From a virus: a stretch of 40,888 nucleotides of DNA. Positions 1-40,888 of this stretch are shown here, piece after piece. The position numbers and the translations under genes are program-made. Location: positions 1 through 40,888 of the IMG/VR virus record IMGVR_UViG_3300028558_000007. One strand, given 5' to 3'. Every line of letters begins with the position of its first letter. Positions within the stretch are counted from its first letter, which is position 1. The notes under the pieces are model-generated. The model made no database searches and was not told where the DNA came from. It saw nothing but the letters and a program-made list of their open reading frames with translations.

Positions 1-127
1 ATAAACGCAACCCCAGGAACATAGAGATTTGGGTAAAGAACTTGCTTTACCGTAGCTCCTGAAGGAGATCCGCTTAATGCGGTATAACCACTCTGGTTAG
101 TGTTCCAAGGAATCGTAAAAGTCGTAG
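1..127. repeat. Terminal overlap, copy 1
   Basis: Bases 1-127 are identical to bases 40762-40888. The minus-strand gene here continues in frame across the join, so the contig is circular or circularly permuted. A length of exactly 127 is what a k=127 assembler leaves on a closed circle, so it is more likely an assembly overlap than a true phage terminal repeat. Confidence 0.95.
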
Positions 128-581
128 CCCCTGTGCGGGTAATAACGAATGGAATGCCTGCAATTTGAGGCATACCCGTCGTCGCTGACTGGAAGAGTCC
201 TTGTAAAATAACTACGTTTCCGCTCACAAGGCCATGGTTGGTCGTTGTGGTGACAACAGCGGGGCTCGCTTTCGTGATCCCGGAAATTGCCAATACTGGA
301 CCATATTGCAGAGCAATACCGCCTTGGAATGTGCTAAAACCACCACCCGTCGCCGCACTAATGTACGATGTGCCATCAGCAGGGCCTGCGCTGGTTGTAG
401 TTAGAAACGCAGCTCCCTGACCCATATCGGTCATCCACCATGCTCTAGTGACACCGCTTGCGGCAGCAGCCCTAGTAGAGTTGGAGATCTCAATGAAGTT
501 AGGAAGAAACGGTAGGATAACGCCTGTAGCGCCACCTGTCGATGTAACCTGGCCGGAAGCCAGTCTGGAATATTCTGCCAT
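1..581 (-). CDS. Virion structural protein, N-terminal part (gene crosses the circular join)
   Basis: The ATG is at 581, preceded by an AAGGAGG Shine-Dalgarno, 10 nt after the capsid gene stop. The frame reaches base 1 after 193 codons plus 2 nt and continues at 40761 down to a stop at 40248, giving 364 aa. The product is rich in Gly, Ala, Thr and Ser with alternating beta-prone segments, and contains an NHGLVSGNVVILQG motif that recurs in other tail proteins here. Its position directly after the capsid gene suggests a head decoration, head fibre or tail component. I do not recognise a named family. Start, frame and join are secure; the function is inferred from context. Confidence 0.85.
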   Translation of the reverse strand, partial: MAEYSRLASGQVTSTGGATGVILPFLPNFIEISNSTRAAAASGVTRAWWMTDMGQGAAFLTTTSAGPADGTSYISAATGGGFSTFQGGIALQYGPVLAISGITKASPAVVTTTTNHGLVSGNVVILQGLFQSATTGMPQIAGIPFVITRTGATTFTIPWNTNQSGYTALSGSPSGATVKQVLYPNLYVPGVAF

Positions 582-591
582 ACTATCCTCC

Positions 592-3107
592 TTACAGTGT
601 TATAAAGTTTGCTGAACGTGTAGACAGCAAGTTACGGATCGCCGTATCTTGCGTAAGCGCCTGTGCCTGAGCGAATTTAACCGCCAGGGTAGCGTTCTGA
701 GCGAGCATACCAGAATAATATGGATCTCGATAAATCAAGTTCATCGAGTAACCATCCTGGTTAATGTGCGTAATTGCTTGCTTCCCAACTACCGTATTAT
801 AGTAAACATCTCGTCCATTCATGGAAGCGGAGCGCGCTACCGGAGCTTCAGAGCTGGTTAATATACGAATATTGAATACTGCGCCGTATTCGGTCGGAAG
901 TGCTTCTGTGTTATGGCCATATGACCAAGTAGACAAAAACCCATCGCCAGTAAGCGCGTCAAAATCAGGCTGAATCTCCGTAGAGGACAGCATGAAGTAA
1001 GCTGCACGAACTGGACCTGTGCCGAACTTCAAAGATCCTTCAATACCCGAAACGAATTTTTGGGCATTGTTGGTATCCAAAGTCGCAGCCACAAGGCTGA
1101 AATCGGAGATCCCCAAGTTAGTTGGGTTATCACCGTTAGCGCCGCCGCCAGCATTGATTTCCGATGCTGCGGAAACGATATAGTCGCGGAGGATAAGCAC
1201 TCTGTTACTTTCAGGACTAATGGCACTTCCACTTGCGTAAAGCTAATGCCTTACGAGTGGGTCTTCCCTTCTCATCTTTCATGGGTCCAGGAACGCCAGA
1301 CATGCGTGCGCAAAACGATTTTTTTCTTTTGCCTACTTTCGAGTCTGGATCTACTTTTTTCGTAACAGGGGCTTTGAGGTTAGCTCCTTCTTTTCGTTTA
1401 AAGTAGTCTCTTCCCTTCTTATTTAACCCACCTGATGGGGATTGGTATTCTTTTTTCACCATATTTTTCCTTACTGACCTATCACTAGGCGGAAATCCCT
1501 CTTCGGAGATTCCTCACGACCTTTCTTTCCATTCGTCGTGTTCAGACTATCGCATCACCTATTGAGGTGCCGTCTCACTTAGTCGTTTAGGCTGCTTTCG
1601 CTTGCCCCATGTCACCCTGTCGGGCTTCCATGTCAATTAGAGTCGGTTTATCGAGGACATTATCTCTATCCTCGGCTTGGCGCATTGCTACGGCCAGTCT
1701 TTCGCTGACCCATGCTAATACCAATTTGCGCCACGCTAAGAGGGCGTATTATGCTGCAACTTTCTCAAAACCCTCTTGGTCTTGTCACCTTGTTACTCCC
1801 TTTCGGGGGACTGGTCATTTCTGCCAATCTCTGCAATTTCATGTATCGTTGCAGATCGGACTATCGCTTCACCTTCCAGTGTCCACTCGCCTTAGTCTCT
1901 CACGGTGCTTTCGCTTCCGCCTTGTTGCCCCATCGGGTTTCCAAGTCAATCAGAGCAGATTTTTAGCTTTAATGTTTGTATGAATATGTAGAATATGTTA
2001 CAATCCCTCACAAACATGCAATATAGGAGTCCTATGACAGACTTTTACGGAAGAAATCTCTCTGAGCATGAGATTGGATATCTTGCCGGTATCATGGATG
2101 GAGAAGGAACCATTCACATCTCTAAACCTATTACTAGGAATAAAGATTGCAAGAGTGGTATTTATCAAACTTACATAGCAGTCACGAATACTGAAATAGT
2201 ACTTCTTGAATGGATGAAAGAAAGAATTGGAGGAATTATTCGATCCATTCCGACCGATAAAAAATCCAACGTTATCCGCAAACCCATATGGAGATGGTAC
2301 TGTCCCATCGTTCGTATCATGGACTTCTGTAATCTTTTGATCCCTCATTCCGTGATAAAAAGAAGACAATTTGAGATCATGCTTGAAGCGAGAAGTACAT
2401 ATACAATCCATGGAGCTAAAAAAGGACAACAGGGAGTTAAAAAACTTTCCGATGAAATCCTTGAAATTCGACATAGATGTTATTTGGAACTTAAATCTCT
2501 TCATACAAGACCTAATCTTCGTCATCCTAACCTACAACATTAAAACGGTCATACCACAAAATCCTAATATGACCTGCTCGTTGATGATACATCCGGTCAA
2601 AATCATCAACTATCTTCGGCACCGGTTAAGCTGCTTGACCGAAGAATGCCATTTGGGCATCAATGATCTTTCTGTTACTTTTGTAACCTAAGTTGCCAAG
2701 GCGGAGAGGTTCTTCGACGCTCTCTCATGACCTTCCTTATATTCGCCATGTTCAGACTGTTGCATCCTATATAGGTTTTCTCGCTCAGTCGTTCACGCTG
2801 CTTTCGCTTGCGCCTCGTTACCCCATCGGGCTTCCGAGTCAATCAGAGAAAATTTACCCGCGACATTCATTTTATCGCGCTGAGGCACTTGAGCTGGAGG
2901 ATCGATCCCGCTATTGCCCAATTGAATGGTCGGAGGTTGTAAGGCTCTCGGCCTCATGAACCTACAAGTAGTTCCGCCGTTGACCGGCATTGACACCTTA
3001 TCGCAGACGAGTATGTAGTTCATCGTCGGCGTAGGCGTGTACAACATGGCTGGGGCGAGTGATTGCAAAATCATCGGCCCTAAGTTGCCGGTTGTAGTAA
3101 TTGACAT
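592..3107 (-). CDS. Major capsid protein gene in six inferred exons (N4 gp56-like)
   Basis: This is the coat protein of the phage head. Inferred exons on the minus strand are 3107-2874, 2667-2638, 2597-2566, 1785-1770, 1721-1668 and 1197-592, joining to 323 aa. The gaps are three group I introns (2873-2668, 2565-1786, 1667-1198) and two mini-introns (2637-2598, 1769-1722). The joined middle reads IIDAQMAFFG, TGCIINEQVILQDQEG, VLAWVSERLAVAMRQAED, LILRDYIVSAAS, all in one frame. This agrees in spacing with my recollection of N4-gp56-type capsids (FYATYIVLNEQV, LQNQDPVLN, LRQTEDQLTRD); I could not align it. Exon 6 supplies the C-terminal two thirds (GANGDNPTNLGISD, GTGPVRAAYF, NQDGYSMNLIYRDP). 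The order scaffold, then this gene, supports the role. The ATG at 3107 follows AGGG at about 6 nt. No unspliced frame can encode the whole protein. Confidence 0.75.
1198..1667 (-). ncRNA. Group I intron 3 of the capsid gene, 470 nt, hosts an ORF
   Basis: P1 pairs 5' exon CGAGGAT with GTCCTCG (1658-1652), with U-G at the splice site. P10 pairs GATAA (1664-1660) with exon TTATC (1196-1192). P3 is CCGACTC (1646-1640) with GAGACGG (1576-1570). P7 uses GACTA with TAGTC, and the GATAGTCTGAAC block follows P8. The last base is G at 1198, after the AAGTAACAG element shared with two sister introns. The joined frame reads MRQAED then LILRDYI. A DUF6321-like ORF is inserted between the P9-region hairpins and the 3' end. 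Confidence 0.85.
1217..1462 (-). CDS. DUF6321-like small basic protein encoded inside intron 3
   Basis: 81 aa, very Lys/Arg rich. It contains SPSGGLNKKGRDYFKRK, GKRKKSFCARMSG and KDEKGRPTRKALALRKWKC, which match my memory of the DUF6321 family of small phage proteins; the function of that family is unknown to me. The ATG at 1462 has AAGGA five nt upstream, so it can be translated from the unspliced transcript. It lies wholly within capsid-gene intron 3 and is not a homing-endonuclease type I recognise. It may be a passenger gene, or a basic RNA/DNA-binding protein that benefits from the intron. The coding call is solid; the role is open. Confidence 0.8.
   Translation of the reverse strand: MVKKEYQSPSGGLNKKGRDYFKRKEGANLKAPVTKKVDPDSKVGKRKKSFCARMSGVPGPMKDEKGRPTRKALALRKWKCH
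1722..1769 (-). other. Coreless group I mini-intron (capsid gene, 48 nt)
   Basis: The 5' exon AAGAGGGT (1777-1770) pairs with GCCCTCTT (1745-1738), ending in U-G. The directly abutting TAATAC (1751-1746) pairs with the 3' exon GTATTA (1721-1716). The element ends in G at 1722. Removing it joins QDQEG to VLAWVSERL in frame, which is what the capsid family needs here. Only 16 nt follow the guide segment, so there is no space for P3-P8. I infer splicing; the only direct evidence is complementarity, frame and protein continuity. Confidence 0.65.
1976..2004 (+). promoter_or_regulatory. Sigma70-type promoter for the intron-borne homing endonuclease
   Basis: TTGTAT (1976-1981), a 17-nt spacer and TACAAT (1999-2004) lie 30 nt before the endonuclease ATG. 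The promoter faces against the capsid gene and sits within intron 2, so the gene can be expressed independently of late transcription. Confidence 0.6.
2034..2543 (+). CDS. LAGLIDADG homing endonuclease, antisense within capsid intron 2
   Basis: 169 aa from the ATG at 2034, which has TAGGAG four nt upstream; an upstream in-frame start at 1995 is possible but has no such site. It has one LAGLIDADG motif near the N-terminus (YLAGIMDGEGTI), so it should act as a homodimer that cuts intronless capsid alleles and drives intron homing. The middle part (ITRNKDCKSGIYQTYIAVTN and WRWYCPIVRIM) fits single-motif members of the family. It is encoded opposite to its host gene and has its own promoter. The minus-strand frame through the same bases is a shadow. 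Confidence 0.85.
   Translation: MTDFYGRNLSEHEIGYLAGIMDGEGTIHISKPITRNKDCKSGIYQTYIAVTNTEIVLLEWMKERIGGIIRSIPTDKKSNVIRKPIWRWYCPIVRIMDFCNLLIPHSVIKRRQFEIMLEARSTYTIHGAKKGQQGVKKLSDEILEIRHRCYLELKSLHTRPNLRHPNLQH
2598..2637 (-). other. Coreless group I mini-intron (capsid gene, 40 nt)
   Basis: The 5' exon TCTTCGGT (2645-2638) pairs with GCCGAAGA (2620-2613), ending in U-G. The abutting CCGGT (2625-2621) pairs with the 3' exon ACCGG (2597-2593). The element ends in G at 2598. Unspliced, the frame stops at a TAA (2628-2626). Spliced, MAFFG joins TGCIINEQV with the spacing I recall for this capsid family. Only 15 nt follow the guide, so no ribozyme core can be present. It lies 32 nt upstream of intron 2. 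Confidence 0.7.
2668..2873 (-). ncRNA. Group I intron 1 of the capsid gene, 206 nt
   Basis: P1 pairs exon CGCGAT with GTCGCG (2864-2859), ending in U-G. P10 pairs AATGA (2871-2867) with exon TCATT (2666-2662). P3 is TTTTCTC (2852-2846) with GAGAAAA (2783-2777). P7 uses GACT with AGTC. The last base is G at 2668, after AAGTAACAG. It has no ORF and is exactly as long as the portal intron, to which its core is closely similar. The joined frame reads QVPQRD then IIDAQMAFFG. Confidence 0.88.
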
Positions 3108-3240
3108 ATTTTTACCCTGTATTTACAGAGTTTGTGATTCCTGCGGTAAAGCTGACGGCACTTTTCCTACGTCAATTTCCTTAGAATCTGATGAGGGCGG
3201 CGATCTCCTCTTACGCGATTGCACATACGCTGTGCTTGCG
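3108..3240 (-). promoter_or_regulatory. Capsid gene leader
   Basis: This is the stretch between the capsid ATG and the late motif at 3241-3259. On the minus strand one frame is open from about 3240 to 3115 (ending in SALPQESQTL), with a GTG near 3210 but no convincing ribosome site. It may encode a peptide of about 33 aa or be untranslated leader. I do not call a gene. Confidence 0.35.
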
Positions 3241-3259
3241 TAATTTTCCTAGTAGCAAA
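3241..3259 (-). promoter_or_regulatory. Late promoter-like motif upstream of the capsid gene
   Basis: The minus strand reads TTTGCTACTAGGAAAATTA. It is one of four close copies (also at 9383, 29600 and 33573), all upstream of minus-strand late genes. The TGnTACT core resembles an extended -10, with no canonical -35. Confidence 0.5.
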
Positions 3260-3326
3260 CGGTTAGATTATTTTCTTTAGAAAAATTGTTCTGATGTTTA
3301 GGATGAACCCCTTAATTAGAGGAAAT

Positions 3327-3728
3327 ATGGCAAATCCAACAGGAGCAGCGATAAACGGCTTTGTAGGCGCAGCGGCCGGGGTAGCTGGCATGATGGCTAT
3401 GGGAGCTGCGGTAGCTCATCCTGGGCCATCTGCGGTGGCTGCAGGGGCTGGCGTGGCTTATGGCTATGTAGCCAACGATTCGTTTAGGGAAGGAGTTAAT
3501 GGTGCGGCAAGGCATACTTATCAAGTAGTGGCGAATGGGGTAGCAGACGCGGGAAACCCTGACCAAGAATATAACGGAGCAAACCAATTCGCCAACTTCG
3601 CGGCAGTAACTGGGGTAGCTCTTAGCCTGATGACCGCAAACCCTATCTTTGCATACGCTGGAGCGGCTATAGGAACTGCCGTAGTTACTATTAGAGCAAA
3701 GGAGAGAGGACAATGTGTAATCTCGTAA
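3327..3728 (+). CDS. Small Ala/Gly-rich membrane-like protein
   Basis: 133 aa from the ATG at 3327, with GAGGA five nt upstream; an earlier in-frame start at 3294 has no site. It has two long hydrophobic Ala/Gly stretches: residues 6-50, with small-residue motifs such as GAAAGVAGMMAMGAAVA, and residues 95-125. It looks like an inner-membrane or glycine-zipper protein. It heads a three-gene plus-strand cassette that opposes the capsid operon. I do not recognise a family; membrane insertion or a lysis-related role is possible but not shown. Confidence 0.75.
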   Translation: MANPTGAAINGFVGAAAGVAGMMAMGAAVAHPGPSAVAAGAGVAYGYVANDSFREGVNGAARHTYQVVANGVADAGNPDQEYNGANQFANFAAVTGVALSLMTANPIFAYAGAAIGTAVVTIRAKERGQCVIS

Positions 3729-4072
3729 CACCACTTAATCAAGCACTTTATGGAGGAGAAATGAATCTTGTAGGATCAATAATCGGAGGATTTTTTGGAG
3801 GCGCGGCCAATGCTGCAATGGGAACCTTTGGAGGCCAAAATACGGCCAATAAAACATCAAATACATACCAAAGCACACCCAGAATGAACACTAATTGCCA
3901 GCACAACGGAAAAGACGGGGTCTCTCCAGGAGATATTGCGGATCATGTATCCAATGCAGAAATCGGTTTAGCGCTTAACGATGCAGGAGTCGATATTGGA
4001 CAAACCACTAACGACATTTGTGATGCTCTGGGAAGAGAAGTTTTAACGCACGGGTATAACGAAAGTCCATGA
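3713..4072 (+). CDS. Glycine-zipper-containing small protein
   Basis: 119 aa from the ATG at 3713, preceded by AGAGGACA and overlapping the previous gene by 16 nt. An in-frame ATG at 3761 with GGAGGAGAA upstream is an equally good start, giving 103 aa. After that start comes a short hydrophobic glycine-zipper segment (GSIIGGFFGGAANAAMG). The rest is polar, rich in Asn, Asp and Thr, and ends in an acidic helix (SNAEIGLALNDAGVDIG). It resembles the protein encoded just upstream in being a small membrane-active candidate. Function unknown. Confidence 0.72.
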   Translation: MCNLVTPLNQALYGGEMNLVGSIIGGFFGGAANAAMGTFGGQNTANKTSNTYQSTPRMNTNCQHNGKDGVSPGDIADHVSNAEIGLALNDAGVDIGQTTNDICDALGREVLTHGYNESP

Positions 4073-4248
4073 TAACGCCAGGCGATTGTTTAGAATATAT
4101 TTTTCATTCACGTTCCTTTTCTCTCTTTTTAGGATGCGTTTTTTTAGAATTTGGCATAGCTCGCTGGCAAAAAAGAAATTTTTCATGGAAAGAACTTGGT
4201 ATGACAAGCCTTATGGCCGTCGGTCTAAAGTTGATACTCAAAGTGTAA
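4069..4248 (+). CDS. Small membrane protein, translationally coupled
   Basis: 59 aa. Its ATG overlaps the stop of the previous gene (ATGA), a classic coupling signal. The N-terminal half is hydrophobic and aromatic (SFSLFLGCVFLEFGIARW), followed by a basic stretch and a second short hydrophobic C-terminus. A frame starting at 4086 also covers this DNA, but the coupled frame is the better call. No family recognised. It ends just before a strong hairpin at 4253-4270. Confidence 0.6.
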   Translation: MITPGDCLEYIFHSRSFSLFLGCVFLEFGIARWQKRNFSWKELGMTSLMAVGLKLILKV

Positions 4249-4252
4249 AAGA

Positions 4253-4270
4253 CCCCTCTTTTCAGAGGGG
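4253..4270. terminator. Hairpin between convergent genes
   Basis: A perfect 7-bp stem (CCCCTCT/AGAGGGG) with a 4-nt loop lies between the plus-strand cassette and the convergent collagen-like gene. T-rich runs flank it on both sides, so it can act as a bidirectional terminator. Confidence 0.7.
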
Positions 4271-4279
4271 TTATAAAAA

Positions 4280-4960
4280 TTAAGGAAGTTCCTTAAGACA
4301 CTCAATATTAACACTAGCAATAGTAATCGGAAATACCGATCCAGTCACGTTGGGGTTCAAATTAACCGCAGAGATGCTGGTATTTCTCAACCTGAGCGTA
4401 TCACCTGCTTTGACCTCAACAATAACTTCACCAGTACTATGACAAGCGTCATCGCCAGGCGCCTGCGTGTAACCAGAATAGATACTTCCTGGAACAAGGA
4501 CACCATTTAGCCAGAAGCCGAAGCTCCAGCTTGGGACTGGTTGTGGGACTGGGGGAACAATTCTACCTTGAAGCTGCCAAGAAAGATGATATATACCATG
4601 TTTCAAGAACTTAAGATCGCCGCTAATATTAGCCATGCTTAGATCAAAATCACTAGAGGTTACAGCATTTTTTTGATCAAACAACACCATATCCGTAGGC
4701 GTATTGTAAGCTCCAACCACTAAAGGGACTGAAGCATAGACGTTAGCCCATCGCTGGCAGCCACAATCTCTATCATGAGAACCACAATCTTTTCCCGGAA
4801 GTCCTTGTAGACCTTGAGGACCTTGTAGGCCCATTGGACCCTGCGCACCCTGCGCACCCTGCGCACCAGGAACGCCCTGGATACCTTGCTCGCCTTGAGC
4901 TCCGGGAACCCCTTGAGGGCCTTGGTAGCAGCAAGCGTGCATATGTTTTTCATCACACAT
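4280..4960 (-). CDS. Collagen-like protein with C1q/BclA-type C-terminal domain
   Basis: 226 aa. After a Cys/His-rich start, residues about 14-56 form uninterrupted Gly-X-Y triplets (GPQGVPGAQGEQGIQG and on), able to make a trimeric collagen helix. Residues about 70-226 are beta-rich (FGFWLNGVLVPGS, VEVKAGDTLRLRNTS), like the trimerising C1q/TNF-like heads that cap bacterial and phage collagens. The likely role is a virion surface fibre or host-range accessory. AGGAG lies eight nt before the ATG. It is isolated between a convergent cassette and an AT-rich upstream region that may hold its promoter. Confidence 0.85.
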   Translation of the reverse strand: MCDEKHMHACCYQGPQGVPGAQGEQGIQGVPGAQGAQGAQGPMGLQGPQGLQGLPGKDCGSHDRDCGCQRWANVYASVPLVVGAYNTPTDMVLFDQKNAVTSSDFDLSMANISGDLKFLKHGIYHLSWQLQGRIVPPVPQPVPSWSFGFWLNGVLVPGSIYSGYTQAPGDDACHSTGEVIVEVKAGDTLRLRNTSISAVNLNPNVTGSVFPITIASVNIECLKELP

Positions 4961-5155
4961 AATTTTTCTCCTATTACCAGTTAATTCTGGTATAATTTTA
5001 TATTAACACAAATTATTCATACTAATTAGTTATTTTAATATTAAAATTTAAATGACAAAATTATAGATACTTAGCCAAATGTCCTTAAAAACTAGGGATT
5101 TGGCGGATTATCCCAGGCTGATGTTATGATAACGCTTCCGTTTTTCTCTTTTTAG
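4961..5155. other. AT-rich intergenic region
   Basis: About 195 nt, very AT-rich from 4975 to 5065. On the minus strand a TATAAA-like run lies 15-35 nt before the collagen-like gene's ribosome site and could be its -10 region, but no -35 is convincing. No gene seen. The plus-strand side leads directly into the integrase fragment. Confidence 0.4.
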
Positions 5156-5458
5156 CAATATACTAGAGATTATCTTTCTGACCGAAATTCAGGATTTATT
5201 TTTATTATACGAAACGGAAAACCAGTAAGCCAACCACATATTTATAGGAATTTTTCTTATGCAGCCATCCAAGCCAACCTATCTTATCATGTTCATCCTC
5301 ACATGTTAAGAGCCACAGCAATTACGTTGTTTATGAAAATGGGTTATCATTCGGATGACATCATGAAAATTAGTGGGCATTGCGACGCTAAAGCCGTTTT
5401 ATATTATGATAAGAGCGCGATTGAGGAAAACATCACAGAGCAAGTAAAGCTAATTTAG
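5156..5458 (+). pseudogene. Tyrosine recombinase C-terminal fragment
   Basis: An open frame of 100 codons follows an in-frame TAG at 5153 and has no usable start. It encodes the C-terminal catalytic part of a tyrosine integrase: HPHMLRATA (the H-x-x-R box), SGHCDAKAV (second His box) and LYYDKS (nucleophilic Tyr). The N-terminal arm and core-binding domains and the first catalytic Arg are absent. It is therefore a remnant of an integrase or of a host recombinase. I found no upstream plus-strand sequence that could supply the missing part through splicing. Confidence 0.75.
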
Positions 5459-5469
5459 CGCTAATATTA

Positions 5470-5763
5470 TCATGCTGATGTGTTAAGATTTCTTAACATA
5501 TCTTTGTTTGTCCATTCCGGCCATCTCCTAATGAGTTCTGCATATACCTCTTCGGTGATGTCTTTCCAGGTGCAGAAGGTTTCATAAAATGCGCCACAAT
5601 CATCATATATTTCAAATCGATAGCCTTGGATGTTTTTCATGATGACCATCGAGGGAAAGGGGTTGTCGGGGTGATAAATGCCAGGGCTTTTGTTGTTGTA
5701 ATCACCTGGAGGGCTAAAGAATGTCTTTTGATTTTCATCAACGGCGTAGTAGTAAATTCCCAT
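5470..5763 (-). CDS. Hypothetical protein in DUF551-like cassette
   Basis: 97 aa, mixed alpha/beta and aromatic-rich (MGIYYYAVDENQKTFFSPP, RRWPEWTNKDML). Its start overlaps the stop of the upstream DUF551-like gene (TAATG), so it is translationally coupled to it. No family recognised and no membrane segment. Probably a cytoplasmic accessory protein of the early cassette. Confidence 0.65.
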   Translation of the reverse strand: MGIYYYAVDENQKTFFSPPGDYNNKSPGIYHPDNPFPSMVIMKNIQGYRFEIYDDCGAFYETFCTWKDITEEVYAELIRRWPEWTNKDMLRNLNTSA

Positions 5764-6023
5764 TATTCTTCCTTCGGCGGCTCCGGTAACGGCATCCAGT
5801 GCGTAACTTTTTGACTATCCATTCTAGATTGGCCACCATCGGCATAATAAATTTCTAGATGAGGAGTAGTTTCATGCAATCCAATGCCTCCCCACCAGCT
5901 TTCGTTACAATAATATGCTATGGAATGTCCACAATTTCCAAAACCATTAAAATTTTCTTGGCACCAAACGATAACATTACAACCTTCTTCTGGAAACCCA
6001 TCTTTAACGCTTATCCATTCCAT
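5763..6023 (-). CDS. DUF551-like protein (paralogue 1)
   Basis: 86 aa. It starts MEWISVKDGFPEEG and ends THWMPLPEPP, the two hallmark ends of the DUF551 family of short phage and bacterial proteins of unknown function. The middle carries Cys and Trp residues (IVWCQ, NESWWGGIG). It follows a longer paralogue directly (6024-6332), and a third copy lies at 15312-15554. Confidence 0.8.
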   Translation of the reverse strand: MEWISVKDGFPEEGCNVIVWCQENFNGFGNCGHSIAYYCNESWWGGIGLHETTPHLEIYYADGGQSRMDSQKVTHWMPLPEPPKEE

Positions 6024-6332
6024 TTAATACATATTTCCTTTATTTTTTGGGCATTCAGGCAATGGCATCCAGTGAGTAATAGGAAAAGGACGTTCTTCAA
6101 TTCCAATCCCCCATCCTTCATCTTCAGGATTTTGCGTAACATAGAAAAACTCATATTTCCCAGGGGGTCTATTTCTGGCATCATAATGTCTAGCATATAT
6201 CGCTTGCCCTACCCAACTTCCAGCATCTTCGTTCCCCCAAATGCAAGCCAAAAAAGGTTTCCCATCATATGGAGCGTCGCCCCTAGTGATTGGATCAAAT
6301 CTTTTTAACTCAAACTCTTTCCATTCTTTCAT
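6024..6332 (-). CDS. DUF551-like protein (paralogue 2)
   Basis: 102 aa from the ATG at 6332, which has GAGGTCAGG upstream; a longer in-frame start at 6383 would intrude into the divergent promoter region. The C-terminus ITHWMPLPECP identifies it as a relative of the next gene. The N-terminal part (GDAPYDGKPFLACIWGNEDAGS) is an elaborated version of the same fold. It abuts the following gene without a gap. Function unknown. Confidence 0.75.
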   Translation of the reverse strand: MKEWKEFELKRFDPITRGDAPYDGKPFLACIWGNEDAGSWVGQAIYARHYDARNRPPGKYEFFYVTQNPEDEGWGIGIEERPFPITHWMPLPECPKNKGNMY

Positions 6333-6485
6333 TTGCCTGACCTCATGAAAATGATAAGGGAAAAACATGCGATCTTGACGCACTCACAGCAAAACTCTGA
6401 CGCTGTGTTTTCCCTTATCAAAATCAGGTTTCTCAAAAAATCGAATTTATGCAAAGGTGAAAATGATGGCCTCGTAGGAGGGCCG

Positions 6486-6707
6486 ATGTTTGATCCATCA
6501 ACTTTCGATGGCGATTACCGGGAAGCGTGGCAGGTTTGGTACTATAAGCATAAATGCTCTACGTCTAAAATCCTCGAAACATTTAAGGACGAAGCATTAA
6601 TAATCATTATAGGATCAAACCCTCCGCGCGACCCACCTTCGGGATGGATGAGATTTAGGAAGGCTATGGAGGATCACTTCGATAGGAACGGACGTGAGGG
6701 AGTGTAG
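6486..6707 (+). CDS. Hypothetical protein
   Basis: 73 aa from the ATG at 6486, with AGGAGG four nt upstream. The frame is open back to 6333, so a longer product is possible. It has a charged N-terminus (MFDPSTFDGDYREAWQVWYY), a hydrophobic strand (ALIIIIG) and a C-terminal SGWMRFRKAMEDHF helix. No family recognised. It heads a three-gene plus-strand operon with overlapping ends. Confidence 0.6.
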   Translation: MFDPSTFDGDYREAWQVWYYKHKCSTSKILETFKDEALIIIIGSNPPRDPPSGWMRFRKAMEDHFDRNGREGV

Positions 6708-6903
6708 AGGATGCCAAGCAAAGCTACCTATTTGGAAGCTATACCCTCTCCGCAAAATCCTGTTCTGCGATTCTTGCTATTGTGAATACCTTGCGATTAT
6801 TGATGGGTGTGATCTTAAACATTTAATTAAGAGGAGTGAAGATGAGACATCGAGTAGAGGATTTGGGGAAGATTTCAGTGATGCTCAACAATCTTTTGAA
6901 TAG
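6694..6903 (+). CDS. Small zinc-ribbon-like protein
   Basis: 69 aa from a GTG at 6694, overlapping the previous gene by 14 nt. Two CxxC knuckles (CRGCQ near residue 4, CDSCYC near residue 25) could bind one Zn ion, as in DksA/TraR-like or other zinc ribbons. The remainder is acidic. The next gene starts inside its 3' end. The coding call rests on operon position and the paired CxxC motifs. Confidence 0.6.
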   Translation: MRECRGCQAKLPIWKLYPLRKILFCDSCYCEYLAIIDGCDLKHLIKRSEDETSSRGFGEDFSDAQQSFE

Positions 6904-7123
6904 GAAACTTTTCAAAGAGTGGGCTAGAAGTTTGCTTACCTGCGGCGATAGATCTTATTCTCAGTGGTTTTTTGACCAACCTCGTGAGGTTCAAGAAGAT
7001 ATGGTAAACGATTTGCAAAACGTAAAGGAAGATATCTTTGACATTTTAGATGTCGCAGATGGTGTAGAATTCCCCTCTGGTTTTGATCTTACACCAGAGG
7101 TCCCCGATTATTTTGTTGATTAG
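6842..7123 (+). CDS. Hypothetical acidic helical protein
   Basis: 93 aa from the ATG at 6842, with GAGG upstream; a GTG two codons earlier is the alternative. Mostly helical and acidic in the second half (EVQEDMVNDLQNVKEDIFD). It overlaps the previous gene's 3' end, so it is co-translated. No family recognised; it ends shortly before the convergent scaffold gene. Confidence 0.6.
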   Translation: MRHRVEDLGKISVMLNNLLNRKLFKEWARSLLTCGDRSYSQWFFDQPREVQEDMVNDLQNVKEDIFDILDVADGVEFPSGFDLTPEVPDYFVD

Positions 7124-7147
7124 GGCGAAGAGCTCCGCCCTATGACT

Positions 7148-7834
7148 TTACAGTCTCAATCTCGATTTAAGTTCCTGCACTTTCTGATAAGCGGACTTTT
7201 GGCCAACTTCAGAGAAATCGCCTCCGCCTGCGTATGGTGCGGGAGATATTCCTGTTGGCTGATAGAATGGGCCACGCTGATTCTTGTTGATAGTATCTTG
7301 TATGCTTGGCGCTTTTTCTTGCGGCTTATGAAGACCTAAAGCTTTGATATTCTGATATAAAAGCTTCTGCCGGGAAAATCCCTCAGGCATTTCCAGCATG
7401 GGTTCTGCGATCTCTGGATGCTTTGTGGCGAACTTCTCAATGACCTCAGGGGATAGTACTTGATTGAAGTCGGGATTTTGCTTTAGAAAGTTCGCATTCC
7501 TCTCCTGCTCCAGCATCGCGCGCGCCTTCTGCTCTGCCTTCTCGTCGACCTTCTTATCAAAGCGCTCTTCAAACTTGGCAAACTTACGGTTTAGGCGGCG
7601 CTCATCGACGTAAGGCTCGTCGCTATGATCATCGTCATCATCAGGTTCTCGCTGAAGATACTTCTTTTTAGCGGCCTCTTGGACATCACTCTCATATTTA
7701 GCAAGCTTGGCTTCGGCTACGCGCCGGGCCTGCTCAGCGGCGTCGCGCGCTTTTTCAAGCTGTCTAAAATTATATTCTTTGTCATTTGGCTTTTGCTCTT
7801 CTGCTGCTTTTTGTTCTTGTACTTGTTCTGCCAT
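7148..7834 (-). CDS. Putative capsid scaffolding protein
   Basis: 228 aa, highly charged. Residues about 1-60 form a Lys/Glu/Ala coiled coil, residues about 65-72 an acidic DDDDD patch, and residues about 85-120 another coil. Then comes a NPDFNQVLSPEVIEKFA segment of the kind seen in phage scaffolds, and a Gly/Pro-rich linker before a basic C-terminal helix (QELKSRLRL) that could bind the coat protein. It lies between portal and capsid genes, the classic scaffold position. It is only convergent with the plus-strand gene at 7123. Confidence 0.75.
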   Translation of the reverse strand: MAEQVQEQKAAEEQKPNDKEYNFRQLEKARDAAEQARRVAEAKLAKYESDVQEAAKKKYLQREPDDDDDHSDEPYVDERRLNRKFAKFEERFDKKVDEKAEQKARAMLEQERNANFLKQNPDFNQVLSPEVIEKFATKHPEIAEPMLEMPEGFSRQKLLYQNIKALGLHKPQEKAPSIQDTINKNQRGPFYQPTGISPAPYAGGGDFSEVGQKSAYQKVQELKSRLRL

Positions 7835-7875
7835 TAGTATCCTTTACGCCGGAAAGCGAGGTTGATTGTTTAACA

Positions 7876-7894
7876 TAATTTTGTTAATAGCAAG
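7876..7894 (-). promoter_or_regulatory. Divergent copy of the late motif upstream of the scaffold gene
   Basis: The minus strand reads CTTGCTATTAACAAAATTA, which keeps the TTGCTA...AATTA frame of the late motif but lacks ACTAGG. It is 42 nt upstream of the scaffold start. A weak match, reported for completeness. Confidence 0.3.
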
Positions 7895-7925
7895 TTGTTA
7901 AATTAACATCAACCTAGGATATGCT

Positions 7926-8441
7926 TTGAAAATAAACAGGTTAGAAACGCATGACAGGCTTCAATATTTAATAAAGCAAAAAGATGAGATTGGGATCTGC
8001 TGCCAAAACATTATCAATAAACGCCCATTTGGCGACCGCCCTTTCTATATCTTTGCCCACAAGCGAGAAATCGGATTGGATGAGAAATTCTCACTCTTTC
8101 TTTCAGGCAAATACCGCGATATTGGTGAAGTGCCTACACACCGCATGATATGGCAGCCCAGGCTGACTAAGCCGAAGGCCCAGACCAACTCTATGCTCTT
8201 CAAGGGGTATCCCGGCACAGACGCCGTAAAAGTGATCTGGATCATTCCTGAGCGAGAACTTTGGGAGCAGTACACTAAAGGCAAGCTAACGCAGTGTGAG
8301 ATCGTGGTGGAGAGTATTCATAAGTTCCAGCATAATAGGGAGGAATTAGAGGCTCAGGAGGCGGATGACCCAACCGATGCTGAGATCGATCAAATTTATA
8401 GGGAAATAAGTCAGGATGCTTCGTTTAAAAAAGTGGTTTAG
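7926..8441 (+). CDS. Conserved-looking phage protein, unknown function
   Basis: 171 aa from a TTG at 7926, with AGGA upstream. It carries IYIFAHKR-like and MIWQPRLTKPKAQTN segments, a VIWIIPERELWEQY block and an acidic C-terminus (EAQEADDPTDAEID). The IPERE..WEQY block reminds me of small phage proteins found next to portal or terminase genes, but I cannot name a family. It is followed by two overlapping small genes in the same direction. Confidence 0.7.
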   Translation: MKINRLETHDRLQYLIKQKDEIGICCQNIINKRPFGDRPFYIFAHKREIGLDEKFSLFLSGKYRDIGEVPTHRMIWQPRLTKPKAQTNSMLFKGYPGTDAVKVIWIIPERELWEQYTKGKLTQCEIVVESIHKFQHNREELEAQEADDPTDAEIDQIYREISQDASFKKVV

Positions 8442-8447
8442 GTATTT

Positions 8448-8540
8448 ATGTGGATGTATGTAGCAGCACTCATTGCATTCGGACTTCTTCTTGCATGGGC
8501 TTTAGGAGCTGCGGCCAAAAGGGGGGATAGGGATGACTAG
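8448..8540 (+). CDS. Single-pass membrane microprotein
   Basis: 30 aa. One membrane segment (AALIAFGLLLAWALGAAA) is followed by a charged tail (KRGDRDD). The start is 6 nt after the previous stop, and its 3' end overlaps the next gene by 8 nt, which supports real coupling. Function unknown; one of several single-TM microproteins in this genome. Confidence 0.5.
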   Translation: MWMYVAALIAFGLLLAWALGAAAKRGDRDD

Positions 8541-8805
8541 AAACTCCATCAGGATCGAGATCTCAGACGACGAGGAGACAATCTGCTTGATTCCTGACCC
8601 ATCGATCAGCATTGAGTTTATGATGGAATTGACCAAGCTTGCAGGGAATTTGGGATATGTCTGGTGGCTGCCGGCTGATGAGAGACGCGGATTTCTTTAT
8701 AGTAAGAATAAAACTACGCCAGAGACTTCGGAGGCATCCGCATTGACTTCTGAGGAATCGGAGAATCGCTTGGAGATTCCCTCATTTTGCCAACCTTCGC
8801 CTTAA
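8533..8805 (+). CDS. Hypothetical protein
   Basis: 90 aa from the ATG at 8533, with GGGATAGGG upstream. N-terminal beta-strand (NSIRIEISDDEETICLIPD), a helix, then VWWLPADERRG, and a low-complexity Ser/Glu tail. The last 92 nt overlap the convergent gene at 8714, so the tail may be constrained by both frames. No family recognised. Confidence 0.6.
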   Translation: MTRNSIRIEISDDEETICLIPDPSISIEFMMELTKLAGNLGYVWWLPADERRGFLYSKNKTTPETSEASALTSEESENRLEIPSFCQPSP

Positions 8806-8956
8806 ACCCTGTGCCGAAATACGATCCGCCGGGATACATCAACTTCTTGTTGTCGTAGCCAGGTTGGTTTTTCATAGGCTGTGGCCCCATCGACCCTCTA
8901 GGATCTGGCTTGGGGGCTATAGGCTGATTGAAGATTCCGTTTTGTTTTGCGACCAT
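8714..8956 (-). CDS. Small Pro/Gly/Lys-rich protein
   Basis: 80 aa with GAGGAACT before the ATG. Largely disordered, rich in Pro, Lys, Gly and Met (PKPDPRGSMGPQPMKNQPGY, MYPGGSYFGTGFKAKVG). It lies between the portal and scaffold genes in the late operon, so it may be a minor virion or assembly protein. Overlaps the convergent gene by 92 nt. Confidence 0.6.
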   Translation of the reverse strand: MVAKQNGIFNQPIAPKPDPRGSMGPQPMKNQPGYDNKKLMYPGGSYFGTGFKAKVGKMRESPSDSPIPQKSMRMPPKSLA

Positions 8957-9112
8957 AGTTCCTCGGTAAAAAGTGCGGCAAGCTTCTCAGGCTTATCGTA
9001 GCCGCAGGTTACGCTTTAGTTTCCCCCAGGTCAGGGTTTACGGATTAACTAAAGAACCTCCGTTCTGCTGACCGGGATTTACCTCGCGTCGACGCGCAAA
9101 GAACCCAATCAC
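8957..9112 (-). pseudogene. Possible small gene spread over three frames
   Basis: From a GTG at 9112, minus-strand frame 1 gives a 24-codon peptide with FFARRREVNPGQQNGG. The next frame gives VNPDLGETKA, and the third gives VTCGYDKPEKLAALFTEEL, which runs on into the next gene. The pieces read like one protein broken by two small frame changes. The DNA also has several hairpins (CTTTAGTT/AACTAAAG; GGTCAG/CTGACC). It could be a decayed gene or a structured leader. The U-G P1 rule that holds for the mini-introns is not met here. Confidence 0.3.
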
Positions 9113-9128
9113 TTGCCTGTCAGAACTC

Positions 9129-9368
9129 TTAGTAGCGATAACCTTGAGGCATTTTCTGCTTCATGATCTCTTTATCGCCTTTCATTTGTACTTCGCGCAC
9201 ACGCTCGCTAGTGTCATCATAGTCAGTGCCTACATGACCGCTGCCCTCTGCGCTCTCAAATCTCTTGGTCTTGTTTCCTTCTGGAAGAGGGTAATTCTTT
9301 CCAGGAGAACCACAAAAACTTTTATGATCGTCTATACGTCTGCCGCTCACGTTATTTTCCTTGGGCAT
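9129..9368 (-). CDS. Small charged protein of the late region
   Basis: 79 aa, polar and charged (GRRIDDHKSFCGSPGKNYPL, ERVREVQMKGDKEIMKQKMP). It starts just downstream of a late promoter-like motif and stops before the next small gene. The ribosome site is weak (CGGGCAA). No family recognised; probably a minor head-region protein. Confidence 0.55.
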   Translation of the reverse strand: MPKENNVSGRRIDDHKSFCGSPGKNYPLPEGNKTKRFESAEGSGHVGTDYDDTSERVREVQMKGDKEIMKQKMPQGYRY

Positions 9369-9382
9369 TTGCCCGTTGTGAT

Positions 9383-9400
9383 TAATTACCTAGTAACAAG
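9383..9400 (-). promoter_or_regulatory. Late promoter-like motif after the portal gene
   Basis: The minus strand reads CTTGTTACTAGGTAATTA, one of four near-identical copies upstream of late genes (also at 3241, 29600 and 33573). It lies 15 nt before the next start codon, so it could be promoter plus leader. Confidence 0.5.
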
Positions 9401-9445
9401 TGAGGATTATTTATGCAAACATTTCTAATTAATCAATTTTTTATA

Positions 9446-11821
9446 CTATTGACCCATTGCCTGCTGTTGTGGTTGTTGATTTAAACCACCTTGCATCATT
9501 TTAGTGACAAACTCACTAGAAAGCGCGGCTCGACGAGCATCTTGTTTTTCAACATCATCTTTCAAGTCCTGTTGATAGTCAAGGTTTTGAATATCGTTCA
9601 TTCTCAAATTTGCCTCAATTTCTCCATGCTTAGCTATAACGTCCATAAGCTTGTCCAAGGCTTCCACTTTGTTTTTCGTAGAAGACGAATGGTCGCTCTG
9701 TATCTTTGCAATACGCTCCTCCAAAAGCCCGATATTGGATTCCGCTCTTCCATGTTTTTCCCTAGCTGTGGCCAAAAGACTTGCAGCTTTGGCCTGTAAT
9801 TCATGTAGCTTCGCCTCTTCAAAGGCATGTTGAATGTTGGTCATCTCGCCCTGAACCGCCGCCTGCTGCTGCTCTTGCTGCGCTAGGATCTGCTCTAGCT
9901 TGTTCTTGCCCTGCAGGGTGGCTACGGAGACGATGTAGGATGGTGGTATAATGCCGCCGAGGATCTGATTGAGCTCTAGGGTCTGCTGAAACTCTTGCTG
10001 TCTTTGAATCGCGGTATTGAGTCCCTCTGCGATCACGACCTGATACTTGCTGAAGATCCTGCTGTAGAAATAGGGAGATGGCTCCTCACCTAGATAGAGA
10101 GATACTTTGGCCGCATTCCAGTTGTTCTGAACGATGCTAATCAGGCGATCCCCCAGCGTTTTTAAGCTGAAGTCCCACTGATCAAAATACTTCTGAAGCA
10201 CCATAAGGTTAGCGGCTTGCTTCAAAAGTACAGTTAGCGATGACGTTTGCTTGTCGTCCTGCCCGCTCCAGTTCTCAATGTCTACCCCAGAGGTGGCGAA
10301 TATCAGTCCCTGAAGCTGATTAGCGAGCTCCATATCCGATTGTGGAACTGCACTAGGGATGATTTTCTCGCAGTCACCCAGCTCGAAGCCCTCATTAATA
10401 ATAATGTCCCAGCCCTGCCCAGACTTTTTAAGATTGTCTTCATTGGCTACCGCTCCTACTTTGCGTTTCCATCCCTGGTTGATCGTGGCTTCAGAGATGT
10501 CGTGGTTAATAATAATGCGCCGGTTAAGCAGAAATTGCGGATCGCGCATGGTTTTGACAAGAGAGCGCACGCGAAGATCGTAATAGTTTATGTGCGGCTC
10601 ATAGTTCCAGAAGACAGGGATCATGGGGCAGTCGTCAAAGCCTAGCGGATTGTCGCCCTGGAACATTAACTGATCGTTAAGAACGGTGGCGAGCTTCCAG
10701 GTAGGGCATTCGACCTCTACGACCTCAAGATCCGGGATCTGGTACAGGACGGCGTCTATGGTTTCTTGGCCACCGGCAAAGTCAAAGAACTGATTTCTTT
10801 TTTGAGAATAAAGTCGTTTCTTTTTTCTCTTCCAGCGATACCAAACGTAACTAAGTACCATCAAATCATTTCTAGCCATATTATAATTTTCAGGTAAGAA
10901 ATAAAAAGACCCGTAACGCTGCGGTGTCCCAGACATAGGCGCGATATTAGATATCTTATCGGGGAATCGATTCTCAGCCTCATGCTTTGATATATATTCT
11001 TGACACCAAATGAATTGCGCATCGCTGGCGTCGGGATTTCTGAAGTAAGGATCGATCAGAAAAGAGTTATATTCCCAGACTTTTACTTTAAGCTCGCCCT
11101 GAGCAGGATCAGATCCCACAAAATCAAGGTAGGGCTGCAGAAGTACCATGCCTGAAATGGTGGCGAGCTCACAGGCTTTAGAAAACTGCTCATTGATTCC
11201 CCCGACATTGCAAACATGGTCAATTATCCTTGTGTATTGGTCAGAAGTTTGTGAATCCCCACCCTCGCTCGCTATATAATTAATCGATTTTCTGTGTTGT
11301 CTTTGATAGCCCGTGACCATATTAACTGGCTGCTGGAGCAAGTTAAAATAAAAGTTCTGGTAAGAGAACGACGGAGTAAAATTGAAGTACCGATTCACAA
11401 ACGACTGCGATCCGGCGTAAAATAATGTCTTTAACTGTTACTTTTATGACCTATTTCTAGGCGGGAGGTCTTGTTATTCCCTCCTCCGCGATTTCATGTA
11501 TAGTCGCGGAACAGACTATCGCATCCTCTTTAGAGGTCCCCTCGCTTAGTCGTTCACCGTGCTTTCGCTTCGGCCCTGTCACCCCATCGGGCTTCCAAGT
11601 CAATTAGAGGGGATTTATCATCGACTCACTATTAATCGATGTTTGACTGATTCCACCTTGCCTGCTCAATCTAAATATTTTACTTGGCACGTAAATCAAT
11701 CAAAAACAGCCCATTAAGCGTAAAAAGGCTGAAATTTAGAGTATAAATTGTCGAGCCAAGCACGGCAATTTCCCTGGTTAGGCTCTAAATTATTGTTCCA
11801 TGGTGGATAGTAAAAACTCAC
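9446..11821 (-). CDS. Portal protein gene in three inferred exons (P22-like portal)
   Basis: The portal forms the dodecameric DNA entry ring. Exons 11821-11726, 11670-11635 and 11428-9446 join to 704 aa, close to the 725 aa of the P22 portal. Exon 1 starts at a GTG with AGGAG seven nt upstream (MSFYYPPWNNN) and ends NLYSKFQP. Exon 2 is IEQARWNQSNID. Exon 3 begins TLFYAGSQSFVNRYFNF and contains the core (FYFNLLQQPVNMVTGYQRQH, VWYRWKRKKKRLY, NRRIIINHDI). It ends in a Gln-rich coiled coil. Interruptions are a 55-nt mini-intron and a 206-nt group I intron. Without splicing the only open frame starts at a GTG at 11398 and lacks the N-terminal region. The neighbouring terminase and scaffold fit. 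Confidence 0.82.
11429..11634 (-). ncRNA. Group I intron of the portal gene, 206 nt
   Basis: P1 pairs exon CATCGAT with GTCGATG (11625-11619), ending in U-G. P10 pairs AATAGTG (11633-11627) with exon CATTATT. P3 is CCCCTC (11612-11607) with GAGGGG (11543-11538). P7 is GACTA (11551-11547) with TAGTC within 11514-11520. P8 is a CCTC/GAGG hairpin and P9 is CCGCGA/TCGCGG. The last base is G at 11429. The joined frame gives NQSNID then TLFYAG. No ORF inside. Confidence 0.9.
11671..11725 (-). other. Coreless group I mini-intron (portal gene, 55 nt)
   Basis: The 5' exon CAGCCT (11731-11726) pairs with GGGCTG (11712-11707), ending in U-G. The abutting GCTTAAT (11719-11713) pairs over seven bases with the 3' exon ATTGAGC (11670-11664). 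The last base is G at 11671. Unspliced, the frame stops at a TAA (11716-11714). Spliced, SKFQP joins IEQARWNQSNID. The 36-nt tail after the guide has a TTTAC/GTAAA hairpin but no P3-P8 core. It lies 36 nt upstream of the full portal intron. The hairpin followed by T5 could alternatively be read as a terminator. Confidence 0.7.
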
Positions 11822-11839
11822 ACGTAGACTCCTGATACA

Positions 11840-12466
11840 TTACGGTTTCTTAATTATGCTATATCCGTACTGTTCAAGGAATTCAATATAATATTTTATT
11901 CTATCTTCTACCCTTTGACCGGCAGGCTGCCCTTTATTCCACAGCTCTAGATTCTCTGGCCGATTGTCATCTCTAATCCCGTTTTTATGGTGAACTGTTT
12001 CTCCTTTAACAAGCATCCTTCCTAATTCTTTCTCCATAACCAAAACATGTTCGTAAGTTTTTCTTAAGTATTTTCCGGTTTGTGCATCAACTAAAACAAT
12101 GATCTTATACCCTTTAAGATTATATCCCTCTTTTCTTGGTCCAGTAAAAAAGTCATGTCCTAAGGGTAACCCTTTTTCCAGCCTTCTTTTTTCTGCTATC
12201 TTTCCATAAACTTTTCCCATTGCTTTACCAAATTTTTCCGGTCTATTTTCTTTATAGTTCTTGTATTGACACTTAGGACATCTAAAGAAAGTTTGATTTT
12301 TTGCAGTAAAGTTCTTTCCACAATCTACGCAAACACATTTTATGCGACACTCATCACATCTTTTCTTCCTTGTCCCAGTCAAATCTTTTCCACATTCCTT
12401 ACAAGAGTTCTTTTTGGGAATATAGGTTCTTTTGTGATACTCTGCGTAATACTCTTTCTTGCTCAT
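11840..12466 (-). CDS. Free-standing HNH homing endonuclease
   Basis: 208 aa from the ATG at 12466, with AAGGTGGGGG upstream; the frame is open to a TTG at 12544. The N-terminal half holds several CxxC zinc knuckles (CKECGKDL, CDEC, CVDCGKNF, CPKC). The C-terminal half is an HNH domain (EHVLVMEKELGRML, ETVHHKNGIRDDNRPENLEL). It ends 18 nt before the portal start and lies outside the inferred portal introns, so it is an intergenic homing endonuclease that may target the adjacent portal gene. It is divergent from the RNA ligase. Confidence 0.88.
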   Translation of the reverse strand: MSKKEYYAEYHKRTYIPKKNSCKECGKDLTGTRKKRCDECRIKCVCVDCGKNFTAKNQTFFRCPKCQYKNYKENRPEKFGKAMGKVYGKIAEKRRLEKGLPLGHDFFTGPRKEGYNLKGYKIIVLVDAQTGKYLRKTYEHVLVMEKELGRMLVKGETVHHKNGIRDDNRPENLELWNKGQPAGQRVEDRIKYYIEFLEQYGYSIIKKP

Positions 12467-12568
12467 TTTTTCCCCCACCTTATCATGCACCATTTTACCA
12501 CAATCCACACTATCTTGACTTAAATTATTTTCAGTTGTACTCAAAAAACGAACAACTGGAGTTTAACA

Positions 12569-13525
12569 ATGGATCAAGAGTTAGTTTATGTAGGAAAAAT
12601 ACTTAGCCTTTCGCCAATTCAAGGAGCCGACTTTATAGTTTCAGCCACGGCTGTCTGCGGTGCTGGCGGAAAATGGATGGGGGTAGTGAGAAAGAATCAA
12701 TTTAAGCTGGGCGACCCATGCCTAGTCTATCTCCCAGACTCGGTTGTTCCGGAATCTGAGGAGATGGCGTTCATGAAATCTACCGGGTGGCGCGTAAAAA
12801 TGCGCAACTTTAAGGGAGCTCCCTCAGAAGTCGTTATAATGCCCTATACGGGCTTATCTGCAATCGGCACTGATTATACTCAAGCTGCGGGGGTAAAGCG
12901 ATTCCTGAAGCCAATAGCCGCCTCCCTAGCTGCCGACGCCAAGGGTGACTTTCCCTGGTTTTTGCGCAAGACCGATGAACCAAACTGGCAGAAAGTCCCA
13001 CAATCTGTTGAGCTTTTGCAAGGAAAGGGGTATTATATTACGGAAAAAGCAGACGGGTCTAGCACTACAGCCTATATGAGAGCCGGACAATTCGGGCTTT
13101 GCAGCCGCAATCTTGAGCTTAAAGAATCGGCAAACAATGGGTATTGGCAAGTTGCCAATCACTATGGATTGAAAGAGAATCTTCCAGATGGGTACGCCAT
13201 TCAATGGGAGACGTGCGGGCCAAAGATCCAGAAGAACCCGATGGGATTTACCGAAATCGTTGGGCGGGCGTTTAGCGTTTGGAGTATCGACAACCAAGAA
13301 TATCTTGATTATAAAGATTTTGTTGACTTCTGCGACGACCTTTGCTTTCCCACGGTCAGGATTCTTGAGGTTGGGTCTTCATTTGAATGCGCGGACCTCA
13401 ACGAAAAGGCAAAAGGATTCTATGAGAACGGGCACAAGAGAGAAGGTATTGTGATTAGATCTCAGAGGCACATCAATGCGCATGTAGTTAGTTTTAAAGC
13501 AATTAACTTGGAATATGACGAATGA
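12569..13525 (+). CDS. RNA ligase, DRB0094 (Rnl5)-like
   Basis: 318 aa. The N-terminal OB-like region (residues about 1-110; YVGKILSLSPIQGADFIV, LGDPCLVYLPDS) precedes a nucleotidyltransferase domain, as in the Deinococcus DRB0094 ligase. Motif I is EKADGSS with Lys160 as the adenylated residue, motif IV is REGIVIRS, and motif V is VSFKAIN. It seals nicked or broken RNA using ATP. The ATG at 12569 follows GGAG. It opens a plus-strand operon that includes a metallophosphoesterase, suggesting RNA end repair. A role in joining exons cannot be excluded but has no direct support. Confidence 0.85.
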   Translation: MDQELVYVGKILSLSPIQGADFIVSATAVCGAGGKWMGVVRKNQFKLGDPCLVYLPDSVVPESEEMAFMKSTGWRVKMRNFKGAPSEVVIMPYTGLSAIGTDYTQAAGVKRFLKPIAASLAADAKGDFPWFLRKTDEPNWQKVPQSVELLQGKGYYITEKADGSSTTAYMRAGQFGLCSRNLELKESANNGYWQVANHYGLKENLPDGYAIQWETCGPKIQKNPMGFTEIVGRAFSVWSIDNQEYLDYKDFVDFCDDLCFPTVRILEVGSSFECADLNEKAKGFYENGHKREGIVIRSQRHINAHVVSFKAINLEYDE

Positions 13526-13746
13526 CCAATAAAGAAAACGGAACTTATTGGGAACTTCTTATTGCAATGAGCATAATGCTTCTTGCCATTATAGGAGTGA
13601 ATGTTCCTCTTTTCATTATGACAGACAATAAAATTGAAGCGATTAGACAGGATATAAGGGAATTTCACGTAGAAATGAAAAGATTGGATGTTGAGTTTAA
13701 GGATCATATGTTATACGAGCATGGAAAAAAAGAGAAAAACAAATGA
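13522..13746 (+). CDS. Single-TM coiled-coil protein (paralogue of 29704-29952)
   Basis: 74 aa, overlapping the RNA ligase stop by 4 nt (ATGA). A membrane segment (ELLIAMSIMLLAIIGVNVPL) is followed by a charged helix (IEAIRQDIREFHVEMKRLD). The protein at 29704-29952 has the same architecture and clear sequence similarity. Such TM-plus-coil proteins can be membrane tethers or accessory lysis/superinfection factors; the function is unknown. Confidence 0.7.
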   Translation: MTNKENGTYWELLIAMSIMLLAIIGVNVPLFIMTDNKIEAIRQDIREFHVEMKRLDVEFKDHMLYEHGKKEKNK

Positions 13747-14300
13747 CAGAACAACCGCAAACACTGACTAAAGAGCTCAAACTTGAGCACTGGGGACCCG
13801 GCGAATGGGTAGATGAGCCAGACACCTTTATATTTGAGCATCTGGGCTTTAAGTGTCTAGGCAGAAGGTTCTGCGTCTGGGATGGCCACAATAACGATCA
13901 TTTAGCCGGAGGCTATTGGTGCGGATACATTGAGATACCTGAGGGGCATCCTTGGTATATGAAAGATGCCCGCAGGGATCTGGACATCGATTGCCACTGG
14001 GGAATATCTTTTTCCGAATATTCTGAGGAAGAGAGGGCTCACTTGATAGGGTTTGACTGCGCGCATTCCGGGGACTATGTCCCTAGCATAGAAATATTTA
14101 AAAGAAAAATGAGGGACGATCCAACAAACAACCACTATTTAAAATTGCAAGAAAGAACTAAGGAAATGCTTAAAGAATTTCCCGAATCACCTCTTTTAAA
14201 ACAATTTTTTAACCCCACATACCGTAACATGGCGTTTGTCATTGACGAGTGCCGCAAGATGGCGCAGCAGGCTAAGGACGCGATGGAGGAGAAAAAATGA
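13743..14300 (+). CDS. Hypothetical phage protein
   Basis: 185 aa, coupled to its neighbours by 4-nt overlaps on both sides. Aromatic and His/Trp-rich N-terminal domain (LEHWGPGEWVDEPDTFIFEH, GYWCGYIEIPEGHPWY, DCHWGISFSEYSEEE) and a helical C-terminus. It looks like a globular phage-specific enzyme or binding protein. No family named. It sits between the RNA ligase and the phosphoesterase, so a shared role in RNA repair is possible. Confidence 0.75.
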   Translation: MTEQPQTLTKELKLEHWGPGEWVDEPDTFIFEHLGFKCLGRRFCVWDGHNNDHLAGGYWCGYIEIPEGHPWYMKDARRDLDIDCHWGISFSEYSEEERAHLIGFDCAHSGDYVPSIEIFKRKMRDDPTNNHYLKLQERTKEMLKEFPESPLLKQFFNPTYRNMAFVIDECRKMAQQAKDAMEEKK

Positions 14301-14959
14301 GCATTAAGATCGACTGTATTAGCGATTTGCATGGGTTTTTTCCAGAATTAGAAGGCGGCGATCTGCTTATTGTGGCGGGGGATCTGACGGCAAGGGATGA
14401 GCCAGGAGAATATGTGACCAAATTCTTGCCCTGGATCGCTAAGACCAAATACAGAAAAAGAATCGTCATAGCAGGAAATCACGACAATCTTCTTGAAAAA
14501 GGGGAAATTCCGACAAAAGTTTTGGCTGATTTTGAATACCTCTGTGATTCAGGCACCGAATTCGAGGGTCTCAAGATCTGGGGCTCGCCATGGAGCAAAA
14601 CTTTTGCGGGCATGAATCCGCATTGTAAGGCATTCACCAAAGACACAGAAGAGGAGTTGGCTGAAAAATGGGCACTGATCCCCGACAACATCGACCTTCT
14701 AATCACACATTCTCCTTCTTATGGAGTTTTAGATGTTGTGAGAAGAGAGGTTTTTTGCGGGGAAAGAGACGAGCATACCGGAAGCGATAGCCTTGTTAAA
14801 CATGCTGCAAAACCAAATGTAAGGCTGCATGTCTTTGGCCATATTCATCAGCAATATGGAAAATACATTAACCCCATCTCTGGCAAGATCTATGTCAACG
14901 CCTCCTACGTCAACGAGCGATATCAGCCAGTCAACAAATCGATTAGGGTGATTTTGTGA
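14297..14959 (+). CDS. Calcineurin-like metallophosphoesterase
   Basis: 220 aa with the full set of dimetal phosphoesterase motifs: SDLHG (residues 9-13), AGDLT (about 27-31), GNHDN (60-64), THSP (137-140) and GHIHQ (181-185). It hydrolyses phosphomono- or diesters; relatives act on nucleotides, DNA ends, or 2',3'-cyclic phosphate RNA ends (as the phosphatase module of bacterial Pnkp does). Being in the same operon as an RNA ligase makes RNA 3'-end healing an attractive inference. It overlaps both neighbours by 4 nt. Confidence 0.85.
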   Translation: MSIKIDCISDLHGFFPELEGGDLLIVAGDLTARDEPGEYVTKFLPWIAKTKYRKRIVIAGNHDNLLEKGEIPTKVLADFEYLCDSGTEFEGLKIWGSPWSKTFAGMNPHCKAFTKDTEEELAEKWALIPDNIDLLITHSPSYGVLDVVRREVFCGERDEHTGSDSLVKHAAKPNVRLHVFGHIHQQYGKYINPISGKIYVNASYVNERYQPVNKSIRVIL

Positions 14960-15177
14960 AAAGAATAATTAGGGACGATGATAATGATCGAGCAGTCGAG
15001 GCTAGAAATCTCATTATCGAGTTAACAAATCAAAACCCTCACATTACCCCAAATCAATGGTTTTCAGCCATTTCGGGATTTATTGTGGGATCTTATAAGG
15101 GTATCGGGCTTTCTCACGAGCAGTTTTGCATGGAAATGCAAAATATGGCTAAATTTTACAAATATTTATGGGAATGA
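14956..15177 (+). CDS. Small hypothetical protein
   Basis: 73 aa from a GTG overlapping the phosphoesterase stop (GTGA). Helical and charged at the N-terminus (MKRIIRDDDNDRAVEARNLI), then NQWFSAISGFIVGSYKGIG. No family recognised. The last firmly supported gene of the RNA-ligase operon. Confidence 0.6.
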   Translation: MKRIIRDDDNDRAVEARNLIIELTNQNPHITPNQWFSAISGFIVGSYKGIGLSHEQFCMEMQNMAKFYKYLWE

Positions 15178-15181
15178 TTTT

Positions 15182-15514
15182 ATGAGCGAAGACTACCCCC
15201 CAGGATCGATTTGGCAAGATGACTCTTCTCTCGGAATCGATGGTTTAGTGGATGTCTACGTAATGATTCGCGAGTGGGTGTTTATGGGAAGGTTCAAGCC
15301 GATGAATTTCTTTAGTCCTGTGAGGAAGAGTTTGGAGCCTCCGGCAACGGCATCCAGTGGGTCACGTGGTATAATCCGCTTCCTTCGCGGCAATTACAAA
15401 TCACGCTCCAAGTTTCTAAAGAGCTATAACATGCAACAAAAATCCCATCTTCTTCATCTGAAACTAAAACATTTTCACTGTGATAAACTTCACGCGACAA
15501 TTTTGGTTTTATAA
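15182..15514 (+). CDS. Small hypothetical protein, second half antisense to a DUF551-like gene
   Basis: 110 aa from the ATG at 15182, 4 nt after the previous stop. The first 45 residues look like a real protein (MSEDYPPGSIWQDDSSLGID, VYVMIREWVFMGRFKP). From about 15312 the frame runs antisense through the convergent DUF551-like gene and becomes basic and low in sense. It may be a gene truncated by arrival of the DUF551-like copy and extended by chance. Confidence 0.45.
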   Translation: MSEDYPPGSIWQDDSSLGIDGLVDVYVMIREWVFMGRFKPMNFFSPVRKSLEPPATASSGSRGIIRFLRGNYKSRSKFLKSYNMQQKSHLLHLKLKHFHCDKLHATILVL

Positions 15515-15554
15515 AAAATGGCAAACCCTCTTTAACACTGATCCACTCACTCAT
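15312..15554 (-). CDS. DUF551-like protein (paralogue 3)
   Basis: 80 aa. It starts MSEWISVKEGLPFF and ends VTHWMPLPEAP, matching the two copies at 5763-6332. The middle (ENVLVSDEEDGIFVACYSS) differs more. It overlaps the previous minus-strand gene by 8 nt. Function unknown. Confidence 0.78.
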   Translation of the reverse strand: MSEWISVKEGLPFFIKPKLSREVYHSENVLVSDEEDGIFVACYSSLETWSVICNCREGSGLYHVTHWMPLPEAPNSSSQD

Positions 15555-15732
15555 TAGCCAACTCCCGCATTAGTCTCTTAACCCCAGGCATCTCTAGAAG
15601 CTTCCTTAGAGCGTCTTCGATGGTGTAGGAACAATTGGTTAAAGTAATTGTATGCCTTTTTTTAGATTTAGGAGAAACATAGCAGAGACAGTCAGTACAA
15701 TGCTCGCCGCACTCATCGCATTCACCGCTCAT
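15547..15732 (-). CDS. Small Cys-rich zinc-binding-like protein
   Basis: 61 aa. The N-terminal CDECGEHCTDCLC cluster could hold one or two Zn ions; a helical tail follows (EDALRKLLEMPGVKRLMREL). Coupled by ATGA to the 37-aa gene upstream and overlapping the DUF551-like gene downstream. No family named. Confidence 0.6.
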   Translation of the reverse strand: MSGECDECGEHCTDCLCYVSPKSKKRHTITLTNCSYTIEDALRKLLEMPGVKRLMRELANE

Positions 15733-15842
15733 TCCAACCCCTCTAGCTCTTCATCTGCAATATCATCCGTCACATCAAGGCACATGCCGAATGGATGTTG
15801 ACCGCATTCGCAGATTTCGGGAGTTATGGTCTTGACTTTCAT
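15729..15842 (-). CDS. Microprotein with CxC motif
   Basis: 37 aa (starts MKVKTITPEICECGQHPFG; ends with an acidic tail). Its stop overlaps the next start (ATGA), and its 5' end overlaps the 3' end of the upstream frame by 68 nt. The coupling is the main evidence; the coding call is moderate. Confidence 0.45.
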   Translation of the reverse strand: MKVKTITPEICECGQHPFGMCLDVTDDIADEELEGLE

Positions 15843-16104
15843 ATCTTCTTAAACCCTCCCCAAAAAACCACATCTCATCTTTGCCCAAAACAGGCAAATC
15901 CTCAACAAAAGTTCCCAATTCTTTTAATAGTTTTTTCAAATAAGGATGTGCATTTGGGCTATGCTCGAAAAATTCCAAACGCTCCGAATAGCTGGCCAAG
16001 GCTCCCCTAATTTTATTCCACACCATCCTTTCTTCACTGCTCATCAAGGGAGATACTGTGTGAAGAAAGGATTTTATAGCCTCTCTACTCGGTATCCATT
16101 TCAT
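15775..16104 (-). CDS. Hypothetical helical protein
   Basis: 109 aa from the ATG at 16104 (MKWIPSREAIK), with GAGGAAAG upstream; the frame is open to 16173. Mostly helical and amphipathic (MVWNKIRGALASYSERLEFF, YLKKLLKELGTFVEDLPVLG). The C-terminal 22 codons overlap another frame. Overlaps the upstream gene by 20 nt. No family recognised. Confidence 0.6.
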   Translation of the reverse strand: MKWIPSREAIKSFLHTVSPLMSSEERMVWNKIRGALASYSERLEFFEHSPNAHPYLKKLLKELGTFVEDLPVLGKDEMWFFGEGLRRYESQDHNSRNLRMRSTSIRHVP

Positions 16105-16378
16105 GCTTCTTTCCTCGTATTTTCCTTGATTTTTGGCGATCTTTATGCTGTAAATAACTAAGTTCGATGGCATACTTCATAAACTTTTTTACGGTCTTTT
16201 CGTCTTTCCAGTTTGGGGCCAAGGTACAGAAAAACCAAGCAAAAACACTGCACATCATTGAATATGCTTCGGTCAATGAATCGTTATCATCGCAACTTTT
16301 AAGAACTTTTGTAGTCCTATCCATTATTTGTTTTGAAAAAAATTCAGAAAACGCAGCTTCATCAGGAGTAAGACTCAT
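16085..16378 (-). CDS. Hypothetical helical protein coupled to the terminase
   Basis: 97 aa; its ATG overlaps the terminase stop (ATGA). Helical with Cys and aromatic residues (AYSMMCSVFAWFFCTLAPNW) and a basic C-terminus (RQKSRKIRGKKHE). It resembles small immunity- or regulation-type phage proteins, but I recognise no family. Confidence 0.65.
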   Translation of the reverse strand: MSLTPDEAAFSEFFSKQIMDRTTKVLKSCDDNDSLTEAYSMMCSVFAWFFCTLAPNWKDEKTVKKFMKYAIELSYLQHKDRQKSRKIRGKKHEMDTE

Positions 16379-18594
16379 ATCTTCCTAAATCCCCCGCCCC
16401 CAAGCGTCTTACCGTCGCTCTCAGGCATTGTGTTAACTCTGTGAGAAGAAATTCCGTAGCGTAGGGCGTCGCAATTGTGCACTAAAAGTCCATCTGCAAA
16501 ATATTCACTTTCTTTATCCACGGACAGATTGTAAACCTTTCTCCAACCAATTGGCCTTCGCAAAACAGGCTCTAGAGCAGTATTTGGCTTTTCTATATTT
16601 ATTAACAAAGAACTCCCGATCACATCTAGGACATTTTCTAGGCTCATCGTCAGCTCCAGAATTACGCCTCCAGGCAGACTTACATTTATTTGAACAAAAG
16701 CAGTTTTTTGTATTGGATCTTTTTTTTGTCCTGTAGATCCCCCCACAGTTTTTACAAACAAGTTCTCTGGTCTCCCAGTTTCCAAAGGACTGCCTGCGAG
16801 CGTGTTCTTTGTGCCACTCTCTTCCTTGATCTGATTTATGCCACTCAACAGCTCTATTCCTGCAAGTGTCCGAAAAGCGGTATGTACGATCTTCTCTATG
16901 TCTTTGTTCATGCTCTTTTGGAGAAAGACATTCGAGATTGGATAGATCATTATTAGATGGGTCTTTGTCGATGTGATGGATATGATATCCCTTTGGTATT
17001 GGCCCATTGGCGGCGCTCCACACATCTCTATGCAAGTGAGTAGGTCTACACTTGTAGTACAGTCGCGGAGATTCTTCAGGAGCATTTGGATATCGTCGGT
17101 ATTCTCTTCCTCCGAAAAATACGACCTCAGCTTCGCCATATTTGCCCATTTTTCCCCATCCTTCATAGTAATTAGGATATCTGATTGTATCAGATCGGAA
17201 GCCATTTTCCAACCATTATCCACAGTGTAAAACGGATGATTGGGCGTGCATTTTATGGGCCTATTGGCTAGATGAAATTCAAAACACTCGACTGAGGCGG
17301 ACTCCCCAAGTGCTCGCACTTTTCTCAATCCCCCTCTGGTGAATACTAGATTTCCCTCTTTGATACCCTCAATATTCCCCGAACCAGCTATGAATGTATC
17401 GGCGCAAAAACAGGCATGGTCGAGAATTCCGCTTCCCTTCATGGGCTCATCATATCCCTTCTCGGCTTTCTTGCTGTCCCAAACATATCCCTCTATCTCT
17501 TTGATGAGGTTAGTGCAGCAGTCAAGTATGACCAGATTCCCTTTATACATCTCACTAGCAACGATCTGTATGCCATTAGCCACATCATTATTAGCATCAA
17601 CGCAATGAATACCGAGTTTCTGTAGGTCCAGTTTAAAAGCGGCGCAGCTAGGATCAACATAAAGACCCCGAAGGGCGTACGGCTCAATAAACTTTTGAAC
17701 ATCTTGAGCGAACTCCGCATTGGTTTTTTGCTTATGAGTCACCGCCGGGTTCCAGTAATACTCCTTTTCTACCCACCATTTTCGCCCCGTTTGATCGTAT
17801 CTGCCAGTAGATACGCCAATGACCAAGCAGCAAAACGGCGCGAGCGTGCCGTAATCAATGGCGGCAATCCAATACTCAGCGCAACGAGGTGGGCGAGAAA
17901 CGACATGTAATTTAGGATCAAAAAAATCGTACACAGCACCCTCAGCAAGACACCAAATCCCTAAGTAATTGCGCTTGTAAAATAGCCCAGAGAGCGATTT
18001 TTGCATATCCTCGATGTAGCCGGGAGCCAAGAACATGCGGTTGTCTTCAATCGAGAAGTGAAGGGCATAGTAATTTGGGTCAGTCTCTGCGCGGTCTATC
18101 CATTGCTTTAGCCTGTGAGATGGCTGCTTGGGGTTCATGGCAGCAAATAGCTTGCTGTGAGCGCGGCGCAGCCTTGTCTGGATCATGTCGATGACCACGT
18201 CAGGATACAGCGTCATCTCGTCGCAGAGGCAAAGATCTAGCGTGATCCCCTGGATCTTGCCCAGCGCTCCTTCATCGCCGGCTCCGATACATAGAATGCT
18301 TTTAAGACCGTAAGCCAGTACCCCTTTTGACGACCAAGTGCATGACGGACGCACAAAGGCAAGCTCAGGGGCGTTAAAGATGAGGGTGATAACGTTCTGA
18401 TAGATAGATCCCATTGAGAAGCCGAAGATGGCGATAGAGTCTCCTGGGCAGACTGCGGCCTCTTTGAGAAAAGCCACGAGTGTGCAAACTGTTTTACCCG
18501 AGCTGACAGCTCCGTGAGCGAGGTTGTATTTGGCATTGGCCTCCTGAATAAATTGCTTTTGCTTTGGGCTATAGGGTGGAAGTTTAATCGTCAT
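16375..18594 (-). CDS. Large terminase subunit with intein
   Basis: The motor-nuclease that packages DNA. The precursor is 739 aa from the ATG at 18594 (MTIKLPPYSPKQKQF); an ATG at 18642 would overlap the divergent gene. ATPase domain: Walker A GAVSSGKT (residues 28-35) and Walker B ending DE (125-126). Nuclease domain: Asp247 (AIDYG), Asp314 (YVDPS) and Asp392 in DHA. The third motif, DHACDALRYG, is split by a 313-aa intein immediately after DHA. The spliced enzyme is 426 aa, a normal size. The small terminase lies upstream. Enzyme activity requires intein removal, since the intein separates active-site residues. Confidence 0.93.
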   Translation of the reverse strand: MTIKLPPYSPKQKQFIQEANAKYNLAHGAVSSGKTVCTLVAFLKEAAVCPGDSIAIFGFSMGSIYQNVITLIFNAPELAFVRPSCTWSSKGVLAYGLKSILCIGAGDEGALGKIQGITLDLCLCDEMTLYPDVVIDMIQTRLRRAHSKLFAAMNPKQPSHRLKQWIDRAETDPNYYALHFSIEDNRMFLAPGYIEDMQKSLSGLFYKRNYLGIWCLAEGAVYDFFDPKLHVVSRPPRCAEYWIAAIDYGTLAPFCCLVIGVSTGRYDQTGRKWWVEKEYYWNPAVTHKQKTNAEFAQDVQKFIEPYALRGLYVDPSCAAFKLDLQKLGIHCVDANNDVANGIQIVASEMYKGNLVILDCCTNLIKEIEGYVWDSKKAEKGYDEPMKGSGILDHACFCADTFIAGSGNIEGIKEGNLVFTRGGLRKVRALGESASVECFEFHLANRPIKCTPNHPFYTVDNGWKMASDLIQSDILITMKDGEKWANMAKLRSYFSEEENTDDIQMLLKNLRDCTTSVDLLTCIEMCGAPPMGQYQRDIISITSTKTHLIMIYPISNVFLQKSMNKDIEKIVHTAFRTLAGIELLSGINQIKEESGTKNTLAGSPLETGRPENLFVKTVGGSTGQKKDPIQKTAFVQINVSLPGGVILELTMSLENVLDVIGSSLLINIEKPNTALEPVLRRPIGWRKVYNLSVDKESEYFADGLLVHNCDALRYGISSHRVNTMPESDGKTLGGGGFRKI
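16474..17412 (-). other. Intein in the terminase nuclease motif (313 aa)
   Basis: It starts with Cys (17412-17410) in block A (CFCADTFIAG), has block B (TPNHPFYT) and ends with blocks F/G (YFADGLLVHN), with Cys as the next extein residue. The flanks rejoin as LDHA-CDALRYG, a perfect terminase motif. The C-terminal His-Asn and the +1 Cys indicate standard class 1 splicing. The in-frame middle (about 190 aa) has no endonuclease motif; an HNH gene lies there in another frame. Confidence 0.93.
16514..17149 (-). CDS. HNH endonuclease nested out of frame inside the intein
   Basis: 211 aa from the ATG at 17149, with AAGGATGGGG upstream; the frame is open to a TTG at 17212. Same strand as the terminase but another frame. 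HNH domain: THLHRDVWSAANGPIPKGYH, IHHIDKDPSNNDLSNLECL, EHEQRH. Two zinc-ribbon modules follow (CKNCGGIY with CSNKC; CPRCDREF with CSRAC). This is a homing-type nuclease, presumably cutting intein-free terminase alleles. The terminase frame is open through all these bases, so both proteins are encoded by the same 636 nt. Confidence 0.88.
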   Translation of the reverse strand: MGKYGEAEVVFFGGREYRRYPNAPEESPRLYYKCRPTHLHRDVWSAANGPIPKGYHIHHIDKDPSNNDLSNLECLSPKEHEQRHREDRTYRFSDTCRNRAVEWHKSDQGREWHKEHARRQSFGNWETRELVCKNCGGIYRTKKRSNTKNCFCSNKCKSAWRRNSGADDEPRKCPRCDREFFVNKYRKAKYCSRACFAKANWLEKGLQSVRG

Positions 18595-18632
18595 TTTGGT
18601 ACACCAACCTTGACCATAATGAGGGAGTGAAT

Positions 18633-19172
18633 ATGAGTGCAAGGATTTATTGTAAAGACTGCAAGGATACGATTATAAACCCTGAGAACGCTCATCTTCA
18701 GTCCTGCAAATGCGGGAAGACAATGACCCAAAGGCTTGTGAAGGGCTATGCGGTATCTCCCGGCTCGAACTACTGCCTGGTTGACGATCAAGGCAATGAG
18801 ATTATGGTTAAAGAGGCGCCGCAAGAAAGGGTGATTAGTATGGGGTCGCCCCCAAACCGATCAGAGAACCCTGAGATCATTGAGGAGCTTATGCTCGCAC
18901 TACACCATCAGATCGAGGTTATGGAAAGTTTGTCTCAAGGCGGACGATTTTCCCCCGTTGTAAACCAAGACTTACTTGCCCATTTTCTGTGGCTCCAAGC
19001 AGCTCTGCGCTGGAAGATTCGGCGTATTGAGAAGTGCTTTGCGGTTCTTGAGACTGCTGACGATCAGATCCGCCAGTTGTTTGAGAGGGTGGCTGAGCTT
19101 GAGCGATCTCTTGAGGCTTTGAGGGGATCGAAGAGAAAAACTCCTTTAAAGCAGAAAAATGCTGAAGGTTGA
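18633..19172 (+). CDS. Zinc-ribbon plus coiled-coil protein
   Basis: 179 aa from the ATG at 18633, with GAGGGAG upstream; a GTG at 18627 is possible. N-terminal Cys pairs (CKDCKDT, CKCGKTM) form a zinc-ribbon-like head. The C-terminal 100 residues are helical and coiled-coil-like (DDQIRQLFERVAELERSLEA). The last 254 nt are antisense to the small terminase gene. No family recognised. It diverges from the large terminase with a very short intergenic space. Confidence 0.65.
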   Translation: MSARIYCKDCKDTIINPENAHLQSCKCGKTMTQRLVKGYAVSPGSNYCLVDDQGNEIMVKEAPQERVISMGSPPNRSENPEIIEELMLALHHQIEVMESLSQGGRFSPVVNQDLLAHFLWLQAALRWKIRRIEKCFAVLETADDQIRQLFERVAELERSLEALRGSKRKTPLKQKNAEG

Positions 19173-19488
19173 TTTCGGCTGTCGGCGCGTGCTCGACATA
19201 GCCGCGATGCCGCCCTTTCGTCTTTAGATAAAAGATTACGGCCGTTGTGTTGCCATCGACCATTAGCTTGTCAAGAGCATCTTCGTATTCATCAAGACGC
19301 TCTTCTTCGACTTTCTTTAAATGCTCCGCAATTTCAGGGATTTTGCAGCGCTCGGCCATCCATGCCGCTGACTTGTCCAGGGCTTTGGCGGCTAAGGTTT
19401 TGTGGCCTCTTGATTTTGATAAAGCTCTGCAAATAAGGTCGTTGGGTATCTCTAAGTCATTGCGTTTTTTACGAGGGTTAGCCTTCAT
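18919..19488 (-). CDS. Putative small terminase subunit
   Basis: 189 aa. The N-terminal HTH-like part (NDLICRALSKSRGHKTLAAK) is followed by LDEYEDALDKLMVDGNTTAV and IFYLKTKGRHRGYVEH, the pattern I associate with phage small terminases that recognise DNA. The C-terminal 80 residues are Gln/Ser/Pro-rich and are encoded antisense to the plus-strand gene, so they may be constrained or dispensable. Directly upstream of the large terminase in the late direction, with only the divergent gene between. Confidence 0.75.
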   Translation of the reverse strand: MKANPRKKRNDLEIPNDLICRALSKSRGHKTLAAKALDKSAAWMAERCKIPEIAEHLKKVEEERLDEYEDALDKLMVDGNTTAVIFYLKTKGRHRGYVEHAPTAEINLQHFSALKEFFSSIPSKPQEIAQAQPPSQTTGGSDRQQSQEPQSTSQYAESSSAELLGATENGQVSLGLQRGKIVRLETNFP

Positions 19489-19509
19489 AAACTTCTCCTC
19501 TACAAGAGG

Positions 19510-19773
19510 TTATTTCTTATCTGCCTTAAGTTTTTCCAGTTCGGCAAGCTGTAGCTCTATTTTATAATTCTCTATCTCATCCAAAAGCTCTCTACGTGTA
19601 ACATACTCAGCGTGCTTGTGAGAGTATTCAGAATAAGCATAATCGTGATCATGGCCTTTCAATAGTGTAATCTGTAAACTCATGTCAGAAATTTTAAATG
19701 CAAGCAATAAGTTCCATATAAATAATAATATTGCAATAAAATAAATTAAGAAAACGGCTGTTACAACACTCAT
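19510..19773 (-). CDS. N-terminal membrane anchor with coiled-coil tail
   Basis: 87 aa. One TM segment (VFLIYFIAILLFIWNLLLAF) is followed by a charged helix with His/Tyr repeats (HDHDYAYSEYSHKHAEY) and a coil (ELQLAELEKLKADKK). Coupled to the 45-aa gene upstream by ATGA. No family recognised. Confidence 0.65.
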   Translation of the reverse strand: MSVVTAVFLIYFIAILLFIWNLLLAFKISDMSLQITLLKGHDHDYAYSEYSHKHAEYVTRRELLDEIENYKIELQLAELEKLKADKK

Positions 19774-19907
19774 TTACAGCCGCCTCTCATTGCTTTCTTG
19801 CCTACGGCTACAACCTTATCGCGTTTCTTATCAGCCTTTTCCAAACTTTTTAGCTCGCGCTCTACACCTTTGGTCTTCTTCTCAATCTTCCTGATCTGCT
19901 TATCCAT
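19770..19907 (-). CDS. Lys-rich microprotein ending GCK
   Basis: 45 aa, about one third Lys/Arg (MDKQIRKIEKKTKGVERELK), with C-terminus RGGCK. GGAAAG precedes the ATG, and its stop overlaps the next start (ATGA). It shares composition and the Gly-Cys-Lys ending with the next gene upstream. A basic nucleic-acid-binding role is possible. Confidence 0.55.
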   Translation of the reverse strand: MDKQIRKIEKKTKGVERELKSLEKADKKRDKVVAVGKKAMRGGCK

Positions 19908-19917
19908 CACTTTCCTT

Positions 19918-20049
19918 CTACTTACATCCCTTCTTCATCAGGTGGGCTTCTTTTTCCTTAATGGCCTTGGCTCCGTGCTTGCTCTCTTCCTTGTGATGTT
20001 CTTTCTTCATTTTCTCTTTCATGTGGGTTTTTTTCTTGTGAGCCATCAT
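19918..20049 (-). CDS. Lys/His-rich microprotein ending GCK
   Basis: 43 aa (MMAHKKKTHMKEKMKKEHHK; ends KKGCK), over 40 percent basic residues. AAGGAAAAT lies before the ATG. Ends 10 nt before the next microprotein gene. Similar in composition and last residues to that gene. Confidence 0.55.
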   Translation of the reverse strand: MMAHKKKTHMKEKMKKEHHKEESKHGAKAIKEKEAHLMKKGCK

Positions 20050-20112
20050 ATTTTCCTTTGTTAGGCTTTATCCTTACTAAAATATTTTATTGGAATTTAG
20101 TGCAATAAAAAA

Positions 20113-20134
20113 CCCCCAGAACCCTAACTGGGGG
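20113..20134 (-). terminator. Intrinsic terminator
   Basis: On the minus strand a 7-bp stem (CCCCCAG/CTGGGGG) is followed by TTTTTTATT. It ends transcription of the DUF6496-like gene before the microprotein genes. Confidence 0.85.
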
Positions 20135-20168
20135 AGAAACGCTCATAAAGGAGGAAGAAACGAAAAAG

Positions 20169-20366
20169 TCAGCGTTTTTTTGGGGGACTAACTTTCATGC
20201 CCTTCTTGCGGGCCTCGCTTAGGGAAATCGCTATTGCCTGCTTGGGATTCTCGACTGTTGGTCCAGTCTTTTTTACCCTTGAATGCATTTCCCCTTCTTT
20301 AAAATCGTGCATTCTCTTTTCAATAAACTTCTGTGCTTTCTTCGATTCTTTGACCATAACTCTCAT
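20169..20366 (-). CDS. DUF6496-like small basic protein
   Basis: 65 aa (57-62 aa if a later start is used). The C-terminal half KQAIAISLSEARKKGMKV with the FKEGEMHSRVKK segment matches my memory of DUF6496 proteins, widespread small basic proteins in phages and bacteria. Overlaps the upstream gene by 47 nt. Probably DNA- or RNA-binding; the function is unknown. Confidence 0.75.
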   Translation of the reverse strand: MRVMVKESKKAQKFIEKRMHDFKEGEMHSRVKKTGPTVENPKQAIAISLSEARKKGMKVSPPKKR

Positions 20367-20517
20367 CTATCAAATACTCAGAATCTTCGTCAATGTTTTC
20401 TGTGCTAAATGTCCAAACGTGAATTGTTTTTTCCTCAGGTTCGTTAAGAAAAAAAACGATTGGAATCAAGGTTAGTGACCCAAAAACTAGGATTGCTTGA
20501 AATATTTCAGAGATCAT
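20320..20517 (-). CDS. Small membrane protein
   Basis: 65 aa with AGGAG five nt before the ATG. An N-terminal TM segment (IFQAILVFGSLTLIPIVFFL) is followed by an acidic tail (STENIDEDSEYLIDESYG). Overlaps the DUF6496-like gene. No family recognised. Confidence 0.6.
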   Translation of the reverse strand: MISEIFQAILVFGSLTLIPIVFFLNEPEEKTIHVWTFSTENIDEDSEYLIDESYGQRIEESTEVY

Positions 20518-20579
20518 AAATACTCCTATCCGTTAAACGTCAAGCTGCCTATAATTTCATTCTTTAGCAAGGAGGAAAT

Positions 20580-20759
20580 ATGGTTTTAGAGGAACCGATG
20601 GCTACGATTGAGGGCCTGCTGAGGGTGATAGCACATCTCAAGTCTCAGCTTCGTGAGGCAAGGGAAGAGAATGAGATGCTGACGGCAAAGCGTATGGGCA
20701 AGCGAGCGCTCTGCAATGCAGTGACCAAGCGTCTTCAGGCTGGCTCAATTCGTATGTAG
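20580..20759 (+). CDS. Small coiled-coil protein
   Basis: 59 aa with a strong AAGGAGG site. A nearly continuous helix (LLRVIAHLKSQLREAREENE) with a basic end. It runs into the 3' end of the convergent RusA gene by 25 nt. A TATAAT hexamer lies about 30 nt upstream, but no matching -35 is clear. No family recognised. Confidence 0.6.
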   Translation: MVLEEPMATIEGLLRVIAHLKSQLREAREENEMLTAKRMGKRALCNAVTKRLQAGSIRM

Positions 20760-21139
20760 GTGCGGGGTTTTTCCCCATAGATCTTCTGTGTGATCATATG
20801 GCAGATCTGGGAGTCGTCTTTGATAACTATTCCCTTTATACAATCATTTAAAAATTTATTAAGATTGTCTAGGTCTGGGCGCTTGATGTGCCTGACCCTA
20901 TGGCTAAGCATTTTTTCCTTTATCTTTTTAGATATCGATTGTGGGATTGGTAAATAATAGACAGCAGTGAGAGACACTCCGATAGTGAGCGGAAGGTTGT
21001 GGAGGTACTGCCTTTTGATGTGAAACTGATAAAATTCCTTCTCATTAGCCCGGGGGTTATAAGATCTCCGCCCATAGCCCGCGTGTGCTTTCCAAGGCAC
21101 CGGGATACCCTCAATCTCGATCTGTATCGGTAGTTCCAT
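20735..21139 (-). CDS. rusA: RusA-family Holliday junction resolvase
   Basis: 134 aa, the usual RusA length. The signature KRPDLDNLNKFLNDCIKGI followed by IKDDSQI carries the catalytic acidic residues (Asp89, Asp91 and the DD pair at 108-109). It opens with a beta-strand typical of the family (IEGIPVPWKAHA). It resolves recombination or replication intermediates before packaging. It fits with the ERF and YqaJ genes just beyond. Confidence 0.9.
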   Translation of the reverse strand: MELPIQIEIEGIPVPWKAHAGYGRRSYNPRANEKEFYQFHIKRQYLHNLPLTIGVSLTAVYYLPIPQSISKKIKEKMLSHRVRHIKRPDLDNLNKFLNDCIKGIVIKDDSQICHMITQKIYGEKPRTYIRIEPA

Positions 21140-21182
21140 GCTTTCGCCTCTCCGTTTCTGAAGGGGATAGCATGGATAAAAA

Positions 21183-21392
21183 TTAGTTAAAACCTAAATC
21201 TGCCATTTTTATCTCATAATTGGTGGCTCTGCATATCCTTAAAGCGTTGGATCTCCTTGGGTTAGACTTCCCATAATAATAGGCATGCATCATAGATGGA
21301 GCTATATTCGCCAGCTTGGCTAGGTGTGATGGCCTCATTCCCTTTTCATCGAGGTATTTTTGAATAGGATTTTCTTTTTTTTCTGTTTTCAT
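21183..21392 (-). CDS. Small HTH transcriptional regulator (Cro/CI type)
   Basis: 69 aa from the ATG at 21392, with GGAG seven nt upstream. Helix-turn-helix: KYLDEKGMRPSHLAKLANIA then PSMMHAYYYGK. The short length favours a Cro- or antitoxin-type regulator without a cleavable domain. It diverges from the ERF-YqaJ operon, the normal place for a regulator of early genes. Confidence 0.75.
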   Translation of the reverse strand: MKTEKKENPIQKYLDEKGMRPSHLAKLANIAPSMMHAYYYGKSNPRRSNALRICRATNYEIKMADLGFN

Positions 21393-21416
21393 TGACAATC
21401 TCCTTTCTGTTTGGCA

Positions 21417-21432
21417 TTATCCTAGCAGATAA
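21417..21432. promoter_or_regulatory. Possible operator
   Basis: The inverted repeat TTATC-6 nt-GATAA lies between the HTH gene and the ERF operon, and further TTAT/GATAA elements occur at 21489-21513. It could bind the divergent regulator. Weak evidence. Confidence 0.3.
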
Positions 21433-21453
21433 CCGAGTTCCTGGAAAGAAAAA

Positions 21454-21474
21454 CCCGCCTTTAGTGGAGGCGGG
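21454..21474 (-). terminator. Intrinsic terminator, minus strand
   Basis: A 7-bp stem (CCCGCCT/AGGCGGG) followed on the minus strand by TTTTTCTTT. It would stop antisense transcription coming through the ERF and YqaJ genes, or attenuate the regulator gene. Confidence 0.65.
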
Positions 21475-21545
21475 AAAACCGACGGAGAGGTTATTTAGGT
21501 AAAAGAAGATAACAAATGTGGGGTTAGATCCCCAAAGGAAAACCG

Positions 21546-22181
21546 ATGGAAAACAAAAACTTAAACATCTATCAGCGCATTCTGGCGGTGATGGGGGATG
21601 TGGACTACATCCAGAAATCAGCCAAAACCGTCAATAATCAATATCGCTTTGTGTCTCATGACCAAGTGGCGGCAGTGATCCACCCTCAGCTTGTGAGTCA
21701 TGGTATCGTTGTGGTTCCGTCCACAAAGTCAATAGCTCAAGAAGAGTTCGAAGTTATACAGAAAGGTGAGCGAGTGATCCAGCACAGGACGCAAATTTGT
21801 CTAACCACGAGGTTCGTGAATGCTGACAATCCTCAAGACTTTGTAGAGACTGAGACATGGGGGTATGCCATCGATTCTTCTGACAAGGGTCCCGGGAAAG
21901 CGGTTTCTTATGCCTACAAATACGCTCTCCTGAAAATGTTCTGCCTTGAGACTGGCGAAGATCCAGATCAGGTGGCTCAGCCGGCGGAAACGAAGGTGGC
22001 TCCCATAAGCGCAGAGCAAAAGAGAGAGATCGAGCGCTTGATTGGGCAAGATGACTTGCTCGTTGAGAAAGTGCTGAGGGAGGCGAAAGCTCCATCTTTG
22101 GCTGAGATCAGCTCATCCAAATTTTTCCCGCTCGTCACTAAGCTGAGAGCCACGATGGAAAAGAGAGGGGTGTCTATATGA
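21546..22181 (+). CDS. ERF-family single-strand annealing protein
   Basis: 211 aa. Typical ERF features: IYQRILAVMGDVDYIQK at the N-terminus, NNQYRFVSHDQVAAVI, the YAIDSSDKGPGKAVSYAYKY core and LLKMFCLETGEDPDQ. It anneals complementary single strands in phage recombination. It overlaps the exonuclease gene by 4 nt, a recombinase-exonuclease pair comparable to beta/exo of lambda. The C-terminal 50 residues are a poorly conserved helical tail. Confidence 0.9.
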   Translation: MENKNLNIYQRILAVMGDVDYIQKSAKTVNNQYRFVSHDQVAAVIHPQLVSHGIVVVPSTKSIAQEEFEVIQKGERVIQHRTQICLTTRFVNADNPQDFVETETWGYAIDSSDKGPGKAVSYAYKYALLKMFCLETGEDPDQVAQPAETKVAPISAEQKREIERLIGQDDLLVEKVLREAKAPSLAEISSSKFFPLVTKLRATMEKRGVSI

Positions 22182-23029
22182 GAATCCTAAATCTTAAGCA
22201 AAATACCCCTGAGTGGGAAGCGTTTCGCCAAACTGTTGTCGGTGCCAGCGACATCGGAATCTTGATGGAAGGTTCCGAGCGCGAGATCTATGAGCTCCTG
22301 CAAGTCAAGCGCGGACTCGCTAAGAAGTATGTCACCAAAGCCATGCAGCATGGATCGGACACTGAAGAGGAGGCCATCGAGTATTTAATCGGTCGCCGTA
22401 TCCCCAGCAGTGAGAAGATCTGCGCGATACCCGATGACATAGACTGGCTCATGGCTAGTTTTGATTACATCGATCTCGATGGAGATCTGCAAGCCGAGGT
22501 CAAGTGTCCTCAGTTTGTCCACTCCACACTTTCTGAGCATTCCCACTACAAGCGCTGGTGGTGGCAGGTGCAGGCTCAGCTTTCTGTCAGCGGGCGCTCA
22601 AAGGCCCTTCTTTTGGCCTACAGCGCGATTACCAAGACTAAGGAATGGGTAGAGAGGGATGAGGCGGCGATAACGAAGCTGAGGGAAAAAGCGAAGTGGT
22701 TTTATGAGCTCATGATCAACTTCGAGGATCTCCCGGTCCCAAACGAGGTCGTTGAGCGCTACGACAACCAGGCCGTCGAGTGTGCTACATTGTTCCAGCA
22801 GATCGATGAGAAGATCAAAGAACTGGAAGAGGAAAAGAAAGTGCTGCGTGATGAGCTCATCGCCATCGCTGACGACACCCCCTTTGTGTGCAATGGGGTC
22901 AAGGTCACAAAGCAGTTCTACAAAGAATCGATCGACTATGAGGCGGCATGTAAGGCCCATGGCATCGACACTACCGCCTACAAGAAAAAGCCTAAGACCG
23001 CTTTCACTTGGCGGATTTCGGCTTCTTGA
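22178..23029 (+). CDS. YqaJ/lambda-exonuclease-like recombination nuclease
   Basis: 283 aa. Early VGASDIGILMEG block, MQHGSDTEEEAIEYL, MASFDYIDLDGDLQAEVKC with the catalytic D...EVK, and QVQAQLSVSG. This is a PD-(D/E)XK 5'-3' exonuclease that produces single strands for the ERF protein. C-terminal coiled coil (KIKELEEEKKVLRDELIAI). Translationally coupled to the ERF gene; overlaps a convergent small gene by 26 nt. Confidence 0.9.
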   Translation: MRILNLKQNTPEWEAFRQTVVGASDIGILMEGSEREIYELLQVKRGLAKKYVTKAMQHGSDTEEEAIEYLIGRRIPSSEKICAIPDDIDWLMASFDYIDLDGDLQAEVKCPQFVHSTLSEHSHYKRWWWQVQAQLSVSGRSKALLLAYSAITKTKEWVERDEAAITKLREKAKWFYELMINFEDLPVPNEVVERYDNQAVECATLFQQIDEKIKELEEEKKVLRDELIAIADDTPFVCNGVKVTKQFYKESIDYEAACKAHGIDTTAYKKKPKTAFTWRISAS

Positions 23030-23210
23030 CGCTTGGCAGTCCCAAAGAGAGAACCAGGGCTATGAGCAAAAATAGCCCTGCTATTCCAAGAGGTATCCAA
23101 AATGGGGAAAATACCCACCACCATGACCACTGGATGATATCGCAAAGCTTTAATGTTAAAAAGATTAAGAATAAAAGCGTTGAAAATCCATTAGAAATTT
23201 TTACATTCAT
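23004..23210 (-). CDS. Two-segment membrane protein
   Basis: 68 aa with two hydrophobic segments (FSTLLFLIFLTLKLC; PFWIPLGIAGLFLLIALVLS) and a basic C-terminus. The Trp-rich loop (IIQWSWWWVF) is notable. The two-TM topology is holin-like, but size alone does not prove it. Convergent with the exonuclease. Confidence 0.6.
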   Translation of the reverse strand: MNVKISNGFSTLLFLIFLTLKLCDIIQWSWWWVFSPFWIPLGIAGLFLLIALVLSLGLPSVKKPKSAK

Positions 23211-23218
23211 CCGATTTC

Positions 23219-23542
23219 CTAAAAGTAAAAATCCGGTTCGCTGCTGCTCTCTGTTTTCATGTTCCCCATCTGCTCAATGAAGGGTTGCAGAAGGTTCAGC
23301 ACTGCGGCGCTGAAGTCCTTGCCCCGATCCCCGTAGGTTAGTAAAACTGGTTTCCACACATTCTTCCCATTTTTCATCTCATCAGTCTTAAACTTAGGAG
23401 ATTGAAAATAGTAATGTCCCGTATTCGCTCTCATAAGACACATTTTCTCTAGCCTAACACCCCACTTGGGACCAAGATCCAGATCAAAAGTGGCGATTTC
23501 ATAGGCCTCTGCGGGCGATTTCCTAAAATTCAGAATTTCCAT
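23219..23542 (-). CDS. Hypothetical single-domain protein
   Basis: 107 aa, mixed alpha/beta (YEIATFDLDLGPKWGVRLEK, VWKPVLLTYGDRGKDFSAAV). Overlaps the upstream zinc-finger gene by 13 nt. No family recognised; probably cytoplasmic. Confidence 0.65.
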   Translation of the reverse strand: MEILNFRKSPAEAYEIATFDLDLGPKWGVRLEKMCLMRANTGHYYFQSPKFKTDEMKNGKNVWKPVLLTYGDRGKDFSAAVLNLLQPFIEQMGNMKTESSSEPDFYF

Positions 23543-23760
23543 ATACCTAATTTCCTTAAATTGTTCTCATGCAATATCATAAATTTTCCGCACACCTTGC
23601 ACTCACAGCAATCTTTCCAGAGGACTGTGAGCGAGTTACTGTTAAATCTCGTCTTGCAGCGATAACATTTCTTGGCCTGCGCCTGGGGAGTGAACCACGG
23701 AGTGCAGTATCGATTCTTTATTCTCTCGATATGCTTTCGTAGTTTCCACGATATACCCAT
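23530..23760 (-). CDS. Small zinc-finger protein
   Basis: 76 aa. A basic N-terminus (KLRKHIERIKNRYC) precedes a four-Cys finger (CYRCKTRF ... CCECKVCGKF). Likely binds nucleic acid. Coupled to the next gene by overlap. No specific family. Confidence 0.65.
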   Translation of the reverse strand: MGISWKLRKHIERIKNRYCTPWFTPQAQAKKCYRCKTRFNSNSLTVLWKDCCECKVCGKFMILHENNLRKLGIWKF

Positions 23761-23802
23761 TACCCTTGGTTAACATGGATATTTGTAATTCACAATCAAA
23801 TA

Positions 23803-24123
23803 TTATTGTTCATCTTCAGAATATTTAAAAAATTCATATACCCATCGTTGTGCCATAAAATTTTCGATAATAATTTTTTCTACTTCTTCCCAAATCCTTA
23901 TATTTAATTCAAAATTTTTTATCTCATCACATGTGTCTGGGTTCCAATGATATGGGAGATCTATTGTATATCTTGCTCCATTGTTTCTAAGGATAAATCC
24001 ATTTATTCTTGATATAAAGAACAATGATTCAAATCTTATAGAAAAAATAAATTCACTGTTTGGAATTCCTAATTTTATATCATCAATATAAAAATTCATT
24101 CCTTCAAAATTCATAACATCCAT
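23803..24123 (-). CDS. Hypothetical protein following the initiator gene
   Basis: 106 aa, AT-rich coding. Aromatic beta-rich N-terminal half (FYIDDIKLGIPNSEFIFSIR, FFISRINGFILRNN) and helical C-terminus. Its start abuts the stop of the O-like gene, so it is probably co-transcribed. No family recognised. Confidence 0.65.
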   Translation of the reverse strand: MDVMNFEGMNFYIDDIKLGIPNSEFIFSIRFESLFFISRINGFILRNNGARYTIDLPYHWNPDTCDEIKNFELNIRIWEEVEKIIIENFMAQRWVYEFFKYSEDEQ

Positions 24124-25067
24124 TACAAATCCTCCACTGGTAGGTTCATTTTTCTTAATTGCCCCAATATTCTATCTCTAAACCCGTTTTCTGTGTAAGG
24201 AAGTATGAAAGGTTGTGCGTTTCCTGCGAAAGAAATTTCAAAATGTCCATTGAGTGCCTCAAATTGCCCGTTTATTTGCCCTGTGTTGAATTTGTTTGCT
24301 ACACACTTGGCAAGACACCTATTTTTGTCGATCATCGATCCTGGGCCATTTAAAGATGGTTTCTGAGAATCCTGCTCAACAGCTCTAATAACCCAATCAG
24401 TGATTGCACTATAATCTCCTTTTCCTCCGTCCATCTCTTTCCCAATTTTCCAACGACTGTACCGGTCATACCACGCTTGTACCAATCTTTCGTCTCCCTT
24501 CGCTCTTTTAAGAAGATCGTTGTGCTGAGAAGGTGTTGTAGATATGCGTTCTGCTCTTTCCACCCACTCTTCTTTGATCTTTTTTCTCTTGGGAGAAGCG
24601 GAAAAGACCCCTTCAGGGGTTATATTTTCTTTTGTAGTAGTTTCTTTTGTATGTAAGGAAGCGCGCGTAGAGGGGGGGGAGTGTTCTAAAGACACTGGGG
24701 GGGGTGTTTTTAAAACACTAGGGGGGGGTTCCAAAGACCCTCCCCCTCCACCCTCTTCATCGATGTTCAATTCGTATTCATTTGGGGCATCTGAGCCGTC
24801 AAATTCGTCCTTGGATTTTATTTTCAGGATCAGCCCATGTTCAATCAGTTGCTGAATAATTTTGGTGATGGGTTTCTTTGTGAGGCCGGTTAGCGCAACG
24901 AGCTGCCGAAGAGAAATTCGATCCCTGTTCTTGTGCCATCCACAGGTTTTTCTTGCGATAGCCATCAACACCTTGAATTCTCCAGGAGAGAGAATCGGCA
25001 TCCAGTAGTCGAAAATTACGTTTGGGATTTGGGAATAGTTTGGTGGGGAGATCTTGCCTTTGGTCAT
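24123..25067 (-). CDS. O-like replication initiator protein
   Basis: 314 aa. The N-terminal winged-helix domain (residues about 1-100: SQIPNVIFDYWMPILSPGEF, RISLRQLVALTGLTKKPITK) matches the phage O/replication-protein N-terminal fold. A Gly/Pro/Ser linker (about 105-140) is encoded by G8-tract repeats that may be the origin. The C-terminal part (KEWVERAERISTTPSQHNDL and on) is likely the helicase-loader contact. Same layout as lambda O, where the origin iterons sit inside the gene. No loader or helicase was recognised, so host DnaB would be needed. Confidence 0.78.
   Translation of the reverse strand: MTKGKISPPNYSQIPNVIFDYWMPILSPGEFKVLMAIARKTCGWHKNRDRISLRQLVALTGLTKKPITKIIQQLIEHGLILKIKSKDEFDGSDAPNEYELNIDEEGGGGGSLEPPPSVLKTPPPVSLEHSPPSTRASLHTKETTTKENITPEGVFSASPKRKKIKEEWVERAERISTTPSQHNDLLKRAKGDERLVQAWYDRYSRWKIGKEMDGGKGDYSAITDWVIRAVEQDSQKPSLNGPGSMIDKNRCLAKCVANKFNTGQINGQFEALNGHFEISFAGNAQPFILPYTENGFRDRILGQLRKMNLPVEDL
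24672..24728. repeat. Three G8 tracts with palindromic spacers (possible origin)
   Basis: Exactly eight G residues occur at 24672-24679, 24697-24704 and 24721-24728, spaced 25 and 24 nt. The spacers AGTGTTCTAAAGACACT and TGTTTTTAAAACACTA are near-palindromes related to each other. They lie inside the O-like gene, as the iterons do in lambda. The tracts could also form G-quadruplexes. Confidence 0.55.
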
Positions 25068-25095
25068 CGAGCCTTGCCTATATTTATGGTTATTT

Positions 25096-25139
25096 GCTAA
25101 GCTCGTTGACGACCGTCCAAAGTCATTATCGAGCTTAGC
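25096..25139. promoter_or_regulatory. 10-bp inverted repeat near the initiator start
   Basis: GCTAAGCTCG (25096-25105) and its exact complement CGAGCTTAGC (25130-25139) flank 24 nt, just upstream of the O-like start. Could be an operator, cruciform or RNA hairpin. Confidence 0.5.
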
Positions 25140-25144
25140 TCACT

Positions 25145-25169
25145 CCCGCAAGGTTACCCACCTTGCGGG
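25145..25169. terminator. Strong hairpin at the end of the tail operon
   Basis: A perfect 10-bp stem (CCCGCAAGGT/ACCTTGCGGG) with a 5-nt loop. The plus-strand side is followed by GCTTTC; the minus side has no T run. It lies between the late operon end and the initiator gene, so termination is likely but the direction is uncertain. Confidence 0.5.
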
Positions 25170-25292
25170 GCTTTCAATAAAGAGAATATCCCTAAAAATT
25201 CTTAAGAAGCAAACTATAAGATTTTACTTATATTAAACTTAAATCTATATCACTTAAGCACAAGCAACAGCGTTGAAAAGAAAAGACATCCC

Positions 25293-25466
25293 TCAAGGAT
25301 AAACGCAGTTCCTATCTGTCGGGGTGTCGGGAAACATTTTTTCATACTCGAACTCCTTGAATTTGTGATACGCATCAATGTCGAATTCTACCTCACGCTC
25401 AAGATATGGGACAAAACATGAGCATGAGGAAAGGAAAATGAGAAAAATAGTGGATAGTTTTTTCAT
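25293..25466 (-). CDS. Small lipoprotein
   Basis: 57 aa, coupled by ATGA to the tail-fibre stop. Signal peptide MKKLSTIFLIFLSSC with a lipobox-like LSSC; the mature part is about 43 aa and acidic. It is the last gene of the late tail operon. Candidates are an outer-membrane (Rz1-like) spanin subunit or a superinfection-exclusion lipoprotein. No inner-membrane spanin partner is recognised, so the role is open. Confidence 0.65.
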   Translation of the reverse strand: MKKLSTIFLIFLSSCSCFVPYLEREVEFDIDAYHKFKEFEYEKMFPDTPTDRNCVYP

Positions 25467-26956
25467 GCGATGTACTCCGTGATGATGATCACGCCTGGTG
25501 CTCCAGTAGATCCGGCTAAAGCACCTGTTCCGTTTGCGCTGACATTTCCAAATCCTCCCGCTCCATATCCCGCTGCTGCGGTTGCTGAATAAACGCTTCC
25601 CCCAGATCCGTAAAGAGTCGACCCTCCCGTTCCATCAGAAGCAGCGCCAGCAGTTGAGAACATTATGGCAGTAGCCCCATTCGATCCTCTAGATCTAAAC
25701 GATCCTCCGGTTCCTCCGGTTCCTCCGGTTCCTGACAATCCTTGAGAATAGAATCCTGTCATTTGAACAAGTCCTGAGGTTCCTCCTGTTCCCCCTATCG
25801 CGCTTAATAATGGAGCTGTTCCAAAGGTAGTAGTACCCCCCGTGTTCCCTGTTCCTGCGGCAACGCCAGTGCCTCCAGCTCCGATAGCGAAAGGTAATGC
25901 TGTCCCCGTCCATCCGGCTGCGGCTTGGATCTGAGCTAGACTATAAACTCCACGAGCATATTCTCCAGCTCCTCCGCCACCACCGACGCTATATTCTCCT
26001 GCTCCTGTTGCTCGACTTCCCCCTCCCGCCGCTCCTCCACCCAAAATTTCGACGACTGCATACAAAAGATTGGCCGAGGGCGTATAGTTTCCCGTTACTG
26101 TTAGTGTCTGAATGACAACAGATGCAATATCGCCCGCGCCAGCACCCTGCCAGCTCGGCGGAGATCCTGTGTTAGCGGTGAGTACCTGTCCGGCTGTGCC
26201 GTTAGCCAACACAGAAGGGACACCAGTATGGCTGGTGATGACGACTCCATCAATAGCCGTCGTTAGTCCTGTGACCGTATTGTTTGCTGAGGAATACAGA
26301 ATCTGATTGATCGTGGTGGTACTTGGATAGGTGGCCGTAGAGTATGAGGGATCTGCCGCTGCATTATTCTGGAGTACCTGTCCCGTCGTCGCCGTAGGCC
26401 CGACTTTGGTGATCGTCGTGGTTCCTGCGCCTACAAGCACTGCGTGATTCGTTAATCCTGTGAGCTGGGTTGTCACCGTGCTCGTTCCAGGATTGCCTAC
26501 AGTCGTTATGCTGCCGCTTCCAAAAGCGTTTAGGTTGCCTGCTGTTGGCGATACTGCCCCGCCGCTGTCTGGTGTCACTGTAACGAACGTCCCCGATCCT
26601 GTGCTGATGAGGTCCCAGTTGGCTGTTGTGCCTGTGACATTCACTAGAACGAAATAGTCTGTGCTTGAAGTGTTCACCCACGTCTGGCCTATGGGATACA
26701 GGTAATCAGAGCTTGTGGGATCTGAGGTGCTCAGCACAATAGGGGCTAGGGCTCTCCAGGTTGCTGTGACTACACCGCCAAGACTTGAGAATGACTCAAG
26801 GACCCATATCCCCTGCGTCTGCGTGTTTATCCATCGTTGCTGTACTGGATAAGCAACATCGCTTGATGTGGGGTCTCGGGCTATAAAGATTGGGGAGGTT
26901 GACGGAGATGATCCTGAGGAGACGGTATATGAATTATGGGAGATTGGAAATGTCAT
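25463..26956 (-). CDS. Tail fibre with glycine-rich C-terminal domain
   Basis: 497 aa. The N-terminal virion-binding part has paired RDPTSSDVAYPVQQRWINT / SDPTSSDYLYPIGQTWVNT repeats, a motif common in phage fibre attachment regions. The middle is a Thr/Gly/Ser repeat shaft (LTGLTNHAVLVGAGTTTITK). The C-terminal 200 residues are glycine-rich (ILGGGAAGGGSRATGAG and on), like receptor-binding tips with polyglycine sandwiches. Overlaps the upstream fibre gene by 4 nt and shares shaft modules with it. Confidence 0.85.
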   Translation of the reverse strand: MTFPISHNSYTVSSGSSPSTSPIFIARDPTSSDVAYPVQQRWINTQTQGIWVLESFSSLGGVVTATWRALAPIVLSTSDPTSSDYLYPIGQTWVNTSSTDYFVLVNVTGTTANWDLISTGSGTFVTVTPDSGGAVSPTAGNLNAFGSGSITTVGNPGTSTVTTQLTGLTNHAVLVGAGTTTITKVGPTATTGQVLQNNAAADPSYSTATYPSTTTINQILYSSANNTVTGLTTAIDGVVITSHTGVPSVLANGTAGQVLTANTGSPPSWQGAGAGDIASVVIQTLTVTGNYTPSANLLYAVVEILGGGAAGGGSRATGAGEYSVGGGGGAGEYARGVYSLAQIQAAAGWTGTALPFAIGAGGTGVAAGTGNTGGTTTFGTAPLLSAIGGTGGTSGLVQMTGFYSQGLSGTGGTGGTGGSFRSRGSNGATAIMFSTAGAASDGTGGSTLYGSGGSVYSATAAAGYGAGGFGNVSANGTGALAGSTGAPGVIIITEYIA

Positions 26957-27882
26957 ACTGGCCCAAACATCCCAAAGTAAGTACTTGCTCCTGAAGAAAT
27001 TACATCTACTTGTTTAGCGCCTCCAGAGACAATAAGTTGAAGCTTGTGAACGGTTAATGCAGGAGTGCATGGAATGGAAAACGGGAAAGCGTACCAATTA
27101 GGAGCCGCAGCTCCTGCCAATAAAGAAGGATTAAGGAATGCGGACTCCCAGGTATCTCCCGCTCCGTCATCAAATCTCAAATGGAGGGTTGTGGTGGTCA
27201 CATCGATTCCTGTAAGTGTGATGGTTCCAGACAGTTGGTATAACCCCGTCGTAGGAATTGTGACGCCTCCAGTTGCAGTATTGTAATAACCACCTCTGTT
27301 AAGTGATGCTCCGTCAAATATCATATTATAAACAGTTCCATCGCCTGTCACATTGCTTGCTGTAGATCCATAATATCCAAGAATAGCGAGCTGAAACTGT
27401 GAAGAGGGCACTGCTTGGAAACTTGGAAGTGCTGCTGCGCCATTGCTTGTAAGCACTTGCCCCGCTGTACCTACACTCGCAATGCTCTGCACTGGGTTGG
27501 TAGATGTGGTTCCTCCTGTTAGGACAGCATAAGCAGTTAAGCTAGTAGCTCCTGTGCCTCCTCCCGCTACTACTGCTGTGCCGAATGCCGGGTCGGCTGC
27601 GGCTCCTGCACTCACTAGAGGCACTCCAGCCGTAGCAGATGGGGCGACTTTTGTGATAGTGGCTGTGCCGGCACCGACAAGGACATTGTGGTTAGTGAGG
27701 CCGGTGAGCTGCGTAGTAAGCGTGCTTGTGCCTGGAGTTCCGACAACTGTGATCGATCCCGTTCCGACGTCATTAATATTATTCGCGGTTGGCCCTACGG
27801 CTCCCCCGCTATTGCCCGTGAGCGTCTCTACGATTAAGCCTGGGCTTACGCCACCATCATTGGCAGCACCTGCTTGTGACAT
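26953..27882 (-). CDS. Tail fibre with C1q-like head
   Basis: 309 aa. Shaft modules (PTANNINDVGTGSITVVG, LTGLTNHNVLVGAGTATITK) nearly repeat those of the neighbouring fibre. The C-terminal 120 residues (ILGYYGSTASNVTGDGTVYN, GLYQLSGTITLTGID, LHLRFDDGAGDTWESAF) resemble a C1q/TNF-like or carbohydrate-binding beta sandwich. It lacks the N-terminal attachment repeats of the other fibres, so it may assemble on them. Coupled at both ends. Confidence 0.82.
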   Translation of the reverse strand: MSQAGAANDGGVSPGLIVETLTGNSGGAVGPTANNINDVGTGSITVVGTPGTSTLTTQLTGLTNHNVLVGAGTATITKVAPSATAGVPLVSAGAAADPAFGTAVVAGGGTGATSLTAYAVLTGGTTSTNPVQSIASVGTAGQVLTSNGAAALPSFQAVPSSQFQLAILGYYGSTASNVTGDGTVYNMIFDGASLNRGGYYNTATGGVTIPTTGLYQLSGTITLTGIDVTTTTLHLRFDDGAGDTWESAFLNPSLLAGAAAPNWYAFPFSIPCTPALTVHKLQLIVSGGAKQVDVISSGASTYFGMFGPV

Positions 27883-28214
27883 TAAGCACCTCGCTGATAA
27901 ATGGCAGTGACATACACATTTCCTACCGTAGGCGCAGTCTCGTATTTCACATATACCGCAGCCCCAAGTTGAATAAGCATGTTGTCTGACACTAAGTCAT
28001 AGAGAACGAATCCGTTAGCAGGCACATAGTCTTGAGAATTTATTCCATCAAAGGAAAAAAACATCCCTGTATCGCAGGTATTCACCACCTTGATGATGTT
28101 GTTGATGTGCGCGAATGCAGTTCCTATGATCTGAAAAGAGTTAGTTATTGAACCAAAAGCTATTGATCTTAAGGTATCTAACCTTGCTGGTATGGATTGA
28201 GGTATTGTATTCAT
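27882..28214 (-). CDS. Small tail-fibre-region protein
   Basis: 110 aa, beta-rich (FQIIGTAFAHINNIIKVVNT, GMFFSFDGINSQDYVPANG, LVSDNMLIQLGAAVYVKYE). Between two fibre genes with 1-nt overlaps, so it is part of the fibre module, perhaps a fibre connector, chaperone or small baseplate piece. No family recognised. Confidence 0.7.
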   Translation of the reverse strand: MNTIPQSIPARLDTLRSIAFGSITNSFQIIGTAFAHINNIIKVVNTCDTGMFFSFDGINSQDYVPANGFVLYDLVSDNMLIQLGAAVYVKYETAPTVGNVYVTAIYQRGA

Positions 28215-29575
28215 TAATTAAGAACCCAGAATGTGATGTGTACGTTTCCGTTAAGCGCCGCAGCCCCGTTGTTCTTGAGTGATACGGCGATTGAGCCTAC
28301 AGACTGCAGGACTCGCGTGATCGTCATCTGTGCGTCGTTGGTACCGAGGTTATCGCAAGAGATCAGGATCGCTTGTGTGGTGCCAGTGATTACGCTGTTG
28401 GTGATCGTGTAAACATCCGTAGCCCCTGCTGCCGTGGTCTGGCCTGTGAAGGTCGCTTGCCCTACCCGCGCATTGTTTACTACCGTGAGGCCTGCTGCAC
28501 TGACCAAGTTTGGTGTCACAGAGACTGCGCCCGGCGTTGTGGCTCCTGTAGCGAGTGAGATACCGCCAGTACCAGACTGAAGTGCTAGAGAGGCTGCGCC
28601 AGTCAGCGAGCCCATCGTGACTACGTTGGCTACCGCAGAGTCTGCGATATGGACCGTCTTGACTCCCGTGCCGCCTGTGGCTACGTTGACCGTCTGCGCT
28701 CCCGTGCCGCCGCCGAGTGTAATTGTCCCGGTCTGAGCGCCTGTGCCGCCGATGGCGATTGTGCCGGTTGTCATGCCAGCGCCAATAGATACTGAACCCG
28801 CTGTCTGCGCATTAGCAATCTGCAGGGTCGTGGCTCCAGAACCACCAGCTATGATCTGTGTATTCGCTCCGCTTGAGCTTCCTAAAGTCATCGTCCCGGT
28901 CTGCGCTGTGCCGCCAAGCGTGAAGGTCCCTGTCGTGGTGCTTGCGCCGATTGTGTACGTCGAGGCTCCTACCCCATCTAAGGAGTAGTTGCCCGTTCCT
29001 ACGCGCTGCACTGTGCCAGAGGCTCCAGCCGTTGAGCCAATCGTGGTTACTGCAGAACCTGTGGCGTTGATGTTTGCTGTGCCAACCTGGGTAAGGGCGG
29101 CAAGCGTAGTTAAGCCGACGACGTTAAGCGTACCGGAAACCAGTACGTTTCCTGTCAGCGTGGATGCCCCATCAACCGTCAGAGTGGTGGTTACTTCAAG
29201 AGATCCGGGGGCGATGAGTGTGCTAGGCAGGCTGAAGGTGATCGTCGATCCTGCGCCAGTTGTGGTGATTTGTGCGGCTGTGCCCAAAAGGTTGATATTC
29301 CCAGCAGTGGGGCTAACAGCTCCCCCGCTATCGCCCGTGAGGGTGTCAACAGTGCTTACCGTACCTGAGGCCGACCAGTTGGCAACTAGAACGCCTCCCG
29401 ATGTGGAATACGAAGTGAGGATATAGGCGACGTTATCCGCTGAGTTTACCCAGACCGTTCCTACAAAATATTTGTTGTCAGCGGTTGTGGGTGAGCGATT
29501 GGAAATTATCGGCACGTTAATCTTGCTTGTACCCGTACTTACGGTATAAGCATTAGCTGAATGAGAAATGGTCAT
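28214..29575 (-). CDS. Tail fibre protein with degenerate shaft repeats
   Basis: 453 aa. The N-terminal attachment-like region (SNRSPTTADNKYFVGTVWVN) matches the RDPTSSD repeats of the fibre at 25463-26956. A long shaft of Gly/Thr repeats follows (GGTGAQTGTITLGGGTGAQT, VNVATGGTGVKTVHIAD). A compact C-terminal domain ends the protein (ATDVYTITNSVITGTTQAIL, NGNVHITFWVL). First gene of the fibre operon; a late motif lies 25-42 nt upstream, with TAGGAG near the start. Confidence 0.85.
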   Translation of the reverse strand: MTISHSANAYTVSTGTSKINVPIISNRSPTTADNKYFVGTVWVNSADNVAYILTSYSTSGGVLVANWSASGTVSTVDTLTGDSGGAVSPTAGNINLLGTAAQITTTGAGSTITFSLPSTLIAPGSLEVTTTLTVDGASTLTGNVLVSGTLNVVGLTTLAALTQVGTANINATGSAVTTIGSTAGASGTVQRVGTGNYSLDGVGASTYTIGASTTTGTFTLGGTAQTGTMTLGSSSGANTQIIAGGSGATTLQIANAQTAGSVSIGAGMTTGTIAIGGTGAQTGTITLGGGTGAQTVNVATGGTGVKTVHIADSAVANVVTMGSLTGAASLALQSGTGGISLATGATTPGAVSVTPNLVSAAGLTVVNNARVGQATFTGQTTAAGATDVYTITNSVITGTTQAILISCDNLGTNDAQMTITRVLQSVGSIAVSLKNNGAAALNGNVHITFWVLN

Positions 29576-29599
29576 GAAGTGAAACTCCTACTAGGTTGT

Positions 29600-29617
29600 T
29601 AATTTCCAAGTAACAAG
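29600..29617 (-). promoter_or_regulatory. Late promoter-like motif upstream of the fibre operon
   Basis: The minus strand reads CTTGTTACTTGGAAATTA, one of four near-identical copies (others at 3241, 9383 and 33573). It lies 25-42 nt before the first fibre gene. Confidence 0.5.
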
Positions 29618-29653
29618 TAATGCGTTATTTTAAAATAAAAAAATGTTCAGGAA

Positions 29654-29681
29654 TTGACGATTTAAGCAGTTGTGGTATACT
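29654..29681 (+). promoter_or_regulatory. Sigma70-type promoter
   Basis: TTGACG (29654-29659), a 16-nt spacer and TATACT (29676-29681) with a TG extended -10. It drives the plus-strand cassette of small membrane genes starting at 29704, so that cassette can be expressed early and independently. Confidence 0.7.
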
Positions 29682-29703
29682 GCTTGGGAAAATGAGGTGA
29701 AAT

Positions 29704-29952
29704 GTGCAGATCGACAACGAAAAATTGCTGTTTAACCTGATAGAGAAAAGAAGAATTTTTTGGGAACCTATTGTAGCGGCATCACTTTTACTGTTTGCAA
29801 TTTTAGGGGTTATGGTTCCTTTATATGTTCACTCAGACAATGCTAATAGAGCACTGATTGAGTCTATCAGAAAGGATATCAATGAGTTCCACAAAGAAAT
29901 GAGAGATTTTCATGGCAGAATGTGTGCTATTGAGGAGAGAAGAAACCCATGA
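29704..29952 (+). CDS. Single-TM coiled-coil protein (paralogue of 13522-13746)
   Basis: 82 aa from a GTG at 29704, with GAGGTGAAAT upstream. TM segment FWEPIVAASLLLFAILGVMV followed by a charged helix (ALIESIRKDINEFHKEMRDF). Clearly related to the protein at 13522-13746 in both parts. First gene of a five-gene membrane cassette with its own sigma70 promoter. Could be a holin-like, antiholin-like or superinfection-exclusion protein. Confidence 0.72.
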   Translation: MQIDNEKLLFNLIEKRRIFWEPIVAASLLLFAILGVMVPLYVHSDNANRALIESIRKDINEFHKEMRDFHGRMCAIEERRNP

Positions 29953-30026
29953 TCTGGCCATGTATTTTTGCTGTGATTGTGATAAGTTGGGGAATTTATT
30001 GGAGCTTACCTAAGAGAAAAAAATGA
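29949..30026 (+). CDS. Membrane microprotein
   Basis: 25 aa: a single TM segment (IFAVIVISWGIYW) with a basic tail. It overlaps the previous stop by 4 nt and the next start by 4 nt (ATGA both times). The double coupling supports a real gene. Confidence 0.5.
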   Translation: MIWPCIFAVIVISWGIYWSLPKRKK

Positions 30027-30307
30027 AATATTGTTTTTTATTTTGGGGTGTATTTATATCGTTTATGGCAATAATAGGTGGCATATCCTTATATTTTTGT
30101 TCTTGTGATGATTCTGTTAATCTGTTTCAGCAATCGTCTTGTTTTTATACAAATCAAGGTGGCGTAAAAAGAATGCTACATAAAATAGAATTTGAAAATC
30201 ATTCTTATATTTTAATGAGAAATTTGTGGAGTTCTGCTGGGGACTGTATTCTACATGATCCAGATTGTAAATGGTTTACGAAAAAGGAGAAGACATGGAT
30301 TGGATAA
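30023..30307 (+). CDS. Exported or membrane-anchored small protein
   Basis: 94 aa. An N-terminal hydrophobic segment (YCFLFWGVFISFMAIIGGI) ends in a Cys-rich stretch (FCSCDD), so a signal anchor or lipobox-like site is possible. The rest is polar with four more Cys and would be periplasmic. Part of the membrane cassette. No family recognised. Confidence 0.6.
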   Translation: MKYCFLFWGVFISFMAIIGGISLYFCSCDDSVNLFQQSSCFYTNQGGVKRMLHKIEFENHSYILMRNLWSSAGDCILHDPDCKWFTKKEKTWIG

Positions 30308-30513
30308 AAAAACACGTGGATACGGTAATCGTCCTTGGAGGGATCTTGAGTTCATTTTTATGGATAAATTCTGAAATGAGAGGGATCGATAAGAGAATGA
30401 CAGCCATCGAAAGTAGACTAACGAAAATTGAAACAATTTTGATTGTCACTGGGGTCATGCACCCATCATTGGCCTGCAAAAAAGTTGATGAGAATTTACA
30501 GAAAGGAGTTTAA
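30295..30513 (+). CDS. Holin-like TM plus coiled-coil protein
   Basis: 72 aa from the ATG at 30295, with AGGAGAAGAC upstream. TM segment HVDTVIVLGGILSSFLWINS, then a short coil (RMTAIESRLTKIETILIVTG). Weakly similar in layout to the proteins at 13522 and 29704. Overlaps the previous gene by 13 nt. A holin-like role is plausible. Confidence 0.55.
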   Translation: MDWIKKHVDTVIVLGGILSSFLWINSEMRGIDKRMTAIESRLTKIETILIVTGVMHPSLACKKVDENLQKGV

Positions 30514-30514
30514 A

Positions 30515-30577
30515 ATGATTTTTGCAATAGTTTCAGGAATTATTCTTGTATGTGTGTGGGGATTTTTGTGCAGATAG
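30515..30577 (+). CDS. 20-aa membrane microprotein
   Basis: 20 aa, essentially one TM helix (IFAIVSGIILVCVWGF), with AAAGGAG upstream. It ends at the base before the convergent late gene's stop. Small, so the coding call is tentative. Confidence 0.4.
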   Translation: MIFAIVSGIILVCVWGFLCR

Positions 30578-31870
30578 TCAATCTTCCTCTTTTTCTTTCT
30601 TATTAAGATAGATTGAGAGGAATTTTTTGGCACTTTCTGGGCTTCCCCTGATAGCTGAATCAAGCAATTTTCTAGGGAAATGTTGTAAGTATGGACTAGT
30701 CAGAAGTTTGCTTGCTGTAAACCTAGATAAAATTTCAGTAATTGCTCTTCCAATTCCCTTTTTGTCTTGTTTTACAATGGCTTCTGAAAGATTTGCAGCA
30801 TTCCTAAAATCATGAAAATGGGACACAAGATCCGGCCTTACCCTTATCCCCAATCTCCTTACATTGCCAAATAGTTCATTGGCTGCTGTAAAATCTTCAC
30901 CAAGAAAATTTGTAAGATGATTCTCTAAAACCCTTCTAACACCGCCAAGATGCCCATTTCCACGCCCAATATGATAATTTACATCACGGTAAAAATCCAT
31001 AATTGAAGCTGCGTTTCCAGGCCCATGAATAAGATCTTGAGCATCTCTGGCTATTAAATCTCTAACTGCACGGGGAAGAGTATTTAATTCCTGTGAAAGA
31101 TCATTTAAAAGACCTGTAAGTTCTTGAGTGCTTCTTACTTGCTGTCCAGCAGGAGAAGCGGCCAGATTGTTGTATATTCGCGCAATAGCTGTACGACTTT
31201 CAGCGATTCTGCCTACAGTTCCCTCACCCCTATGGGCGATTGGCGATAATAACCCTATCTTTCGATTGCTTTGGATGGCTGGCGCAATCTCTCTTTCTGA
31301 TAACCCATGGCCACGAGCAGTATTTACCAACTCTTCTTGGCGACTTCCGGCTCTGGGCCTTAATCTTCCAGAAACAGAACCTCCTAAAGCTGATCCAAGC
31401 ACTTCGGCGGCCATTTGTCCCCAGGGTCCTGCTCCAGAATCTTCTGCTAGTTGCCCAGCAAGCGCCCCACCTCCAATCCCTGCTAATTTGGCTGCTGTTC
31501 CTCCTGGACCGACAGCAAACCCAGGAAGCATTCTCCCCCCCCGTTCTGCCATTGATTCTAAAAAACCTTCTTGTGAAGGCAAAGCCTTGTCTAATGACTC
31601 AGAACCAATCTGATTTCTTTGCGCTTTCATTTCTTCTAGCTGTTCAGGATTAGCGCCATAGACATCTCTTAAGATCTCAGATGTGGTATCCTCACCACCA
31701 AACATTTCTCCTAAATCGGATAAACCTCTTATAAATCCCTTAGAACCAGCAGAAAGAACGGATTCTGTTTTCCCTTGATGATATCTTGAGTCTGTGGATG
31801 GATCTATTTTCCTGAATCTTTTCTGGGGTTCTTCTTCGGGTTCTACATATCCAATTCTTTTAAATGCCAT
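30578..31870 (-). CDS. Putative internal virion / ejection protein
   Basis: 430 aa. A polar N-terminus (residues about 1-100), an Ala/Gly-rich amphipathic or membrane-active segment (about 110-165: GGRMLPGFAVGPGGTAAKLA, GGALAGQLAEDSG) and a helical C-terminal domain. The Gly/Ala segment flanked by helices is what ejection proteins of short-tailed phages often show. Coupled by 1 nt to the gene at 31870-33015. No named family. Confidence 0.65.
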   Translation of the reverse strand: MAFKRIGYVEPEEEPQKRFRKIDPSTDSRYHQGKTESVLSAGSKGFIRGLSDLGEMFGGEDTTSEILRDVYGANPEQLEEMKAQRNQIGSESLDKALPSQEGFLESMAERGGRMLPGFAVGPGGTAAKLAGIGGGALAGQLAEDSGAGPWGQMAAEVLGSALGGSVSGRLRPRAGSRQEELVNTARGHGLSEREIAPAIQSNRKIGLLSPIAHRGEGTVGRIAESRTAIARIYNNLAASPAGQQVRSTQELTGLLNDLSQELNTLPRAVRDLIARDAQDLIHGPGNAASIMDFYRDVNYHIGRGNGHLGGVRRVLENHLTNFLGEDFTAANELFGNVRRLGIRVRPDLVSHFHDFRNAANLSEAIVKQDKKGIGRAITEILSRFTASKLLTSPYLQHFPRKLLDSAIRGSPESAKKFLSIYLNKKEKEED

Positions 31871-33015
31871 TATTTACCCTGTTTGATCCAAGAACTTCCA
31901 TCACTGGTATAAATTTCCCCAGTTTCCTCATCTTGAAACTGTTGACCTTTATTTTTATGGGCAGGAGGAAGTTTTTCGAGGGTGCCTATATTTTTGAACT
32001 TTTCGCTTAGTTTTTCTGTTTGTTTTTCCGACATTTTTTCTGCCAAAGATTCAGCCACATCAGAATCAATATTTCTCACACCTCCAGCTTTATCAAAAAC
32101 ATTTTTCAGATTTTTGTAATAAACTGAGTTTATGTCATTTGTTAGGTTAATGTGCTCAATAAGATCTTTAATTCCCTGTTCAGAATTCATTAGATTTGGA
32201 AATTGCTTTAGGTACTGAGCCAAATCAAAATTGGTTACTCTTGATCCATAGGTATCTTTTGCTCCTGACGCGAATTCATTTATAATTTTCACAAATCTTT
32301 GTGCCTCAGGACTTGAAGCAAAAGGAAGTTTAAGATTCCCATCTGAATCGACATTCAGTCTGCCAAAATAAGAAGGAAGTTTTTTGCTTTTGGCCAAGTC
32401 ATCTAATATTCCAAGATTTCTCTTGATTTTGGAAAATTCCCTGAGCTTATTTCCTGCGGCATCATAAATAGGTTTTCCGCTTTTATATCGCTCTGTCCCT
32501 CTTCTTACCTTCTCAGCCGGAGTCAGTCCCTTGTCTTGGCCTTTAATATAGTTATCTAAATTATTTTCTGTCTCCCTTTCCTCAATTTCTTCATAGGCCC
32601 GATCAGCTAACTCAGATTCCTGTCTCTGTGCCCCTTTTTCAGTGAATTCCCCCTCTTGTCCATTTTCAGAAAGTTTAGACATGATATCGGAAAACATCTG
32701 ATCTTGATTTCCCTGTTCAGATTGCAAGCGACCATCTGGAGTCAATCCTCGCTTTCTTTCTTCTAAAAGTTCTTTAGCAAATTGAGTTCTGCCCCCAACA
32801 GAGAATGTGGAGTACATCTTTGCTTCTTCTGGTGAAAAACCAGCCTCGACTAATTCTTGTTCACTTGGACCTGTGTTTCTTCTGGCTTTTTGCAAAGCCA
32901 TTTTCTGCGCGAAATCGGCACCTCGGGATATTCCCCGAGAAAGTCCCTGACTAAAATTTCTAGCAAACGATTGAGCGAAGCTTGGAACTTCATCCAGAAC
33001 ACCTATATAACCCAT
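31870..33015 (-). CDS. Putative internal virion protein
   Basis: 381 aa from the ATG at 33015, with AGGAGATATTTT upstream; the open frame to 33096 lacks a site. Polar, helical and charged throughout; N-terminal SFAQSFARNFSQGLSRGISR segment, EELVEAGFSPEEAKMYSTFS, then long Lys/Glu helices. Position between the tail and fibre modules with two other virion-like genes suggests an ejection or injection protein. No family recognised. Confidence 0.65.
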   Translation of the reverse strand: MGYIGVLDEVPSFAQSFARNFSQGLSRGISRGADFAQKMALQKARRNTGPSEQELVEAGFSPEEAKMYSTFSVGGRTQFAKELLEERKRGLTPDGRLQSEQGNQDQMFSDIMSKLSENGQEGEFTEKGAQRQESELADRAYEEIEERETENNLDNYIKGQDKGLTPAEKVRRGTERYKSGKPIYDAAGNKLREFSKIKRNLGILDDLAKSKKLPSYFGRLNVDSDGNLKLPFASSPEAQRFVKIINEFASGAKDTYGSRVTNFDLAQYLKQFPNLMNSEQGIKDLIEHINLTNDINSVYYKNLKNVFDKAGGVRNIDSDVAESLAEKMSEKQTEKLSEKFKNIGTLEKLPPAHKNKGQQFQDEETGEIYTSDGSSWIKQGK

Positions 33016-33025
33016 AAAATATCTC

Positions 33026-33553
33026 CTAAAATAGTCCGGCCCATTTACCCATCCCCATAGTCCCAAAATTACCAGCGGCTTCTGCGCCAACCCCACCGAG
33101 TCCAGTTAGAAAATCCTGCCACCAAGGTTTCTGTTTTTTCACCAACCCCGTTTTCTGCATATCCTGCCCCATCAGATTCTCGTATAACTGCATTAGCTGA
33201 CTTGTGGCTTGATTCTGTAGTCCCAGCCTATTTGACTGCAGGCGCTCGGCTAAATCAGCTCCTGCGCCACTCATGCTGTTTTGGAAGCCGCTGGAGTGTC
33301 TGCCCCCAGAACCCATGCCTGAGAAGCGCGATGCCATGCTTCCCTGTAGTTGCCCAAACTGGCGCATTGCCGGGGCTTCTAGCTGCTCCCATTGCTCTGG
33401 AGTGCCACCCTGGGCCATCTGCATCATTTGCTGGAGCATTTGAGGGAATCCCTGCTGAAGGGTACTGGCCCCAGAATTGAAGAGGTCCATCTGTTGAGAT
33501 GACTTGTTGGGGATAGAGAATGATTGATACCCTTTAGGGACTGAGGAGGCCAT
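33026..33553 (-). CDS. Small Gln/Met-rich internal virion-like protein
   Basis: 175 aa, rich in Gln, Met and Gly (FPQMLQQMMQMAQGGTPEQW, MASRFSGMGSGGRHSSGF). C-terminus KPWWQDFLTGLGGVGAEAAG. Similar Gln/Met-rich small proteins accompany ejection proteins in P22-like phages, but that is an analogy only. First gene of the internal-protein group; a late motif lies 20-37 nt upstream. Confidence 0.65.
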   Translation of the reverse strand: MASSVPKGYQSFSIPNKSSQQMDLFNSGASTLQQGFPQMLQQMMQMAQGGTPEQWEQLEAPAMRQFGQLQGSMASRFSGMGSGGRHSSGFQNSMSGAGADLAERLQSNRLGLQNQATSQLMQLYENLMGQDMQKTGLVKKQKPWWQDFLTGLGGVGAEAAGNFGTMGMGKWAGLF

Positions 33554-33572
33554 GTTTGAACCTTGGTTTTCT

Positions 33573-33590
33573 TAATTTCCTAGTATCAGA
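33573..33590 (-). promoter_or_regulatory. Late promoter-like motif upstream of the internal-protein genes
   Basis: The minus strand reads TCTGATACTAGGAAATTA, one of four near-identical copies, 20-37 nt before the start at 33553. Confidence 0.5.
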
Positions 33591-33672
33591 TTGGCTATAG
33601 AAAAACAAATTTCTTGATCTAAATTTTTAAATCCACCATGAAAATAATGAATGTCACAACCTTGGAGAGAAA

Positions 33673-34059
33673 ATGGATTATCACACTATTATAAAAACAA
33701 TTCTTTGCGGTCTGAAAGGATTGTCTGATTATTGTGAGGATAAATTAAGTAGTCAACCCACATCCCCAGAACTGACTAATAAGGGGGAAATTCTTACTGC
33801 TCAAGAGTTTAGCGAAAAACATCTTTTTTGCAACAAAGGAGCTGTTTACGATATCTTAAAAGATCGTCCTTTGTACAAAAAAGAAAAGAATGGAAAATTA
33901 GCGGCTTATGAAAAAGATTTGATTAGGTTATTTTTAGTAGAAAAGCGAAAGAGGTTATATCCAGTTATGAAGAGACATTATAACTTAATTACTGATTTTA
34001 AGAAGATTGTGGATGAAGTGGTGGCAGAAGCTCATCTTAAAAATCCATTTCATGCTTGA
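33673..34059 (+). CDS. Hypothetical plus-strand gene within the tail region
   Basis: 128 aa with GGAGAG before the ATG. Basic, helical, with AQEFSEKHLFCNKGAVYDIL, which looks like a small HTH or excisionase-type fold (LTAQEFSEKH...KGAVYDILKD...YKKEKNGKLAAYEKDL). If so it is a DNA-binding accessory regulator. Transcribed against its surroundings and convergent by 10 nt with the next gene. AT-rich composition unlike the tail genes suggests later acquisition. Confidence 0.65.
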   Translation: MDYHTIIKTILCGLKGLSDYCEDKLSSQPTSPELTNKGEILTAQEFSEKHLFCNKGAVYDILKDRPLYKKEKNGKLAAYEKDLIRLFLVEKRKRLYPVMKRHYNLITDFKKIVDEVVAEAHLKNPFHA

Positions 34060-34526
34060 GCTAACCACTCGACAACCACAAACCCTGACGTAATGGTGGG
34101 CGGAGCGCCGCCTCCGGCTGTAATCACAATTTGAGTTGGCGAGAGCGTGAGCGAGATCTGATTGTTGGCAGCAACAACATCAACATACGGAAGGGTATAC
34201 CAGTTTGTCCCGTCTGTGAATGTTCCCCATAGGCGGACGATGGCGCTGATGTTGTTGAAGTTGATGCCGTGGTTTGTACTTCCGGCTCCTGTGATCTCAT
34301 AGACTTTTCTAAATCCCTGCTGTCTTCGACCATTAGGCTGGACAAACCATGTCTCTCCAGTGGCAAATGTGATATCGGAAGAAAACGTACCAATTCCCCT
34401 CTGATTTACAGCATTGGCAATATCGATATAAGTCTTGTCTAGCTCTACAGAGAGTGGCTGGGACTCTTCCGGGAAGCTACGCTGCACTCGTAAGTAAGGG
34501 ATCTGAGAGGCTATGCGGGAGGTCAT
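34050..34526 (-). CDS. Virion structural protein, tail region
   Basis: 158 aa, beta-rich (YLRVQRSFPEESQPLSVELD, GIGTFSSDITFATGETWFVQ, WGTFTDGTNWYTLPYVDVVA). Coupled by 4-nt overlap to the large tail gene upstream. The order suggests a tail needle, tail tip or stabilising protein of a short tail. No family recognised. Confidence 0.7.
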   Translation of the reverse strand: MTSRIASQIPYLRVQRSFPEESQPLSVELDKTYIDIANAVNQRGIGTFSSDITFATGETWFVQPNGRRQQGFRKVYEITGAGSTNHGINFNNISAIVRLWGTFTDGTNWYTLPYVDVVAANNQISLTLSPTQIVITAGGGAPPTITSGFVVVEWLAQA

Positions 34527-37372
34527 GCTAATAGGGCGCTTGGTGAGACGTCGATAATAAAGCTATGTAGTTCTATTTCAGCGAATTGATTGTTAAAATC
34601 TGTATCTCGCATCTGGTCATCAGACAACGTAAATCCAAGTTGGACGGTATCTCCCAGGAGTGAAGTGTTGACTCTGTGCCAGATCTGCGCTTGGTTATTG
34701 CTCGTGGAACCATCAGATCCGATCTGATTTAGCTGCTGTAGATTTACGTTGGCTGGTGTAAGTCCAAGATTAGTGGATTCAGGGCATGTATAGAGGACGG
34801 TCGAGTAAATCAGGGCATTGTTTACTGAAAGAGGAGAGGGAACTATAGGGCCGATGTTGTAAGGGTTTGTAGGGTCTTGGCTTAGGAATATAAGCAATGT
34901 AATCTGTCCTAGAGATGTCGAGGAAAGCAAATATTGCTGCATTCCGATTCGTGTCTTTCTTCCCATATCCCAAGCTACCGGGAATTGCTTAGTCTGGATA
35001 AGAGGGATATACATCCGTGTGATTTGTCCCCCTCCTAGATATTCAAGGGAGTTGATGGCAGGATTTAGAGAGAATGTATTCCCATTGGTTGATGGAGTAG
35101 CTACGGAGAAAATCTTTCCATTCACTAATGAGCCTACCGATCCTAGCGCTCCAGTAATGATGATGTAGTCCCCTTCATTGAGTCCGTGGTTGGGAGAGGT
35201 CACTAAATTTCCAGAGATGTCCGAGATATACAAAGAAGTATCTTCTCCAGTCCCTTCAGAGAGGAACATAATGAACCCCTGCTGATTGCCGCCTATCACC
35301 TCTGGCTGCAGCAAGGTTTGCTCCCCTGAGTCCCAATTGTCTGTCCATTCATCCCAAGTAAAATCATCAAGCTCATCCCAGGTCTGTCCAGTGGATTTTC
35401 TGAACTGCCCATAGGTGGTATAGGACTCCAGGAAGATCGCCCAAGATTGATCCCGATAGTTGTAGAACAGGGTTTGAGAAGGAAAAGGGGTAGCGTCGGC
35501 AGTGGAATAATTTTGCGGAGCCGGGTAGGAGAAATACACCCACTCGTTGATATAATCTCTTTGGGCAGTGACCCGCTCCCTTCCATTATTCTTAAGGTTG
35601 ATCTTAAATACTTCATCAGGAATGACTAAATCGATACGGTCAGAGGATACCTGCGTCGTCATAGTTATTCCGCGATTGCCAAAATCAGCCATACCACGAT
35701 CAAAGTTGATGGCTGAGAATGTGCTATCTGATCCGTATTCTGAATTTATTGTATAGAAGTTGAAAGGTATAATGTCGTTTCCCGTATAGACAAAGCGAGA
35801 TTTACGATTAGACAATCCCATTAAAATCACATCTTCATTTGCCGTAGCGGTAGAGATCGCCTCCTGATGGCCCTCCTGCACATAGCCACCATAGCCCACA
35901 ACATCTTCCCAATAGGCTGATGGCTGCGCAGTCTGGTTTGCTGGAACAAGAATTGGGGTAAAGGTTGTCGTTGGGATAATTGATGGAGATGGTAGAACCG
36001 TTGAATAGGGGAATGAAGCAGTGTAAAACGGTGTCCCATTTTGTGAATATATTACAGTGTCCTGCAGGTAGCGCTGGGAACCTGCGGTCGAAGTTTGGAC
36101 TACGGGGCCAATAAACAAGAGACGGTCTTTGAATGGTAAGATCATTCGCGCACCCACTAAATAGTATTGACCGGGCGGCAGATCTGAGATGCTAAATGTA
36201 GTTGTTGGGCCAGAAATCAGCGGGGGGGCAAAGTTAACCCATCCAGTGTTAGTTTGGAAGACTGGAGGGGTAGCAGAAGAGACCGGAGAACCATCGTAAA
36301 ATCTTAAGCAGTCTTTGGTTACATCGGATCGATTGGTTAAATATTGAGCAATCCCTAGAGTTCCATTAGTAGCTAAAGTAGCATTTGGAAATTTGACAAT
36401 AACATTATTTGCGTCTGTTACAGTAATAACATAGCCAGTCTCAAAATTTATTCCCGTTGTTGTCAAGACTTCATTAATAAAAACAAAATCACCTACAACT
36501 AATCCATGACCTGTAATCTGAAGATTGGCCGTCGTTGCCGTAAGAACCGTTACTGCCACAATCGGCTTATATTGCATTCCCACATTGGTAGGATCAAAAG
36601 GAATATTTATCCCATTTGTTACCCAAAAAGCTCCAGAATAGTTTGTAGACCAGAATTGCTGGTAATCCTGACCATTCCAAGTCGTTGGAGTCCACACAGA
36701 TTTTTGAACATATACAGGATAGGTAGCTGTTGCTGGATTCTTATAAAAGCTCACATTGTTAATGACAAAGGGTGATGTCGTGGCAATGTTATATGCAAAG
36801 GTCGTGTTGAATGCCAATTCCCCCGGAAATGCTGGGAAAGGTGCTAGGGTGCTTGCCGTAATGTCTAATGTCTCAAGTCCCAATACAGGGAGATTCGGAT
36901 AGAAGAGAAAGCTTGCTGTGCCAATGGTATGTGCAGCTCCTCCAGTGATCGTTATTGCCCCTGTTGAATAGTTTATAGTTCCAGTTCCCCCTGGCGCTCC
37001 CTGCAAAGTCCCGTCCATTAAGAGGTCAGTATAGATGTTAGCGGCTGTGCTATCGGTGAAAGTCACAGTACCGGGAACTATCGAGGAACCAGAAGGAACG
37101 GAAGGAGAGGAGAATCCGGTGAGTAAATTCCCAGTTCCTGAACCATTTAATACAAAGGTAGTGGTTCCAGGCGAGGGATTGAAAGCTGTGGAAGCAGAGG
37201 AAAAATAATTGGTTAGGCGCCCAAGAAAGAGAGTGCCTCGCTTGCGCTTGACTCTTCCTCTCCACTGGTAAGCATTCTGCAAGACTGGAAATGTGTCGTT
37301 ATCGAGATTGAAAGGTAGGACATCATTTCTCAGACCTTTGGTAACAGGGACGACGGCGATCTTCTGTCCCAT
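34523..37372 (-). CDS. Large tail protein (tail hub/stabilisation-like)
   Basis: 949 aa, the largest gene. It starts MGQKIAVVPVTKGLRNDVLP, with FPVLQNAYQWRGRVKRKRG at residues about 30-48: the opening pattern of P22 gp10-like tail proteins, which stabilise packaged DNA. Two copies of an NHGL-type motif (TGHGLVVGDFVFINE; PNHGLNEGDYIIITG). Mainly beta structure. Sits after the adaptor gene and before fibres, as expected for the hub or nozzle of a short tail. Assignment by position and N-terminal pattern, not alignment. Confidence 0.7.
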   Translation of the reverse strand: MGQKIAVVPVTKGLRNDVLPFNLDNDTFPVLQNAYQWRGRVKRKRGTLFLGRLTNYFSSASTAFNPSPGTTTFVLNGSGTGNLLTGFSSPSVPSGSSIVPGTVTFTDSTAANIYTDLLMDGTLQGAPGGTGTINYSTGAITITGGAAHTIGTASFLFYPNLPVLGLETLDITASTLAPFPAFPGELAFNTTFAYNIATTSPFVINNVSFYKNPATATYPVYVQKSVWTPTTWNGQDYQQFWSTNYSGAFWVTNGINIPFDPTNVGMQYKPIVAVTVLTATTANLQITGHGLVVGDFVFINEVLTTTGINFETGYVITVTDANNVIVKFPNATLATNGTLGIAQYLTNRSDVTKDCLRFYDGSPVSSATPPVFQTNTGWVNFAPPLISGPTTTFSISDLPPGQYYLVGARMILPFKDRLLFIGPVVQTSTAGSQRYLQDTVIYSQNGTPFYTASFPYSTVLPSPSIIPTTTFTPILVPANQTAQPSAYWEDVVGYGGYVQEGHQEAISTATANEDVILMGLSNRKSRFVYTGNDIIPFNFYTINSEYGSDSTFSAINFDRGMADFGNRGITMTTQVSSDRIDLVIPDEVFKINLKNNGRERVTAQRDYINEWVYFSYPAPQNYSTADATPFPSQTLFYNYRDQSWAIFLESYTTYGQFRKSTGQTWDELDDFTWDEWTDNWDSGEQTLLQPEVIGGNQQGFIMFLSEGTGEDTSLYISDISGNLVTSPNHGLNEGDYIIITGALGSVGSLVNGKIFSVATPSTNGNTFSLNPAINSLEYLGGGQITRMYIPLIQTKQFPVAWDMGRKTRIGMQQYLLSSTSLGQITLLIFLSQDPTNPYNIGPIVPSPLSVNNALIYSTVLYTCPESTNLGLTPANVNLQQLNQIGSDGSTSNNQAQIWHRVNTSLLGDTVQLGFTLSDDQMRDTDFNNQFAEIELHSFIIDVSPSALLA

Positions 37373-37951
37373 TTAGACCCCTATAGCAAGCCAGAACGCA
37401 TTTCCGCCGCCACTGGACCCTACGGTAATAGTCGTGGCTGTAAGATTAGCTATGCTAAATTGAGATCCAGTGGCATAGGCAGTGGCAAAAGCTACGATTC
37501 CAGAGCTAGGAAAAGCGGTTAATCCCACTAAAGTAAAAGTGACTGTAGTATTTGGTGGTGTGACTGTTACCACACCCCATTTTAACTGCAGGCCGCCCGG
37601 CAGAAAAGTTTGCCCAAACGATCCCAATCCCCCCGTTTTAACCACAGTCCCAGAACTCATCTGGATAGGAGTCACACTGCCATTACGGGTTAGAAAAAGC
37701 TCGGCAATTGCGCTTATGGTTTTGGAATAAAGGATTGCTTGATTTCCATATGTGTTATCAGGTACAGGGTCCGAGCCTTGAACGACATAGGTACTCTTCT
37801 GATGAAAGCCACCGTTGTTGTCATTGAAACCAAAAAGATCAACGTCAAGCAAGCTATCTATTGAATTCGTATTGGTATTTAAAGCCGGTCTTTGCTGCGC
37901 GGGCGTCTGGTTTCCAATAGGAATATTGGTAGTGTATGTATATGAGGGCAT
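37373..37951 (-). CDS. Tail-associated structural protein
   Basis: 192 aa. N-terminus TYTTNIPIGNQTPAQQRPAL with NTNSIDSLLDVDLFGFND, then FHQKSTYVVQGSDPVPDN. The C-terminal half (GLQLKWGVVTVTPPNTTVTF, TTITVGSSGGGNAFWLAIGV) resembles the small C-terminal domain found on many phage fibre or head-fibre proteins (gp53/YrvJ-like). Coupled to the adaptor gene by 1 nt. Likely a small side fibre or connector. Confidence 0.72.
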   Translation of the reverse strand: MPSYTYTTNIPIGNQTPAQQRPALNTNTNSIDSLLDVDLFGFNDNNGGFHQKSTYVVQGSDPVPDNTYGNQAILYSKTISAIAELFLTRNGSVTPIQMSSGTVVKTGGLGSFGQTFLPGGLQLKWGVVTVTPPNTTVTFTLVGLTAFPSSGIVAFATAYATGSQFSIANLTATTITVGSSGGGNAFWLAIGV

Positions 37952-39117
37952 TAGGTACTTCCGATGTTTGAGCCGAAGTTGTTTTGTCCCATTAGATCGC
38001 TGAAGATTGTCCCTGTTCTGGTGGCTGTAAATTGACGCTGTGAGCGCTTCCAGACCAAGGTTTCTTGCTCTCTAAATAGGGGTTCATAAAATTGGAATTG
38101 CTCTACGTCCCCTGTGTCGGAAAGGATTTTTCTAGCAGCTCCACGAGCGATATATTCGGCCATGTACCCGAAAGGAATAGATCCAGCAGTAGACAAAAAT
38201 GCAGCCGGAGTAAGGTAAGCATCCATTTCAACGAGATAGCTAATATTAGGAGGAGGCCGAATGGTAATGCAGTTATTAAAAAAAAGAATCGCACGAGGAA
38301 TTCCTTGCTCGAAGAAATAACACTGGACATTGATATTCTCCTGATCCGCTGGTGGGTTTGGAAAGTTTACATTAAGCGTTCCTAAGGCATAGTTTACAGT
38401 ATTTTCTGTAATACTGTATGTCCCATTTGGGTGGGTACCGTCTATCCCTAGCGCGGTATTGCCAAAGGGGGCTTGCCCCGGCGTCATCAAAAGCCCATAT
38501 CTGCGATCTGCGGTTAAAAATTGCCCGCTGTCTGCCACTACAATCGTCGATCCATCTGCCGCTACCGAGGTTATATAGACCGCTGAATAGACCGACGTAG
38601 AGGGTATGTTTGATATGAATGTTGGCGTCACGGGCGGATCTGAGGTGACTCCAGACGTGATAATCCCGTTTATGTCTACATGCCCTGCGAGCGCGGGAAA
38701 GAAGGGAAGCTGCAAGTCAAAGTTAGTCGTTGCCCCATCGCCAACCGCTGCCGGTGCCAAAGTCTGCACATAGTTAGGCCAAAGGTTCCAGAAGCTTGAT
38801 CTATCGGTATAAAAGGGAACCTGGATGCCCGCTACATAGGCCGGAGTCATGAATCCCTGATAAACTGGAAAGGAGGCAATCTGCTGGGCTCCAGGCTCAG
38901 TTTGGATAGAATATAGGGGCATGTTGTATTGATCGATCCCAGGGGTTGTCTGGAACCCGTATTTGGTCTTGAGATCGAATAGCTGAACGCGGGCATCGAC
39001 ATCCATCAGCCAAAAGCGATTGATGTAGTCAATGATCAGATTATCGCTCAAAGACGCATTGGAGGGGGTCTTAACAATGCGCCGGACGTAGGTAATCACA
39101 TCCTGTAACATATTCAT
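37951..39117 (-). CDS. Head-tail adaptor (P22 gp4 / T7 gp11-like), enlarged
   Basis: 388 aa. The N-terminal ITYVRRIVKTPSNASLSDNL with IIDYINRFWLMDVDARVQLF and the C-terminal GYMAEYIARGAARKILSDTG fit the helical adaptor that docks under the portal. The family is usually about 170-200 aa; here a beta-rich insertion of about 180 residues separates the two helical ends. Position between portal-proximal and tail genes fits. Confidence 0.7.
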   Translation of the reverse strand: MNMLQDVITYVRRIVKTPSNASLSDNLIIDYINRFWLMDVDARVQLFDLKTKYGFQTTPGIDQYNMPLYSIQTEPGAQQIASFPVYQGFMTPAYVAGIQVPFYTDRSSFWNLWPNYVQTLAPAAVGDGATTNFDLQLPFFPALAGHVDINGIITSGVTSDPPVTPTFISNIPSTSVYSAVYITSVAADGSTIVVADSGQFLTADRRYGLLMTPGQAPFGNTALGIDGTHPNGTYSITENTVNYALGTLNVNFPNPPADQENINVQCYFFEQGIPRAILFFNNCITIRPPPNISYLVEMDAYLTPAAFLSTAGSIPFGYMAEYIARGAARKILSDTGDVEQFQFYEPLFREQETLVWKRSQRQFTATRTGTIFSDLMGQNNFGSNIGST

Positions 39118-39725
39118 TAGAAGTTACTTACCTTGCGGTTAAAGGAGACTTGCGCTTCAGGAGCTGGCATAGCATCAAGGCGATGACGGGTCGATTTAGC
39201 CACTAGGCCGCCGACGTAGGTTCCTGCATGATCAGATCCAGTCTGTTTATGATCTTCCATCGTCAGTACGTGGTAGCACTTGCGCTTGATCTGCTCAGCG
39301 AGATAGCGAGGACCCCAGACAGGCTTGTTTACCGGCACCAACCACTCTTCTGCTGGTACTCCAGGATAAGGACGGGTCCAAGTATCGATAGACTCGCCTA
39401 CGATTTCGTGATTTTCAGCGATAAAACGGACATACTTCTTGTCAAACTCCCACTGGTCGCGGAATGCCTCGTTAAATACGTCGGTCATTTTTCCGGTCTT
39501 AGGAGTGCAGCCGGGATATACGGTCTTGATGGGCTTTAGATAAATCTCAGGCGCTTTTCTGATCTCTGCGCTAGATAGTTTGGTTTGGGGCTCATGCTCC
39601 TCCATGGGAGCTTTTCCCATTTCATCATGGGAGAGGGATTTGATTTCTTCGTCAAATTTATCAAACGTATCTTGAGCCTTGTCTAACTCTTTCTGTGCCT
39701 GACTGTTTACTCTTGGTCTTGCCAT
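39117..39725 (-). CDS. Late structural protein, unknown
   Basis: 202 aa. Charged N-terminal coil (KELDKAQDTFDKFDEEIKSL), then a globular part (KTVYPGCTPKTGKMTDVFNE, DTWTRPYPGVPAEEWLVPVN, HVLTMEDHKQTGSDHAGTYV). Overlaps the adaptor start by 1 nt. Probably a head completion or minor head protein. No family recognised. Confidence 0.7.
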   Translation of the reverse strand: MARPRVNSQAQKELDKAQDTFDKFDEEIKSLSHDEMGKAPMEEHEPQTKLSSAEIRKAPEIYLKPIKTVYPGCTPKTGKMTDVFNEAFRDQWEFDKKYVRFIAENHEIVGESIDTWTRPYPGVPAEEWLVPVNKPVWGPRYLAEQIKRKCYHVLTMEDHKQTGSDHAGTYVGGLVAKSTRHRLDAMPAPEAQVSFNRKVSNF

Positions 39726-39732
39726 TTAGTAC

Positions 39733-40161
39733 CTATTGTGGTGATATATTCTGGAATGATCCGGCAATCGCAGTTGTGGGGAGTGATCTGCCGGTCGTTG
39801 AAATTAGTCCGCTGCTCGAATCGCCAATGGCCAATATCTGAGGGGAAGTTGGTCCATAAGTCGGTGAAGAGATAAAAGCGGATACGCCTACTGAGTTGAG
39901 GTCTAAGGTCACTTCCGTAGTTGAGGGGATGGAAATGACATAAGCTTCTTTCTCGTTAAGCTGATATGACCCGTAAAACGGGGGTATGATTAACCTTATG
40001 AGTTGTCCTATGACATAGTTGTGCGGTAAGGATGTGGTTATGATCGTTGTTGGTCCTAGCTGTATTCCTGAAATTACAAACCTTGAAGGCTTAAAATAAT
40101 CTGCTCTAATAGGAAGGTTGTAATACGCAGGATGTGGCGGACCGAAATATGTCGTAGTCAT
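39733..40161 (-). CDS. Small virion protein with NHGL-type motif
   Basis: 142 aa, beta-rich. PHNYVIGQLIRLIIP matches the NHGL..G..V.I motif of the proteins at 40248 and 34523. GGAG lies six nt before the ATG inside a TGATACTGGAGAAAT sequence that resembles the late motif. Likely a decoration or tail component. Confidence 0.7.
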   Translation of the reverse strand: MTTTYFGPPHPAYYNLPIRADYFKPSRFVISGIQLGPTTIITTSLPHNYVIGQLIRLIIPPFYGSYQLNEKEAYVISIPSTTEVTLDLNSVGVSAFISSPTYGPTSPQILAIGDSSSGLISTTGRSLPTTAIAGSFQNISPQ

Positions 40162-40211
40162 ATTTCTCCAGTATCATTTGTTAAATTAAATGGGTAGTAT
40201 TGATAAAGAAA

Positions 40212-40237
40212 CGGACTAGGATTTTAACCCTAGCCCG
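40212..40237 (-). terminator. Intrinsic terminator after the structural gene
   Basis: On the minus strand a 9-bp stem (CGGGCTAGG/CCTAGTCCG with one G-U pair) is followed by TTTCTTTAT. It lies 11 nt after the stop at 40248 and ends the capsid operon. Confidence 0.85.
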
Positions 40238-40247
40238 TAATAATCAA

Positions 40248-40888
40248 TTAAACGTAGTTAATGTCATGGAGATAAGCCCTCCAATAGATTACGTCTGATG
40301 CTGTACCAGCTACTGAAGCTCCAATGATGAAGCCCATGCTAGTATTGTTGGCAAAAGCGCCTGCAATCGCAGGACCGTTGATTGTGCTAACCGTGCTTGT
40401 ACCAGTTCCGTTATAGAAACTTGGAGAAACAAAGTTAGTCAATAGTGATCCTGAGTTAGCGTCGCCCACAGCAACAACTTGCGGGAATGTCAATCCACCG
40501 GCTAGAGCCTGCGAAACCGTCTGGTTAGTGGCAAAGGCTGTATATCCAGTAGAATTGATATTAACCACAAACTGCGTTGAGCTATTGACCGCAGTGACAA
40601 AACCATAGGTAGGAGATCCCGGCGTTAGGATATTGGGAAGCGAATTAAGCTCCACAGTACCATACGTTGATGGAATCCTAAACGCTACCTCTTGCCCAAC
40701 TTGGAAGTTGGAAGGTGCTGTGGTCGTGATAGTTGTCGTAGTGCCAGTGGAAATAGCCGAAATAAACGCAACCCCAGGAACATAGAGATTTGGGTAAAGA
40801 ACTTGCTTTACCGTAGCTCCTGAAGGAGATCCGCTTAATGCGGTATAACCACTCTGGTTAGTGTTCCAAGGAATCGTAAAAGTCGTAG
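40248..40888 (-). CDS. Virion structural protein, C-terminal part (gene crosses the circular join)
   Basis: Continuation of the gene that starts at 581. The unique part is 40761-40248; 40762-40888 repeats bases 1-127. It encodes the last 171 residues (FQVGQEVAFRIPSTYGTVEL, VAVGDANSGSLLTNFVSPSF, GFIIGASVAGTASDVIYWRA) and ends just before a terminator. Beta-rich; a decoration, head-fibre or tail role is inferred from position. Confidence 0.85.
   Translation of the reverse strand, partial: TTFTIPWNTNQSGYTALSGSPSGATVKQVLYPNLYVPGVAFISAISTGTTTTITTTAPSNFQVGQEVAFRIPSTYGTVELNSLPNILTPGSPTYGFVTAVNSSTQFVVNINSTGYTAFATNQTVSQALAGGLTFPQVVAVGDANSGSLLTNFVSPSFYNGTGTSTVSTINGPAIAGAFANNTSMGFIIGASVAGTASDVIYWRAYLHDINYV
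40762..40888. repeat. Terminal overlap, copy 2
   Basis: Identical to bases 1-127; marks the circular join of the assembly. Confidence 0.95.

Follow-up and report, generated by a model that had tools for sequence, protein, structure and literature searches.

A 55-nt coreless element in a phage portal gene as a probable dependent of the neighbouring group I intron

The group III introns of Euglena chloroplasts are short and degenerate; they keep their splice-site elements and are thought to borrow catalytic parts. Untranslated inserts of about 30–55 nt that contain stops occur within an essential gene in the bypass of T4 gene 60 and in the mitochondrial byp elements, where the ribosome hops between matching codons. 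The inserts described here (hereafter minis) differ from both, since the Euglena introns use group II chemistry and obtain their core from a source other than an adjacent intron, and none of 37 minis shows matching take-off and landing codons. Closer systems are the group I introns of phages, with which the minis share a P1 with U-G, an internal guide, P10, a terminal G, the canonical geometry and a location in structural genes (PMC3984707); unlike those introns, the minis are 30–75 nt long, lack the P3–P8 core and always lie just upstream of a complete intron. Engineered spliceozymes and trans-excision-splicing ribozymes show that a group I core can act on an RNA other than its own; in them, as proposed here, the core removes a short internal segment delimited by pairing on each side and joins the exons (PMC4094466). 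In these laboratory designs the guide is on the ribozyme, whereas in the minis it is within the mini itself and the ribozyme would be a natural neighbour, as genomic coupling suggests. No natural coreless group I intron was found in the open-access literature.

The window, i.e. the whole stretch of DNA analysed, is an entire phage entry of IMG/VR, 40,888 nt in length. The interrupted gene encodes a P22-like portal (PF16510, E 4e-49) on the minus strand, and the gene for the major head protein (phrog_1357) is interrupted in a like manner. Seven genome-contig matches were metagenome bins of mixed phyla, several of them phage-sized, and no host was assignable from them. Directly upstream of the portal gene there is a free-standing HNH endonuclease gene (11840–12544, minus strand, PF13392), whose product is possibly the homing enzyme for the portal introns.

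The portal insert was placed by a splice-aware protein alignment that is blind to splice signals (one base aside, at an equivalent junction), and the same alignment located a 206-nt intron 36 nt beyond it (Table 1). On the minus strand at 11725–11671 the layout is exon ...TTTCAGCCT, insert TTTTACGCTTAATGGGCTGTTTTTGATTGATTTACGTGCCAAGTAAAATATTTAG, exon ATTGAGC.... An earlier note on this DNA had described a coreless 55-nt element with a 6-bp P1 containing U-G, a 7-bp P10 and a terminal G, and this anatomy was recovered as stated. In P1, CAGCCU (11731–11726) pairs with GGGCUG (11712–11707), with the U-G at the splice site, and in P10, GCUUAAU (11719–11713) pairs with AUUGAGC (11670–11664), one U-G included. 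The P1 plus P10 score of the insert was reached by none of 2,000 dinucleotide shuffles. The P3–P8 core and the guanosine site of P7 are absent from it (full introns need about 200 nt), and Rfam gave no match for the 55-nt mini.

Joining of the exons gives SKFQP-IEQARWNQSNID, restoring the reading after the TAA stop as the note had claimed. The SKFQP-IEQAR junction is uninterrupted in three relatives (L001–L003, with 91–93% identity over the N-terminal 120 aa) and in most of 80 other portal homologues. This comparison with intronless relatives indicates that the portal N-terminus does not start past the junction, and it supports removal of the insert in the manner of an intron. The expected spliced portal of 704 aa also holds (32+12+660), with both the 55-nt insert and the 206-nt intron removed. 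That such elements occur independently in two genes was borne out as well: splice-aware protein alignment of the capsid gene revealed five introns, of 206, 40, 780, 48 and 470 nt, two of which are the other minis (2637–2598 and 1769–1722), giving a total of three minis across two genes in the window. A small basic ORF of 81 aa is present in the 470-nt intron (window about 1460–1217, minus strand; MVKKEYQSPSGG...LALRKWKCH), and ORF-sized room was also observed in other long capsid-gene introns.

Table 1. Positions of the interruptions and their predicted splicing elements in the portal and major-capsid genes of the window
Feature	Position	Strand	Remarks
Portal exon 1	11726..11821	-	32 codons, VSFYYPPW...SKFQP; terminal CAGCCT is the 5' strand of P1
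Putative coreless mini-intron, portal	11671..11725	-	55 nt; TAA stop in frame as fourth codon (FYA-stop)
P1 3' strand	11707..11712	-	GGGCTG; partner CAGCCT 11731-11726; first pair U-G
P10 intron strand	11713..11719	-	GCTTAAT; directly adjoins the P1 strand
P10 exon strand	11664..11670	-	ATTGAGC
Terminal (omega) G	11671..11671	-	Last base of the mini
Possible J3/4-P4-P5 relic	11684..11704	-	TTTGATTGATTTACGTGCCAA, compared with CTGATTGACTTGGAAGCC in full introns; ~11/16 bases agree
Exon between mini and full intron, portal	11635..11670	-	36 nt, IEQARWNQSNID
Full group I intron, portal	11429..11634	-	206 nt; P3, P4, P5, P6, P7, P8
Portal exon 3	9446..11428	-	660 codons, P22-like portal PF16510
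Full group I intron, capsid	2668..2873	-	206 nt; reads ...AQAKAA-stop in frame
Putative mini-intron, major-capsid gene	2598..2637	-	40 nt; P1 8 bp, P10 5 bp; QAA-stop in frame
Full group I intron, capsid	1786..2565	-	780 nt; 32 nt after the 40-nt mini
Putative mini-intron, major-capsid gene	1722..1769	-	48 nt; P1 8 bp, P10 6 bp; FEKVAA-stop in frame
Full group I intron, capsid	1198..1667	-	470 nt; 54 nt after the 48-nt mini; small ORF inside

Related phages have about 40 distinct minis of 30–75 nt in their portal and major-capsid genes, as found in a sample of 41 relatives, two further sets of loci and one genome-contig set. They occupy four sites in the capsid gene (MAFFG/T, GCI/I, QEG/V and RLA/V, the slash marking the junction) and four in the portal gene, and intron lengths are bimodal, either 30–75 nt or mostly 200 nt or more. 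Nearly all minis have one protein-consistent junction at which the cut is preceded by U, P1 is 6–9 bp long and opens with U-G, P10 adjoins P1, and the mini ends in G; the acceptance filter for the mini counts included the U before the cut, the terminal G and P1. In the first set, this pattern (U at -1, P1 of 6–9 bp, terminal G and P10) was present in 24 of 27 well-supported inserts of 25–80 nt, and the remaining three belong to a separate hairpin class. P1 was chosen by maximum pairing, after which the position of P10 was fixed, and a shuffling test of 24 minis gave a Fisher's combined p of about 3e-39, which is not a literal probability because the sequences are related. Strict adjacency leaves P10 with only 2–3 bp in three portal minis (L107 at QP/I, L102 and L129). 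Seven capsid cases in which the first splice alignment had fused a 5-codon exon with the mini (L116, L133, L186, L198, L233, L200 and L224) look like further QEG/V minis and were excluded from the counts. L321 was also excluded; its best-scoring junction is off the splice pattern, and inspection by eye shows a mini of 38 nt that has both P1 and P10. No convincing group I intron or mini was found in the gene families surveyed besides portal and capsid. Gene finders and Rfam miss introns of this kind, so split phage structural genes may be commoner than thought.

Co-variation of the two helices was analysed in 25 minis aligned in fixed columns. The first P1 pair was U-G in all 25, and pairs 2–6 were each formed in 25/25, with 2–4 pair types per position. 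P10 pairs 1–4 were formed in 25, 25, 24 and 23 minis, respectively (97 of 100 cells), with up to five pair types. A one-base slide of either partner lowered the pairing by half or more. When partners were shuffled among all minis, 0 of 2,000 trials reached the observed pairing, and when they were shuffled within sites, 0 of 2,000 did so for P1 and 1 of 2,000 for P10, although these counts and p-values overstate independence since the phages are related. Synonymous changes in the exon are compensated in the intron: the Thr codon in capsid exon 2 occurs as ACT, ACA or ACC, with AGT, TGT or GGT, respectively, in the guide, and at the site that splits a Trp codon the pairings CCTCCAT with GTGGAGG and CCTCCGT with GCGGAGG were found. 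As judged from these alignments, selection on the splice-site helices of the minis is supported, and splicing of the minis is strongly supported.

Full introns of about 200–1,100 nt are present in the same portal and capsid genes as the minis. Seventeen of them, of 200–230 nt, align well; their consensus contains P3 (7 bp), P4, P5, P6 and P8 with many two-sided changes, and a P7 pseudoknot of 5 bp, whose fifth pair varies between AT, GC and TA, is present in 17/17. Rfam searches of the window and of the portal intron region, low threshold included, gave no group I match, and hence the group I assignment of the full introns rests on this alignment. The P3/P7 pseudoknot, P4–P6, P8, P1 and the terminal G were all found in the neighbour of the 55-nt mini (11634–11429). 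The minis are too short for any of P3–P8; as they lack the core by which group I membership is tested, they are here called a core-deleted variant that would act like the substrate half of such an intron.

The earlier note had missed that a full group I intron follows closely downstream of each mini, a position that suggests the source of catalysis. A mini together with a recognised downstream intron was present in 30 genes, and the next intron was full in 30/30 (log10 p of -9.4 when labels were permuted). The distance from mini to full intron was 24–96 nt, save for one entry of 1056 nt that was traced to a filter artefact in L087, where the adjacent 788-nt intron scored only a 3 bp P1 and was dropped. 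The rule was first noticed in the first set and then held in the second. Full introns exist without minis, and the reverse was never observed; the minis of L038 and L056 ran off the locus ends, and the longer copies L177 and L175 show the full intron next.

We consider that the 55-nt element is probably a non-autonomous, core-deleted group I intron that is spliced by the ribozyme of its neighbour. Of the parts needed for group I splicing, the mini's sequence would provide only those of the substrate: P1 would arise from exon 1 and the guide, its U-G lying at the cut, P10 would arise from the guide and exon 2, and the terminal G would close the intron, both splice sites being brought together by the P1–P10 helix. 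The core would be supplied by the full group I intron located 36 nt downstream in the same transcript, which would dock this helix, contribute the guanosine site and the catalysis, cut the mini out with a guanosine cofactor and also remove itself. We infer that the ribozyme of the neighbouring intron is the catalyst and that it acts in cis rather than in trans; the linkage of minis to full introns could have another cause, e.g. joint inheritance or a tag function. If the proposal is true, this would be the first natural case found in which a group I intron has shrunk to its splice-site helix and uses the ribozyme of another intron. A step of this kind has been put forward to explain how spliceosomal introns arose from self-splicing ones of group II, and none is known for group I. 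With the minis it also becomes possible to test whether one group I core can act on two introns of a single transcript.

One alternative is that the minis are spliced in trans by any free group I ribozyme in the cell instead of by the neighbour in cis. Engineered group I ribozymes excise introns of 64 and 100 nt in trans (PMC4094466), and intron-bearing genomes often contain several full introns. Splicing purely in trans predicts, however, that minis also occur downstream of a full intron or far from it, whereas a full intron was next downstream in every one of the 30 genes, and we regard this explanation as unlikely. A dead relic or a mistake in assembly, with the portal broken or restarting at the GTG at 11398, is a highly improbable account of the insert. 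The contigs are metagenomic and a 650-aa frame is open downstream, but the conserved N-terminus would be lost, and independent contigs have inserts of this class at about eight sites, where compensatory changes are seen that would not persist in dead DNA. A similarly small probability is given to a composite intron formed by the mini, the short exon and the full intron, with alternative 5' sites and the 36-nt exon skipped sometimes or always; the constant and close pairing of mini and full intron would suit this arrangement, but the intervening exon codes for residues that are conserved in uninterrupted relatives, and in each mini a separate P10 and terminal G match that mini's exon 2.

Ribosomes that hop across the insert, in the manner known from T4 gene 60 and the yeast mitochondrial byp elements, would account for the similar size (30–75 nt), the early stops and the lengths that are not multiples of three. 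Hopping has no need, however, of co-varying P1 and P10, a fixed U-G or a terminal G; the take-off and landing codons are not identical in any of the 37 minis, and the insert at the PPW site splits the conserved Trp codon (T/GG), which only joining of the RNA restores. We therefore find hopping scarcely credible. Least probable of all is that a protein splices the minis and the full intron is nearby only through inheritance. Nothing direct favours this reading, and all that can be named for it is the HNH gene just upstream; the conserved features (U-G, P10 beside P1, terminal G) are precisely what a group I ribozyme reads, and no mini is found except upstream of one.

As to the origin of the minis, a 199-nt full intron is present in another phage, L270, at the exact site of the window mini, between TTTCAGCCT and ATAGAGCA. 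Mini and full sites did not coincide elsewhere, except in the fused alignments at QEG/V. From these sequences, we take the minis to be putative deletion derivatives of full introns; the stretch of the window mini that resembles the start of a full core (Table 1) is suggestive of a relic.

The ssrA tag of E. coli is ANDENYALAA, and some of the ends encoded by the capsid introns, such as DYARLAA, resemble it. Translation of the capsid minis in the frame of exon 1 gives a peptide whose last residues before the stop are -AA in 22 of 31 (in 27 if -VA is counted too), and shuffling expects 2.1. In full capsid introns without a mini, -AA ends were found in 28 of 36 located at or beyond residue 68 and in 0 of 9 located before it, a cut that was set after seeing the data. 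The frequency was 3/31 in full capsid introns that follow a mini (p 2e-8; the labels in this count were assigned by an automatic rule and a few are wrong, the introns at 122 in L321 and at 125 in L200 being in fact preceded by a mini) and 0/16 in portal introns. MAFFG/T minis without a stop of their own run out of frame into exon 2, where they end in LAA, LVA, QAA or QVA. Capsid genes with -AA intron ends include that of the window (2873–1198, minus strand), those of L083–L214 and others.

Similar ends were found outside this group. The capsid intron of mycobacteriophage LittleE (L330) reads WNSVATAAA-stop and that of the Baka (L329) tail gene LSDDLAAAAA-stop, both introns having previously been shown to splice (PMC3706429), and an intron in a P22-like coat gene reads YFLLAA-stop. 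The phages in which introns of structural genes show such read-through ends are thus far L329, L330, L325 (ctn9Y15) and L343–L407. In a separate phage sample with the same core, AA ends were present in 10 of 44 exon frames and in 1 of 88 other frames; the ten look by eye like capsid genes, and the shared core sequence means that the -AA cases are not all independent. Exceptions are Tuc2009 (short exon, FPAWS-stop) and ribonucleotide reductase (TNP-stop). That in-frame stops aid intron folding is an accepted idea (PMC3984707), and the -AA ends go beyond it. Perhaps, as far as such ends can be read from sequence, they mark the products of unspliced mRNA for degradation. A tRNA/tmRNA scan of the loci of the relatives found no tmRNA, and no intron-encoded ssrA-like tag was found in the open-access literature. 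If true, the ssrA-like tags of capsid introns would be a new way to limit the damage from unspliced mRNA. The combined proposal, that these are natural dependent introns in which one ribozyme splices both itself and an upstream coreless mini, and that in capsid genes both kinds of intron also serve quality control through an ssrA-like degradation tag on the unspliced product, is in our judgement evenly poised.

A different class of inserts, of 47–51 nt, was observed in the portal gene at EQAR/W (L110:3125-3172, L029:3021-3067, L121:10533-10580, L280:2316-2366 and L321:5893-5943), with a terminase member in L055 (about 1361–1411). These inserts contain a very stable hairpin (two were folded, at about -41 kcal/mol, with z of -8.6 and -6.8) and no splice pattern. 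In some of them the gap size and the flanking Arg codons recall gene-60 bypassing, whereas L321 (AGA) and L055 show a mismatch. In the window phage the terminase large subunit gene (16375–18642, minus strand) contains an intein splicing domain (PF14890), and interruptions are thus present in its portal, capsid and terminase genes. A collagen-like Gly-X-Y protein is encoded at 4280–4960 (minus strand) by an ORF of 226 aa.
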